Shown here: piece after piece, positions 1 through 45,053 of the stretch | Layout of the letters: every line of letters starts with the position of its first letter | Numbering within the stretch: the first letter of the stretch is position 1 | Source of the DNA: Acidobacteriota bacterium | GTDB taxonomy: Bacteria; Acidobacteriota; Terriglobia; Acidiferrales; UBA7541 | Direction of reading: 5' to 3' | Assembly (NCBI GenBank): GCA_003223325.1 | Contig: QHYS01000186.1 | Coordinates: 1 to 45,053, forward strand | Length of the DNA stretch: 45,053 nucleotides | The notes under the pieces: model-generated | Seen by the model: only the letters and a program-made list of their open reading frames with translations | The model's database searches: none | What the model was told of the DNA's origin: nothing | Program-made: the position numbers and the translations under genes

Positions 1-56
1 CCGTCATTCAGGCCTTGGATGATCTCGTCGACGCCGTCGGCTTGAAAGCCGCCTAA
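1..56 (+). CDS. C-terminal end of an unidentified protein (partial)
   Basis: An open frame runs in from the left edge and ends at TAA 54-56. It encodes about 17 residues ending in LDDLVDAVGLKAA. The composition (acidic, hydrophobic, helical) suits a real protein C-terminus, but the piece is too short to assign. It could be chance. Confidence 0.3.
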   Translation, partial: VIQALDDLVDAVGLKAA

Positions 57-159
57 CAACGACACCCACTACGAGAACAAAACTCTCCTTCCGGACCCTA
101 TAACGGACTAAGGGAAAGCCCGGATAGCCATCCCCGCCTTGTGGAATATAGAGCCCGCC

Positions 160-500
160 ATGTCCTGCCGATTGTTATTAGCGGATGATCACGCAATGGT
201 CAGGAAAAGCCTGCGCGAGGATTGTGTCATCGTTGGTGAAGCCGTAGATGGTCTGCAAGCGGTGCGATTAGCCAAGGAGCATGCCGGGACTGGACGGATT
301 GGATGCGGCCCGCCAGACTCGCATGGAGAGCCCCAAACGAAGATATTGATTCTGACGACGCACGACGCCACCCCATAATCGCCAAAATCCAACAGACAGG
401 TGTTCGCGGATATTTGCTGAAATCAGAGGCGCCGAAAGGTTTGCCGTTAGCAATCAACTCGCTACTGTGCGATCAGCCCTTTTTCGGCGTTCCTGGTAGC
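160..500 (+). pseudogene. Degraded NarL/FixJ-type response regulator receiver domain
   Basis: Receiver-domain pieces occur in order in all three forward frames. Frame 1 has MSCRLLLADDHAMVRKSLR (acidic-pocket DD) and then VIVGEAVDGLQAVRLAKEH. A second frame has PGLDGLDAARQTRMESP (about 284-334). Frame 1 returns with TKILILTTHD, and a third frame continues with GVRGYLLKSEAPKGLPLAI (about 395-460), which includes the conserved Lys. The segment that should carry the phosphoacceptor Asp is deleted, and the LuxR-type DNA-binding domain is absent. At least two frameshifts plus deletions indicate a true pseudogene, not one sequencing error. It faces the intact hybrid sensor kinase at 538-2847 and may be the relic of its output regulator (inference). 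Confidence 0.8.
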
Positions 501-537
501 GCTGGTCCTCCACGGAAAGACGACGTGAGACTCTGTG

Positions 538-2847
538 TCAGACGGCGACCGCCCTGCGGTTGCGGCGGGCTCTTCGTCTGGCCTTCATGGGCACCGCGGC
601 CACGGTTTGAATTGTCGAAAAAGGGGGATCCTCCTCAGCCGGACCCGCCTTCAGCGCTTGAGCGATCACGCCCAACAGGTTATCCCGCGAGAAGGGCTTC
701 TGCACGAACAAACCTCCCTCCTCAGAGTCGCTGTATCTCACGCCATAATCCTGATAGCCAGACATGTAAACGGTCCTAATCCTTGGATAGAGGCGCCGCA
801 GCACTGCAGCGAGATTTGGTCCGCGCATATGCGCCATCACCATATCCGTCAAGAGCAAATGAATCGGTTTGCCCCAACCCCTGGCTGATTCGAGCGCCTC
901 ACTGCCGCTCCCAGCGGATAACACCGTATAGCCTGCCGCCTCGAGGAAGCGCGAAGCCAAATCTCGCACAGCATCTTCGTCCTCGGCAATGAGGACGGTT
1001 TCGCCTCGGCTGGCAGCGAGCGGAGCTTTTGTCGGCGTGGCAAGCGGTTTTTCGGCTCCGATTACGCGCGGTAGGTAAACCTCGAACCGAGTTCCCTTCC
1101 CGGGCTCCGATTCCACCCAAATCCATCCGCCGCTTTGCTTGATCACGCCATACACCGTCGCCAGCCCGAGGCCGGTCCCTTTACCCAGTTCCTTTGTGGT
1201 GAAGAAAGGCTCAAAAATGCGCGCCTTGGTCTGGGCGTTCATACCGCAGCCCGTATCGGTAACCGCTAGCATGACGTAGGAGCCGACGGGCACAAGAGGA
1301 CGATTTTTCGCGACGTCCTTGTCCACGGTGACGTTGTGGGTTTCAATGGTAAGCGTTCCGCCGTTTGGCATCGCGTCGACGGCGTTCACCGTGAAATTCA
1401 AAATGACCTGCTCAAGCTGTCCGGGATCAGCCTTGACTCGGCCAAGCGTCTCGTCCGGCCGGAAGCCAAAAAGGACATCTGCGCGAATCAGCCGTGTGAG
1501 CATTTTGGCCATATCCGAGATAAGCGCGTTCAAGTCCAGGACTTTCGGCTGCAAAACCTGCATGCGGCAGAAGGCCAGCAGTTGCCGCGTGAGCGAGGCA
1601 GCGCGATCGGCAGCCTGGTCGATCTGACGACCGCCGGCGTAGAGCGCCTCGTCTGGCTGTAACTGCTCTAGCATCAGAGCGGCATGTCCTTTGATTACGG
1701 TCAGCAAATTATTGAAGTCGTGGGCCACTCCGCCGGCCAGCCTGCCGATAGCTTCCATTTTCTGCGATTGCCGTAGGTGCTCTTCGAGCGTTTGCCGTTG
1801 CGCTTCGTTCGTATTTAGTGTTGAGCGCATGCGACCAAAGGCGCGGGTCAGTTGGGCTACCTCGTCACTCCCGCGAGGGCTCAATCGATAGTCAAAGTCC
1901 CCCTTTTCGAGCGCGTCCACGCCGCCCAGCAAACTGCCGAGAGGACGCGTGAACCTGTCGCAAATGGCAAACACGAGCGTTCCTCCGGCGAACACAGCAA
2001 CCAGGCCCAAGCCGAGGAGCAGATGATTCAAGCGCGCCAGCGAAGCCATGGCTGCGCGGTCGGATTTCAGGACGATTAAGCTGACGGGCGGCTTAACCCC
2101 CGGCGTTAAAATCTTCAGGCTGCCCCAGTAACGTTCGCCATCGATCTGCAACTGTTCCGGCGTGGCTTGATCGCGAAGCTGATTCGCCAGTTCCGGCTGC
2201 TTGAGGGCGGGAATGGTGCTTGCCACGATATCGGAGCCGTACAACAACGCCACTTGCGCTGAGGAAATCTCTCCGAGATCGCGCAACTCCTGGGCATCAA
2301 TTCCCCGGCCTGCGATCACCATGCCAGACAGAACCTTGTTCGCCGGAGGATCACCATAGAAGGGCTGGATCGCTACCTGGTAAAGCTGCGTGCCGCTATA
2401 CCACCATCCGTTGCGCTCACCTGCCCTCCGTAAACGGTGCAACATCGCTTCCGCCGCGGGAATTGGAACCCCCCCTGCCCTGGTGTGTATGGCGAGGATG
2501 CGCCCATCTTGATCGGTTAACCCGAGGAGATCGTGACCCGGAGACTGCCAAGGGTCTTCGCTAGCGTCGTCGATTGTTGTAACGTCGCCATTCCGCATAG
2601 ATGCCACGGTTGCCAATAGGTCAGCTTTATGGCTGAGAGCGATTTGGCGTTCCTGCTGCATCACCTGGAACGTCAAGATCGCATTTCGAGCTTCGTTCTC
2701 CACCTGACGCTGGAGTTGACCCTCCGCGTTGTGACGCAGAATAAGCAAGGTTGCGCAGGTGAGCCCCGCGATCACTGAAACGAGCGAAGATAACAGTTTG
2801 GTGCGGAGTTTCAGAACGCTGGCCTTTCCGGGCTCGATGCGCCGCAA
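538..2847 (-). CDS. Hybrid sensor histidine kinase with C-terminal receiver domain
   Basis: This is a 769-residue membrane-bound two-component kinase. The order is: TM1 (about 20-36), an extracytoplasmic sensor of about 235 residues, TM2 (about 276-296), a HAMP linker (about 298-350), a dimerisation domain with phospho-acceptor H376 in HDFNN, and an HATPase domain. The ATPase has the N-box NAVDAMP (488-494), G1 DTGCGM (531-536), F-box FEPFFTTK and G2 GKGTGLGL (555-562). A CheY-like receiver follows, with acidic residues E622/D623, phosphoacceptor D668 and K717. The tail is Arg-rich (MKARRRARRNRRAVAV). All catalytic motifs are intact. The sensor type is not clear from sequence; it lies between two TMs in a CHASE4- or dCache-like arrangement. 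No intact response regulator is adjacent; only a pseudogene lies downstream in convergent orientation. The signal is unknown. Confidence 0.93.
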   Translation of the reverse strand: MRRIEPGKASVLKLRTKLLSSLVSVIAGLTCATLLILRHNAEGQLQRQVENEARNAILTFQVMQQERQIALSHKADLLATVASMRNGDVTTIDDASEDPWQSPGHDLLGLTDQDGRILAIHTRAGGVPIPAAEAMLHRLRRAGERNGWWYSGTQLYQVAIQPFYGDPPANKVLSGMVIAGRGIDAQELRDLGEISSAQVALLYGSDIVASTIPALKQPELANQLRDQATPEQLQIDGERYWGSLKILTPGVKPPVSLIVLKSDRAAMASLARLNHLLLGLGLVAVFAGGTLVFAICDRFTRPLGSLLGGVDALEKGDFDYRLSPRGSDEVAQLTRAFGRMRSTLNTNEAQRQTLEEHLRQSQKMEAIGRLAGGVAHDFNNLLTVIKGHAALMLEQLQPDEALYAGGRQIDQAADRAASLTRQLLAFCRMQVLQPKVLDLNALISDMAKMLTRLIRADVLFGFRPDETLGRVKADPGQLEQVILNFTVNAVDAMPNGGTLTIETHNVTVDKDVAKNRPLVPVGSYVMLAVTDTGCGMNAQTKARIFEPFFTTKELGKGTGLGLATVYGVIKQSGGWIWVESEPGKGTRFEVYLPRVIGAEKPLATPTKAPLAASRGETVLIAEDEDAVRDLASRFLEAAGYTVLSAGSGSEALESARGWGKPIHLLLTDMVMAHMRGPNLAAVLRRLYPRIRTVYMSGYQDYGVRYSDSEEGGLFVQKPFSRDNLLGVIAQALKAGPAEEDPPFSTIQTVAAVPMKARRRARRNRRAVAV

Positions 2848-2897
2848 AGTACAGTTAAAGAAAGACTTAGTAGATTGCGTGCTGAATTTGCGACCGG

Positions 2898-2926
2898 ACT
2901 ATAGCAACTCTGTCAAGCCGGTACAA
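2898..2926 (-). promoter_or_regulatory. Possible sigma70-type promoter of the hybrid histidine kinase
   Basis: On the minus strand TTGTAC (2926-2921) is followed after 17 bases by TATAGT (2903-2898). The -10 matches 5 of 6 and the -35 only 3 of 6 consensus bases. The implied start is about 45 bases before the kinase start codon. This is a read-by-eye prediction. Confidence 0.35.
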
Positions 2927-3033
2927 TGGAACCTGGGTACTTGATTGTGCTTCTGTGAGTACTAGTACTAGTATGGCGATGGAGCGCTTAGCTCTCCTGA
3001 ACTACAAGCAAACCTGCGGAGAAACCGGCCTTC

Positions 3034-3464
3034 TTAGATCCCCTTATGGATTCTCCATACGAAGACCGACAGCGCCATCCAGATCAAACCCGCGGCGTCA
3101 AGGACTTGCCAGGCGGAGTGTCTCGCCAGTCTCGCCAGCGTCTTGTAGACAGTAAAGGCAAAACCAAGTAGACCTGCGCTACCCATGGCCGCGCCTCCCG
3201 CGTCAACTCTCGCCACGTTCCTGCTGAGCGAGACGCCGTTTACTCCGACGCGCCGTTTCTCTTCCGGTTCGTGGTTCTCGATCGGAGTGGCGCTTGCTGG
3301 GCAGATCGTCGGAAAGGCCAGGAAAAGAATCGCCGATTCCAGGTCCAAACTTTCTGCCGATGATCCCCACGAGTTGCGGTTATCCCTCCACCCACGAAGA
3401 AACGAGCCGCGTACTGTTGCCAGGTGGTTGGGAGCACGCTGAAGATGTCGACGATGATTTTGGT
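3034..3464 (-). pseudogene. DUF3147-like membrane protein, second copy, with two frameshifts
   Basis: The family sequence can be followed across three frames. From a GTG at 3464 it reads VTKIIVDIFSVLPTTWQQYA and FFVGGGITAT. It then shifts to GIIGRKFGPGIGDSF, and shifts again to FLAFPTICPASATPIENHE, continuing to the stop at 3034. The GxxGrkFGPxIGGxFLAFPaIxPAsAtLxExHE pattern is characteristic of the DUF3147 family of small inner-membrane proteins of unknown function. Two compensating single-base shifts interrupt about 145 residues that otherwise look conserved, including the C-terminal hydrophobic segments. This could be recent decay or sequence error. The GTG overlaps a TGA (GTGA) that may end the upstream copy. 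Confidence 0.6.
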
Positions 3465-3792
3465 CACGTTTTCGCCAACCAGAGAACCAAAGTCCCAGGG
3501 CTGCCGCCCGCACAACTATGCAAACACTGCTTGCTACGATCCCCTGAATTTTGCGCCGCATCATCAGCCAGCTCACACAATGCGCATAAAAAAAAACGCC
3601 ACGGTATCGGCAAGTCACAGCGTAGGGTCTCCCTGTCGGACAAGTGCCAGTCCCCAACGTAGCCAGCGCGATTGAGGGAGCGGCTCCGAATGGTCTAGCA
3701 AAACTCTTGGGCTCGAATACGTCACCGAGCAAGGCAAAAGCGGAGACCAGAGTGCCGCCGATCAGGAATCGAAAAAGCAGTTCTTCCTGCAT
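3461..3792 (-). pseudogene. DUF3147-like membrane protein, first copy, probably frameshifted
   Basis: From ATG 3792 the frame reads ELLFRFLIGGTLVSAFALLGD and GDVFEPKSFARPFGAAPSIAL, typical of the start of DUF3147-type proteins. It continues through a hydrophobic stretch containing YAHCVSWLMMRRK. The stretch between the APSIALATLG and FFYAHC segments looks shorter and less hydrophobic than I expect for the family. The frame then runs on into the next gene without a stop near the expected length. A shift near 3485 would give a short tail ending at TGA 3463-3461, overlapping the GTG of the second copy, an arrangement usual for coupled paralogues. That shift is inference. No clear ribosome binding site was seen before 3792. 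Confidence 0.45.
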
Positions 3793-4049
3793 ATTCCGAC
3801 GACGGATTGCTTCTCTCAGATTGGCCCGAAGCCCAAGGAGGAATTCGTCCAAAATTGATGCAAGTTCAAGGTGTTCGAAGGGAATTGAACCCGCCTTCGC
3901 ACACCCCACCAGATGTGCGTACAGGTATGGCGGGATATTGACCCGATCGGCCTTGTTGAACCCGGCAGGCCGGGAGGGCCAATAGCTCTTAAGTAGCACC
4001 TTGATTCAGCAAGCCTCGGCTTTGCATTTGGGTGCTATATAGTGCACAC

Positions 4050-5855
4050 ATGGTTACTAGCAACGGCTCGGTTGCCACTGCTTGCCATTCCACTTCCGCT
4101 GACGCAAAAATTGTGCGACCGGATGCAACGAGCGCACTGCACAACGAGCCGCTTCTGGTTGGAACCATTCTGGCGTTTACTGCCCTATTATACGCACCCA
4201 CGCTGAGGTTCGGATTCGTCTACGACGATCATCTACAGATCGTACAAAATCCGCTCGTGCATTCTTGGCGTTTCATTCCAGAAGTTTTCAGGAGCCATGT
4301 TTGGGAGGCTTGGGATCCGGGTGATGCCGGCAACTATTACCGCCCCTTAAATGTCTTGTGGTTCCGAATTAATGACGCGCTGTTTGGTTTGCGTCCTGTG
4401 GCGTGGCATGCGACAGCGATCCTATTGCACGTAGTTGCTACCTGGCTAGTCTACACCTTGGTGCAGCGCCTCTCGGGGAAGCTGCTGGTTGCTTCATTCG
4501 CGGCGCTGCTCTTTGCGGTACACCCAATGCGGCACGAAGTCGTAGGGTGGATTTCGGGTACGACAGAATCGCTTTGGTCGGTGCTGTTCCTGCTGGCATT
4601 CCTCGCCTACTTGCGATCGCGCGAAGGCGGCCGCTGGATAGCCTTTTCGTGCGCGCTTTACGCCGCTGCGCTTTTGGCAAAGGAGACGGCCATCATGCTG
4701 CCGGTCCTTGTGTTTGCTCACGCCGCGATATACGGCAACCGCGCGGACAACGCCAGACCAGGGCTTCTGGGCAGGCGATTGTCGAGCGCCACCAAAACAG
4801 CGGCGATATATGCCCCAGTAGCTGTCGCCTACGCTGCGGTACGCACTGCAGTTTTGCACGGGTTCACTCATACGCCTAATACGCTTTCATGGAAGGCATT
4901 TCTGCTTACGCTGCCCTCGGTGCTTATTTTTTATGCGAAACAATGGTTCCTCCCCATTCAGTTTGCTGAGTCCTATAGCCATCCGATGTGGCCCCATTTC
5001 GACCTCTTCCACGTCCTCCTTCCGGCCATTGGACTGTTCGCGATTGTTGCGTTTGTGTGGTTCTGGCGCAGCGTACTTGGTCAGCGCGAGGTACTCTTTG
5101 CCGCAGCCTGGGTGATTGCGTTGTTGCTTCCTTCACTCGATCTTTTCGTTTTTCCTGAGGGCGAGCTGGCCCATGACCGATACTTTTATTTGCCGAGCTT
5201 TGGAGTGTGTTTGCTCCTAGCCTTGGCCATGGAAAAATTGGCGCAGGGTCCAGTTCTCCTCGGTCTTCCACGGAAATGGCTGTTTGCCACCCTCGCTGTG
5301 GTCACTCTGCTTTCCTACGATACGCTGAAGGCGACATCCTATTGGACCAATGATTACCGTTTGTTCGAGCATGCCTACCAAGTAGGCCCGCGGAGCACCA
5401 AAGCTCGGAACGGTTACGCTAACGAATTGGCGACGGCAGGCGATTACTCGAAGGCTATTCCGATCATGCAAGGACTCCTTACGGAGCAACCAAACAGATG
5501 GGAGCCCAATTTCAATTTGGGTCACGTCTTCTACCAGTTGGGCGAATTCTCAACTGCGGAGCAGTATCTGAACCGGGCGCAGCAACTAGACCCCGCAATG
5601 CCCTTCCCTTATCTCTATCTTGGATTGACATATTTGAGAATGAACCGCTTTCAGGATGCGGAGGCAAACCTGCGCCAGGCCGTCTACGTGCGCCCCTATG
5701 AACCGTTTTTGCATTTCTCTCTGGCAAGCATTCTCGTTACAGAAGCAAAATGTGATGAGGCACGCGCGGAGTTTCTTAGGGCTCTGGACTTGCTGCCTGA
5801 TATGGCTCACGTTCAAGATCAGCTCGACAACTGCGGTAAAGCTAAAACGAACTGA
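4050..5855 (+). CDS. TMTC-like GT-C membrane protein with C-terminal TPR repeats
   Basis: The protein has 601 residues from ATG 4050; an in-frame GTG at 4032 would add six. It has about 9-10 hydrophobic segments over the first ~430 residues and at least three TPR units in the last ~150 (ANELATAGDYSKAIPIMQGL; NLGHVFYQLGEFSTAEQYL; YLGLTYLRMNRFQDAEANL). Shortly after the first TM lies FVYDDHLQI, the acidic motif expected at the first extracytoplasmic loop of GT-C glycosyltransferases, and a loop motif AHDRYFYLPS lies near the end of the membrane part. The architecture is that of TMTC-type protein O-mannosyltransferases, common as uncharacterised genes in Acidobacteriota. Donor and acceptor are unknown. 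No strong ribosome binding site is seen at either start. Confidence 0.8.
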   Translation: MVTSNGSVATACHSTSADAKIVRPDATSALHNEPLLVGTILAFTALLYAPTLRFGFVYDDHLQIVQNPLVHSWRFIPEVFRSHVWEAWDPGDAGNYYRPLNVLWFRINDALFGLRPVAWHATAILLHVVATWLVYTLVQRLSGKLLVASFAALLFAVHPMRHEVVGWISGTTESLWSVLFLLAFLAYLRSREGGRWIAFSCALYAAALLAKETAIMLPVLVFAHAAIYGNRADNARPGLLGRRLSSATKTAAIYAPVAVAYAAVRTAVLHGFTHTPNTLSWKAFLLTLPSVLIFYAKQWFLPIQFAESYSHPMWPHFDLFHVLLPAIGLFAIVAFVWFWRSVLGQREVLFAAAWVIALLLPSLDLFVFPEGELAHDRYFYLPSFGVCLLLALAMEKLAQGPVLLGLPRKWLFATLAVVTLLSYDTLKATSYWTNDYRLFEHAYQVGPRSTKARNGYANELATAGDYSKAIPIMQGLLTEQPNRWEPNFNLGHVFYQLGEFSTAEQYLNRAQQLDPAMPFPYLYLGLTYLRMNRFQDAEANLRQAVYVRPYEPFLHFSLASILVTEAKCDEARAEFLRALDLLPDMAHVQDQLDNCGKAKTN

Positions 5856-5956
5856 AGCCCGCTCGCGTCGAAGGCGCGTCTACCGGGACCGCCGGAACAA
5901 CGTCTTTCGGCGACACATCAAGCCTTGACGGTCGGACTCGCCCGATAGATCAGAGG

Positions 5957-5998
5957 AAAAAAGCAAGAAGGAGAGGAGTCGAACTCCTCTCCTTCTTG
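5957..5998 (-). terminator. Rho-independent terminator of the pilin gene
   Basis: A perfect 16-bp stem (5964-5979 pairing with 5983-5998) closes a 3-base loop. On the minus strand it is followed by G and then six T residues (5962-5957). It begins 22 bases past the pilin stop codon. Stem strength and T-tract fit a strong intrinsic terminator for a highly expressed single gene. Confidence 0.9.
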
Positions 5999-6019
5999 TC
6001 CGTGCGACCCAGAAAGGAC

Positions 6020-6487
6020 TTAGTTGCCGATGGGGGTACTGGCCGAGTTTGCGCCCGTGCCAGAGGTGTTCGAGCGGATCACGCCCGACTGATCGGTGTA
6101 ATACATGTTCTGTCCGGTCGTGGCCGCGGTAACGGGTGAGGCCGTGATGCTGTAAGACTGGTTGAGCGAGCCAGGCGAGTACACGAAGGTGTAGCCGCTC
6201 TTGGTACCAGCAGAAAGCACAGAGTCAATCAAGTCTGCCGACGTGGAGCTCGCGTTGCCGGACCCGACTGGACCCAGGTTCGTGAGCGCCGCTGGAAATG
6301 TTCCATAGCTCGTGGAATAGGCGATGCACGCTGTGTTCAACGTACGCAGCGAGCCCACCGCGGAAGCCTGATTGGCGGCGATCTTCGACCGCAACAGGTT
6401 GGGGATGGCGATGGCCGCGATAATCAGAATGATCGCCACCACGATCAACAGCTCAATTAACGAGAAACCCTTTTGTCTTTTACGCAT
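6020..6487 (-). CDS. Type IV major pilin or pseudopilin (PilA-like)
   Basis: This is a 155-residue prepilin. The short basic leader MRKRQKG is followed by the class III cleavage site G7|F8 and FSLIELLIVVAII, with the conserved Glu at mature position 5 (E12). A hydrophobic helix runs to about residue 30. The C-terminal domain is Ser/Thr/Gly/Ala-rich, contains no Cys, and is typical of Acidobacteriota pilins. The product would be cleaved and N-methylated by PilD and assembled into a surface pilus. No assembly gene is adjacent. The isolated locus and strong terminator suggest abundant monocistronic expression. A minor pseudopilin of a secretion system cannot be excluded. Confidence 0.93.
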   Translation of the reverse strand: MRKRQKGFSLIELLIVVAIILIIAAIAIPNLLRSKIAANQASAVGSLRTLNTACIAYSTSYGTFPAALTNLGPVGSGNASSTSADLIDSVLSAGTKSGYTFVYSPGSLNQSYSITASPVTAATTGQNMYYTDQSGVIRSNTSGTGANSASTPIGN

Positions 6488-6825
6488 TTGAATTCGTTTC
6501 CTCCGAAGGCGCTTGGGGATTCTTGGTCCCTTGCCTTTATGCCTGTATTAGTTGCACGGCAGCCGCCAAGCCAGGCGGAAGCTGGTTATTCTTCGGACAC
6601 ATTTCTCGAAGCCCTTAGAAATGAAGGCGCTACACGCGGCCACATCCTTGACCGCTGCAGTCGTCGCGACTTCGGGATCCGCGGGGTTGACATATTGCGA
6701 CAATGAAAATTGCGAAATGTGACAAAAAATGGCGCTCCGCCGGGCTAGGGTTGTTAAGGTTCATATAAAGCATGGACATGACTGAGGGCCATTGCAGAGG
6801 CGTTAATGTCATCTGAAGTTATGCG
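6488..6825. other. Intergenic region between divergent pilin and deacetylase genes
   Basis: No coding region was recognised in 338 bases. The stretch holds two copies of ATTGCGA (6694-6700 and 6709-6715) with a 15-base period, just after a TTGACA at 6687-6692. No convincing -10 box follows the TTGACA. The repeats could be a regulator site, but this is only a possibility. Confidence 0.4.
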
Positions 6826-7713
6826 ATGAAACTGCTGATCGTGAATGCGGACGATTTCGGTCTCACCGAAAGCATCAATCGCGCGATTATGGTCGCACAC
6901 CGCGACGGCATTTTGACGAGCGCGTCACTCCTTGCGAATGGTCCGGCGTTTGACCAAGCCATTGCTTCAAGCCAGCAGTTTCCCCAGCTCTCAGTCGGCG
7001 TGCACCTCAATATCAGCGAGGGAAGCCCCGTCTCGCCTGCCGCTCGCATCCCCAGCCTTGTGAACGGCCGCGGTGAGCTCCACCTGAGCCCCTTCCACCT
7101 CTGGGTGAGAATTCTGACGGGGCAAATAAGCCTCGAGGATATTCATTCGGAATGTCGTGCCCAGGTCCTCAAGCTCCTTGACGCAGGTCTCGGGCCAAGC
7201 CATTTGGATGGTCACCTGCATGTGCATGTCCTGCCGCAGCTTTCTCACATTCTGATCGCGCTGGCGCGCGAATTTTGCATCCCCTACGTTCGCTGTCCAG
7301 CGGAAGACCTCGGGGCAACGTTACCGGCGCTTTGGAAGATTGCCGGCACCGGTATCGCCACGCTCGAGCGGTCCGCCATCGCCTATGGAGTAAGCTCATT
7401 CGCACGCCGACTCAGAGAGCAATTGCGCATGGCTGGACTCTTCTGCCCGGACGCTTTTTTGGGCCTCGCGCACACCGGATTCTTAGATACGAAATCCCTG
7501 AGTGCCCTTCTTGCCCTCGTGCCGAATGGCACCACGGAGTTGATGTGCCATCCCGGATACGCTATGGCGCAGGTGGAATCTATTGACGGGGGGCGCGCGC
7601 GCGCGCGCGAAGCCGAGGTGGTTGGTTTGACTGCACCGCAGGTCAAGGAGATCCTCGCAAGCCTGGGGATTCGCCTAAGTAACTTCCGCGATTTGGAAGC
7701 GAATGTCTGTTGA
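6826..7713 (+). CDS. ChbG/YdjC/HpnK-family carbohydrate deacetylase
   Basis: This is a 295-residue cytoplasmic enzyme of the YdjC/ChbG/HpnK fold. It starts MKLLIVNADDFG, with the ADDFG metal/acid motif at residues 8-12. It has GVHLNI, the metal-binding HLDGHLHVH segment (about 127-135) and ELMCHPGY near residue 240. Family members deacetylate N-acetylated sugars such as chitooligosaccharides; the hopanoid-associated HpnK subgroup has the same layout. No other hopanoid gene lies in the window, so the substrate is open. The convergent neighbour is a GT2 glycosyltransferase, which fits glycan or lipid-sugar modification. A GC-alternating run at 7593-7609 encodes the GRARAREAE segment. The ATG start matches the usual family N-terminus. 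Confidence 0.88.
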   Translation: MKLLIVNADDFGLTESINRAIMVAHRDGILTSASLLANGPAFDQAIASSQQFPQLSVGVHLNISEGSPVSPAARIPSLVNGRGELHLSPFHLWVRILTGQISLEDIHSECRAQVLKLLDAGLGPSHLDGHLHVHVLPQLSHILIALAREFCIPYVRCPAEDLGATLPALWKIAGTGIATLERSAIAYGVSSFARRLREQLRMAGLFCPDAFLGLAHTGFLDTKSLSALLALVPNGTTELMCHPGYAMAQVESIDGGRARAREAEVVGLTAPQVKEILASLGIRLSNFRDLEANVC

Positions 7714-7742
7714 CCCGGTCCATTAGCCTGCAGCTCGAGACG

Positions 7743-8552
7743 TCAGTTCTGATGGGGCAAATCACAATCTCGCCCTAAGCATTGGCCTTCGGAAGGATTC
7801 CCCGCTGCTCTAACCTCCGCGATTTGTGCCTTTGCATTTCGCGACAACCGCCCGGCCGCGAAACGGATCCTCAGCAGGTCCATAAGCATGCGCGGCGACT
7901 CTAGCAGGATGGCATGACGAGTGGGGCGCCGTTCGACGACGTCAAATTCGACCTCCCGAATGGGCAGCTCTCGTTTCCAAGCGGCGAAGAGGAATTCCAC
8001 ATCGAACGAAAATCCCCTTAAGCGAAGGCTCTCGACAACCGGCAGGAGTGGCTCGCGCACAAAGGCCTTGAAACCACACTGCGTATCGCGCAGCGGCAAC
8101 TTCAGAATCGCACGCACCAGCACTCTATACACAGCGCTGGCCAGGAAACGCGAGCGGCTGGGAGCCGAGCTCATCGGCGCGGGACGACGCGAAGCGATTG
8201 CCACCACGGCCCCATCGTGCAGGGCCTCTAGCAATCTCAGGATATCCTCGGGGCGGCCGGGCAAATCCGCGTCCGCCACAAATACACACTCTCCGCGACT
8301 GCCCAATATTCCCCGCCGAATGCTAGCCCCCTTTCCCGCATTCACAGAGTTGCGCAACACACGAAGGCTTTCAAAAGCGTGTCGCCATTCGCCGACGAGA
8401 ACAGAACTGTTATCCGTCGAGCCGTCGTCGACGACGATCACCTCGGCCGCGAACGGTTGATGGCTCAAGAACGCACGAAGGCAATCGAGCGTTACGGGCA
8501 ATATTGCAGCCTCGTTATAGGCCGGGACGACGATCGATAAATAAGGATTCAT
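7743..8552 (-). CDS. Family 2 glycosyltransferase, polyprenyl-phosphate glycosyltransferase type
   Basis: This is a 269-residue GT-A protein. It starts MNPYLSIVVPAYNEA, followed by EVIVVDDGSTDNS (nucleotide-sugar site). Next comes GKGASIRRGI and the DxD-type ADADLPG motif at about residues 92-98. LPLRDTQCGFKAF and FSFDVEFLF follow; these are typical of dolichyl- or undecaprenyl-phosphate glucosyltransferases. No C-terminal membrane segment is present, so it is probably membrane-peripheral. The likely role is charging a lipid carrier with glucose or a related sugar, perhaps feeding GT-C enzymes such as the TMTC-like protein at 4050-5855 (inference). It is convergent with the deacetylase, with 29 bases between the stops and no clear terminator. 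Confidence 0.85.
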   Translation of the reverse strand: MNPYLSIVVPAYNEAAILPVTLDCLRAFLSHQPFAAEVIVVDDGSTDNSSVLVGEWRHAFESLRVLRNSVNAGKGASIRRGILGSRGECVFVADADLPGRPEDILRLLEALHDGAVVAIASRRPAPMSSAPSRSRFLASAVYRVLVRAILKLPLRDTQCGFKAFVREPLLPVVESLRLRGFSFDVEFLFAAWKRELPIREVEFDVVERRPTRHAILLESPRMLMDLLRIRFAAGRLSRNAKAQIAEVRAAGNPSEGQCLGRDCDLPHQN

Positions 8553-8676
8553 ATCCTCTCAGGCGCACGTCTTCGCAGGCGTTGTCCATCTCCCAATCCG
8601 ACAAATTAACTAGGCTCAACTTGTACTTTCAGGCTTCTCCGAAGTCAAGCAAAGCCTCAGGCGACTCAGGCGACCG

Positions 8677-8829
8677 CTAAACAGAGCACGACTCGTTTAT
8701 CATCGAGAGGTGGCCGGTCGGATTCCCTGAAGACCCACTGGAGGAATTGGAATTGCCGCCGCAGCCCCAGAAAAGGAGTAGGAGCACCGCAACGAAGCCC
8801 CCGAGCACACGAGTAACCCTCGAATTCAT
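8677..8829 (-). CDS. Small secreted lipoprotein (50 residues)
   Basis: From ATG 8829 a 50-residue frame encodes a basic start (MNSRVTRVLGG), a hydrophobic stretch and FWGCGG as the lipobox region, with the lipid-acceptor Cys at residue 22. A Ser/Gly/Asn-rich linker and a short tail ending in NESCSV follow. An AAGGAG ribosome binding site sits seven bases before the ATG, which strongly supports translation from this internal start. The frame opens further upstream, but that extension has no signal or ribosome site. No family was recognised. The product would be a signal-peptidase II substrate anchored in the outer or inner membrane. It lies alone, 124 bases downstream of the divergent end of the GT2 gene. 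Confidence 0.6.
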   Translation of the reverse strand: MNSRVTRVLGGFVAVLLLLFWGCGGNSNSSSGSSGNPTGHLSMINESCSV

Positions 8830-9178
8830 TGAATTCTCCTTGCGGAGCCTGCGCCCGTATCGCAGTCTCCTTTTGTTGTGTAATGGTCCGATAGTTAGCG
8901 CCGGACCGACCTTCGGGTGCCACGATCTTTCGCCCAGTCCCCCCACAAAACACAGCCAGTCGAAGATAGTTGCGCTGGACGGCCGAATGAGTGATGGTAC
9001 GAAGACTGCGATCAACTCGCCGAATACTGGACAACGTAAGCGTGCCCGCTGAATAGCATGCTCGGAGACTTCACAATCACGGTGACGGGAGGCACGACCG
9101 ATTTCTTTTGATTTTCGTGAAATCGCCATTCCCGGCAAACCGCAGAAGCCGCCAGAAGTGGTACCATCGCGCCAAGCT
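8830..9178. other. Intergenic region, no recognised gene
   Basis: About 350 bases lie between the small lipoprotein and the amidohydrolase. A 19-codon stretch ending at TGA 9109-9111 (LGDFTITVTGGTTDFF) looks like the last strand of a secreted beta-domain, but a stop lies seven codons before its only ATG. It may be a relic of a lost gene. Nothing else was seen. Confidence 0.35.
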
Positions 9179-10468
9179 ATGGCCAAGCGGCTCGCTTATC
9201 TACTGGCATTGCCTGCGTGCCTTCTCGCGCTCACATATCACGCGCCAGCTCAAACAAACACCGTGCCGGCGCCCATTGTGCTGCACGCGGCGCGGTTGCT
9301 AGATGTTGAAACCGGACGAATATTGGCGCCCGGCGAAGTATTAGTGCGAGGCGAACGCATCACCGAGGTCGGTTCCGCGGTGACCCATCCGGCCGGAGCG
9401 CAGACGATTGATCTGGGCGACACAACCTTGTTGCCGGGGTTGATCGACGCGCATGTGCACTTATTTCTGCATCCGGGTGCCGAAGATTTGCAGACGATTC
9501 AGGAGTCGGTGCCGCAGCGAACCATCATGGCCACGCTGGCTGCCCGCGCAGATCTCATGGCCGGGTACACGGCAGAGCGTGACATGGGTACCGAAGGTGC
9601 AGGCTCAGCCGATACCGCCGTGCGCAATGCAATCGAGCAAGGCCTGATCGCTGGCCCGCGGCTCCGCATCAGTGGGAACGCGATTTCCATCCTTGGCGGA
9701 CACGAAGACGCCGTCGGCTACAATCCCGAACAGCGCGTCTTTCCAAATGCTACTTACGCCAATAATCCCGCCGAACTCGTGGCCGTCATTCGCGAGCAGA
9801 TCAAGGAAGGCGCCGACTTCATAAAGATCTACGAAACCGGCGAGGATTCTTTTCGCAACGGGCAATTCTCAACGTCATATCAATACACGGAAGCCGAACT
9901 TAGCGTGGCAGTCGGCGAAGCCGCGCGCGTAGGCAAGCGCGTTGCCGTTCACGCCACGGGCGAGCCGGGTACGCTCTATGCCGTTCGAGCCGGTGTGGCC
10001 TCTGTCGATCATGCCTATCAACTAAGTGATGAAACCATGCGGCTGATGCACGAAAAGCAAATCCCCGCCGTGCCAACTCTCACAATTGAGGAGTACTTTG
10101 CCCAACATCCCTCTTCGCCGGAAGAAACCACCTGGGGCCGACTGCTCGAATTTCACGCACAGCAGTTCCGTAAGCAAGTTGCCGCCGGCGTACCTATGGC
10201 CGTCGGCTCTGACGTCGGGCCTTTTGCCCACGGCACGCAGGCACGTGAATTTGTTCTCATGGTCAAATACGGCATGACGCCGCTCGCCGCTTTACAAGCC
10301 GACATGATCGCCAGTGCTAAATTGCTCGGTTGGCAGGGGCAGATCGGTGCCCTGAAAGCGGGCTACTTCGCCGATATAATCGCTGTGCCTGGCAGTCCGC
10401 TGCAGGACATCAGCGCTTTGCAGAAAGTTGCTTTCGTCATGAAGGGCGGGGTCGTTTACCGCAAATAA
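9179..10468 (+). CDS. Secreted amidohydrolase, imidazolonepropionase-like
   Basis: From ATG 9179 the protein has 429 residues; a GTG at 9158 is less likely because the ATG gives a clean signal peptide (MAKRLAYLLALPACLLALTY, probable cleavage after APAQ). It is a metal-dependent TIM-barrel hydrolase. It has the N-terminal beta-sandwich strand ILHAARLLDVETG type, the metal motif GLIDAHVHL, the Lys segment FIKIYETG, HATGEPG, SVDHAYQ and the catalytic Asp in AVGSDVGP. The closing sandwich segment is LKAGYFADIIAV. Exported members of this group cleave dipeptides, including Xaa-Pro types, or cyclic amides. A role in peptide or organonitrogen salvage is inferred. The transcription unit appears single. 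Confidence 0.88.
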   Translation: MAKRLAYLLALPACLLALTYHAPAQTNTVPAPIVLHAARLLDVETGRILAPGEVLVRGERITEVGSAVTHPAGAQTIDLGDTTLLPGLIDAHVHLFLHPGAEDLQTIQESVPQRTIMATLAARADLMAGYTAERDMGTEGAGSADTAVRNAIEQGLIAGPRLRISGNAISILGGHEDAVGYNPEQRVFPNATYANNPAELVAVIREQIKEGADFIKIYETGEDSFRNGQFSTSYQYTEAELSVAVGEAARVGKRVAVHATGEPGTLYAVRAGVASVDHAYQLSDETMRLMHEKQIPAVPTLTIEEYFAQHPSSPEETTWGRLLEFHAQQFRKQVAAGVPMAVGSDVGPFAHGTQAREFVLMVKYGMTPLAALQADMIASAKLLGWQGQIGALKAGYFADIIAVPGSPLQDISALQKVAFVMKGGVVYRK

Positions 10469-10746
10469 GCGTGCCGACGGGGCCGGCATTCCTGTCGAAC
10501 GGCCAAAGGAAACCAGTACGTCTCCACTGTTGAGAACCATCGCCAGTCGTTCACGCCAGTACCCAATTCAATACAATCACATGCATGTCGAGGCATCACA
10601 CGGATATACCATCGGTCGCGACGCGCTCACAAATATATTTCGCGAATTCTGGCCGGATATCGCCGTCCACGTCCTGCCTCGCCACCCGTAAATCCGCTCT
10701 CCCGCATCAGCTCTTGAGTTCGGAACATCCTGGTTCGGGATGCGAT

Positions 10747-12150
10747 TTAGGATGGGCTCCGTCTACCGTGGCTGTCCGCATACTCCAGCAATTGCATGAA
10801 TCCGAAATCCTGATGGAGTTGCATGTGGCAGTGGAAGAGCGTCAAACCGGGATTATCTGCGACAAAAGTTATGGCGGCGGTTCCCCGGCTTCCTACGCTG
10901 ACAACGTCCTTCATCAGCCCGGCCATAGGTTTCCCACCGACTTCGACGACCTCGAACGTGTGGCGGTGCAAGTGCAATGGGTGGATGTCACCGGTGCCCT
11001 TGTTGTCGAAGAAGAGTTTGTAGCGCTTCCCTTTCTCCAGACGCAGCTTTTCGATATCCGGAAAACCCTTGCCATTGATCGTCCAGCGATTGAAGTCGAC
11101 TTTGTGCCCTGGAATTTTTTCAAACTTCATCTCGAAGGTGTGATCAGGTTCGGGCGCAGTGCCGCCGCTCCCAAACATTGAGTAGTCCCAAGGACCGCGA
11201 ACGATACCCGAAGGCTGCTGCCATTGGGGCTCTCCGCTCTTGTCTGCGTATTCGACCACTATGCCCATGCCCATCTTGCGTTCCTCTTCATTCGCCGAAC
11301 CGAGAATCCACACGCCGGGATTATTCATCTCCACAATGGCATCAACGCGCTCGGCAATATCCAAATAAACGATATCCACCATCTGGGGATGCGGAACGGG
11401 ATTGCCGTCCATGGCCACGACGCTAAAACGATGGCCGGGAAGCGCCAGCCTGATTTCGTCCGTGGCACTCGCATTCAAGAAGCGAAATAAAAGGCGCTGC
11501 CCCATACGCACACGAAGCGGTTCGCCGCTCCCGAGCATTTTGTCGTTCAACGTTGCCGATTTGTAAGCGATCTCCCATCCGTTGTCAGCCGGGCCCTTGG
11601 GGGCCAAAGATGGCTCCCAATGATGCGCCGCGATGCAGACTTCCTGGTCGTAGTCGCCGGGGTGCCGCGAGGGTTCGACAATTGCGAAACCATACTGGCC
11701 CGAGAAACCTGCCCGGGTTAGGTCAGCATGAGCCATCGAGTGCGTGTGATACCAGCGTGTGCCGGCGGGCTTGGGCGTGAAGCGATAGCGACGATGGCCG
11801 TGTGCGGGTATATCGGGCGTTCCTTCCTCAACCGACCCATCCACCGCTGAGGGAATCAGCTGTCCGTGCCAGTGTACGGTCTCGGGTACGTCCGTGTCGT
11901 TGAACACATCGACAGTAACAGGCTTCCCCTCTCTAAATCGCAGGATCGGGCCAGGAGCGGAGCCGTTATAGCCGACTGTCTTTATGGTTTTTCCGGGTCC
12001 GATCTCCAGAGATATCGGAGCTATGCGGAGCCTAACGTTCTTCTGGTTACTGGTTGCGTTGTTTGTATCCAGCGCCGTCAGTGGCAGCGAGCAAAGCGAC
12101 GGAAGGCCAAGCGAGGCCAACCCCGAAGTCAAGAAGTCCCGGCGATTCAT
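10747..12150 (-). CDS. Tat-exported multicopper oxidase (laccase/CueO/SufI-like)
   Basis: This 467-residue protein begins MNRRDFLTSG, a twin-arginine signal. All four copper-ligand regions are present: HWHG (93-96), WYHTHS (134-138), HPLHLH (390-395) and HCHMQLH (440-446). C441 is the type 1 copper Cys and M452 the likely axial ligand. It should therefore be a catalytically competent three-domain oxidase, unlike SufI-type proteins that have lost copper. Possible roles are copper resistance (Cu(I) oxidation), metal oxidation or phenol oxidation in the periplasm. A GAGGAGG ribosome binding site precedes the ATG by about eight bases. The gene is divergent from the NHL-repeat gene at 12340, with a 189-base gap. 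No copper-sensing regulator was seen nearby. Confidence 0.93.
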   Translation of the reverse strand: MNRRDFLTSGLASLGLPSLCSLPLTALDTNNATSNQKNVRLRIAPISLEIGPGKTIKTVGYNGSAPGPILRFREGKPVTVDVFNDTDVPETVHWHGQLIPSAVDGSVEEGTPDIPAHGHRRYRFTPKPAGTRWYHTHSMAHADLTRAGFSGQYGFAIVEPSRHPGDYDQEVCIAAHHWEPSLAPKGPADNGWEIAYKSATLNDKMLGSGEPLRVRMGQRLLFRFLNASATDEIRLALPGHRFSVVAMDGNPVPHPQMVDIVYLDIAERVDAIVEMNNPGVWILGSANEEERKMGMGIVVEYADKSGEPQWQQPSGIVRGPWDYSMFGSGGTAPEPDHTFEMKFEKIPGHKVDFNRWTINGKGFPDIEKLRLEKGKRYKLFFDNKGTGDIHPLHLHRHTFEVVEVGGKPMAGLMKDVVSVGSRGTAAITFVADNPGLTLFHCHMQLHQDFGFMQLLEYADSHGRRSPS

Positions 12151-12339
12151 ATCCCATTCCTCCTCGAATCGCTTCGCGGCGAATTACAGAAATTTCAATT
12201 AGGCTGGTGAGAACATAACGCATCCGGCCTTCACATTCAACGCGCCTGATTCGGGGGATGTGACAGCGAGAATAATTCGCCGGTCCGCAGCAAGCAGTGG
12301 TACAACACTCCACACCATGAAACCAGCCAGGAGGTCTCC

Positions 12340-13434
12340 ATGAAGACACTGCGATTCGCATGGCTTGTGTTGCTCGTCGCGCCTTGTCTTGCTCAACAAA
12401 ATGTGCCCCAGATTCCCTTCGATTCCGTTCCCGATTTCCTAAAGCTTCCGCCGGGCATGAATTTCGGCGAGGTCCCGGGCGTAGCTGTAGATTCCAAAGG
12501 GCACATCTTCGTCTTTACGCGATCCAACAGCGCCAATGGACCGGCCTACGGTGCGGCTGCGGCGCAGTTGCTGGAGTTTGGGCCCAAAGGCGAGTTCCTT
12601 CGCGAGATCGGGAAAGGATTGTATGCCTGGTCCGAAGCCCACAGCGTACGCATCGACAAGGACGACAACATCTGGGCCATCGACAAAGGCTCCGACATGA
12701 TTATCAAATTCAATCCGGCCGGTCGCGTAGTTTGGACGTTCGGACGCCGGAAAGAGGCGGCCGACGAGGGAGCCAAAGCCTGGGAGCACGTCAACCCGCC
12801 TCTTCCTCCGATCGACGGACTGTTTCGTCAACCCACCGACGTAACCTGGGATTCCGAAGGGAACATTTACATCACCGACGGCTACGTCAACTCGCGCGTC
12901 GCGAAATATGACAAGAATGGCGACTGGGTGAAGTCATGGGGTGAGCCAGGCACAGGGCCGGGTCAGTTTCACCTTCCGCATGCCATCGTGGCCGACCGCA
13001 ACAATACTCTATTTGTCGGCGATCGCACCAATAGGCGCATTCAGGTGTTCGACACCGAGGGCAAGTTCCTGCGTATGTTTACGATTGACGTGCCTCCTGA
13101 TCCCAAAACCCGCGCCGTCAACGGCCCCACCCCCACCGGCGAGCGCCTCGCGGCGGTGATTGGGCAGCCCAATTCCATCTGCATCACTCCCGGTCCCAAC
13201 CAGGTTCTTTTCGTTGGGGAAAGTACCTTCCCCGGGCGGATCTTCAAGGTTTCGCTCGACGGCAGAGTGCTTGGGGTCATCGGACGCTCGGGACGCTCGC
13301 TCGGGCAGTTCTCCGGCGCCCACGCGCTTGCCTGCCCGTCGGAAAACGAAGTGTACGCGGCAGAAACCTCCAATTGGCGCTTGCAAAAATTGATCCTTCA
13401 TCCGCAAACCCAGACTTCCAGCGCGGCGCGCTAG
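12340..13434 (+). CDS. Secreted NHL-repeat beta-propeller, peptidylglycine lyase-like
   Basis: This 364-residue protein has a signal peptide (MKTLRFAWLVLLVAPCLAQQ) and about six NHL-type blades. Recurrent motifs are VPGVAVDSKGHIFVF, AHSVRIDKDDNIWAID, PTDVTWDSEGNIYITDGY, NSRVAKYDKNGDWVKSWG and LFVGDRTNRRIQVFDTEG. The TDGYVNSR-type blade is typical of the peptidyl-alpha-hydroxyglycine alpha-amidating lyase family, which uses a metal-binding propeller. Whether this bacterial protein has lyase activity is unknown. AGGAGG precedes the ATG by six bases. It is followed 105 bases later by the MBL-fold gene, also forward. Many similar exported propellers occur in Acidobacteriota. Confidence 0.85.
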   Translation: MKTLRFAWLVLLVAPCLAQQNVPQIPFDSVPDFLKLPPGMNFGEVPGVAVDSKGHIFVFTRSNSANGPAYGAAAAQLLEFGPKGEFLREIGKGLYAWSEAHSVRIDKDDNIWAIDKGSDMIIKFNPAGRVVWTFGRRKEAADEGAKAWEHVNPPLPPIDGLFRQPTDVTWDSEGNIYITDGYVNSRVAKYDKNGDWVKSWGEPGTGPGQFHLPHAIVADRNNTLFVGDRTNRRIQVFDTEGKFLRMFTIDVPPDPKTRAVNGPTPTGERLAAVIGQPNSICITPGPNQVLFVGESTFPGRIFKVSLDGRVLGVIGRSGRSLGQFSGAHALACPSENEVYAAETSNWRLQKLILHPQTQTSSAAR

Positions 13435-13539
13435 GCGGAGAGGCGCAGGGCTATATGGGCCTGGTTATCTTGCAGTAGACTTCACGTCAGAATTCCGGCC
13501 GGCTAGAGCTAAACGCCTAGAACTAACGGAGGAACTTCA

Positions 13540-15156
13540 ATGTCTAGAGAAAATGTTGGCCGCTATTTGATGGCGTTCTTGTGTTGTGCCGCTGGCATGA
13601 GCGCAATGATGGTCCGGCCTCTTGCGCGGGCCGTCCCTGCGACGTCGCCGCAAGACAGCGTCAATGCCACTTATGCGGCGCTGGGCGGGGACAAATTGAA
13701 AACGATCAGTTTGAAAGCCCGTTGGGAACAATTCGATCCAGGCGAATCGTATTCGGTCTCCGATCCTGCTAAGCCAGACACGGGCGTGTCCGACTTGGTG
13801 CAGAGCCGCGATCTCCAGCGCGGATTCGCACGTAACGAATGGATTCGGCCGAAAGCGGACGACGGCGCCAAGCGGACCTACACGGAAATCGTCACGCCGA
13901 CTGCCGGCTACGTGATCGGCAACGACGCGACAAACGGCCGCCTGCCCAAGCGCACCGTGAACGGCGCCCAGCCTGAGCACACCATGTCGGGCCGCCGCCT
14001 CACCGCAACTTTGCGCGAACTCGAACGGCCGTTCATCGTCATGGGGATGAAGCGCCATCCCGACCGGGTGGCCGCGATCGGTGACCAGACGATTGCCGGC
14101 AAGGCCTATCCCGCCGTGCAATATCGCGACGATTACGGCGCCTACATCGTGATGTTCGATCCCGCAACGAATCTGCCTGCACGCGTGCGGACACTCGATT
14201 GGGACGCACTCGAGGGCGACTCCTCGTTCGACGCGGAATATTCGGATTGGCGGGACGTTTCCGGCGCGAAGATTGCGTTCCACACTCTCTACACGCTCAA
14301 CGGCATGAGAGTAGCGGACCTCAAGCTCTCGAGCGTAATGGTCAACCCAGCTTTGCCTCCTAAGACTTTTGACATTCCACAAGCGATGCTGACTGCCGCG
14401 GCCAAGTCGGCGCCCGCAAACGCAACGCCCTACCAATGGATCATCCGCCGTCAGTTCACGGGCTTCTATTACGATTCGGACGCGAAGTATACGGACGATC
14501 TGGATGCACTGAAACTGGTCGACGTCGCACGGAATGTCAGCCAAACACAAGGCGGCACGCACAACACGCTCTTCATCGCGACCAACTCTTATCTGATCGC
14601 CGTCGAAGCGCCGAACGATGACGGCCAGGCGATTCAGTCCATGGATATGGCCAAGAAGAAATATCCCGGCAAGTCAATTCGTTATCTCATTCTGACGCAT
14701 CACCACGTTGATCACGTCGGTGGAATGCGCACCTACGCGGCGGAGGGCGCCACGGTCGTCGTTGGCAAAGGCGACGGCGATTATTTCCGCAGAGTGTTAG
14801 CACGCCCGGAAACGCTGAATCCCGACGCGCCGAAGAAGGCCTTCACGCCCAAGGTGGCTGAAGTGGATGGCAAATGGAGCGTAAACGATGGCGGGCGCGA
14901 AGTGAACGCTTACCTGGTCGAGAATCCCCACGCGGCGGACATGATGATCGTTTACGTTCCCGACGCCAAGCTCGGAATCGTGACCGATCTCTATGTGCCC
15001 GGCGCGCCCGTACCCCCTACTGCAATGGTGGCGGCCCTAGTGAAAGGCGTGGACAAATGGGGAATCAAGCCGGAGCGCTTCGCGGGCGGGCACGGCTCGG
15101 TTGGCCCTTACGCCGACGTCGCTAAAGCGGCGCAAAATGCGCCTGCGGGAAATTGA
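13540..15156 (+). CDS. Secreted MBL-fold metallohydrolase with N-terminal lipoprotein-like domain
   Basis: The protein has 538 residues. A hydrophobic N-terminus (about 8-32) is followed by a roughly 260-residue all-beta domain with YAALGGDKLKTI near its start. A metallo-beta-lactamase domain follows from about residue 310. It has LTHHHVDHVGGM, the zinc-binding HxHxDH motif (here HHHVDH, about 387-392), ENPHAADMMIVYVPDAKLGI as the third ligand region, and GGHGSVGP near the end. Export to the periplasm is likely. Fused MBL proteins with this front domain are common but uncharacterised in soil bacteria. GGAGG lies seven bases before the ATG. Substrate is unknown; a lactone or ester is possible. 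Confidence 0.85.
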   Translation: MSRENVGRYLMAFLCCAAGMSAMMVRPLARAVPATSPQDSVNATYAALGGDKLKTISLKARWEQFDPGESYSVSDPAKPDTGVSDLVQSRDLQRGFARNEWIRPKADDGAKRTYTEIVTPTAGYVIGNDATNGRLPKRTVNGAQPEHTMSGRRLTATLRELERPFIVMGMKRHPDRVAAIGDQTIAGKAYPAVQYRDDYGAYIVMFDPATNLPARVRTLDWDALEGDSSFDAEYSDWRDVSGAKIAFHTLYTLNGMRVADLKLSSVMVNPALPPKTFDIPQAMLTAAAKSAPANATPYQWIIRRQFTGFYYDSDAKYTDDLDALKLVDVARNVSQTQGGTHNTLFIATNSYLIAVEAPNDDGQAIQSMDMAKKKYPGKSIRYLILTHHHVDHVGGMRTYAAEGATVVVGKGDGDYFRRVLARPETLNPDAPKKAFTPKVAEVDGKWSVNDGGREVNAYLVENPHAADMMIVYVPDAKLGIVTDLYVPGAPVPPTAMVAALVKGVDKWGIKPERFAGGHGSVGPYADVAKAAQNAPAGN

Positions 15157-15208
15157 CGCTGAGCCTGAAACTGCCGCGCCACGACAGTTAGCGGAAAAAT
15201 CCCTTCGC

Positions 15209-15277
15209 TGTCATTCTGAACGCAGCGAAGAAACATGAAAAGAGGGATTCTTCGTCGCTTCGCTCCTCAGAATGGCA
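15209..15277. repeat. Intergenic inverted repeat between convergent genes
   Basis: The left arm begins TGTCATTCTGA and ends GCAGCGAAGAA (15209-15232). The right arm (15248-15277) is its imperfect reverse complement, beginning TTCTTCG and ending TCAGAATGGCA. The arms enclose about 15 bases. The sequence type (CATTCTGA...GCGAAGAA) is, to my knowledge, a dispersed intergenic repeat in Acidobacteriota genomes. It sits between two stop codons and would form a long hairpin in either transcript, so it may also terminate both genes. Confidence 0.75.
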
Positions 15278-15282
15278 GCCCC

Positions 15283-16356
15283 CTAGTTTGTGGATGAGCG
15301 CAGAGCTGTATCCCGGACGCGCGCTTGATTTGCCATCACGATGCCAACTTTGTTAACGCCACTGCAGGCAATGTAAACTCGTCCGTCCGGGGTAGCCGCC
15401 ATATTGCGGACGACACCGCCGCCAGAGGGAATCGTCGTTGACGCGAACGTCTCGGTCTGAGGATCAAAGCGCACAATTGTATTCTTCGGAAGAACGCCGG
15501 CCTCGCTATACCAAAGCATTCCGTCCGGCGTAACTGTTATTCCGTAGGGACTCGACTGCGAACCTCCGGGCGAGAGCCACATCTTCACTTCGCCTGTCGC
15601 GGGATTGAAACGACCCAATTGACCCTGATCAAAATCAGTGAAGTAGACGATGTCGCCCTTAGTAATAGCGATGCGGCGCGGCCGAGTCCCCTTTTCCGGC
15701 AACTTGTATTCCGTGATTTCCATACTTTTCGGGTCGATCTTCGCCAGCTTGTTCGTGCCAAATTCACAAAAAATTGGAACGCCTTTGCTCGTAATTACCA
15801 TGCCGTAGGGCAGCGCGTCTTCGGTAGGAACTCGCTTCAAATCGATCTTTCCGGTCCGCGGATCGAGGCGGCCAACGAAGTTGCCGCCCTGCACGGTGAA
15901 CCAAAGTATCTCCTGCTGATCAAACACTGGCGTGTGAGGGTCACTGGCTCGCGAGTCCGGCATCTTGTACTCGCTCACATTTCCCGTGCGCGGATCAAGT
16001 TTGCCAATGAGTCCGGAATAGTTTCCGGTATACCAAACGTTTCCCTCACGATCGAACGCCAGGCCGTGCGGCCCTGTGTTGGGCGACTTTAAGGGATACT
16101 CGCGCATTATCCCGGTTGCGGGATCGAGCCGCCCCAATCGGTTGCTCAATTGCCCCGTCCACCAGAGCGAACCATCCGGCGCGACAGCCGGATCATGCGG
16201 ATTCGAGTTAGACGTGGGTACACTCCACTCCCGGATGGCTACGTCTAAGGCTTGGACTTTGCTGCCTGCGGCTGGCTCAGCCAGCGTCACCGAATACAGG
16301 AGCGCGGCGCCAAAGAGTGCCGCCGTGCCTTCAGTCAAGAGTTTCTTCGTGTTCAT
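15283..16356 (-). CDS. Secreted virginiamycin B lyase-like seven-bladed propeller
   Basis: The protein has 357 residues with a signal peptide (hydrophobic 9-29). Repeated blades follow of the form HDPAVAPDGSLWWTGQLSN, GPHGLAFDREGNVWYTGNYS, PYGMVITSKGVPIFCEFGTN and SPYGITVTPDGMLWYSEAG, with LGRLDPATG-type turns. The spacing and WYTG/WYSE motifs match the Vgb (streptogramin lyase) fold. Most soil homologues are not antibiotic lyases, so the activity is uncertain. It lies 18 bases after the stop of the CoA-transferase gene on the same strand and is probably co-transcribed. It ends six bases past the inverted repeat at 15209-15277. Confidence 0.85.
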   Translation of the reverse strand: MNTKKLLTEGTAALFGAALLYSVTLAEPAAGSKVQALDVAIREWSVPTSNSNPHDPAVAPDGSLWWTGQLSNRLGRLDPATGIMREYPLKSPNTGPHGLAFDREGNVWYTGNYSGLIGKLDPRTGNVSEYKMPDSRASDPHTPVFDQQEILWFTVQGGNFVGRLDPRTGKIDLKRVPTEDALPYGMVITSKGVPIFCEFGTNKLAKIDPKSMEITEYKLPEKGTRPRRIAITKGDIVYFTDFDQGQLGRFNPATGEVKMWLSPGGSQSSPYGITVTPDGMLWYSEAGVLPKNTIVRFDPQTETFASTTIPSGGGVVRNMAATPDGRVYIACSGVNKVGIVMANQARVRDTALRSSTN

Positions 16357-16374
16357 GGCTGCTCCTTTCTTTCC

Positions 16375-17649
16375 CTAGATAACGCCCTGCGCGCGAAGCT
16401 CCGCAATCTGGTTTGCATCGTACCCCAGGATCTCGCCGTAGACTCGCTGATTATGCTCTCCGAGCTCGGGTGGTGGCTGATCGAATCCGGCGGTGGCCTC
16501 TGAAAAACGTATGGGCAATCCCATGGCATAAATCCCAGCGGATGTTCCGTATTGGGACTCTAACCTCGGGCCGTACTTCGGGTGAACCATCGGGACCGTC
16601 TCTTTTCGGGCCACGACGCGAGGGTCATGAACCGCAACCTTGGGATCACGCACCTCGGCCGCCGGGATCCCTACCGAATGCAGCGTGGCAATCGTCTGCG
16701 CGGTCGTTTCGGAACCGGTCCATTGCGCGATCAGCGCGTCGAGTTCGCGATAGTTCTGGACGCGCATATCCCGTGTGCGGAAGCGCTCGTCCATTGCTAA
16801 GTCCGTTCGGCCCATGACCTCGAAAAGGCGATGCGCAAGAATATCGGTATAAGCGCAAATCGCCAGGTGTCCGTCTTTCGCAGGATAAATCCCAAACGGG
16901 GCCAGCCTTTGCACGGTCTGGCCCGTGCGGACCGGCGCGCCGCACATTTCCAAGGCCTCGTAGGCTTCGCCGGCGATCAGAGCCGTCAGGGCGCCGAGCA
17001 TGGAGACGTCAACGTGCTGTCCGGTGCCGGTCCGGCGGGCCTGATGAAGGGCAGCAAGCACGCCGACGACTCCAAACAAAGCGGCCGTCAGATCAGCGAT
17101 CGTCAGACCCACCCGGACGGGAGGATCATGCTCCCCTCCTGAAACATACATGATGCCGCTCAGCGCCTGGATCATCGTGTCCAGCGCCTTGGGAGAACCC
17201 GGGCCGGCATCGCTTCCAAATCCCGAGATCGAGCCGTACACGATCCGCGGGTTCACTCGCCGCGCGGCCTCGTACCCGACGCCTAACTCGTCGAGCGTTC
17301 CCGGTGTGAAGTTCTCCACCACCAGGTCCGCTTTGCGGGCTAGATCACCAAAGACCTCGCGGGCGCGCGGGTGCTTCAGGTTGAGCGTCACGCCGAGTTT
17401 ATTCCGAAGGCGATTAAAAGCAGTCACCGAGATGTCGTCGGCTCTCTCCCGAACGAGCTTGACGCCGCCAAGGCCAAAGTACGGTGCGTTGTCTCGGGAG
17501 GGATCACCGCCGGCCGGATTCTCAATCTTGATGACCCGCGCGCCAAGACCTGCGAGGAGCAGCGTCGCGACCGGTCCTGCAAGCGCAACGGTGAGATCGA
17601 GTACCGTAATGTCGTTGAGAGGAGAGCCTATCGGCGCGATTGTTTCCAT
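16375..17649 (-). CDS. Type III acyl-CoA transferase (CaiB/BaiF family)
   Basis: From ATG 17649 the protein has 424 residues; ATG 17670 would add seven and is possible. It shows LDLTVALAGPVATLLLAGLGA, VIKIENPAGGDPSRD, NFTPGTLDELGVGYE, SGFGSDAGPGSPKALD, and the catalytic Asp in VGLTIADLTAAL. GQHVDVSMLGAL and the C-terminal NQRVYGEILGY segment follow. Such enzymes move CoA between carboxylic acids (formate, oxalate, carnitine, succinate or aromatic acids). The acid used here cannot be told. It is the first gene of a pair with the Vgb-like propeller. A dyad symmetric site (17698-17722) lies 49 bases before the chosen start and may control it. Confidence 0.9.
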   Translation of the reverse strand: METIAPIGSPLNDITVLDLTVALAGPVATLLLAGLGARVIKIENPAGGDPSRDNAPYFGLGGVKLVRERADDISVTAFNRLRNKLGVTLNLKHPRAREVFGDLARKADLVVENFTPGTLDELGVGYEAARRVNPRIVYGSISGFGSDAGPGSPKALDTMIQALSGIMYVSGGEHDPPVRVGLTIADLTAALFGVVGVLAALHQARRTGTGQHVDVSMLGALTALIAGEAYEALEMCGAPVRTGQTVQRLAPFGIYPAKDGHLAICAYTDILAHRLFEVMGRTDLAMDERFRTRDMRVQNYRELDALIAQWTGSETTAQTIATLHSVGIPAAEVRDPKVAVHDPRVVARKETVPMVHPKYGPRLESQYGTSAGIYAMGLPIRFSEATAGFDQPPPELGEHNQRVYGEILGYDANQIAELRAQGVI

Positions 17650-17697
17650 GATTCTGCCGCAGACTGGCATAGCCCTTCGTGGCAGTGGTCGCTCGAG

Positions 17698-17722
17698 ATG
17701 ACCATCCTGGGCGGATGGTCAT
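17698..17722. repeat. Dyad ATGACCATCC-N5-GGATGGTCAT
   Basis: The two 10-base arms are perfect complements around a 5-base spacer. The site lies just upstream of the CoA-transferase start (minus strand) and is followed on the plus strand by TATTTT. It may be an operator for a dimeric repressor or a terminator-like hairpin. A related dyad lies at 18033-18057. Confidence 0.6.
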
Positions 17723-18353
17723 TATTTTGGCGAGAATCGACAAAATCGCGACCATGCCGTTACATTCGTGCAAGCCCAGAATTTGGCCGCCGCAGTCCGG
17801 CAAATTCGTCCGGCTGAAGCATCGCCGGCGCCAAAAAACCGCGCGAAAAACTTCTCGCCCATGTCCCCGCGAATCGATCCAAAACAGGCGTATACCCATT
17901 ATAGCGCCCGAGTAAAGAGGCTCAGCGTAAGAGCCGCAAGAGCGAACCAAGAGAGATCCCCCGCTGTCACCTAGCGCGCGCAGTACCGGGTACGCGTGGA
18001 GGACCCCACCTCGCTCCGGGTAGTGGCTCGGTACGGCCATCCTACTCGGATGGCCGTTTATCGCGAGGGTCAACTGGGCAAGGAATCGGGTGGCAGGTCA
18101 GTTTTCGCTGAGCCGTCGTCTCAGGCAGCTGGGTGTACAATCCAGCCGTTGCGGACTAATCGTCGTTAGAAGAGTGCCTCTAGAAAGATGGACGTAAGTT
18201 CAAGATTCATCCAATCCCTCATCGGAAAGCAGCTCAGTTCTGTCGAATTTGTCCGGGATTATGTCCAACTACGGTTCGATGGTCCGACTCTCACGGCTTT
18301 TCGTCTGGCTGATCGTAAACTTTACCGCAGAGAGCTATAGTAGGGAGGTCGAC
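17723..18353. other. Long intergenic region with two related hairpins
   Basis: About 680 bases separate the CoA-transferase from the secreted protein at 18354. No reading frame there shows protein-family features or a supported start. The second dyad (18033-18057) lies within it. The GC-rich stretch 17930-18060 could encode a structured RNA ending in that hairpin, but this is conjecture. Confidence 0.4.
18033..18057. repeat. Dyad ACGGCCATCC-N5-GGATGGCCGT
   Basis: Perfect 10-base arms flank a 5-base spacer and are followed by TTTATC. It shares the GNCCATCC/GGATGGNC core and the spacing with 17698-17722. It may be a second operator or an intrinsic terminator on the plus strand. Confidence 0.6.
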
Positions 18354-19169
18354 ATGAAAAAGATGTGCCTGGTCTGCCTTGTTGTGACGCTCTGTACGCC
18401 GGCCCTTTTCGCGCAAGGGCTGACGGCAGAAGATATAAAATCGAACCGGCCCACTCCCCGAATGGCCGACGGACACTTGGATCTCAGCGGGTACTGGAAA
18501 GGCATCCGCGGCACAACTCCTGTTGGGAACATCGGGAAAGATCTCCCGAGCTTCAAACTGCCGCTGACGCCGGCTGGTGAAGCTGCACTGCAGCATAATC
18601 TGACGACGACTATCGATCCTGAAAGCCTGTGCATCATTGGCGGTATCCCTCGACACAATGCCAGCGGGCTACCGTTTGAGGTCCTGCAAGGAAATAAGAA
18701 AGTCGTCTTCCTATACTTGTACAACTACTTTCGGCTTATTCCTATTGATGCGAGTCGCAAGCATTCGGCCGACCCCGATCCGTCTTTTTTTGGCGAGGAG
18801 ATTGGTCATTGGGATGGCGACACATTGGTGGTCGATTCGGTGGGATTTAAAGGCGAGAAGGTCTGGATCGATGAAAACGCAAATCCTCATAGCGATGCCT
18901 TGCATGTGGTCGAGCGTTGGACGCGGCCGGATGCGGATCACATCCACGTGGAAACGCTGATTGAAGATCCGAAGTTTTATACGAGGCCCTTCACCTATTC
19001 GCGAACATGGGTGCTTGGACAACCGGACGAGGAGACTAAGGAGTTTTCGTGCAGCGAAAACAATGCCGACGTGGGTCACCTTGGGTTCGGGCCCGGGCCC
19101 ATTCGTCCCGACGGTACGCGCGGCTACGTCGATCCTGCGGCCGCTCCCCCACCCGATAAGAAAGAATAG
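18354..19169 (+). CDS. Secreted protein of the GHWDGDTLVVD family, copy 1
   Basis: From ATG 18354 (GGGAGG five bases upstream) the protein has 271 residues; the frame opens at 18249 but the upstream part has no ribosome site. The signal peptide is MKKMCLVCLVVTLCTPALFA. Family landmarks in order are TPRMADGHLDLSGYW, LCIIGGIPRH with the first conserved Cys, the hydrophobic VVFLYLYNYFRLIPID strand, GHWDGDTLVVDSVGF, PHSDALHVVERWTRPD, IEDPKFYTRPFTY and EFSCSENN with the second conserved Cys. The C-terminus is Gly/Pro-rich. The family is abundant in Acidobacteriota and has no function known to me. Five relatives lie in this window. It is followed by a decayed monooxygenase on the other strand. Confidence 0.85.
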   Translation: MKKMCLVCLVVTLCTPALFAQGLTAEDIKSNRPTPRMADGHLDLSGYWKGIRGTTPVGNIGKDLPSFKLPLTPAGEAALQHNLTTTIDPESLCIIGGIPRHNASGLPFEVLQGNKKVVFLYLYNYFRLIPIDASRKHSADPDPSFFGEEIGHWDGDTLVVDSVGFKGEKVWIDENANPHSDALHVVERWTRPDADHIHVETLIEDPKFYTRPFTYSRTWVLGQPDEETKEFSCSENNADVGHLGFGPGPIRPDGTRGYVDPAAAPPPDKKE

Positions 19170-19199
19170 GCGCAAACGGCGATTACGAACGATTGATGC

Positions 19200-19946
19200 T
19201 TAGGCACGCGCGGCGATCGGGGCGAGCTCTCTGCGGACCATGGGCGCGACGTGCGTTCCCAGGATCTCGATGGACCGCAACATCTTCTAATCTGATGTGA
19301 AGGTGTCGAGACACCCAACTGGAACGTGATGCGAGAGACGCCGCCGCGGACTTCATTCACGTACAGAATTTTCTCCGCGACAGTTTCTGCGGCGACCTGC
19401 CTCACGGTAGAGGTCGATCAATGGATGGAATCGTCTGGGTTCGCCACCGATTATGGCGACCATGAGGGGAAGCCCGAGCATACCGGCGTGAGCAAATGAG
19501 GCCGGCGTCCCGCCGACGCCGACCCAAATCGGGAGCGGATTCTGCAGCGAACGAGGGTATACCGCTTGGCCAGTGAGCGGCGCGCGGTGCTTACACGACT
19601 AGTGAACGTGGGTGTCCTCACGGATTTTGAGGAGCAGATCCAGTTTCTCTGAGAAAAGCCTCGTAGTCTTCCGGACGCAAACCGAAGAGCGGATAGGACT
19701 CCACGAAGGAGCCGCGACCGGCGAGGATCTCAGCACGGCCACGTGAGATCAGGTCCAGAGTGGCAAATTCCTGGAAGACGCGAACCGGGTCAACGGCGCT
19801 GAGAACGGTGACGCGCTCGTCAGGCGGATGTCTTTTGTGCGCGCGGCAGCCGCAGCGAGAATTACGACTGGGGCAGAATCAAGAAACTCGATCCGGTGAT
19901 GTTCGCCGATGCCAAAACATCGAGACCGACGTGGTCGGCCTGAAGG
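19200..19946 (-). pseudogene. Luciferase-like flavin-dependent monooxygenase, truncated and broken
   Basis: Pieces of an LLM-class oxidoreductase can be read in order on the minus strand, across frames. They are ADHVGLDV at the left-truncated N-terminal end, then [76 protein letters not shown] and [39 protein letters not shown] and KMLRSIEILGTHVAPMVRRE close the sequence. There are several frameshifts. A TAG at 19601-19599 replaces the codon where the family has Trp (context EDTHVH-stop-S). Roughly the first 30-40 residues are missing, where the SMP-30 gene ends. The enzyme would have oxidised an organic substrate with reduced FMN; it is not functional. Confidence 0.85.
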
Positions 19947-21065
19947 CTAAGGACGGAAGCCGGGAATCTTTACCCGGATTCGCCATAGATTTTTGGCGCT
20001 GACGATATAAAGGGTCTTGCTATCCGGGTCGCCGAATGCGAGGTTGGCAAAGCGGACTCCTTCGGGAGCCGGAACCTTACCCAGTCGTTTGCCTGCAGGC
20101 GACATGATCCATACGCCGCCGGTCGCTGCCGTGTAGACGTTGCCCTTGCGGTCCACCCGCACCCCATCGGGCCCGCCAAGACCTTGTTCTCCGGCCAAAT
20201 CGACCAATACGCGAGGATTCTTTTTGACCGTATCGTCCGCTTGAATGTCATAGGCAAAAATCTGCTTTTTGGCCGGGGCGTTCGTCACATAGAGAGTCTT
20301 TTGGTCCGGCGAGAGGGTTATTCCGTTGGGCGGAGCGCCTCCCGGGTCCATATCTAAGAGTTGCACTTTACCGTCTTTCACGAAGTAGAAGCCGTGGAAA
20401 GATAGTTCTTTCAAGGGGCTTTTTTCGCCTCCCTCAAGACATCCCGCAGGGCCGTCCGTAAAGTAAACTGCGCCGTCGGATTTGGCGACGATGTCATTGA
20501 CGCAGCCCAGGTGCTTCCCCTCGTAATGATCGGCTAAAATCGTCCGCGAGCCATCCTTCTCCAGCCGTTCGACCGCGCGGTCGCCGGTGGCGTCGATCAA
20601 TACGCGGTGCTGCCGGTCCAAGGTGAGCCCGTTCGATCCATTGAGGCGTTTCCCGTTCGCATCCGCCTTGCCGACGTGCGAAGCGTCTTTGTAACCGGAG
20701 TGTTCTTCAAACACCGACAGCGTTCCATCCGGCGGGCAGCCCGCGCCATCGCAGGCCGGTGTCCATTTGTAGATGCGGTTTCCGGGGACATCGCTGAACA
20801 CGAGATATCCCCCCCTTGCCTGCGAGACCCAGACCGGGCCTTCGCCGCCTTCGAAGCCCTCCGCCCTGAGCATTTCCAGTTTGGCATCGGAAGCGAGGAT
20901 CGCATCGAGTGCCGGATCGAATTTGAAGAAATTGGTTCCCGCCGGCGCTTGGGGGTTGGCCGTATTCGGAGCTGCGTTTGGAGCCTGCGCCTTCGACAAG
21001 CCCCACATCGTTGCCAACGCTAGGACTGATAGCCGGCAAAATAGGAAGAACCGGGGTTTGCTCAT
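19947..21065 (-). CDS. Secreted SMP-30/gluconolactonase-family protein
   Basis: From ATG 21065 the protein has 372 residues with a signal peptide (RFFLFCRLSVLALATMWGLS); an ATG at 21089 adds eight residues. Motifs of the six-bladed metal-dependent lactonase fold are EGFEGGEGPVWV (metal Glu), YLVFSDVPGNRIYKW, LNGSNGLTLDRQ, HLGCVNDIVAKSDGAVYFTD (conserved Asn/Asp), GGAPPNGITLSPD, TLYVTNAP and GLGGPDGVRVDRKGNVY. The expected activity is hydrolysis of a sugar lactone or related ester in the periplasm. The insert between the first blades contains three Cys. The gene abuts a truncated monooxygenase, so a deletion may have joined the two. Confidence 0.9.
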   Translation of the reverse strand: MSKPRFFLFCRLSVLALATMWGLSKAQAPNAAPNTANPQAPAGTNFFKFDPALDAILASDAKLEMLRAEGFEGGEGPVWVSQARGGYLVFSDVPGNRIYKWTPACDGAGCPPDGTLSVFEEHSGYKDASHVGKADANGKRLNGSNGLTLDRQHRVLIDATGDRAVERLEKDGSRTILADHYEGKHLGCVNDIVAKSDGAVYFTDGPAGCLEGGEKSPLKELSFHGFYFVKDGKVQLLDMDPGGAPPNGITLSPDQKTLYVTNAPAKKQIFAYDIQADDTVKKNPRVLVDLAGEQGLGGPDGVRVDRKGNVYTAATGGVWIMSPAGKRLGKVPAPEGVRFANLAFGDPDSKTLYIVSAKNLWRIRVKIPGFRP

Positions 21066-21156
21066 TTTTATCTCTGGCCCGATGTACAAACGCGGACGTC
21101 CTTTCTGACCTCCGGGACGTGCACAGTTATATCAAACCTGCAAGAAATCTGGCTAG

Positions 21157-21183
21157 TAAGGATCGGCCAGTTAAGGATCGGCC
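21157..21183. repeat. Short direct repeat TAAGGATCGGCC, two copies
   Basis: The 12-base unit occurs at 21157-21168 and 21172-21183, a 15-base period. It lies between the divergent SMP-30 and DUF6152 genes, just upstream of a possible -10 box. It may be a regulator binding site. Confidence 0.5.
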
Positions 21184-21202
21184 GGTAAGTCTCGCGGTCG
21201 AC

Positions 21203-21231
21203 TGCTCACAGCGCTATAGGTGGCGTATAAT
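21203..21231 (+). promoter_or_regulatory. Possible promoter of the DUF6152 gene
   Basis: A perfect TATAAT lies at 21226-21231 with a weak -35 (TGCTCA, 21203-21208) 17 bases earlier. The start of DUF6152 is 125 bases downstream. The -35 is poor, so an activator at the adjacent direct repeat is conceivable. Confidence 0.3.
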
Positions 21232-21355
21232 CCTCGCGCGGCGCTCTACTTAGGGCCGCCGGGTACCTTGTGACGGAAGCTCGTCTGCAATTTAACGGCG
21301 TCGGCGCTGATCCTCATAGCGTCGGCCACTGCGGGCGAAAATTGGGAGGAAGAGC

Positions 21356-21811
21356 ATGAGAAATAGGTCTGCGGTTATTTTTCTTTTGGCTTTTGGTTTC
21401 TGGATCATTTCCCTTCCGCTGTTTGCACACCACGGAAACGCGGCGTACGACTATGAGAAAACGACCACGATAAAGGGAACGGTGACGGCATGGATTTTTG
21501 CCAATCCGCATAGTTTGATGAAGCTGGATGTGACAGACGACAAGGGCAACCTCGAGCACTGGGTATTGGAAGGGAACGCGGCATCGCTCGGCGGGGATTG
21601 GCATAAGACTACACTTAAGTCCGGGGACGTCGTCATCGTTGACGTGATGCCCCCCAAGAACGGCGCTCAAGTCGGCCGCATCCGGCGGATTCTGAGACCT
21701 GACGGCACAGTGTTAGCGGACGCGCATTTGCCCTCTACCTTGAACGATGTGGCACCGCCCCAGAGTGCGCCTAAGCCGACCGCCGATTCGAACTCGGATG
21801 GATCGCGATAA
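21356..21811 (+). CDS. DUF6152 family secreted protein
   Basis: The protein has 151 residues. A signal segment (MRNRSAVIFLLAFGFWIISL) is followed directly by AHHGNAAYDYEKTTTIKGTV, then WIFANPHSLMKLDV, HWVLEGNAASLGGDWHKTTL, GDVVIVDVMPPKNGAQVGR and DGTVLADAHLP. This is the DUF6152 layout: a small exported beta-barrel-like domain with an N-terminal His pair after the signal and an NPH motif, of unknown function. GGGAGGA lies six bases before the ATG. The two tandem secreted-family genes start 66 bases downstream on the same strand, suggesting one operon. The His pair and NPH could bind metal (inference). Confidence 0.85.
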   Translation: MRNRSAVIFLLAFGFWIISLPLFAHHGNAAYDYEKTTTIKGTVTAWIFANPHSLMKLDVTDDKGNLEHWVLEGNAASLGGDWHKTTLKSGDVVIVDVMPPKNGAQVGRIRRILRPDGTVLADAHLPSTLNDVAPPQSAPKPTADSNSDGSR

Positions 21812-21877
21812 ACGCGTAACTTGATCGGAAGCGCGCCGGTAGCTTGAATCTCAAAGCGGAGCCGAGGGATTCCACAA

Positions 21878-22789
21878 ATGCTAAGGCGGTCGGCAGTCAT
21901 CGCGCTTGCGGTAATTGCAGCATTGATACCCTCGTCTAGGGCGGCACAGACGGCCGCGCCCCGTCAATCGCCGGCTGATAACTCCGATAAATGGAAGACT
22001 GAAAAATGGAACACGCCCTCGCCGCCCGCAGCTTACTACGAGAAATTGAAATCAGCGCCCGCTCCCATACGCGACCTGTCAGGGATTTGGGATGCAGGAG
22101 GCCTCGAAGGAGGAATCCAGCCAAACGGCGCGTACGAGTATCCCGATGATCCCGAGCATCTTAGACATGACGTGCCCTACACGGCTTTGGGGAAGGAAGC
22201 GCGCCTGAAGAATAAGCCGGGATCCGGCGTCTCGGGGCAATTCCCTGTGGCAGAGGTAAACGATCCCGTGGACTATTGTGACCCGCAAGGAATGCCGCGC
22301 AACGATCTTTTCGAACTCAGGGTGATCGAGATTCTCGAGAATACGAACCAACTCGTTATTCTGAACCAGTATAACGACACTTGGCGCATTATCTGGACGG
22401 ACGGGCGGGACTTGCCCGCCGATCCCGCACCAAGATGGAACGGATATGCGGTGGGCAAGTGGTTGGATGACTACACGTTCATAGCCCGCTACTTAGGAAT
22501 GGATCCGAGAACGTGGCTGGATAATGTGGGCCGTCCGCACAGCGACGCTCTGCAGGTGGAGGAACGATGGCAGCGCGTGAACTCCGACACGCTCGAGCTG
22601 ACGGTGACGATTGACGACCCGAAGTTTTATACGCAACCTTGGAAGGGCTTGGACAGATACGTTCTCCACCGGCTGCCCGACGAGTTCGACATCAATGAGT
22701 TGATCTGCTCTGCGACGGAGACGGCGGAATATAACCGGCTCGTCGGCAACCCGCTCGACCCGGCACCTGCCGGCAGCACCAACAAATAG
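21878..22789 (+). CDS. Secreted protein of the GHWDGDTLVVD family, copy 2 (divergent subgroup)
   Basis: The protein has 303 residues with signal peptide MLRRSAVIALAVIAALIPSS. Landmarks are DLSGIWDAGG, VDYCDPQGMPR (first conserved Cys), LVILNQYNDTWRIIWTDGR, GYAVGKWLDDYTFIARYLGM (a variant of the GHWDGDTLVVDT segment), GRPHSDALQVEERWQRV, TIDDPKFYTQPW and ELICSATETAEYNRL (second Cys). The conserved Gly-His-Trp-Asp-Gly motif has changed to GKWLDD, so this subgroup may have another activity. The start is supported by GAGGGA eight bases upstream. The adjacent copy is a recent duplicate. It is probably co-transcribed with DUF6152. Confidence 0.85.
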   Translation: MLRRSAVIALAVIAALIPSSRAAQTAAPRQSPADNSDKWKTEKWNTPSPPAAYYEKLKSAPAPIRDLSGIWDAGGLEGGIQPNGAYEYPDDPEHLRHDVPYTALGKEARLKNKPGSGVSGQFPVAEVNDPVDYCDPQGMPRNDLFELRVIEILENTNQLVILNQYNDTWRIIWTDGRDLPADPAPRWNGYAVGKWLDDYTFIARYLGMDPRTWLDNVGRPHSDALQVEERWQRVNSDTLELTVTIDDPKFYTQPWKGLDRYVLHRLPDEFDINELICSATETAEYNRLVGNPLDPAPAGSTNK

Positions 22790-22873
22790 CTCATGCCATC
22801 GCCCTGTTTCTACGCCCCAACGTTCTTAACCTCGATAGACCAGCAACGGATCGGTGAGCCGAGGGATCCAAAA

Positions 22874-23778
22874 ATGCTAAAGCGATTAGCGGTCTTCACG
22901 TTTGCAGGGATTGCGGCATTGATGTCCTCCTCCGTTCTGCGGGCAGCACAAACAGTCCCGCCCACTCAGTCGGCGAGCGAAACGGACACCGATAAATGGA
23001 AGACTGAAAAATGGAACACGCCCTCACCGCCCGGGTCGTACTGGACAGAATGAAGTCAGCACCCGCGCCAAAGCGTGACCTGTCCGGGATTTGGGATGCG
23101 GGGGGCGTCCAACAAGGCGTCCAAGCAAACGGCGCGTACCAATACCCCGACGATCCCGACCATCTTGGACATGACGTGCCTTACACGCCTTTGGGTAAGG
23201 AAGCGCGCCAGAAGAATAAGCCAGGAACCGGAATGGGGCAATTCCCTGTGGCAGAGGTAAACGACCCGGTGGACTATTGTGACCCGGCGGGGATGCCGCG
23301 CAGCGATCTTTTCGAACTCAGGGTGATCGAAATTCTTCAGAATAGGAACCAAGTAGCCATCCTGAACCAGCATAACGACACCTGGCGCATTATCTGGACG
23401 GACGGGCGGGACTTGCCCGCCGATCCCGCACCAAGATGGAACGGATATGCGGTGGGCAAGTGGTTGGATGACTACACGTTCGTAGCCCGCTACATAGGAA
23501 TGGATCCGAGAACGTGGCTGGATAATGTGGGCCGTCCGCACAGCGACGCTCTGCAGGTGGAGGAACGATGGCAGCGCGTGAACTCCGACACGCTCGAGCT
23601 GACGGTGACGATTGACGACCCGAAGTTTTATACGCAACCTTGGAAGGGCTTGGACAGATACGTTCTCCACCGGCTGCCCGACGGGTTCGACATCAGTGAG
23701 TTTATCTGCTCTGCGACGGAGACGGCGGAATATAACCGGCTCGTTGGCAAACCCGTCGACCCCAGCACCAACAAATAA
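22874..23778 (+). pseudogene. Frameshifted tandem duplicate of the preceding gene (copy 3)
   Basis: From ATG 22874 the protein copies the gene at 21878, signal peptide included, up to TPSPPGSYWTE. There TGA 23051-23053 stops it. The second frame resumes at once with MKSAPAPKRDLSGIWDAGG and runs intact to 23778. Aligned with copy 2 (GAAATTGAAA at that point versus CAGAATGAAG), one T is missing around 23050. All later codons are open, so the loss is recent, or is a sequence error. The last ~350 bases are almost identical to copy 2, with a 189-base perfect block (22494-22682 in copy 2). Upstream halves differ more. Confidence 0.8.
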
Positions 23779-23817
23779 CTCATGCGGACTGAAGGCTGCT
23801 GTCGAGTAGAATTCAGG

Positions 23818-25230
23818 CTACTGGCGGCTCGCTCTAGTCGATGTTGAACCCGCGGACACCGAATGCACCGGCTTTCCGGCTTGCCAGACAGCGGACAATT
23901 TCTCGGTATTGCGGATATCATCCAACGGATTCGCGTCCAGGAGGATAAATTCCGCCGCTCGGCCCGCTTGTAGCGTTCCGAACTGCTTTGTGCCTCCGAG
24001 GATCTCGGCGTTTGTTCCCGTCGCAGCAACGATCGCTTGCATCGGAGTGAGGCCCGCCTCGACCATTAATTGCAGTTCTCGATGCTCCAAGTAACCTGGA
24101 AAACGAGTCGGTATTCCGGAATCGGTGCCGAAAGCGATTTTGACGCCGGCGTCGGAGAGCGCCTTTAGATTTTTCTTGGCCATTTCGAGTCCCGCCCTGT
24201 ACTTGGCGATATCCGGATCCTGCCGAAACTTCCCCACGGTTTGCGGACTTCGGATGATCGTCAGAGCTCCGGGCTCGAGCCCGGATTGAAAGAAGGGATC
24301 GTCGATCCACTTCACGTTATCGGCATAAGCAAACAGCGTTTCATCCCGCACAAGCGTGGGGATCAGGAAAACACCGCGCGACTTCATGGCCATGATGAGT
24401 TCGTTGTCGACAGCCTGATCGCGAATGCTGTGGGCGAATCCGTCCAACCCCGCAGCGAGCAGCGCCTTGGCGTCGGCCAGATAATATTCGTGCGCGAACA
24501 CACGGATATGCTGCTTGTGCGCCTCGTCGATGATGGCCCGGTAGATTTCGGGCTTTATCTTGGTGCCGTGGCCCAACCCGTCATCCACCCACATCTTCAA
24601 ATAATCGGGGTGATGCGCAGCGAGTTCGCGGACATCGGCACGCGCTTCCTCAAGGTTTTGCGGGCGGTAGCGGTGGTCCGTGGGGTTCGATTTGCCGGTG
24701 TATTCAAGGAAGCCTCTGCCCGCTGTGAACAGACGCGACCCTCCTATCTTTCCAGCACGCTGATCGGCTCGTATCGAAAACACCAAATCCTCGTCCTGCC
24801 CAAAGGACGCCACGGTGGCCACACCGTAAGAAAGATATTTATTGAGCTGTTTGGCGACGTTCTCCTCGGTGTAGTGCCCGGCCGCGGAATCGGCGCCATT
24901 GTTCGATAATCCAAGGTGGCCGTGGAGGTTGATGAGCGCGGGCATGATCGTCTTTCCGGTCACGTCCTGTACTGCAGCATCCTTGGGAATCGAAACCGCG
25001 CCCGCCTTTCCTGCGGCGACAATTTGACTGCCTTCGATGACGAGCACGGAATTCTCGATAGGCGGCCGGCCCGTTCCATCAATAAGCCGGGCGCCTTTGA
25101 GCGCCACCGGCCGATCTTTAGTCTGGGTGGGCGCTTGTGCGGCAGCACGCGGGCAAGCCAGACAAACAGTCAGCATCACGAGGAAAGCAGTGGGGACGGC
25201 AAAACGGTGTGGGTGCTTGGCGGCTTTCAT
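23818..25230 (-). CDS. Secreted amidohydrolase
   Basis: The protein has 470 residues. A signal peptide (hydrophobic 11-31, ending AAAQA) precedes the beta-sandwich strand VALKGARLIDGTGRPPIENS. The metal motif is altered: LINLHGHLGL replaces the usual DxHxH, with the first Asp changed to Asn. Further motifs are the Lys region YLKMWVDDGLG, HEYYLADAKALLAAGLDGF, FAHSIRDQ and the catalytic Asp in IAFGTDSGIPTRFPGYLEH. LQAGRAAEFILLDANPL closes the sandwich. It is a TIM-barrel metal hydrolase of the imidazolonepropionase-like group with unknown substrate. AAGGAGG lies seven bases upstream of the ATG. It is convergent with the secreted-family pair and not in their operon. Confidence 0.88.
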   Translation of the reverse strand: MKAAKHPHRFAVPTAFLVMLTVCLACPRAAAQAPTQTKDRPVALKGARLIDGTGRPPIENSVLVIEGSQIVAAGKAGAVSIPKDAAVQDVTGKTIMPALINLHGHLGLSNNGADSAAGHYTEENVAKQLNKYLSYGVATVASFGQDEDLVFSIRADQRAGKIGGSRLFTAGRGFLEYTGKSNPTDHRYRPQNLEEARADVRELAAHHPDYLKMWVDDGLGHGTKIKPEIYRAIIDEAHKQHIRVFAHEYYLADAKALLAAGLDGFAHSIRDQAVDNELIMAMKSRGVFLIPTLVRDETLFAYADNVKWIDDPFFQSGLEPGALTIIRSPQTVGKFRQDPDIAKYRAGLEMAKKNLKALSDAGVKIAFGTDSGIPTRFPGYLEHRELQLMVEAGLTPMQAIVAATGTNAEILGGTKQFGTLQAGRAAEFILLDANPLDDIRNTEKLSAVWQAGKPVHSVSAGSTSTRASRQ

Positions 25231-25545
25231 ATCTCGCCTCCTTTTTATTATCCGTGGATACTAGTGCAGCTTGGCACTAGCGTCAAACTCTTAGGCGCTG
25301 GGCCTGGCACCCCAAAAAGATACGGCATCAGCCGCGTTCGAACGGGAAGAAATCCTCACCCAACCATAATCGACTGCCTGGGTAGCACGGGTGGCTGTAA
25401 ATCGAGTTGGTTCGTGGGGACTTGTGGCTACACTTACTTTGCGGCGTCGCCCGTGTCGGCCGGCTTGGCGAGGGAGTTGAGATAATGCTGCACCAAGAGG
25501 TCTTGCTAGAGAGTTTGCGAGAAATTTCACACTGACCCACTAAAG
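25231..25545. other. Intergenic region before the tRNA, with a small relic
   Basis: About 360 bases without a supported gene. A CTAGTGC/GCACTAG hairpin lies at about 25262-25281, upstream of the amidohydrolase. On the minus strand a short frame near 25440-25510 ends QHYLNSLAKPADTGDAAK after an in-frame stop; it may be the tail of a lost gene. Confidence 0.35.
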
Positions 25546-25575
25546 TTGCACGGACTTCTTTTGCCCATCTATAAT
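25546..25575 (+). promoter_or_regulatory. Promoter of tRNA-Leu
   Basis: TTGCAC (25546-25551) and a perfect TATAAT (25570-25575) are separated by 18 bases. The tRNA begins 20 bases after the -10 box, as expected for a short 5' leader. Confidence 0.7.
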
Positions 25576-25594
25576 GACCTCACTGAAGATTCTG

Positions 25595-25681
25595 GCGGTC
25601 GTGGCGGAACTGGCAGACGCACCAGCTTGAGGGGCTGGCGGTAGCAATACCGTGGTGGTTCGAATCCACTCGACCGCACCA
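25595..25681 (+). tRNA. tRNA-Leu (anticodon GAG)
   Basis: This is an 87-base class II tRNA. The 7-bp acceptor stem is GCGGTCG (25595-25601) with CGACCGC (25671-25677), and the 3' ACCA is encoded. The anticodon stem CCAGC/GCTGG holds the loop TTGAGGG, giving anticodon GAG (CUU/CUC codons). A long variable arm follows, and the T arm carries GGTTCGAATCC. The family Leu follows from the anticodon and the long variable arm. Confidence 0.95.
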
Positions 25682-25768
25682 TTTCCCATCACCTCCATAA
25701 GCACACCCACGCAGAGCTACGCGTCCGCGGTAAAATTGAACTGGTAAAAGTGATCTTACGCGATGGCG

Positions 25769-26248
25769 CTACTTAGCAGGCCCGGGCCCTGGCGCCCCTG
25801 GTGGAGGCGCGGCCGGTTGAGCCGGCGCTTGCTGCGCTGGCGCTTGCTGAGCCGGAGGCTGCTGCCTAGGAGGTGTGGGTGCGGGAGCCGCAGATTTTGG
25901 CGCCGGCTTCGAGAATTGTTCGAGAATCGACCGGCCGGCTCCGCCGCTGGTGGTCCTCACGTGCACAGCCAGAGCCATCGAGGTGAACATAAACATCACG
26001 GCACACCACGTGGTGGCGCGCGACAAAAATGTCGCGGCGCCTCGTGGTCCAAACGCCGTCTGGCTACCCGAACCGCCGAATGCGCCAGCAATATCCGCCG
26101 CTTGCCCGCTTTGCAGCAGGATCACTCCCATGAGCACCAGGCACACTAGAATGTGCAGGATCACCAGGACAATATAAAATCTCCAGCCAAACCAGAGCAG
26201 TCCGGCTCCGACCAAAAATGAAATCGCCCACTTTACTTCCCTTGGCAT
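25769..26248 (-). CDS. secG: SecG, protein-export channel subunit
   Basis: The protein has 159 residues. It holds the SecG signature VLVILHILVCLVLMGVILLQ, SGQAADIAGAFGGSGSQTAF, GPRGAATFLSRATTWCAVMF. Two TM helices flank the cytosolic GGxGSQTAFG segment. It joins SecY and SecE in the inner-membrane translocon. Two features are unusual: an extra hydrophobic segment of about 20 residues at the N-terminus (IKWAISFLVGAGLLWFGW type, here starting MPREVKW), and a Pro/Ala/Gln-rich tail of about 45 residues. ATG 26248 is backed by GGAG about eleven bases upstream. The gene starts 25 bases after the tpiA stop and is the last gene of the gap-pgk-tpiA-secG run. Confidence 0.93.
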   Translation of the reverse strand: MPREVKWAISFLVGAGLLWFGWRFYIVLVILHILVCLVLMGVILLQSGQAADIAGAFGGSGSQTAFGPRGAATFLSRATTWCAVMFMFTSMALAVHVRTTSGGAGRSILEQFSKPAPKSAAPAPTPPRQQPPAQQAPAQQAPAQPAAPPPGAPGPGPAK

Positions 26249-26273
26249 CCACTTACTCCATTGTCAAAAGCTT

Positions 26274-27044
26274 CTAGTAGTTTACGATGGCGGCAAAATG
26301 TTCCGGGTCTAGGCTCGCGCCACCAACCAGTGCGCCGTCGATTTCCGCCTGCGCCATCAACCCTTTGATATTTTCGGGTTTGACACTGCCGCCGTAGAGG
26401 ATTCGCAAGCAGGCGGCATATTCGGCGGTAAAAGTGCCCGCCGCCAAGTCACGCAGGAATTTGTGCGCCTCGGCTGCGACCTCGGGCGTGGCGGTGCGGC
26501 CGGTGCCGATCGCCCAAACCGGTTCGTAAGCCATGATGATACGTGAGAACTCGGCGGGGGTCAACGCAGCTAGCGAGCCGCGGAACTGCCTTTCGAGGAT
26601 TTTTTTTGTACTGCCAGCCTCGCGTTCGCCGAGCGTCTCGCCGACGCAGAGGATCGGAGTCAACCCCACCGCGAGCGCGGCCTTCACCTTGCGGTTGGCG
26701 CTTTCGTCCGTTTCGCCAAAGAACTGTCGACGCTCCGAGTGCGCGATAATTACGGCGCGGCAACCCGCCTCGATCAACATTCGCGGCGAGACTTCGCCGG
26801 TGAATGCTCCCTCATTGGCCCAGTAGACGTCCTGCGCGGCAATTCCGATGGATGAACCTCTCACCACCTCAACGCATACCGCAATCGCCGTGAACGGCGG
26901 CGCCACCACTATCTCACAATGTTTCGCCGCCGTGACCAGGGGCTTGAACGCGGCAAAAAACTCGCGCGCCTCCTGCTGCGTCTTGTACAACTTCCAGTTT
27001 CCGACAATTACCGGTTTGCGCATGGGCGACACGTCGTTGGCCAC
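26274..27044 (-). CDS. tpiA: Triosephosphate isomerase
   Basis: The protein has 256 residues from GTG 27044, which directly follows the pgk TGA; an ATG at 27023 would give 249 residues and is equally plausible. It interconverts dihydroxyacetone phosphate and glyceraldehyde 3-phosphate. Active-site motifs are intact: VGNWKLYK (catalytic Lys), VIIAHSERRQFFGE (catalytic His), AYEPVWAIGTGRTATPE (catalytic Glu with its flexible loop), and the phosphate-binding LYGGSVKPEN and ALVGGASLDPEHF. It lies immediately after pgk and before secG. Tight spacing suggests one transcript with translational coupling to pgk. Confidence 0.97.
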   Translation of the reverse strand: MANDVSPMRKPVIVGNWKLYKTQQEAREFFAAFKPLVTAAKHCEIVVAPPFTAIAVCVEVVRGSSIGIAAQDVYWANEGAFTGEVSPRMLIEAGCRAVIIAHSERRQFFGETDESANRKVKAALAVGLTPILCVGETLGEREAGSTKKILERQFRGSLAALTPAEFSRIIMAYEPVWAIGTGRTATPEVAAEAHKFLRDLAAGTFTAEYAACLRILYGGSVKPENIKGLMAQAEIDGALVGGASLDPEHFAAIVNY

Positions 27045-28247
27045 TCAGGAGGCCTTATCCGTCAACGCTTCCACGCCCGGCAGTTTCTTGCCGGCCAGGA
27101 ACTCCAGGGAGGCGCCGCCGCCCGTCGAAATGTGCGAGACCTTATCGCCAAGGCCCGCCTGGTGGACAGCGGCCACGGAATCTCCACCGCCTACGATCGA
27201 GGTCGCGCCGCGCGAAGTAGCGGCAGCGATGGCCTTGGCGATTTCCAGCGTGCCCTGAGCAAACGCCGGCATTTCAAACACGCCCATCGGCCCATTCCAA
27301 ACGATTGTCTTCGCGCCGGCGATTTCGGCGCAAAAACGCTGCACCGTCTGCGGACCGATATCGAGGCCCATCCAGCCATCCGCCATCTCGCCCACAGGAA
27401 CCGTACGCTTCTGCGCGTCCGCGCGAAATTCGGCGCCCGCGACCTGATCCGAGGGCAGGAGCAGCCGAAAATTTCGACAGCGGGCGTCGGAAAGAACCCG
27501 CGACGCCAGCTCGATTTTATCCGGCTCCACGATGGACTTGCCCACCGCAATTCCCTGCGCCTTGAAAAACGTGTACGCCATTCCGCCGCCGATGAGCATG
27601 GCATCGGCGACTTTCATCAGATTCTCGACCACCTCGATTTTGTCCGACACTTTTGCGCCGCCCAACACCGCGACAAACGGGCGTTCCGGAGCGGAGAGCG
27701 TCTTCCCCAGATAGGCCAATTCGCGTTCCATCAGCAGTCCCGCTGCCGCCTGGCGAACGAAGCGCGTGATCCCAACAACGGAAGCGTGCGCGCGGTGCGC
27801 GGAGCCGAAGGCGTCGCAAACAAATAAGGCATCGCACAGCGCCGCCAGTTGCCGCGAAAATGCCTCGTCGTTTGCTTCTTCTTCGCGATGGTAGCGGACG
27901 TTCTCCAGAAGGAGCACGGACCCGTTGGTCAGTGCTCGGCTTTTGGCGTCGGGTTCGGCCCCTATGCAGTCTGACGCAAACTCCACCGAAGCGCCCAACA
28001 ACTCCGCCAGCCGGCTGACCACCGGCCGCAAGCTGTACCTGGGGTCCGGCTTGCCTTTCGGCCGCCCGAGGTGCGAGGCCAAAACGAGGCGCGCTCCGCG
28101 TTCGCGCGCGAGCTTCAGCGTCGGCAAGGTTTCGCGGATTCGCGTATCGTCCGCAACTCGGCCATTCTCGAGCGGCACATTAAAATCTGTGCGCACAAAA
28201 ACGCGCTTTCCCGAGAGCTCGAGATCGCGAATAGAAAGCTTCTTCAT
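27045..28247 (-). CDS. pgk: Phosphoglycerate kinase
   Basis: From ATG 28247 the protein has 400 residues and begins [20 protein letters not shown], the usual family N-terminus. An in-frame ATG at 28280 would add eleven residues and is less likely. It transfers phosphate between 1,3-bisphosphoglycerate and ADP. Substrate motifs are [62 protein letters not shown] and the nucleotide loop [36 protein letters not shown] and the Gly-rich [11 protein letters not shown] are also present. A long inverted repeat occupies the leader. Gene order gap-pgk-tpiA-secG is typical. Confidence 0.97.
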
Positions 28248-28279
28248 CGAGCGATCTGTTTGGCCGGGAAATTCAGTCA

Positions 28280-28398
28280 TGGTGTCAGATTGAATCTCTG
28301 CAATGCGTCATGCCACCGAAGCGAGGGATCTGCCTGTACACAAACCTGATTGAAAAAGCAGATCCCTCGGACCAAAATCAGCCCTCGAGATGACACCA
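28280..28398. repeat. Nested inverted repeat upstream of pgk
   Basis: Outer arms TGGTGTCA (28280-28287) and TGACACCA (28391-28398) enclose inner 12-base arms CGAGGGATCTGC (28322-28333) and GCAGATCCCTCG (28358-28369). Both pairs are perfect. It fills the 193-base gap between gap and pgk and would form a large hairpin in a joint transcript. The GCGAGGGATCTGC type resembles other dispersed intergenic repeats of Acidobacteriota (from memory). Confidence 0.75.
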
Positions 28399-28440
28399 AA
28401 CACAGGTTCTAACTAGTCCGCTACCGAAAATTCCAGGCGC

Positions 28441-29445
28441 TTACAGCTTCGCAGCCATGAACTTGATCAGATCGCGGCAGCGGCAAGAGTAGCCCCATTC
28501 ATTGTCGTACCAGGCCAGCACTTTGGCGCAGGTCCCGGCCACGACTCGCGTATAGCCAGCATCCAGAATCGAAGAATGGGAATTACCGCGAAAATCGACG
28601 GAGACGAGTTCCTCTTCCTCATACTGAAGAATGGATTTCATAGGGCCCTCGGCGGCGCGGCGCATGGCTGCGTTGATGGAATCCACCGTGACCGGTTTCT
28701 CCGTAGTCACCGTCAAATCCACCACGCTCACGTTGGGCGTGGGCACACGCATGGCGTAGCCGTCCAGTTTCCCCTTGAGCTCAGGAATCACCAAGTGCAA
28801 GGCTTTGGCCGCCCCCGTGGAGGTAGGGATCATGGAAATCGCCGCGGCTCGCGCGCGGCGCAGGTCCTTGTGCGGCAGGTCCAGTAATCTCTGATCGTTC
28901 GTGTAGGAGTGGATCGTGGTCATCGTGCCGTGCACGATCCCGAAAGTATCCTGCATGATTTTGGCTATCGGGGCCAGGCAATTCGTTGTGCAGGAAGCGT
29001 TCGAAATGACGTTGTGTTTTGCGGGATCATAGGTTTTCTCATTGACGCCAAGCACCAGCGTATGGTCAGGATCGGTGGCCGGCGCGGAGATGATCACCTT
29101 TTTGACCGGCCCTTTAATATGCTTGCGCGCCTCCGGCCCGGAAGTAAACAGCCCCGTGGACTCCACCACGATCTGCGCGTCCACGGATGCCCAATCGAGC
29201 TGCGCCGGATCTTTCACCTTGAATACTCGGAAACTCTTTCCGTCCACCGAGATGCTGTCGTCGGTGTGCTTCACGCAGTTTGGAAGATTGCCGAGTATCG
29301 AATCGTACTTCAGTAGATAAGCCAGCGTTTTGGAATCGGTGATGTCATTGACCGCCACGAACTCGATTGCCGGATCAGTGAGCGCCGCGCGCATGATGTT
29401 GCGGCCGATCCGCCCGAAGCCGTTAATTCCTACTTTGATGGGCAT
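28441..29445 (-). CDS. gap: Glyceraldehyde-3-phosphate dehydrogenase
   Basis: From ATG 29445 (GGAGG seven bases upstream) the protein has 334 residues; the frame opens 20 codons earlier but that extension has no family match. It begins with the NAD-binding IKVGINGFGRIGRNIMRA. It has the catalytic Cys in SNASCTTNCLAPIAK, the catalytic His in TTIHSYTNDQRLLD, the phosphate-site STGAAKALHLVIPELKGKLD, AMRVPTPNVSVVDL and the C-terminal WYDNEWGYSCR. The enzyme oxidises glyceraldehyde 3-phosphate with NAD. It is the first gene of the glycolytic cluster and is separated from pgk by the nested inverted repeat, which may set their relative output. Confidence 0.97.
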   Translation of the reverse strand: MPIKVGINGFGRIGRNIMRAALTDPAIEFVAVNDITDSKTLAYLLKYDSILGNLPNCVKHTDDSISVDGKSFRVFKVKDPAQLDWASVDAQIVVESTGLFTSGPEARKHIKGPVKKVIISAPATDPDHTLVLGVNEKTYDPAKHNVISNASCTTNCLAPIAKIMQDTFGIVHGTMTTIHSYTNDQRLLDLPHKDLRRARAAAISMIPTSTGAAKALHLVIPELKGKLDGYAMRVPTPNVSVVDLTVTTEKPVTVDSINAAMRRAAEGPMKSILQYEEEELVSVDFRGNSHSSILDAGYTRVVAGTCAKVLAWYDNEWGYSCRCRDLIKFMAAKL

Positions 29446-29779
29446 GCCCCCTCCGCAAAGCAAATTGCGATACCTGGCATTTGCAATCTCGGGACCATTC
29501 TCCACGCATTCCCCAAGATTGACGCGTCTCAGTCGCTCTTTTATTAAGCCAAGCGGAACCAGAAATGCTACGGTGCGTCCGATCAGATGTCAACGCGGGC
29601 ACCCGTGGGCACCAGCGGTCCCAGCGGTCTTGCAATCCCCAACGGCTCTGTTTTGCTTTGGCACAGCTTTCTGACCTGCGCACTCATGGTTTGCCTTGCA
29701 CCACGCGCGCAAAGATCCCTTCGCACAGGCAGAGTTCCTGACTCGAAAAGAGGGGGAACCGACTGAGTCTATCCAGGCT
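29446..29779. other. Leader region of gap, no gene seen
   Basis: About 330 bases between gap and the preceding gene on the same strand. No supported reading frame, RNA fold or clear promoter was found. Short repeats of GGCACC and CAGCGGTC near 29590-29625 are the only visible structure. Confidence 0.4.
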
Positions 29780-30784
29780 TCAGGGATACTGTGTGACTTT
29801 GGCGACCTTATCGCCATGGAACGTCACAAAGATCGTCTTAGCGGGCGGCTTACCGTAAATCCAATCCTCGGTATCGTTCCCATCCGCGTCTCGCTCGCGA
29901 ACCTTTCGTTCCGGCCGGCCCATAGCCGCAGTGACCTCATCGTGGTCCATGCCTACTTCGGCGCGTTTCGCCGCAATGGCCTCGCGCACTGGGGCAGGAA
30001 GCGAATCCACCCAGGCAACCGCAGCCGACCTCTGTTTGGAGAAATCAAGCACTCTTGAGAGATAGCCTTTCAGTTGGTCTGCGGTCATGTCCGGAACCGC
30101 GCCGCCAAAATCCAGAAAAATCGTCGCGCCGCCTTTTTGCTGGACAACCGGTGTGTCCTGCGGCGTAGTCGTGGTGCTTGTCGAAACGGGAAGCCCCAAT
30201 CCCCCTTCGATATGTATGCGCTGGCGCCACGATGTGTGTCCCTTCGGGCCGCCGTTAATATCGAATTGGATCTCGCGACCGTGAAATTCGATTTTTGTAA
30301 TTTGCACCGAATCGCCCACGTTGAGCGCCGCGCCATCCGCCGTGAGCGCCCTTCGCAGCGAATCCTGATCCGGCGGAGCGCCGGCTTTGAAGTGGTAGCC
30401 TTTCTTGCTTCCGGGCAGTGGCGTCACCACCTTCGCGAATTCCCCGGAAACATAGCGGATAATCTGCAACCTAGATTCTTCCCGCAGGGGCGGAGCATTC
30501 CGAGGCGGCGGCTCCGGCGGGCTGCTCACATCCTGGCTGGCAGGTTCGGGCTGAACTACCGCTCCGGTCGGATTCGCTGATCCGTTCGGCACCGGAGGCT
30601 CTTCGCCCGTTTGGGAACCGGGCGTGACATGCTGCAAAGTAGGAGGAGCGCCCTGATCGTCGGATGGCTGCGACTGAGTCGTGCCAGGCTGCGGCGCATT
30701 CTGCCCAGCGCGGGACGACGCCACGCAAACTGCGGAGCTGAGGAGGAGCAGGCTCACGAGGGCGATGGGGCCGAGACGCAACAT
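29780..30784 (-). CDS. Secreted protein with a C-terminal BamE/SmpA-like domain
   Basis: The protein has 334 residues. A signal peptide (MLRLGPIALVSLLLLSSAVC) is followed by about 75 residues rich in Pro, Gln and Gly (low complexity, probably unstructured). A middle domain begins REESRLQIIRYVSGEFAKVV and contains GREIQFDINGGPKGH and GGATIFLDFGGAVPDMTADQ. The last ~60 residues (AEVGMDHDEVTAAMGRPERK...DWIYGKPPAKTIFVTFHGDK) have the pattern of the SmpA/BamE fold: a helix, GxPxxxR, then a beta pair. The fold assignment is by pattern only. A periplasmic or envelope role is inferred. No outer-membrane assembly gene is adjacent. Confidence 0.75.
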   Translation of the reverse strand: MLRLGPIALVSLLLLSSAVCVASSRAGQNAPQPGTTQSQPSDDQGAPPTLQHVTPGSQTGEEPPVPNGSANPTGAVVQPEPASQDVSSPPEPPPRNAPPLREESRLQIIRYVSGEFAKVVTPLPGSKKGYHFKAGAPPDQDSLRRALTADGAALNVGDSVQITKIEFHGREIQFDINGGPKGHTSWRQRIHIEGGLGLPVSTSTTTTPQDTPVVQQKGGATIFLDFGGAVPDMTADQLKGYLSRVLDFSKQRSAAVAWVDSLPAPVREAIAAKRAEVGMDHDEVTAAMGRPERKVRERDADGNDTEDWIYGKPPAKTIFVTFHGDKVAKVTQYP

Positions 30785-31070
30785 GGCAGATGTAATTAGT
30801 ACTGCTATTCTACGCCCAATTTGATGCTAAGGAAACCCGCCCCGATCGCCGAATCACCGGGTGGCGGGGCCAGTTTCGACCTCAGTCGTTCAATCCTCGG
30901 ACGCAAATCACATTTCCCGAGACTTTGGCTCCGAGGCACCGCAACTTTGAGTGCTTTCCCGTGTTGCTGCAACCTGTGGTCAATCCTGCGCCGCGATGCT
31001 AACCGTCGGCGGGCAAGGGTGTGAATGCCATTAACGCATCGAAAATAGCGGCTTATCGCGGACCTATGGC
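30785..31070. other. Intergenic region, nothing recognised
   Basis: About 285 bases between two minus-strand genes. There is no supported gene, hairpin terminator or promoter; the GHMP-kinase stop lies at 31071. Confidence 0.4.
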
Positions 31071-32114
31071 CTATGGCTCTTCGAATCGCCGCTTCATACC
31101 TACTCTGATTCGCACACCTTCGCGATCAATGCCATGCGGCAGAAGCTCGCCTCCAGCCGCCAAAACCGCAGCCTCCACGCGCACACGCGCCGCGGGATCA
31201 ATCAATAACGCGACGCAACCGCCTCCGCCCGCGCCGCAGACTTTGCCCGCCAAGGCGCCTTGACGTTGCGAAGCAGCAATAATGCGGTCAACCATCGGCG
31301 TAGAAATCGTGGGCAAATTGCGCCGGCGAAACTCCCATTCCTCGCGAATGAGCCTGCCAGTTTCCTCCCAGTGATTTCTATTGAGTGCAACAAAGAGCCG
31401 GCGCGCCACGTCCGTGATGCGTGCGAGATTACGCCAGATTCGCCTGTCGCCTCGAATGTGTCGTTCGAATACTTCCCAGTTGTTTATGCCGTGCTTCCTC
31501 GGCTTCCCTGTATAGCAGAGAACCAGACGGCGCTGGAGTTCGTCGAGATCGCAACCGACCTCTTCGCGTCGTTCGCCCCCCGGTTCCAAATGAATCGCGC
31601 TGGCACCGCCAAAAGCGGAGGGATAGTGATCCTGCGTTCCCGTGGGCGCGCGAATCACGATAGCTTCCGCGTCGCGGCTGATGTGGATCCAATCTTCCAG
31701 ACGCAAGGCCGCGCCAGTGAGCCGATCGAGCGCGGCGCAAATGGCCACCGCCATCGCACTCGAACCGCCGATGCCCGCGCCAGCGGGCGCCTCCGAATCG
31801 GTCGTCAACGTCAGCCCCAGGCGAGGCCGAAAGAAACGTACCAGGTGAGCGAGTAAGGGCAGACGGTAGGTGCGTGCGCGTTCCAGAGCCGCTAGCGAAG
31901 GAAACGTCTCCTGACGCCTTGTGTCTTGCGAGACGAGCCGGATCGATTCTTGGACGGGGCCCCGGCCGGATTGGGTCTCAACCACGCACGATGCATAGCG
32001 CGTGATGGCACAATTCACCGTCAGGGCGCCTGGATGGAAGAGGTAGAGCGGCCAGATGTCCAGCGTGCCTCCGGCCAAATCGATGCGCGTGGGAGCACGC
32101 GATTCTATTCGCAA
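31071..32114 (-). CDS. GHMP-family sugar kinase (heptose-7-phosphate kinase-like)
   Basis: The protein has 347 residues. It has the GHMP motif 1 start RAPTRIDLAGGTLDIWPLYL, motif 2 PAGAGIGGSSAMAVAICAAL (ATP-binding loop) and motif 3 GKVCGAGGGGCVALLI. PTGTQDHYPSAFGGASAIHL also matches sugar kinases of the D-glycero-D-manno-heptose 7-phosphate kinase type. The substrate is not certain; other GHMP sugar kinases have the same plan. The gene is divergent from nagZ with 95 bases between starts. That pairing hints at amino-sugar or wall-sugar salvage (inference). No start-site ribosome binding site of note was seen. Confidence 0.82.
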   Translation of the reverse strand: MRIESRAPTRIDLAGGTLDIWPLYLFHPGALTVNCAITRYASCVVETQSGRGPVQESIRLVSQDTRRQETFPSLAALERARTYRLPLLAHLVRFFRPRLGLTLTTDSEAPAGAGIGGSSAMAVAICAALDRLTGAALRLEDWIHISRDAEAIVIRAPTGTQDHYPSAFGGASAIHLEPGGERREEVGCDLDELQRRLVLCYTGKPRKHGINNWEVFERHIRGDRRIWRNLARITDVARRLFVALNRNHWEETGRLIREEWEFRRRNLPTISTPMVDRIIAASQRQGALAGKVCGAGGGGCVALLIDPAARVRVEAAVLAAGGELLPHGIDREGVRIRVGMKRRFEEP

Positions 32115-32209
32115 CTTTACATGCTTCCCTTCTGTCGGTTAGCTTCGCGGCTCAAACGGGCGTCGTCGAGTGATTGGATATCGGCGAATGATAACATCCG
32201 TGCAACGAC

Positions 32210-33340
32210 GTGAAAGATAACAAATTGCCGGGTAAGGGGCCAAAGTCGCAAGAGGTGCTGGAGCGATTTCTGCTCGGATTTCCCGGCCAGGAGCTTTCCG
32301 GCGAACTCGCTGGCCTGCTGGCCGGCGGCTTGGCCGGCGTCGCCATCTATCCGCGCAATTTTCGTAACATCGCCGAGCTCCGCCAGTTAACATATGCAAT
32401 TCGGGAAGCCGCCGCGCGCCCCGTCCTGATTGGCATCGATCAGGAAGGCGGAACGAAATTCTCCCTTGGCGAACCCTTCACTCCCTGGCCGTCCCCGGCC
32501 GAACTAGGCCGCTTGGGCGATAGCAGTCTTGTCGAGCGTATGGCCCGCGCCATGGCCCGTGAGCTGCGTGGCGCCGGAGTGAACCTGAATTTTGCCCCCA
32601 TGCTCGATCTGGCCACCAATCCCGAAAGCCCCGTCACGTCGGGTCGCAGCTTCGGCAGCGATCCTCAACACGTCTCGAAAATGGGCTGCGCGTTCCTGCG
32701 CGGGCTGCAGGCCGAAGGCGTGCTTGCGTGCGCCAAGCACTTCCCCGGCCACGGTGACGCCGCCGTAGATCCGCACGTCGATCTGCCGCTTTTCGACGGC
32801 ACGCGCAACCACCTGATAGCTCAGGAACTCATCCCCTTCGCGGCGGCGATCAAAACGGGTGTGCCGTTGATCATGACCGCGCACATTTTAGTGCAGCGGA
32901 TCGATTCAGCCCGGCCCGCTTCGTTATCACGCGAGTTGCTGCAGTCGATTCTTCGCGAGCAATTATCTTTCGATGGCATCATCCTGGCCGACGATCTCGG
33001 CATGGGCGCGATTGCTCGTCGTTATGAAAATGGGGAGAGCGCAATCAAGACGCTCGAAGCGGGCACCGACATCGCCATGTTGTGCCACGACTGGGCCGCC
33101 GTAGCCCCGGCACTCGAAGCCGTTGCGCAAGCGATTTCCAAAGGAAAGCCTGCCACCGGACGCGACACCAGAATTGCCGCTCGGCTCACGGCCCAAAGCC
33201 GAGCTCGCATCGAGCTACTCCGGCAGCGACTGCGCCAAATCGAGAAAACCGATGCGCCTCCACTCGACGCGATCGGCTGCCGGGCACACCGCACGCTCGC
33301 TGCGACGATTCGTGCGAAGTTGAACGAACCGACAAGCTAG
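32210..33340 (+). CDS. nagZ: Beta-N-acetylhexosaminidase NagZ (GH3)
   Basis: The protein has 376 residues from GTG 32210; no better start was found. It is a GH3 enzyme that removes N-acetylglucosamine from muropeptides or chitooligosaccharides. Motifs are IGIDQEGGTKFSLG, APMLDLATNPESPVTSGRSF, the His-loop CAKHFPGHGDAAVDPHVDLP (dyad acid/base His) and the catalytic nucleophile Asp in IILADDLGMGAI. No signal peptide is visible, so it is cytoplasmic, as in wall recycling. It is divergent from the GHMP kinase. No other wall-recycling gene is in the window. Confidence 0.9.
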   Translation: MKDNKLPGKGPKSQEVLERFLLGFPGQELSGELAGLLAGGLAGVAIYPRNFRNIAELRQLTYAIREAAARPVLIGIDQEGGTKFSLGEPFTPWPSPAELGRLGDSSLVERMARAMARELRGAGVNLNFAPMLDLATNPESPVTSGRSFGSDPQHVSKMGCAFLRGLQAEGVLACAKHFPGHGDAAVDPHVDLPLFDGTRNHLIAQELIPFAAAIKTGVPLIMTAHILVQRIDSARPASLSRELLQSILREQLSFDGIILADDLGMGAIARRYENGESAIKTLEAGTDIAMLCHDWAAVAPALEAVAQAISKGKPATGRDTRIAARLTAQSRARIELLRQRLRQIEKTDAPPLDAIGCRAHRTLAATIRAKLNEPTS

Positions 33341-33425
33341 ATGCAACGCTTTCAGGATGCGCAGTCAGCCCTCAAGGGCCTATACTCCCCGGAAGCACGG
33401 TAGCTACATGTAGAGGGGATCACAG

Positions 33426-34250
33426 ATGCAGAATTGCTTGAGAGGCACAACTTTTGTGGTTGCCAAGGCAGCTTTGGTGGCCGCCCTCTGGCTGGGCGTG
33501 ATGCCGACTGTGGGTCAGGCCCAGGCTTACAAGGCGCCGCGTACAGCGGATGGCAAACCGGACTTAAACGGGATTTGGGAGGCTCTCAACACAGCAAATT
33601 GGGATATCCAGGATCATGCGGCGCGAATGGGACCAATGGTCGCACTAGGTGCGGCCTTCAGCGTTCCGGCAGGACTCGGGGTGGTGGAAGGCAACGAGAT
33701 TCCCTATCTGCCGGCCGCAGTGGCGAAAAAGAAAGAGAACTCTGAGCACTGGTTGACCGCTGACCCGGAAATCAAGTGCTACCTGCCGGGCGTGCCACGC
33801 GCCACGTACATGCCGTATCCATTTCAAATATTTCAGACTCCGCAGTACATCCTCATGGCCTACGAGTTTGCGGGCGCAAGTCGAACCATCTACATGAATA
33901 GCAATCAGAAGAGTCCCAACGATACCTGGATGGGGTGGTCGGTCGGCCACTGGGACGGGGATACGCTGGTCGTAGACGTCACGAGTTTCAACGACCAGAC
34001 CTGGTTTGACAGAGCCGGGAACTTCCATAGTGACGCCTTACATGTAGTCGAACGCTACACTCCCATCAGCCCAGACGCCCTCGATTACGAAGTCACCATC
34101 GAAGACCAGAAGGTGTTTTCGCGACCCTGGAAGATGAGAATGCCGCTTTATCGGCGGCTGGAAAAGAATGCTCAACTGTTGGAATATAAGTGCGTAGAGT
34201 TCGCGGAAGAGCTGATGTACGGGCCTCTTCGCAAGCAGTCGAGCAAGTGA
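33426..34250 (+). CDS. Secreted protein of the GHWDGDTLVVD family, copy 4
   Basis: The protein has 274 residues with a signal peptide (about 1-32, ending GQAQA). Landmarks are YKAPRTADGKPDLNGIW, IKCYLPGVPRATYMPYPFQI with the first conserved Cys, QIFQTPQYILMAYEFAGAS, GWSVGHWDGDTLVVDVTSF, FHSDALHVVERYTPI, TIEDQKVFSRPW and LEYKCVEFAEELMYGP with the second Cys. A GAGGGG ribosome site lies about eight bases upstream. The next family gene begins 15 bases after its stop. The three genes 33426-36408 are in one direction and look like one operon, with a short gap between second and third. Confidence 0.87.
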   Translation: MQNCLRGTTFVVAKAALVAALWLGVMPTVGQAQAYKAPRTADGKPDLNGIWEALNTANWDIQDHAARMGPMVALGAAFSVPAGLGVVEGNEIPYLPAAVAKKKENSEHWLTADPEIKCYLPGVPRATYMPYPFQIFQTPQYILMAYEFAGASRTIYMNSNQKSPNDTWMGWSVGHWDGDTLVVDVTSFNDQTWFDRAGNFHSDALHVVERYTPISPDALDYEVTIEDQKVFSRPWKMRMPLYRRLEKNAQLLEYKCVEFAEELMYGPLRKQSSK

Positions 34251-34264
34251 GAAGGAGGTCTGAA

Positions 34265-35308
34265 GTGAGTCATCGATTTCTCGCTTCAATGAGTGCTCTG
34301 CCAGTCGTGATCGCGATCGCGTTGCTGGCGCCGGTACGCGCCGCGGGCCAAGTCCAATCCGCGGCGGAAGCAACACCCACAGTGAAGACTTGGACTGTGC
34401 CGCGTACACCCGACGGCCAACCGGACCTGCAGGGAATATGGTCCAATGGCACTCTTACGCCCTTGGAACGACCCCGTGAGCTTGCAGGGAAGCAGTTTTT
34501 TACGGAACAAGAAGCGGCGGAATATGAAAAGCGAGTGCTTGAGCACAATAATGCGGATCGCCGCGACAACCAAGATGCGGAAGCTGACGTCGCCCTTGCT
34601 TATAACAACTTCTGGTACGACCGCGGAACAAAGATCGTACCGACAAGGCGCACTTCGCTGATTGTCGATCCGCCGGATGGCAGAATTCCTCCCCTGACGC
34701 CAGAGGCGCACAAGAGAGAGGCCGCCCGTGCAGAGGCCAGGCATGGACGTGGCGCCGCCGACTCCTGGGAAGACCGGAACTTAGGGGAGCGTTGTCTGAC
34801 CCGCGGTGCGCCAAAGCTTCCTGGGGGCTACAACAATAATTTCCTGATTCTGCAGGGTCCTGGATACGTGGCGATTCTTCAGGAGATGATCCACGAAGTT
34901 CGCGTTATCCCCCTGGATGGGCGTCCACACGTCTCGCAAAACATCCGCCAATGGTTGGGGGACTCACGCGGCCATTGGGAGGGCAATACGTTGGTGGTCG
35001 ACACAACCGATTTCAGGGACGAAATTAGATCCAACGCATTCAATTGCTGTGGAGGAGCCGGCGCGAACTTGCATCTGGTGGAACGCTTCACCCGGGTCGA
35101 CAATGACACGATCAACTACCAATATACGGTCGACGACCCGACAACGTTTACGAGGCCCTGGACGGTAGCGGTCCCCCTGACGAAAACTCCGGGACCCATC
35201 TATGAGTATGCGTGTCATGAGGGGAATTATGGGATGGTTGGTATCCTCTCCGGAGCTCGAGCCGAAGAAAAGGCCGCGGAAGAGGCCGCTAAGACTGGGC
35301 CCAGGTGA
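34265..35308 (+). CDS. Secreted protein of the GHWDGDTLVVD family, copy 5
   Basis: GTG 34265 is chosen because the sequence after AAGGAGG matches the start of the next copy (SHRFLASM); the frame opens earlier. The protein then has 347 residues with a signal peptide ending AAGQV. Landmarks are WTVPRTPDGQPDLQGIW, ERCLTRGAPK (first Cys), YNNNFLILQGPGYVAILQEM, RVIPLDGRPH, GDSRGHWEGNTLVVDTTDF, LHLVERFTRVDNDTINYQYT, TRPWTVAVPLTK and YEYACHEGNYGMVGILSGAR (second Cys). A Glu/Ala/Lys-rich tail follows. It is longer than copy 4 through an insert before the first Cys. It forms a tandem pair with copy 6. Confidence 0.87.
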   Translation: MSHRFLASMSALPVVIAIALLAPVRAAGQVQSAAEATPTVKTWTVPRTPDGQPDLQGIWSNGTLTPLERPRELAGKQFFTEQEAAEYEKRVLEHNNADRRDNQDAEADVALAYNNFWYDRGTKIVPTRRTSLIVDPPDGRIPPLTPEAHKREAARAEARHGRGAADSWEDRNLGERCLTRGAPKLPGGYNNNFLILQGPGYVAILQEMIHEVRVIPLDGRPHVSQNIRQWLGDSRGHWEGNTLVVDTTDFRDEIRSNAFNCCGGAGANLHLVERFTRVDNDTINYQYTVDDPTTFTRPWTVAVPLTKTPGPIYEYACHEGNYGMVGILSGARAEEKAAEEAAKTGPR

Positions 35309-35355
35309 GCAAGAGCTTGTGCGCAAGCAGCCGAGCAGGTGAGAAGGAGGTTGAG

Positions 35356-36408
35356 ATGAGCCATCGATTTCTCGCTTCAATGGGCGGCGTGGCAGCCGTA
35401 ATCGTGGTCGCGTTGCTGGCGCCGTTACCCATAGCGGGCCAGGCCCCGTCCCCGGCGAAGGCAACACCCGCAGCGAAGGCTTGGACTCTGCCACGTACAG
35501 CAGATGGCCAGCCGGACCTGCAGGGAGTATGGGACTACCGCACTATCACCCCACTGGAAAGACCCAAGGAGTTGGGAACGAAAGCGTTTTTTACCGACGA
35601 GGAAGCAGCGAACTACGAAAAGCAAGAAAACCAACGCCAGAATCGTGATTTGATTGATCCCGAGCAAGGTGGTTTATTTTATCCGCCGGGCGGTGTTGTC
35701 CCTTACAACGAGTTTTGGTACGACCGGGGCCACAAGGTCGCAGGGACAAAGCACACGTCGCTGATCGTGGATCCGCTCGACGGCCGGCTTCCTGCCTGGA
35801 CGGCGGAAGGGCAGAAGCAGGCGAACCTCCGCGCGGCCGCACAGCGCAACGACCAGCTTGGACATCCACACGCTGATTCGTGGGAGGACCGACCTCTGCA
35901 GGAGCGTTGCCTTGTTGGCCTGAACGCAGGACCGCCGATGACTCCAGGCGCCTACAACAATAACTTTCAGCTGTTCCAAACCCCTGGATACGTAGTGATT
36001 CTCAATGAGATGGTCCATGACGCTCGCATCGTTCCCTTGGACGGGCGTCCGCATGGGAGCGTTCGCCAGTGGAAGGGGGACTCGCGAGGCCATTGGGAGG
36101 GCGATAGCCTGGTGGTGGACACAACCAATTTCAGGCGCGAGACGAGCCTCGAAGGCTCCAGCGCGAACACGCACCTCGTCGAACGCTTCACGCGCGTCGA
36201 TGCGAACACGCTCCTCTACGAATTCACGGTCGACGATCCGACGATGTGGACCAGGCCGTGGACCGCCGTCGTTCCCACAACGAAAAGCGACGATCCCATC
36301 TACGAATACGCCTGTCACGAGGCGAATTACGCCATGACCGGCATCCTCGCTGGAGCGCGCGCCGCCGAGAAGGCCGCGGAAGAAGCCTCAAAGGAAGGAT
36401 CGAAATAA
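35356..36408 (+). CDS. Secreted protein of the GHWDGDTLVVD family, copy 6
   Basis: ATG 35356 lies seven bases after AAGGAGG and gives 350 residues, starting MSHRFLASMGG, with a signal peptide ending AGQAP. Landmarks are WTLPRTADGQPDLQGVWDYR, ERCLVGLNAGPP (first Cys), YNNNFQLFQTPGYVVILNEM, RIVPLDGRPHG, GDSRGHWEGDSLVVDTTNF, THLVERFTRVDANTLLYEFT, WTRPWTAVVPTTK and YEYACHEANYAMTGILAGAR (second Cys). It is closely related to copy 5. The ribosome site and first codons are duplicated too, which dates the duplication as fairly recent. A possible terminator follows eight bases after its stop. Confidence 0.88.
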   Translation: MSHRFLASMGGVAAVIVVALLAPLPIAGQAPSPAKATPAAKAWTLPRTADGQPDLQGVWDYRTITPLERPKELGTKAFFTDEEAANYEKQENQRQNRDLIDPEQGGLFYPPGGVVPYNEFWYDRGHKVAGTKHTSLIVDPLDGRLPAWTAEGQKQANLRAAAQRNDQLGHPHADSWEDRPLQERCLVGLNAGPPMTPGAYNNNFQLFQTPGYVVILNEMVHDARIVPLDGRPHGSVRQWKGDSRGHWEGDSLVVDTTNFRRETSLEGSSANTHLVERFTRVDANTLLYEFTVDDPTMWTRPWTAVVPTTKSDDPIYEYACHEANYAMTGILAGARAAEKAAEEASKEGSK

Positions 36409-36415
36409 CGCGCCT

Positions 36416-36444
36416 AGGCGCCCTCGACAATCGAAAGGGCGCCT
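36416..36444. terminator. Hairpin between convergent genes
   Basis: AGGCGCCCT (36416-36424) pairs with AGGGCGCCT (36436-36444) across an 11-base loop. It lies between the stop of copy 6 and the stop of the dioxygenase-like gene on the other strand. No T-tract follows on either side, so it may act as a weak bidirectional terminator or RNA stabiliser. Confidence 0.5.
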
Positions 36445-36456
36445 CGCGCGACCTCA

Positions 36457-37620
36457 CTACAGACGGCTCTCGGTGGTTTCGTCGCGGTGCTTTTTCAGAT
36501 ACTGCATGAAAGGCGTCCCGCCAGTTCCGACTGCATGGGGATTCTGCGCATCGGTCTGGGCTTGCCGGAATATGTAGGCGGCAGCATATTCGAGATGCAG
36601 TGAACGAAAGGCCTCGAGAGCCTCTACACACGCATTATACTTCGAGGTCAATTGTCGCCGGCCGGCACGTTGGACAAACGGCCGCACTGGAACTCGTCTT
36701 TCCAGCGACTCGATGAAGGCGCGATGTGTCGGGGGCATGTAGGTGCGCATCTCTCGGAGATAAGAGCTAAGCGCATCTTCCTTGTGTCCCACGCCGAGCA
36801 TCGCATCGAGCGCTGGGACGATCGCACTCTGGGCTCCGGTTTCGCCGCGGAACTGTTGGGGATGCCCTCCGTAAGCTTCTACCCCCTCGTATACGAGACC
36901 GTCTGGGACATCAGGATGATCCTTCCACCCGTGAATGTAAGGGCGAACCCGATGGTAATAAATCAAAGGTTCGCAGTGTTCCGGCATTCTCTGAAGGGTT
37001 GCGTACATGGAAGTCAACGAGGATCCAACTTGGGAGAGGAGAACTTCCAGTTGTTCCGCGTCGCGCGCTTCGGCGGCATCGAGACACACATCCAGCACGG
37101 CTATCGCTGGGGCGGCTTTCCGCTCGATCTCCACGTGAATCAGGATGAACCATTCCTCGTCCATCCCGCCGAGAAAGTTTTGGATCAGGCCGAGGTTGCC
37201 GCATTCGATCTCGCGTGACGTATCGAAACGGAAAAAATTGTGAAGCGCGTAGCTGCTATAGCTGAGCACGGGCGGCCGGCACAGACTCTCGGCAACCTGG
37301 TGCCACGGTACAGCAAGCCTCGCCGGCAACATCAATTCGGGCCGAGGACCTCCCCAGACGTAGGCGTGCCCCAAATAGCTTAAGAGAACCATGGCTCTCT
37401 CGCGTTCCCGAGAGTCGCTTATCGCTTCGATTGGGAATGGAGGAAGATCTGCGATTGTGCGGCGAAGTTGATCCGAAATGAGGAGTTTTGGTAAGCCCAG
37501 AGCCACAGTTTCCCATGCGTCGAAGGCCCTGGGAAGACGGGTCAGAGGATCGTGAAGGGGAAGAAAGCCGCGCTCGTAACTAAGCTCGAATGCGGCGATA
37601 GAGGTTGACACTGTTGACAT
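36457..37620 (-). CDS. Indoleamine 2,3-dioxygenase-like heme enzyme
   Basis: The protein has 387 residues. IDO-family features are the C-terminal-half segment GLVYEGVEAYGG, QQFRGETGAQSAIVPALDAM with LGVGH, SYLREMRTYMPPTHRAFIES and SKYNACVEALEAFRSLHLEY (proximal heme His at H342 in FRSLHLEYAAAYI). It ends GTGGTPFMQYLKKHRDETTE, much like animal and fungal IDO. It should open the indole ring of tryptophan to N-formylkynurenine with O2; the exact indole substrate is inferred. No kynurenine-pathway gene lies in the window. AAGGA about ten bases upstream supports ATG 37620. It is convergent with the secreted-family genes and shares its upstream region with the molybdenum hydroxylase operon. Confidence 0.9.
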   Translation of the reverse strand: MSTVSTSIAAFELSYERGFLPLHDPLTRLPRAFDAWETVALGLPKLLISDQLRRTIADLPPFPIEAISDSRERERAMVLLSYLGHAYVWGGPRPELMLPARLAVPWHQVAESLCRPPVLSYSSYALHNFFRFDTSREIECGNLGLIQNFLGGMDEEWFILIHVEIERKAAPAIAVLDVCLDAAEARDAEQLEVLLSQVGSSLTSMYATLQRMPEHCEPLIYYHRVRPYIHGWKDHPDVPDGLVYEGVEAYGGHPQQFRGETGAQSAIVPALDAMLGVGHKEDALSSYLREMRTYMPPTHRAFIESLERRVPVRPFVQRAGRRQLTSKYNACVEALEAFRSLHLEYAAAYIFRQAQTDAQNPHAVGTGGTPFMQYLKKHRDETTESRL

Positions 37621-37823
37621 TCATAATGTTCCTTATCCCGCTTGGTGGCCGAGCATCGTCAAAAGGCGCCCGACTCTTGGGTACTTATAGAATATAAGAT
37701 TTTTCGACGGCCGAACAATACGGCCTAAGATGTAGGTGCAGTGGCTGGCAACAATTCCAGCTTTGGTCCCGCGACTAGGTACCCTGAAGAACCTATCGCG
37801 AGAGTACGCCCAGCACACGTGTT

Positions 37824-37838
37824 TGTATTTTCGATACA
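37824..37838. promoter_or_regulatory. Dyad TGTAT-N5-ATACA, possible operator
   Basis: A perfect 5-base dyad with a 5-base spacer lies in the shared upstream region of the divergent IDO-like and molybdenum hydroxylase genes. The form suits a dimeric regulator. No regulator gene lies close by. Confidence 0.4.
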
Positions 37839-37849
37839 GGAGAAGACAC

Positions 37850-37877
37850 TCATGAATGCGGCCTAGGCTCTTCATGA
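37850..37877. promoter_or_regulatory. Dyad TCATGAA...TTCATGA with a central GCCTAGGC palindrome
   Basis: The 7-base arms (37850-37856 and 37871-37877) are complementary. The palindrome GCCTAGGC (37861-37868) lies inside. The site is 100 bases upstream of the molybdenum hydroxylase operon. Nested symmetry suggests an operator or a hairpin in the leader. Confidence 0.4.
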
Positions 37878-37977
37878 CTTGCAATTTTCGGGACTCGATT
37901 GAATTTCGGCTCGGCACCGGCGTAGACTACAAACATTCTGTGCGAGGTTCTGCTCTTTACCTTTCTGGGAAGGTGTC

Positions 37978-38676
37978 ATGAGTAAACGCAAGCACGATAT
38001 CTCCCGCAGGCAATTTCTCGAAGGTAGTGGCGCTGTTCTGGTCGCGGCGACTGCCGGGCCCAAGCTCAGTGCGCAACTGTCCAGCAGTATCCAACCCGAA
38101 ACTGGTGGCGCGACAAGAGAGGTACCTAGCACGGCCATCCGGCTCGTGGTGAATGGCACCGAACATCGCCTCGAAGTGGAAGATCGTTGGACGCTGGCCG
38201 AAGTGCTGCGCGATCATCTCGGCCTGACCGGAACGAAGATCGGCTGCAACCGCGGCGAATGCGGAGCCTGCACTGTCCTGTTGGACGGCAAGCCCGTCTA
38301 CTCGTGCAGCAATCTGGCGGTGTGGGCCGACGGGCGAGAGGTCCGCACCGTCGAGGGCCTCGCTCATGGCGACCAACTCGACCCGCTTCAACGGGCGTTC
38401 GTAGAGCACGATGGACCGCAGTGTGGTTTCTGCACGTCAGGACAGCTCATGAGCGCGAGGGGCCTGCTCACTCGCAATCCTCATCCAACGGCGCGGGAGG
38501 TCCGCGCGGCGATGACGGGGAACATCTGCCGCTGCTCCAACTACAATCGCTACGTTGAGGCTGTGCTGGCCGCGTCTTCAACCAGGGATGCGAAGACGTC
38601 CGACCGGGGTGCAGGCCGTTCGACCGCACCCGGCAGGCGGGGTGCAAAAGCTTCGGCTCGTGCAGGAGGTGCGTGA
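37978..38676 (+). CDS. Molybdenum hydroxylase [2Fe-2S] subunit with Tat signal (PaoA/YagT-like)
   Basis: The protein has 232 residues. Its twin-arginine signal DISRRQFLEGSGAVLVAAT directs export with bound partners. The plant-type [2Fe-2S] site is GCNRGECGACTVLLDG with a fourth Cys in YSCSNL. The second [2Fe-2S] site is QCGFCTSGQ plus NICRCSNYNRY. It passes electrons between the molybdenum and FAD subunits. An unusual Arg/Ala/Gly-rich tail of about 35 residues follows the second cluster. The stop overlaps the next start (TGATG). AAGGTG lies three bases before the ATG. Confidence 0.93.
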   Translation: MSKRKHDISRRQFLEGSGAVLVAATAGPKLSAQLSSSIQPETGGATREVPSTAIRLVVNGTEHRLEVEDRWTLAEVLRDHLGLTGTKIGCNRGECGACTVLLDGKPVYSCSNLAVWADGREVRTVEGLAHGDQLDPLQRAFVEHDGPQCGFCTSGQLMSARGLLTRNPHPTAREVRAAMTGNICRCSNYNRYVEAVLAASSTRDAKTSDRGAGRSTAPGRRGAKASARAGGA

Positions 38677-40838
38677 TGAGCCGGCCATCCAAACTCACCC
38701 CGTTGAAGACAATCGGCCATCCCACCGCCCGCATTGACGCAGTTGAACGCGTGACCGGGAAAGCCACTTATACCGGAGACGTTCATCTTCCAGGGATGTT
38801 GTACGCGCGCGTATTGCGCAGCCCGCATGCGCACGCGCGCATCCGGCAGATTGACGCCTCCAAGGCCTTGGCTCTCGCTGGGGTCAAGTTTGTCCTGACG
38901 CACGAGAACTGCAGTGTCGTCTGGGGCGCCGGTTCGATTTCAGGGGGAAGGCAGTATGTTGACGACATCAAAAAAATAACTCGCCACAAACGCTATCTCT
39001 TCAACAACCCGGTGCGCTTTTTCGGAGAGCCGGTGGCGGCCGTAGCGGCGACGAATCGCCATCTCGCGGAAGAGGCTGTTCGGCTCATCAATGTTGATTA
39101 TGAAGTGCTTCCATTCGTGCTCGATCAGGAAGCGGCACTCCGCCCCGAAAGCGTCAAGATCTGGCCAGAGGGCAACCTCTCGCCCACCGCGAAGAACGAA
39201 ATGGAACCGGAAGTCTATCGCCGCGGTAACGTCGAAGAGGGTTTCCGCACGGCAGACTTCGTGTTCGAAGATCGCTACACCACCACCTATGTCCACAACG
39301 CGCAGATGGAGCCCCGTCTGTGTGTTGCCGGCTGGGAGGGCGACAAGCTGACCTTGTACACCCCAACCCAGGGGACATCGAATTGCCGCCACGACATGGC
39401 TAGAGATTTGGGAATCCCTGACGAGAAGGTGCGCGTCATCTGCAAGTACATGGGCGGTGGGTTCGGCAACAAGAACCAAAATCAGGACGCTGACCTTATC
39501 GCCGCAGTGCTGGCAAAGGAAACTGGGGCGCCCGTAAAGTTGGAACTGTCGCGCAAAGAGGATTTTATCGGCGTCCACGGCCGCTGGCCGACCACGCAAT
39601 ACTACAAGGTTGGCGTCAGCCGCGACGGTGTGCTCCAGGCGCTTCAGTTGCGCGGCTATAGCGGCATGGGGCCGTACCGCAAAAATACGGGAGGCATCGG
39701 CGGGATCGAACTCTATCAGTGCCCCAACGTCGAGAGCGTCACCTATCCTGTGTATACCAACAGGGCTGTTTCGGGTAACTACCGCGCGCCCGAATTCCCT
39801 CAGGGCTTTTTCGGTATCGAGTCGATGATGGACGACGTGGCCTACAAGATGAAGATGGACCCGGTCGAGTTCGTCTTGAAGAACATGACGCGAAAGTCCG
39901 ACGACGAGGTGCCTTACACGAATTACACCCTCGAGGAGTGTATTCGCCGCGGCGCTGAAGCTTTCGAGTGGAAAAAGCGCTGGCATCCGCCGGGAGCGGA
40001 CCCGGGACCGATCAAGCGCGGCGTCGGCATGGCCTTCATGGCCTTGCGTTCGCCAACGGGCCAGAGCAGCGCCGTGATCCGTCTTGATTCGAATGGCCGG
40101 TACACCGTTTTCGTCGGCGTTACGGACATCGGGGCCGGAGCCAAGACAACCATGGCACTGATTGCGGCCGAGGCATTGGGCGTGCCGCTGTCGAACATTG
40201 AGATCGTGTGGGGCGACACGGATCGGTGCCCGTATTCGGTGGGCGAGTCAGGCAGCCGCACCACGGATATGACCGGGTACGCCGTGATCGAGGCAGCGCA
40301 CGATCTCAAGCGCCAGATTGCGGCGAAGGGTCTGCCAAAGGGCGATAACGTGCTGATCGCCTCCGCCAGCCCGAATCCCACATCCGAGGGCAAGGTGCGC
40401 AAAGCGTTCGGCGCGCACTTTGTGGAAGTAGAAGTCGATACCGAGCTCGGCCGAGTTCGGGTTCTCAAGTATCTTGCCGTCCAAGATTCCGGCCGCATCC
40501 TCAATCCGCTCACGGCAACAAGTCAGGTCAAGGGCGGCGCGACCCAGGGTATCGGGATGGCCTTGCACGAAGACTTGTTGTACGACCGACAAACGGGACA
40601 GCCCCTAACGACCGGCTATTACGGTACGCGTATCATGACTCATCTCGACGCTCCTGAGATCGAGGTGATCTTCATCGAGAGCGATGACGGGTATGGTCCC
40701 TTTGGCGCCAAGTGTATCGGTGAAGCTGGGATCGTTCACGCGGTCGCCGCCGTCGGCAATGCCGTCTTCAACGCCATCGGTCGTCGAATGAAAGACCTGC
40801 CCATCACACGAGACAAGATTCTGGGGGCGCTGGTATGA
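38676..40838 (+). CDS. Molybdenum hydroxylase molybdopterin-binding subunit (PaoC/YagR-like)
   Basis: ATG 38676 (AGGAGG upstream) gives 720 residues; a GTG three bases earlier is in frame. Segments typical of the xanthine dehydrogenase/aldehyde oxidoreductase large chain are ATYTGDVHLPGMLYARVLRS with PHAHARI, FFGEPVAAVAA, CKYMGGGFGNKNQNQDADLI, GNYRAPEFPQGFFGIESMMD, VGVTDIGAGAKTTMALIAAE, VGESGSRTTDMTGYA, LNPLTATSQVKGGATQGIGM, and near the C-terminus GAKCIGEAGIVHAVA with the catalytic Glu. It hydroxylates aldehydes or N-heterocycles with Mo-bound oxygen; aromatic aldehydes are the most likely substrates by analogy with PaoABC. Its export would ride on the Tat signal of the first subunit. The stop overlaps the next gene (ATGA). 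Confidence 0.93.
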   Translation: MSRPSKLTPLKTIGHPTARIDAVERVTGKATYTGDVHLPGMLYARVLRSPHAHARIRQIDASKALALAGVKFVLTHENCSVVWGAGSISGGRQYVDDIKKITRHKRYLFNNPVRFFGEPVAAVAATNRHLAEEAVRLINVDYEVLPFVLDQEAALRPESVKIWPEGNLSPTAKNEMEPEVYRRGNVEEGFRTADFVFEDRYTTTYVHNAQMEPRLCVAGWEGDKLTLYTPTQGTSNCRHDMARDLGIPDEKVRVICKYMGGGFGNKNQNQDADLIAAVLAKETGAPVKLELSRKEDFIGVHGRWPTTQYYKVGVSRDGVLQALQLRGYSGMGPYRKNTGGIGGIELYQCPNVESVTYPVYTNRAVSGNYRAPEFPQGFFGIESMMDDVAYKMKMDPVEFVLKNMTRKSDDEVPYTNYTLEECIRRGAEAFEWKKRWHPPGADPGPIKRGVGMAFMALRSPTGQSSAVIRLDSNGRYTVFVGVTDIGAGAKTTMALIAAEALGVPLSNIEIVWGDTDRCPYSVGESGSRTTDMTGYAVIEAAHDLKRQIAAKGLPKGDNVLIASASPNPTSEGKVRKAFGAHFVEVEVDTELGRVRVLKYLAVQDSGRILNPLTATSQVKGGATQGIGMALHEDLLYDRQTGQPLTTGYYGTRIMTHLDAPEIEVIFIESDDGYGPFGAKCIGEAGIVHAVAAVGNAVFNAIGRRMKDLPITRDKILGALV

Positions 40839-41824
40839 AAACCTTCACCAACACGAACCCGAATTCTCTTGACCAGGCCGTTTCGCTCGTCCAGCAAGCG
40901 CGCACGAACGGACAGACGGCCTCGCTTGTTGGCGGTGGCAGCGACTTGCTGGCTCTGGTGAAAGACTTCATCGTCAAGCCAGATGTGCTGGTCAACCTCA
41001 AGACCATTAAAGGGCTCGACCAGGTAGTTCCAGAAGCAGGCGGCGTGCACATCGGCGGGCTCATCACGCTCGACGCTCTCGGCAGCCATCCTGTGATTCG
41101 CAGCCAGTACACGGTTCTGGCCGAAGCAGCCGAAACGGTGGCGACGCCGCAGATTCGCAATGTCGGTACGCTCGGGGGCAACGTTTGCCAGCGCCCATGG
41201 TGTTGGTACTTCCGCAATGGCTTCCCGTGCCTGAAGAATGGCGGCTCGATGTGCTATTCCGTCGGGGGTGAGAACCAGTTCCATGCGATTTTCGGCGGCG
41301 GCCCTAGTTACATCGTCCACCCATCGGACACGGCTACCGCCCTGGTCGCGCTCGGCGCGAAATTCCGCGTCGTGGGGCCCTCGGGTGAGCGCGTGGTGCC
41401 TGGGGCTGACTTCTTCGTTCTGCCACGGCAGGATTCCACGCGAGAAAACATCTTGGCCCCGGGCGAACTCTTGTCAGCGGTGCAATTGGCGCCGGCCCCT
41501 CCAGGCAGGCGGAGCACTTATAACAAGGTCCTCGACCGCGAAGCGTGGACACACGCCGTGGTCAGCGCCGCGGTCGTGCTCGATATGGACAGGGAAATCT
41601 GCCGGAGCGCTAGTGTCGTCTTGGGCGGCGTTGCGCCGATTCCGTGGCGCGTACCAGACGCCGAACGCCTGCTCGCCGGCCAGCGAATCACGCCGGCGCT
41701 AGCCTCGAAGGTCGGCGAAGCCGCTGTCGCGGGAGCTCAGCCGCTCACAAAGAACGCATACAAAGTACCGATGACGAAAGCGCTGGTTCGCCGCACTGTG
41801 CTGGCGCTTGCTACACGCGCATAG
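40835..41824 (+). CDS. Molybdenum hydroxylase FAD subunit with extra Fe-S loop (PaoB/YagS-like)
   Basis: The protein has 329 residues and begins by overlapping the previous stop (ATGA). FAD motifs are SLVGGGSDLLALV, NLKTIKGLDQV, VHIGGLITLDALGS and RNVGTLGGNVCQRPWCWYFR. The last of these opens a loop with four Cys (NVCQ, PWCW, FPCL, SMCY; about residues 114-146) followed by FHAIFGGGPSYIVHPSDTA. Such a loop holds a [4Fe-4S] cluster in PaoB and in 4-hydroxybenzoyl-CoA reductase. It ties this enzyme to the Tat-exported aldehyde oxidoreductase group. Order here is FeS-Mo-FAD, versus FeS-FAD-Mo in E. coli. Confidence 0.92.
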   Translation: MKTFTNTNPNSLDQAVSLVQQARTNGQTASLVGGGSDLLALVKDFIVKPDVLVNLKTIKGLDQVVPEAGGVHIGGLITLDALGSHPVIRSQYTVLAEAAETVATPQIRNVGTLGGNVCQRPWCWYFRNGFPCLKNGGSMCYSVGGENQFHAIFGGGPSYIVHPSDTATALVALGAKFRVVGPSGERVVPGADFFVLPRQDSTRENILAPGELLSAVQLAPAPPGRRSTYNKVLDREAWTHAVVSAAVVLDMDREICRSASVVLGGVAPIPWRVPDAERLLAGQRITPALASKVGEAAVAGAQPLTKNAYKVPMTKALVRRTVLALATRA

Positions 41825-41857
41825 AAGCTGCGTTTCACCTATTCTTGGCATAGCCCT

Positions 41858-42190
41858 TTGAATCGTCGCGACCTAATTTTGCTTGGAACCAACCGCAAGG
41901 CTCGCATGGTCGAACTCTCCTGCGAGCGGCTTTACATGCAGTTCTGCGACTCGCAACTGGACGACACCAGGCAGAAACTGTTCGAACGCCTCGAGGGTGA
42001 ATTGCAAGGGGTCGGCGAGTTGCGTCTAGTGGACAGCACCTGGCTGGCGCGCGAGGATCTTGGGCAGTGGCTTGAGCCGCTCCTCGTTTCCATACGGTCC
42101 CGTGGTGGGCGGGTCAAATTTTTGCGGGCACCGGCATCAGACAGAACTGGGTTTCCGCGTATCGTGCGCCAAAAGAGAATTTCCAAGTAG
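41858..42190 (+). CDS. Conserved-looking unknown protein after the molybdenum hydroxylase
   Basis: From TTG 41858, 33 bases after the FAD subunit, a 110-residue frame begins MNRRDLILLGTNRKARMVEL and contains SCERLYMQFCDSQLDD, ERLEGELQGVGELRLVDSTW and EPLLVSIRSRGGRVKFL. Alternation of helix and strand (a strand LRLVDS, a helix, then GGRVKFL) suggests a small alpha/beta domain, possibly STAS-like. No ribosome site was seen. An in-frame ATG at 41906 gives a shorter form. Operon position suggests a helper role for the hydroxylase, but no function is claimed. Confidence 0.55.
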   Translation: MNRRDLILLGTNRKARMVELSCERLYMQFCDSQLDDTRQKLFERLEGELQGVGELRLVDSTWLAREDLGQWLEPLLVSIRSRGGRVKFLRAPASDRTGFPRIVRQKRISK

Positions 42191-42211
42191 CTGGAAGACC
42201 GGGACCTCGCC

Positions 42212-42372
42212 AACACAGGTTGGGATGCGACGCCCGACGGCCAGCGCTTCTTGTGAAGGTCAAAGAGGGCGAACAAAGTACGTCCGCCACACAAATCAAC
42301 CTGGTGCTCAACTGGTTCGAAGAACTGAAGCGCCGCGTGCCGATAGGAGCGAAAGATGACCGTTTGCGGTGA
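42212..42372 (+). pseudogene. C-terminal remnant of a TolB/WD40-type protein (often Ser/Thr kinase)
   Basis: The pieces NTGWDATPDGQRFL (from 42212) and, after a one-base shift, VKVKEGEQSTSATQINLVLN with WFEELKRRVPIGAK (to TGA 42372) match the last blade and end of TolB-like/WD40 proteins. These often follow kinase domains in Acidobacteriota. Only about 50 residues remain and the frame is broken. It overlaps the start of the feruloyl esterase gene. Confidence 0.65.
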
Positions 42373-43921
42373 AGCAGGTCGAACCGTGTTCTCTAACAGC
42401 AGGTGGCATGGTGGTATAGCTGTTGTGGTCTTAGGCGTTCTGCCGATAACGGCGTCCAGCGCGTCGTCTGCAGTCGCTGCTTCCTGTGAGAGCCTGGCCA
42501 CTCTTTCGCAAGCGAACACCACGATCACCTCAGCACAAAGCGTCGGCGCCGGAGAATTTATGCCGCCCGGCCCTAGTGAATCACCGGCGGCAGCGTATGG
42601 TAAGCTTCCCGCATTCTGCCGCGTCGCTGCAACACTGAGACCCTCCAGCGATTCTGATATTAAGATCGAAGTTTGGCTGCCCTTTTCAGGATGGAACGGC
42701 AAGCTCCAATCTGTCGGCAATGGAGGCTGGGCCGGATTCATCAGCTATCCAGCGCTGGCGCGCGGTCTGGCCGACGGCTACGCTACAGCCAGCACGGATA
42801 CCGGACACACCGGAAATACCGGAAGCTTTGCGCTGGGGCATCCTGAGAAAATGATTGATTTTGGCTATCGGTCCGAACATGAAATGACCGTCGCGGCCAA
42901 GGCCATCATCGCGGCTTATTACGGCGATGGACCGCGGTTATCGTACTGGAATGGATGCTCGACCGGAGGCAGGCAGGGGCTCACCGAAGCCCAGCGTTAT
43001 CCGTCTGACTACAATGCCATCATCGCCGGCGCGCCTGCAAACAACCGCATGCACATTTATGTGTGGTCGCTGTGGATCGCGCAGGCAGTGCACCAAGGCG
43101 AAAACAGCTACATCCCGCCGAGCAAGTACGCGATGATCCACAAGGCTGTCATGGAGGCGTGCGACGCACTCGATGGTCTCAAGGACGGCCTGATCAGCAA
43201 TCCCAGGCGCTGTCACTTCGATCCCAAGGTTCTCGCGTGTAAGGGTGTCGATGAGCCATCATGCTTGACGTCTCAGCAAGTCGAGGTCACCCGTAAGATT
43301 TACTCCGCGGCGAAGAATCCGCGGACTGGGGAGGAAATCTATCCCGGCTTGGAGCCGGGCAGCGAACTTGGCTGGGCCAACCACGCAGGTCCTGAGCCGC
43401 TTTCTTACGCTACCGATGGCTTCAAGTATGTTGTGTTCAAGAATCCTGATTGGGATTTTCGTACACTCAATCTGGATAGCGACGTGGCTCTTGCCGACAA
43501 GATAGACAATGGCACGACTAGCGCCTTGGACCCAAATCTGAAGGAATTCTTCCGTAACAGCGGGAAGTTGCTGATGTATCACGGGTGGAGCGACCCGCAG
43601 GTATCGCCGGTGAACACCGTCAACTATTTTAATAGCGTGCTGAAAGCGATGGACGGAGCGGCGGCTGATTCAATCCGTCTGTTCATGCTTCCGGGCATGG
43701 GGCATTGTGGAGGCGGAGACGGTCCCAACACTTTCGATGCCATCGGCGCCCTGGCGCAATGGTTTGAGAAGGGGCAGGCCCCAAATCAAATGGTGGCTTC
43801 TCATAGCAACAACGGTGTTGCGGAACGTACCCGCCCGATCTGCGCGTATCCGCAAATCGCCGCCTATGCGGGAACCGGAAGCATCGATGAAGCCGCGAAT
43901 TTTGTGTGCAAGGTACCCTAG
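42356..43921 (+). CDS. Secreted tannase/feruloyl esterase
   Basis: The protein has 521 residues. A signal segment lies at about 16-43 (ending AVAA). Catalytic features are the nucleophile Ser in NGCSTGGRQG (S202, with Cys 201), the Asp in YHGWSDPQVSP, and the His with its neighbouring Cys in MLPGMGHCGGG. This Cys-Ser/His-Cys disulphide-linked triad is diagnostic of the tannase/feruloyl esterase family. It also has SVGNGGWAGFISY and ASTDTGHTGN. The enzyme cleaves gallate or ferulate esters and related aromatic esters outside the cytoplasm. AGGAG about seven bases before ATG 42356 supports the start. It lies downstream of the molybdenum hydroxylase operon and could feed it with aromatic acids or aldehydes (inference). 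Confidence 0.93.
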   Translation: MTVCGEAGRTVFSNSRWHGGIAVVVLGVLPITASSASSAVAASCESLATLSQANTTITSAQSVGAGEFMPPGPSESPAAAYGKLPAFCRVAATLRPSSDSDIKIEVWLPFSGWNGKLQSVGNGGWAGFISYPALARGLADGYATASTDTGHTGNTGSFALGHPEKMIDFGYRSEHEMTVAAKAIIAAYYGDGPRLSYWNGCSTGGRQGLTEAQRYPSDYNAIIAGAPANNRMHIYVWSLWIAQAVHQGENSYIPPSKYAMIHKAVMEACDALDGLKDGLISNPRRCHFDPKVLACKGVDEPSCLTSQQVEVTRKIYSAAKNPRTGEEIYPGLEPGSELGWANHAGPEPLSYATDGFKYVVFKNPDWDFRTLNLDSDVALADKIDNGTTSALDPNLKEFFRNSGKLLMYHGWSDPQVSPVNTVNYFNSVLKAMDGAAADSIRLFMLPGMGHCGGGDGPNTFDAIGALAQWFEKGQAPNQMVASHSNNGVAERTRPICAYPQIAAYAGTGSIDEAANFVCKVP

Positions 43922-43977
43922 CCCAGCGTGACATGCTTATCGCAACGAATCGCCGCAATTGATGGTACGCACGGCGT

Positions 43978-45053
43978 TCAGCCGGAGTGGCGGAATAAAA
44001 TCACATCGCCTTCCCGCACGACATACTCCTTTCCTTCGAGACGCACCTGCCCTTTTTCGCGCGCTGCGGGCCAACTGCCCGCAGCCAGCAAATCTTCGCA
44101 GCGCACCACTTCGGCTCGGATAAAATTGCGTTCGATGTCGGTGTGGATCACGCCCGCAGCCTTTACGGCGGGGGTGCCGCGGCGAATGGTCCACGCGCGC
44201 ACCTCTGGCTCGCCGGCGGTAAAAAACGAGATCAGTCCCAGCAGATCGTAGGTGGCATAGATGAGCCGGTGCAACCCCGGCTCCTTTAGGCCGTAGGCCG
44301 CCAGGAGTTCGGCGCCCGCGGCATCGTCGAGTTCCGCGAGTTCGGCTTCGATGCGGCCGCAAATGGCGACCACCGCGCTCTGCGGTCTCAGGCGCAGCTT
44401 CTCTAGGCCGTGTCTCTCGATGGCCTTGTCCAACTTATCTACTTCGTCGTCGCCGAGGTTCAACACATAAAGCATCGGCCGCAGCGAAAGGAACATGAAA
44501 CTGGTCATGATTTTGCGTTCTTCGCCGGTGAACTCGAGCTCGCGCAGTGGATGTTCGCCTTCGATGGAAGCGCGGCATCGCGTGAGCAGCGCGTGCTCGT
44601 GCTCTATAGCGAGATCTTTCCTCTTCTTGAGGTCTTTCTCCACGCGCTCAAGGCGTCGTTCGATCTGTTCGAGATCCGAAAGCATCAGCTCAAGATCGAG
44701 CGATTGTGCATCCCGCAACGGATCGATGCTGCCCGCCGGGTACGGCACAGCGGGATCATCGAAAACGCGCAGGACGTGAGCGAGCGCGTCTACCTCACGT
44801 AGCGGCGCCAACACCGCGGAATCGCGTGCGCGGTCGCGAACGATTCCTCCCACATCAACGTACTCCACGGTGGCATAGGTGACCTTGCGAGGCTTGTAAA
44901 GCGCGGCGAGCTGATCGATGCGCGGCTCAGGCACTCGCGCCACGCCAATGTGGGTGGCACCGCGAGCCGCCTTTTCCTCCAGGTGCGACCGCGTCAGAAT
45001 GCGGAAAAGAGTTGTTTTGCCGACCTGCGGTAAGCCGACGATACCTGTTTGCA
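43978..45053 (-). CDS. ychF: YchF-type GTPase/ATPase (partial at N-terminus)
   Basis: The frame continues to the right edge and lacks only the first few codons. It begins QTGIVGLPQVGKTTLFRIL (Walker A), then GVARVPEPRIDQLAALYKPR, YVDVGGIVRD, HVLRVFDDPAV and the coiled-coil region LERVEKDLKKRKDLA. MLYVLNLGDDEVDKL occupies the base-recognition position; YchF proteins lack the standard NKxD and prefer ATP. The C-terminal TGS/DUF933 domain shows ISFFTAGEPEVRAWTIRRGT, AAGVIHTDIERNFIRAEVV and EGDVILFRHSG. The protein is cytosolic and ribosome-associated in other bacteria. It is convergent with the feruloyl esterase gene. Confidence 0.95.
   Translation of the reverse strand, partial: QTGIVGLPQVGKTTLFRILTRSHLEEKAARGATHIGVARVPEPRIDQLAALYKPRKVTYATVEYVDVGGIVRDRARDSAVLAPLREVDALAHVLRVFDDPAVPYPAGSIDPLRDAQSLDLELMLSDLEQIERRLERVEKDLKKRKDLAIEHEHALLTRCRASIEGEHPLRELEFTGEERKIMTSFMFLSLRPMLYVLNLGDDEVDKLDKAIERHGLEKLRLRPQSAVVAICGRIEAELAELDDAAGAELLAAYGLKEPGLHRLIYATYDLLGLISFFTAGEPEVRAWTIRRGTPAVKAAGVIHTDIERNFIRAEVVRCEDLLAAGSWPAAREKGQVRLEGKEYVVREGDVILFRHSG

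Follow-up and report, generated by a model that had tools for sequence, protein, structure and literature searches.

The window, the whole stretch of DNA analysed here, comprises 45,053 nucleotides from the draft genome of a soil acidobacterium. The original prediction had placed a GT-C/TPR protein, a type IV pilin, a sugar deacetylase and a polyprenyl-phosphate glycosyltransferase of family GT2 within 4.5 kb of it, and all four genes are indeed found there (Table 1). The open reading frame of the GT-C/TPR protein runs from 4032 to 5855 on the plus strand (607 aa), but the ATG at 4050 is the better start because it coincides with the start of an 87% identical orthologue (L081, 601 aa). Neighboring genes lie on alternating strands across all four (+, -, +, -), so they do not form an operon. 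The GT-C and pilin genes are convergent with a terminator-like hairpin behind the pilin gene, so they are not co-transcribed in the window; the region has 9 terminator-like sites (5.1 expected from shuffles), and this hairpin is by far the longest.

Table 1. Genes and sequence elements at the locus (positions in the window)
Feature	Position	Strand	Basis or remark
Hybrid histidine kinase, flanks GT-C, context only	538..2847	-	Pfam, neighborhood comparison
Segment with GT-C, missing at matching site of congener G001 (L083)	3220..5957		blastn
GT-C/TPR membrane glycosyltransferase, predicted pilin O-glycosyltransferase	4050..5855	+	ORF, TPR matches, AlphaFold model, tree
Terminator-like hairpin, 16 pairs + T run	5964..5998	-	Behind pilin gene, between pilin and GT-C
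Type IV pilin, Ser/Thr-rich, proposed acceptor	6020..6487	-	PF07963, own-genome copies, DNA comparison
YdjC/HpnK-like carbohydrate deacetylase	6826..7713	+	PF04794 1.6e-66; TIGR03473 206.8 bits
GT2, polyprenyl-phosphate-sugar synthase type, DPM1-like catalytic domain	7743..8552	-	PF00535 5.5e-25

Fold and motifs of the GT-C/TPR protein

The AlphaFold model of this protein (pLDDT 88.6, pTM 0.88) has a membrane domain predicted to adopt the fold of the GT-C superfamily of lipid-phosphate-sugar transferases. This structural match rests on VIA-align, which aligned about 320 to 355 residues of the domain at Z 19 to 21.5 with yeast OST (chain 8agb_A, Z 21.5), archaeal OST (3waj, 21.2), Pmt4 (9i5l, 20.8) and ArnT (5f15, 19.9). 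Foldseek with the same model gave TPR proteins throughout the 50 matches listed, the best 60 of 348 matches in a PDB search with the GT-C sequence alignment were of TPR type as well, and a Pfam search gave no match in the membrane part. The C-terminal TPR repeats that characterize the TMTC family lie at about residues 463 to 524 (Pfam), and the model shows helices at 456 to 600. D65 D66, R104 P105, H126, H133, K217 E218 and R383 are invariant in all 32 aligned GT-C sequences (window included), with D65 D66 forming the acidic motif of the first periplasmic/lumenal loop typical of the superfamily, while Y386, and thus the RxxY motif, is kept in 31.

The label "TMTC-like" of the original prediction holds in part. 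Human TMTC1-4 are O-mannosyltransferases that likewise combine a GT-C membrane domain with subsequent TPR repeats, and the excerpted motif description of these enzymes (M1 DD, M2 SHKSYRP, M3 RxD, M4 KE(T/Q)xxT, M5 DW and M7 ERxxY; PMC7801869) shares the first-loop DD, YRP, KE(T) and RxxY with our protein, corresponding to M1 and M7, to part of M2 and, in M4, to the KE. The threonine after this KE (T219) is present in the window and altogether in 24 of the 32 sequences; the second threonine of M4 is absent from the window. Fold, several catalytic motifs and TPR repeats agree with the label, but the RxD of loop 2 is absent (GTTE instead), the DW motif was not located in the window protein, and the DUF1736/TMTC Pfam model gave no match at E 0.001 (Pfam-A).

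Linkage of GT-C/TPR genes to pilus loci

The link between GT-C/TPR protein and pilin is supported by relatives of the window. A tree was built from 70 of the 126 available GT-C sequences (SH-aLRT supports). In it, the window enzyme groups with an orthologue from congener G003 (100), then with L084 (99), and then with L088, L134, L135 and L137 (100); the last five are orthologues whose genes belong to type IV pilus clusters. The gene order of these clusters in relatives is pilA-pilA2-lolA-GT-C-pilC-pilB-pilM. All five of these loci carry pilA and lolA just upstream of GT-C, followed downstream by pilC in four of them (L084, L088, L135 and L137) and pilB in three, while L134 has neither gene within 10 kb downstream. 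The window has its GT-C beside a pilin, but pilus assembly genes are missing from the surroundings. Across 60 relatives, excluding the window genome and considering the 150 pilin matches listed, a listed pilin lies within 5 kb of 14 of the 92 GT-C homologue rows (11 of 32 genomes; 0.70 expected), and the 25 best-scoring rows account for 11 of these (10 of 14 genomes; 0.29 expected). The other 78 rows have no listed pilin within this distance.

Explaining the pilus-linked label (neighbors no more than 6 kb away, with a few rows assigned manually) takes 9 or more changes on the GT-C tree, and explaining GT-C presence takes at least 8 on a PilC tree, so that entry of GT-Cs into pilus loci or their departure has happened repeatedly. 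A GT-C/TPR gene is absent from 38 of 50 assessable pilus clusters (a non-random set, with 12 fetched for lacking GT-C and about 9 for having it), so this protein is not a general requirement for pili. A second GT-C of about 440 aa is found in 6 of 12 clusters with GT-C/TPR versus 4 of 42 without (Fisher p 0.005, in a test that ignores kinship and with a profile built from such clusters). Another ORF with at least 7 hydrophobic stretches is encoded near the pilins in 5 of the 42 clusters lacking GT-C, and the one of these ORFs that was scanned (L215) matched no family; this count is no evidence either way because the measure is crude and scores 6 for the GT-C itself.

The genus of the window suggests such a displacement. 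Two congeners have a pilus cluster without GT-C, and the pilin of the window is one of several similar copies dispersed in the genus. Three of the 4 genus genomes (window, G001 and G003) retain the pilin, deacetylase and GT2 genes together, but only the window has all four genes. The site in G001 has the kinase-pilin-deacetylase-GT2 block without GT-C: blastn matched window positions 3074 to 3219 to 4628 to 4764 of this locus (L083) and 5958 to 6736 to 4934 to 5710. These two blocks stand 170 bp apart there, which makes the intervening segment of the window a candidate insertion or, alternatively, a candidate deletion in G001. The GT-C of G003 is encoded on a different contig from the block and away from contig ends, and the hybrid histidine kinase adjoins GT-C in G003 and the pilin in G001. 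Neither protein search nor PF00482 search found PilC in the draft genome of the window, perhaps because of an assembly gap; the PF00482 search detected it in 11 of 13 genomes.

The pilin itself has the prepilin signal GFSLIE and a hydrophobic N-terminal helix (PF07963 N_methyl 3.8e-10; TIGR02532). It is Ser/Thr-rich as originally described, with Ser and Thr at 31% of positions from residue 31 of the mature protein. A comparison of 22 with 28 pilins first gave a difference in Ser/Thr content (p 8.5e-5), and clusters with GT-C were again richer when more genomes were counted by cluster (12 versus 38, p 0.006). However, this signal vanished in 8 phylogenetically independent pairs on the PilC tree (on average 1.8 with, 1.5 against and 4.7 tied), and we dropped Ser/Thr enrichment as a sign of glycosylation. 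These counts omit 13 of the 63 fetched cluster loci that had no pilin match, or no recognized PilC and no GT-C. One of these, L123 of G003, is among them only because its PilC and PilB share one frame.

A separate deacetylase-GT2 pair

Of the 34 relatives with the deacetylase, 24 have a polyprenyl-phosphate GT2 gene beside it. The partner within 500 bp is an ArnC/PgfS-like GT2 in 22 of 35 rows (22 of 34 genomes; 0.03 expected, window excluded) and a DPM1-like one in two more, those of G001 and G003, so that most relatives use another GT2 type than the window. The best PDB match of the window GT2 is ArnC (9bhc), with dolichol-P-mannose synthase (5mlz) and sll0501 (5ekp) also among its best matches, and an ArnC-like GT2 was not found in any of the 4 genus genomes (E 1e-30). 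In a comparison with an in-house query set, no pilin, PilB, PilC or GT-C match was found in the deacetylase region of eight relatives (L222-L229).

NaxD, a deacetylase of the YdjC family, pairs with FlmF2 in Francisella. At the level of genes, to which our comparison is confined, the window shares with it the position of a deacetylase beside a polyprenyl-phosphate-type GT2, but the partner in the genus of the window is DPM1-like. The substrate of NaxD, according to an excerpt of PMC10927774, is N-acetylgalactosamine on undecaprenyl phosphate. The best NCBIfam model for the window deacetylase is the hopanoid-associated HpnK (TIGR03473), but we rejected this assignment since the score lies below the cut-off of 232.6; no hopanoid genes were found among 28 window proteins scanned with Pfam. 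The four genes resemble two modules, GT-C with pilin and deacetylase with GT2, which recur separately.

A predicted pilin glycosyltransferase and its alternatives

We lean towards the view that the GT-C/TPR protein is a pilin O-glycosyltransferase encoded by an optional pilus-locus gene that has moved within the genus, with deacetylase and GT2 as a separate module. The enzyme probably decorates pili with sugar because relatives keep it in their pilus-building gene cluster. On the periplasmic side, it would use a sugar carried by polyprenyl phosphate and transfer it to Ser/Thr of type IV pilin subunits, while its TPR domain would help to keep the acceptor in place. In these Acidobacteria the gene would be an optional accessory of the type IV pilus locus; in the genus of the window it would have been lost from that locus and, in the window, have come to lie beside one of several dispersed pilin copies. 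Deacetylase and GT2 may together produce a polyprenyl-phosphate-linked hexosamine by synthesis of polyprenyl-P-HexNAc and subsequent N-deacetylation, and the acceptor of this product need not be pilin. We consider it quite unlikely that the TPR domain of a bacterial TMTC-type enzyme selects pilins while GT2 and deacetylase supply polyprenyl-phosphate-linked free hexosamine, leaving the pili with positively charged amino sugars.

A less probable, though serious, alternative is that the GT-C/TPR protein modifies other exported proteins or envelope glycans and lies beside a pilin through shared regulation or chance. Homologues are widespread in bacteria without recognized pilus neighbors, with a pilin within 5 kb in 9 of 78 loci (kept from the best 80 of 259 confirmed homologues, using a pilin profile from Acidobacteria only). 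In addition, one genome (G043) has 17 GT-C matches and several acidobacterial paralogues in the tree are unlinked to pilus genes, but the clade of the window enzyme is mainly pilus-linked and pilin linkage among the best-scoring homologues far exceeds expectation. The protein could also have lost sugar transfer and serve pilus assembly instead, in a role like the one proposed for TfpY, for which the excerpted text of PMC11841053 reports help in assembly but no pilin modification. The position of GT-C between lolA and pilC in the assembly gene cluster of relatives would fit such a role, yet we judge it very unlikely given that the gene is missing from most examined pilus clusters and that the invariant catalytic-type residues (D, D, R, P, K, E and R in 32 of 32 sequences) speak for retained catalysis.

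Finally, the four genes were originally proposed to form one joint glycosylation set, in which GT2 and deacetylase would make the donor for transfer by GT-C to the neighboring pilin. Their adjacency in the window and the preservation of pilin, deacetylase and GT2 in the genus are compatible with this, and a GT2 gene within 400 bp and on the same strand in 7 of the 78 loci makes a link between GT2 and GT-C plausible in general. Nevertheless, we find a single cassette unlikely: strands alternate, the four genes co-occur in one genus genome, the block of G001 lacks GT-C and that of G003 has it on a different contig, and none of the 92 GT-C rows has the deacetylase, a DPM1-like GT2 or an ArnC-like GT2 within 10 kb (draft contig breaks may hide some). 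Two separate sugar modules can thus pass for a single set when they are adjacent in one genome.

Most of what is known about pilin glycosylation comes from Proteobacteria, and a TMTC-like GT-C/TPR enzyme recurring in pilus loci of Acidobacteria, a common but little-studied soil phylum, would add a new enzyme class to it and give bacteria a counterpart to the human TMTC O-mannosyltransferases. Under the quite unlikely reading in which the pili carry amino sugars, this pilin O-glycosylation route would be separate from PglL, TfpO and TfpW, and TPR-GT-C genes would have been gained and lost repeatedly at acidobacterial pilus loci. Among the open-licence articles listed in our searches, none described a type IV pilus cluster containing a GT-C with TPR repeats. 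A close parallel is in gene position, with the transferase role on pilin being predicted: in Pseudomonas aeruginosa, a variable membrane glycosyltransferase gene (tfpO or tfpW) stands beside the major pilin gene, as described in the excerpt of PMC11841053. Unlike TfpO and TfpW, the window GT-C carries TPR repeats, and its gene follows lolA in the clusters of relatives; in the window, this gene and that of the pilin are convergent. The same excerpt places a terminator after the P. aeruginosa pilin gene, as in the window (PMC11841053).

Pilus linkage of the GT-C/TPR gene

The type IV pilus cluster of relatives houses the GT-C/TPR glycosyltransferase gene in the order pilB-pilT-pilC-pilS-pilR, pilA copies, lolA, GT-C/TPR, pilC2, pilB2 and pilM, and several clusters also carry a divergent second GT-C gene between pilR and the pilA copies. 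Across 60 relatives (the window's genome was left out), at least 14 of 92 GT-C/TPR matches, spread over at least 11 of 32 genomes, lie within 5 kb of a pilin among the pilin matches listed, compared to 0.70 expected under random genome-wide placement with kin genomes treated as independent though related. For the 25 best-scoring matches, the same comparison gives at least 11 against 0.29. A survey of 78 loci from the best 80 of 259 confirmed homologues, with a pilin profile built from Acidobacteria only, found pilin within 5 kb at 9 loci, all Acidobacteria. Bacterium HR30 (L206) has pilB-, pilC- and pilR-like genes close to its GT-C. In a tree of 70 of the 126 available GT-C sequences, the window enzyme groups with one from congener G003 (L081; support 100), joined next by that of the G002 pilus cluster (L084; support 99) and then by L088, L134, L135 and L137 (support 100).

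On balance, we slightly favor the view that the GT-C/TPR enzyme glycosylates pilin. The original prediction of a four-gene glycosylation set retains its GT-C/pilin part through this recurrent linkage, but a single pathway uniting all four genes seems improbable and less likely than pilin glycosylation by this enzyme, given that none of the 92 GT-C matches in relatives has the deacetylase, or a GT2 of either type, at a distance of 10 kb or less. All four genes are located where they had been predicted. Since strands alternate in each adjacent pair (see table), they probably form separate transcription units rather than an operon. Ser/Thr enrichment of pilins in clusters with the GT-C, considered as a sign of glycosylation, lost its signal once kinship was corrected for. 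GT-C/TPR is also patchy, being present in 12 and absent in 38 of 50 assessable pilus clusters (a non-random sample, 12 chosen for lacking it and about 9 for having it), and this distribution requires 8 or more changes on the tree of PilC.

Coordinates of the window genes and of features in relatives' pilus clusters
Feature	Location	Position	Strand	Remark
GT-C/TPR	window	4050-5855	+	
Type IV pilin	window	6020-6487	-	
YdjC deacetylase	window	6826-7713	+	
GT2	window	7743-8552	-	
Terminator-like hairpin	window	5964-5998		16 pairs; ends pilin gene, ahead of GT-C
Second GT-C-like protein	L084	740-2143		
Second GT-C-like protein	L087	2626-3945		
Second GT-C-like protein	L095	3845-5173		
Second GT-C-like protein	L123	5976-8604		
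Second GT-C-like protein	L126	2985-5777		
PilC2/PilB2 frame	L123 (G003)	11078-13708		876 aa

Several pilus clusters encode the second GT-C-like protein (about 440 aa) divergently from pilA, and two of them contain two copies; PF13231 (PMT_2) matches 2 of the 3 scanned. PilC2 and PilB2 share one frame in the G003 cluster, a candidate fusion or assembly effect, and an 878-aa open frame is likewise reported for G087. Tandem GT-C/TPR runs occur in other phyla (L150, L154, L157, L186 and L203), with nine genes in Gemmatimonas (L186) and a window-type GT2 directly adjoining those of L150, L154 and L157.

Relationship of the enzyme to TMTC

A confident AlphaFold model of the enzyme, whose C-terminal portion is TPR, superposes its predicted membrane domain on OST, Pmt4 and ArnT chains (Z 19-21.5). 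Residues described as ligand-binding in TMTC, the human GT-C/TPR O-mannosyltransferases (PMC7801869), are retained here, with D65 D66, R104 P105, K217 E218 and R383 present in 32/32 aligned sequences including the window's. Unlike TMTC, the window enzyme lacks RxD; the DW motif was not located in it and it has no match to the TMTC Pfam model, so we do not file it as TMTC, though it may act in a TMTC-like mode. Its closest named locus among the 78 is L132 (87% identity), an Acidobacteria MAG with isolate name "gp2...".

The deacetylase/GT2 pair

An ArnC/PgfS-like GT2 lies within 500 bp of the deacetylase in 22 of 35 matches (22 of 34 genomes; 0.03 expected on the same placement and kinship assumptions). 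In congeners G001 and G003 (2/35), like in the window, the neighbor is instead DPM1-like and, as no ArnC-like GT2 was found in 4 genus genomes at E 1e-30, this suggests that the genus swapped one polyprenyl-phosphate GT2 for another. Eight deacetylase regions in relatives (L222-L229) had no pilin, PilB, PilC or GT-C matches. NaxD, a deacetylase for N-acetylgalactosamine on undecaprenyl phosphate, belongs to the YdjC family and is partnered by FlmF2 in Francisella. By analogy with NaxD as described in PMC10927774, the pair would likely make polyprenyl-P-HexNAc and then N-deacetylate it.

Origin of the arrangement and pilin copies

The window opens a contig; its draft genome spans 6.1 Mb in 377 contigs, and searches there found no PilC. 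Window positions 108-5873 are collinear with G003 contig C524 except for 880 bp at 3098-3977 that G003 lacks at this site, and 5905-12320 matches G003 contig C490, interrupted by gaps and including a short inversion at 8699-9004. The G001 and G003 pilus clusters contain no GT-C between lolA and pilC2. In the genus the GT-C gene has thus departed from the cluster, or was replaced there, and in the window it adjoins a pilin copy. At the G001 site (L083), the matches that end at window position 3219 and start at window position 5958 are only 170 bp apart, and the GT-C segment is therefore missing; it may have been gained in the window/G003 lineage or lost in G001. The extra segment of about 880 bp lies between a histidine kinase and GT-C, and ORF 3034-3999 has no Pfam match.

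Several near-identical pilin copies are dispersed outside the pilus cluster in the genus (the window's; L112, L113, L082, L083 and L121-L127). The pilin tree is poorly resolved. At the DNA level, the window pilin is 96% identical to copy C293 of its own genome, compared to 90% (G003) and 86% (G001) for copies at the matching site. The likeness to C293 stops at the gene boundaries, and gene conversion or recent copying is possible.
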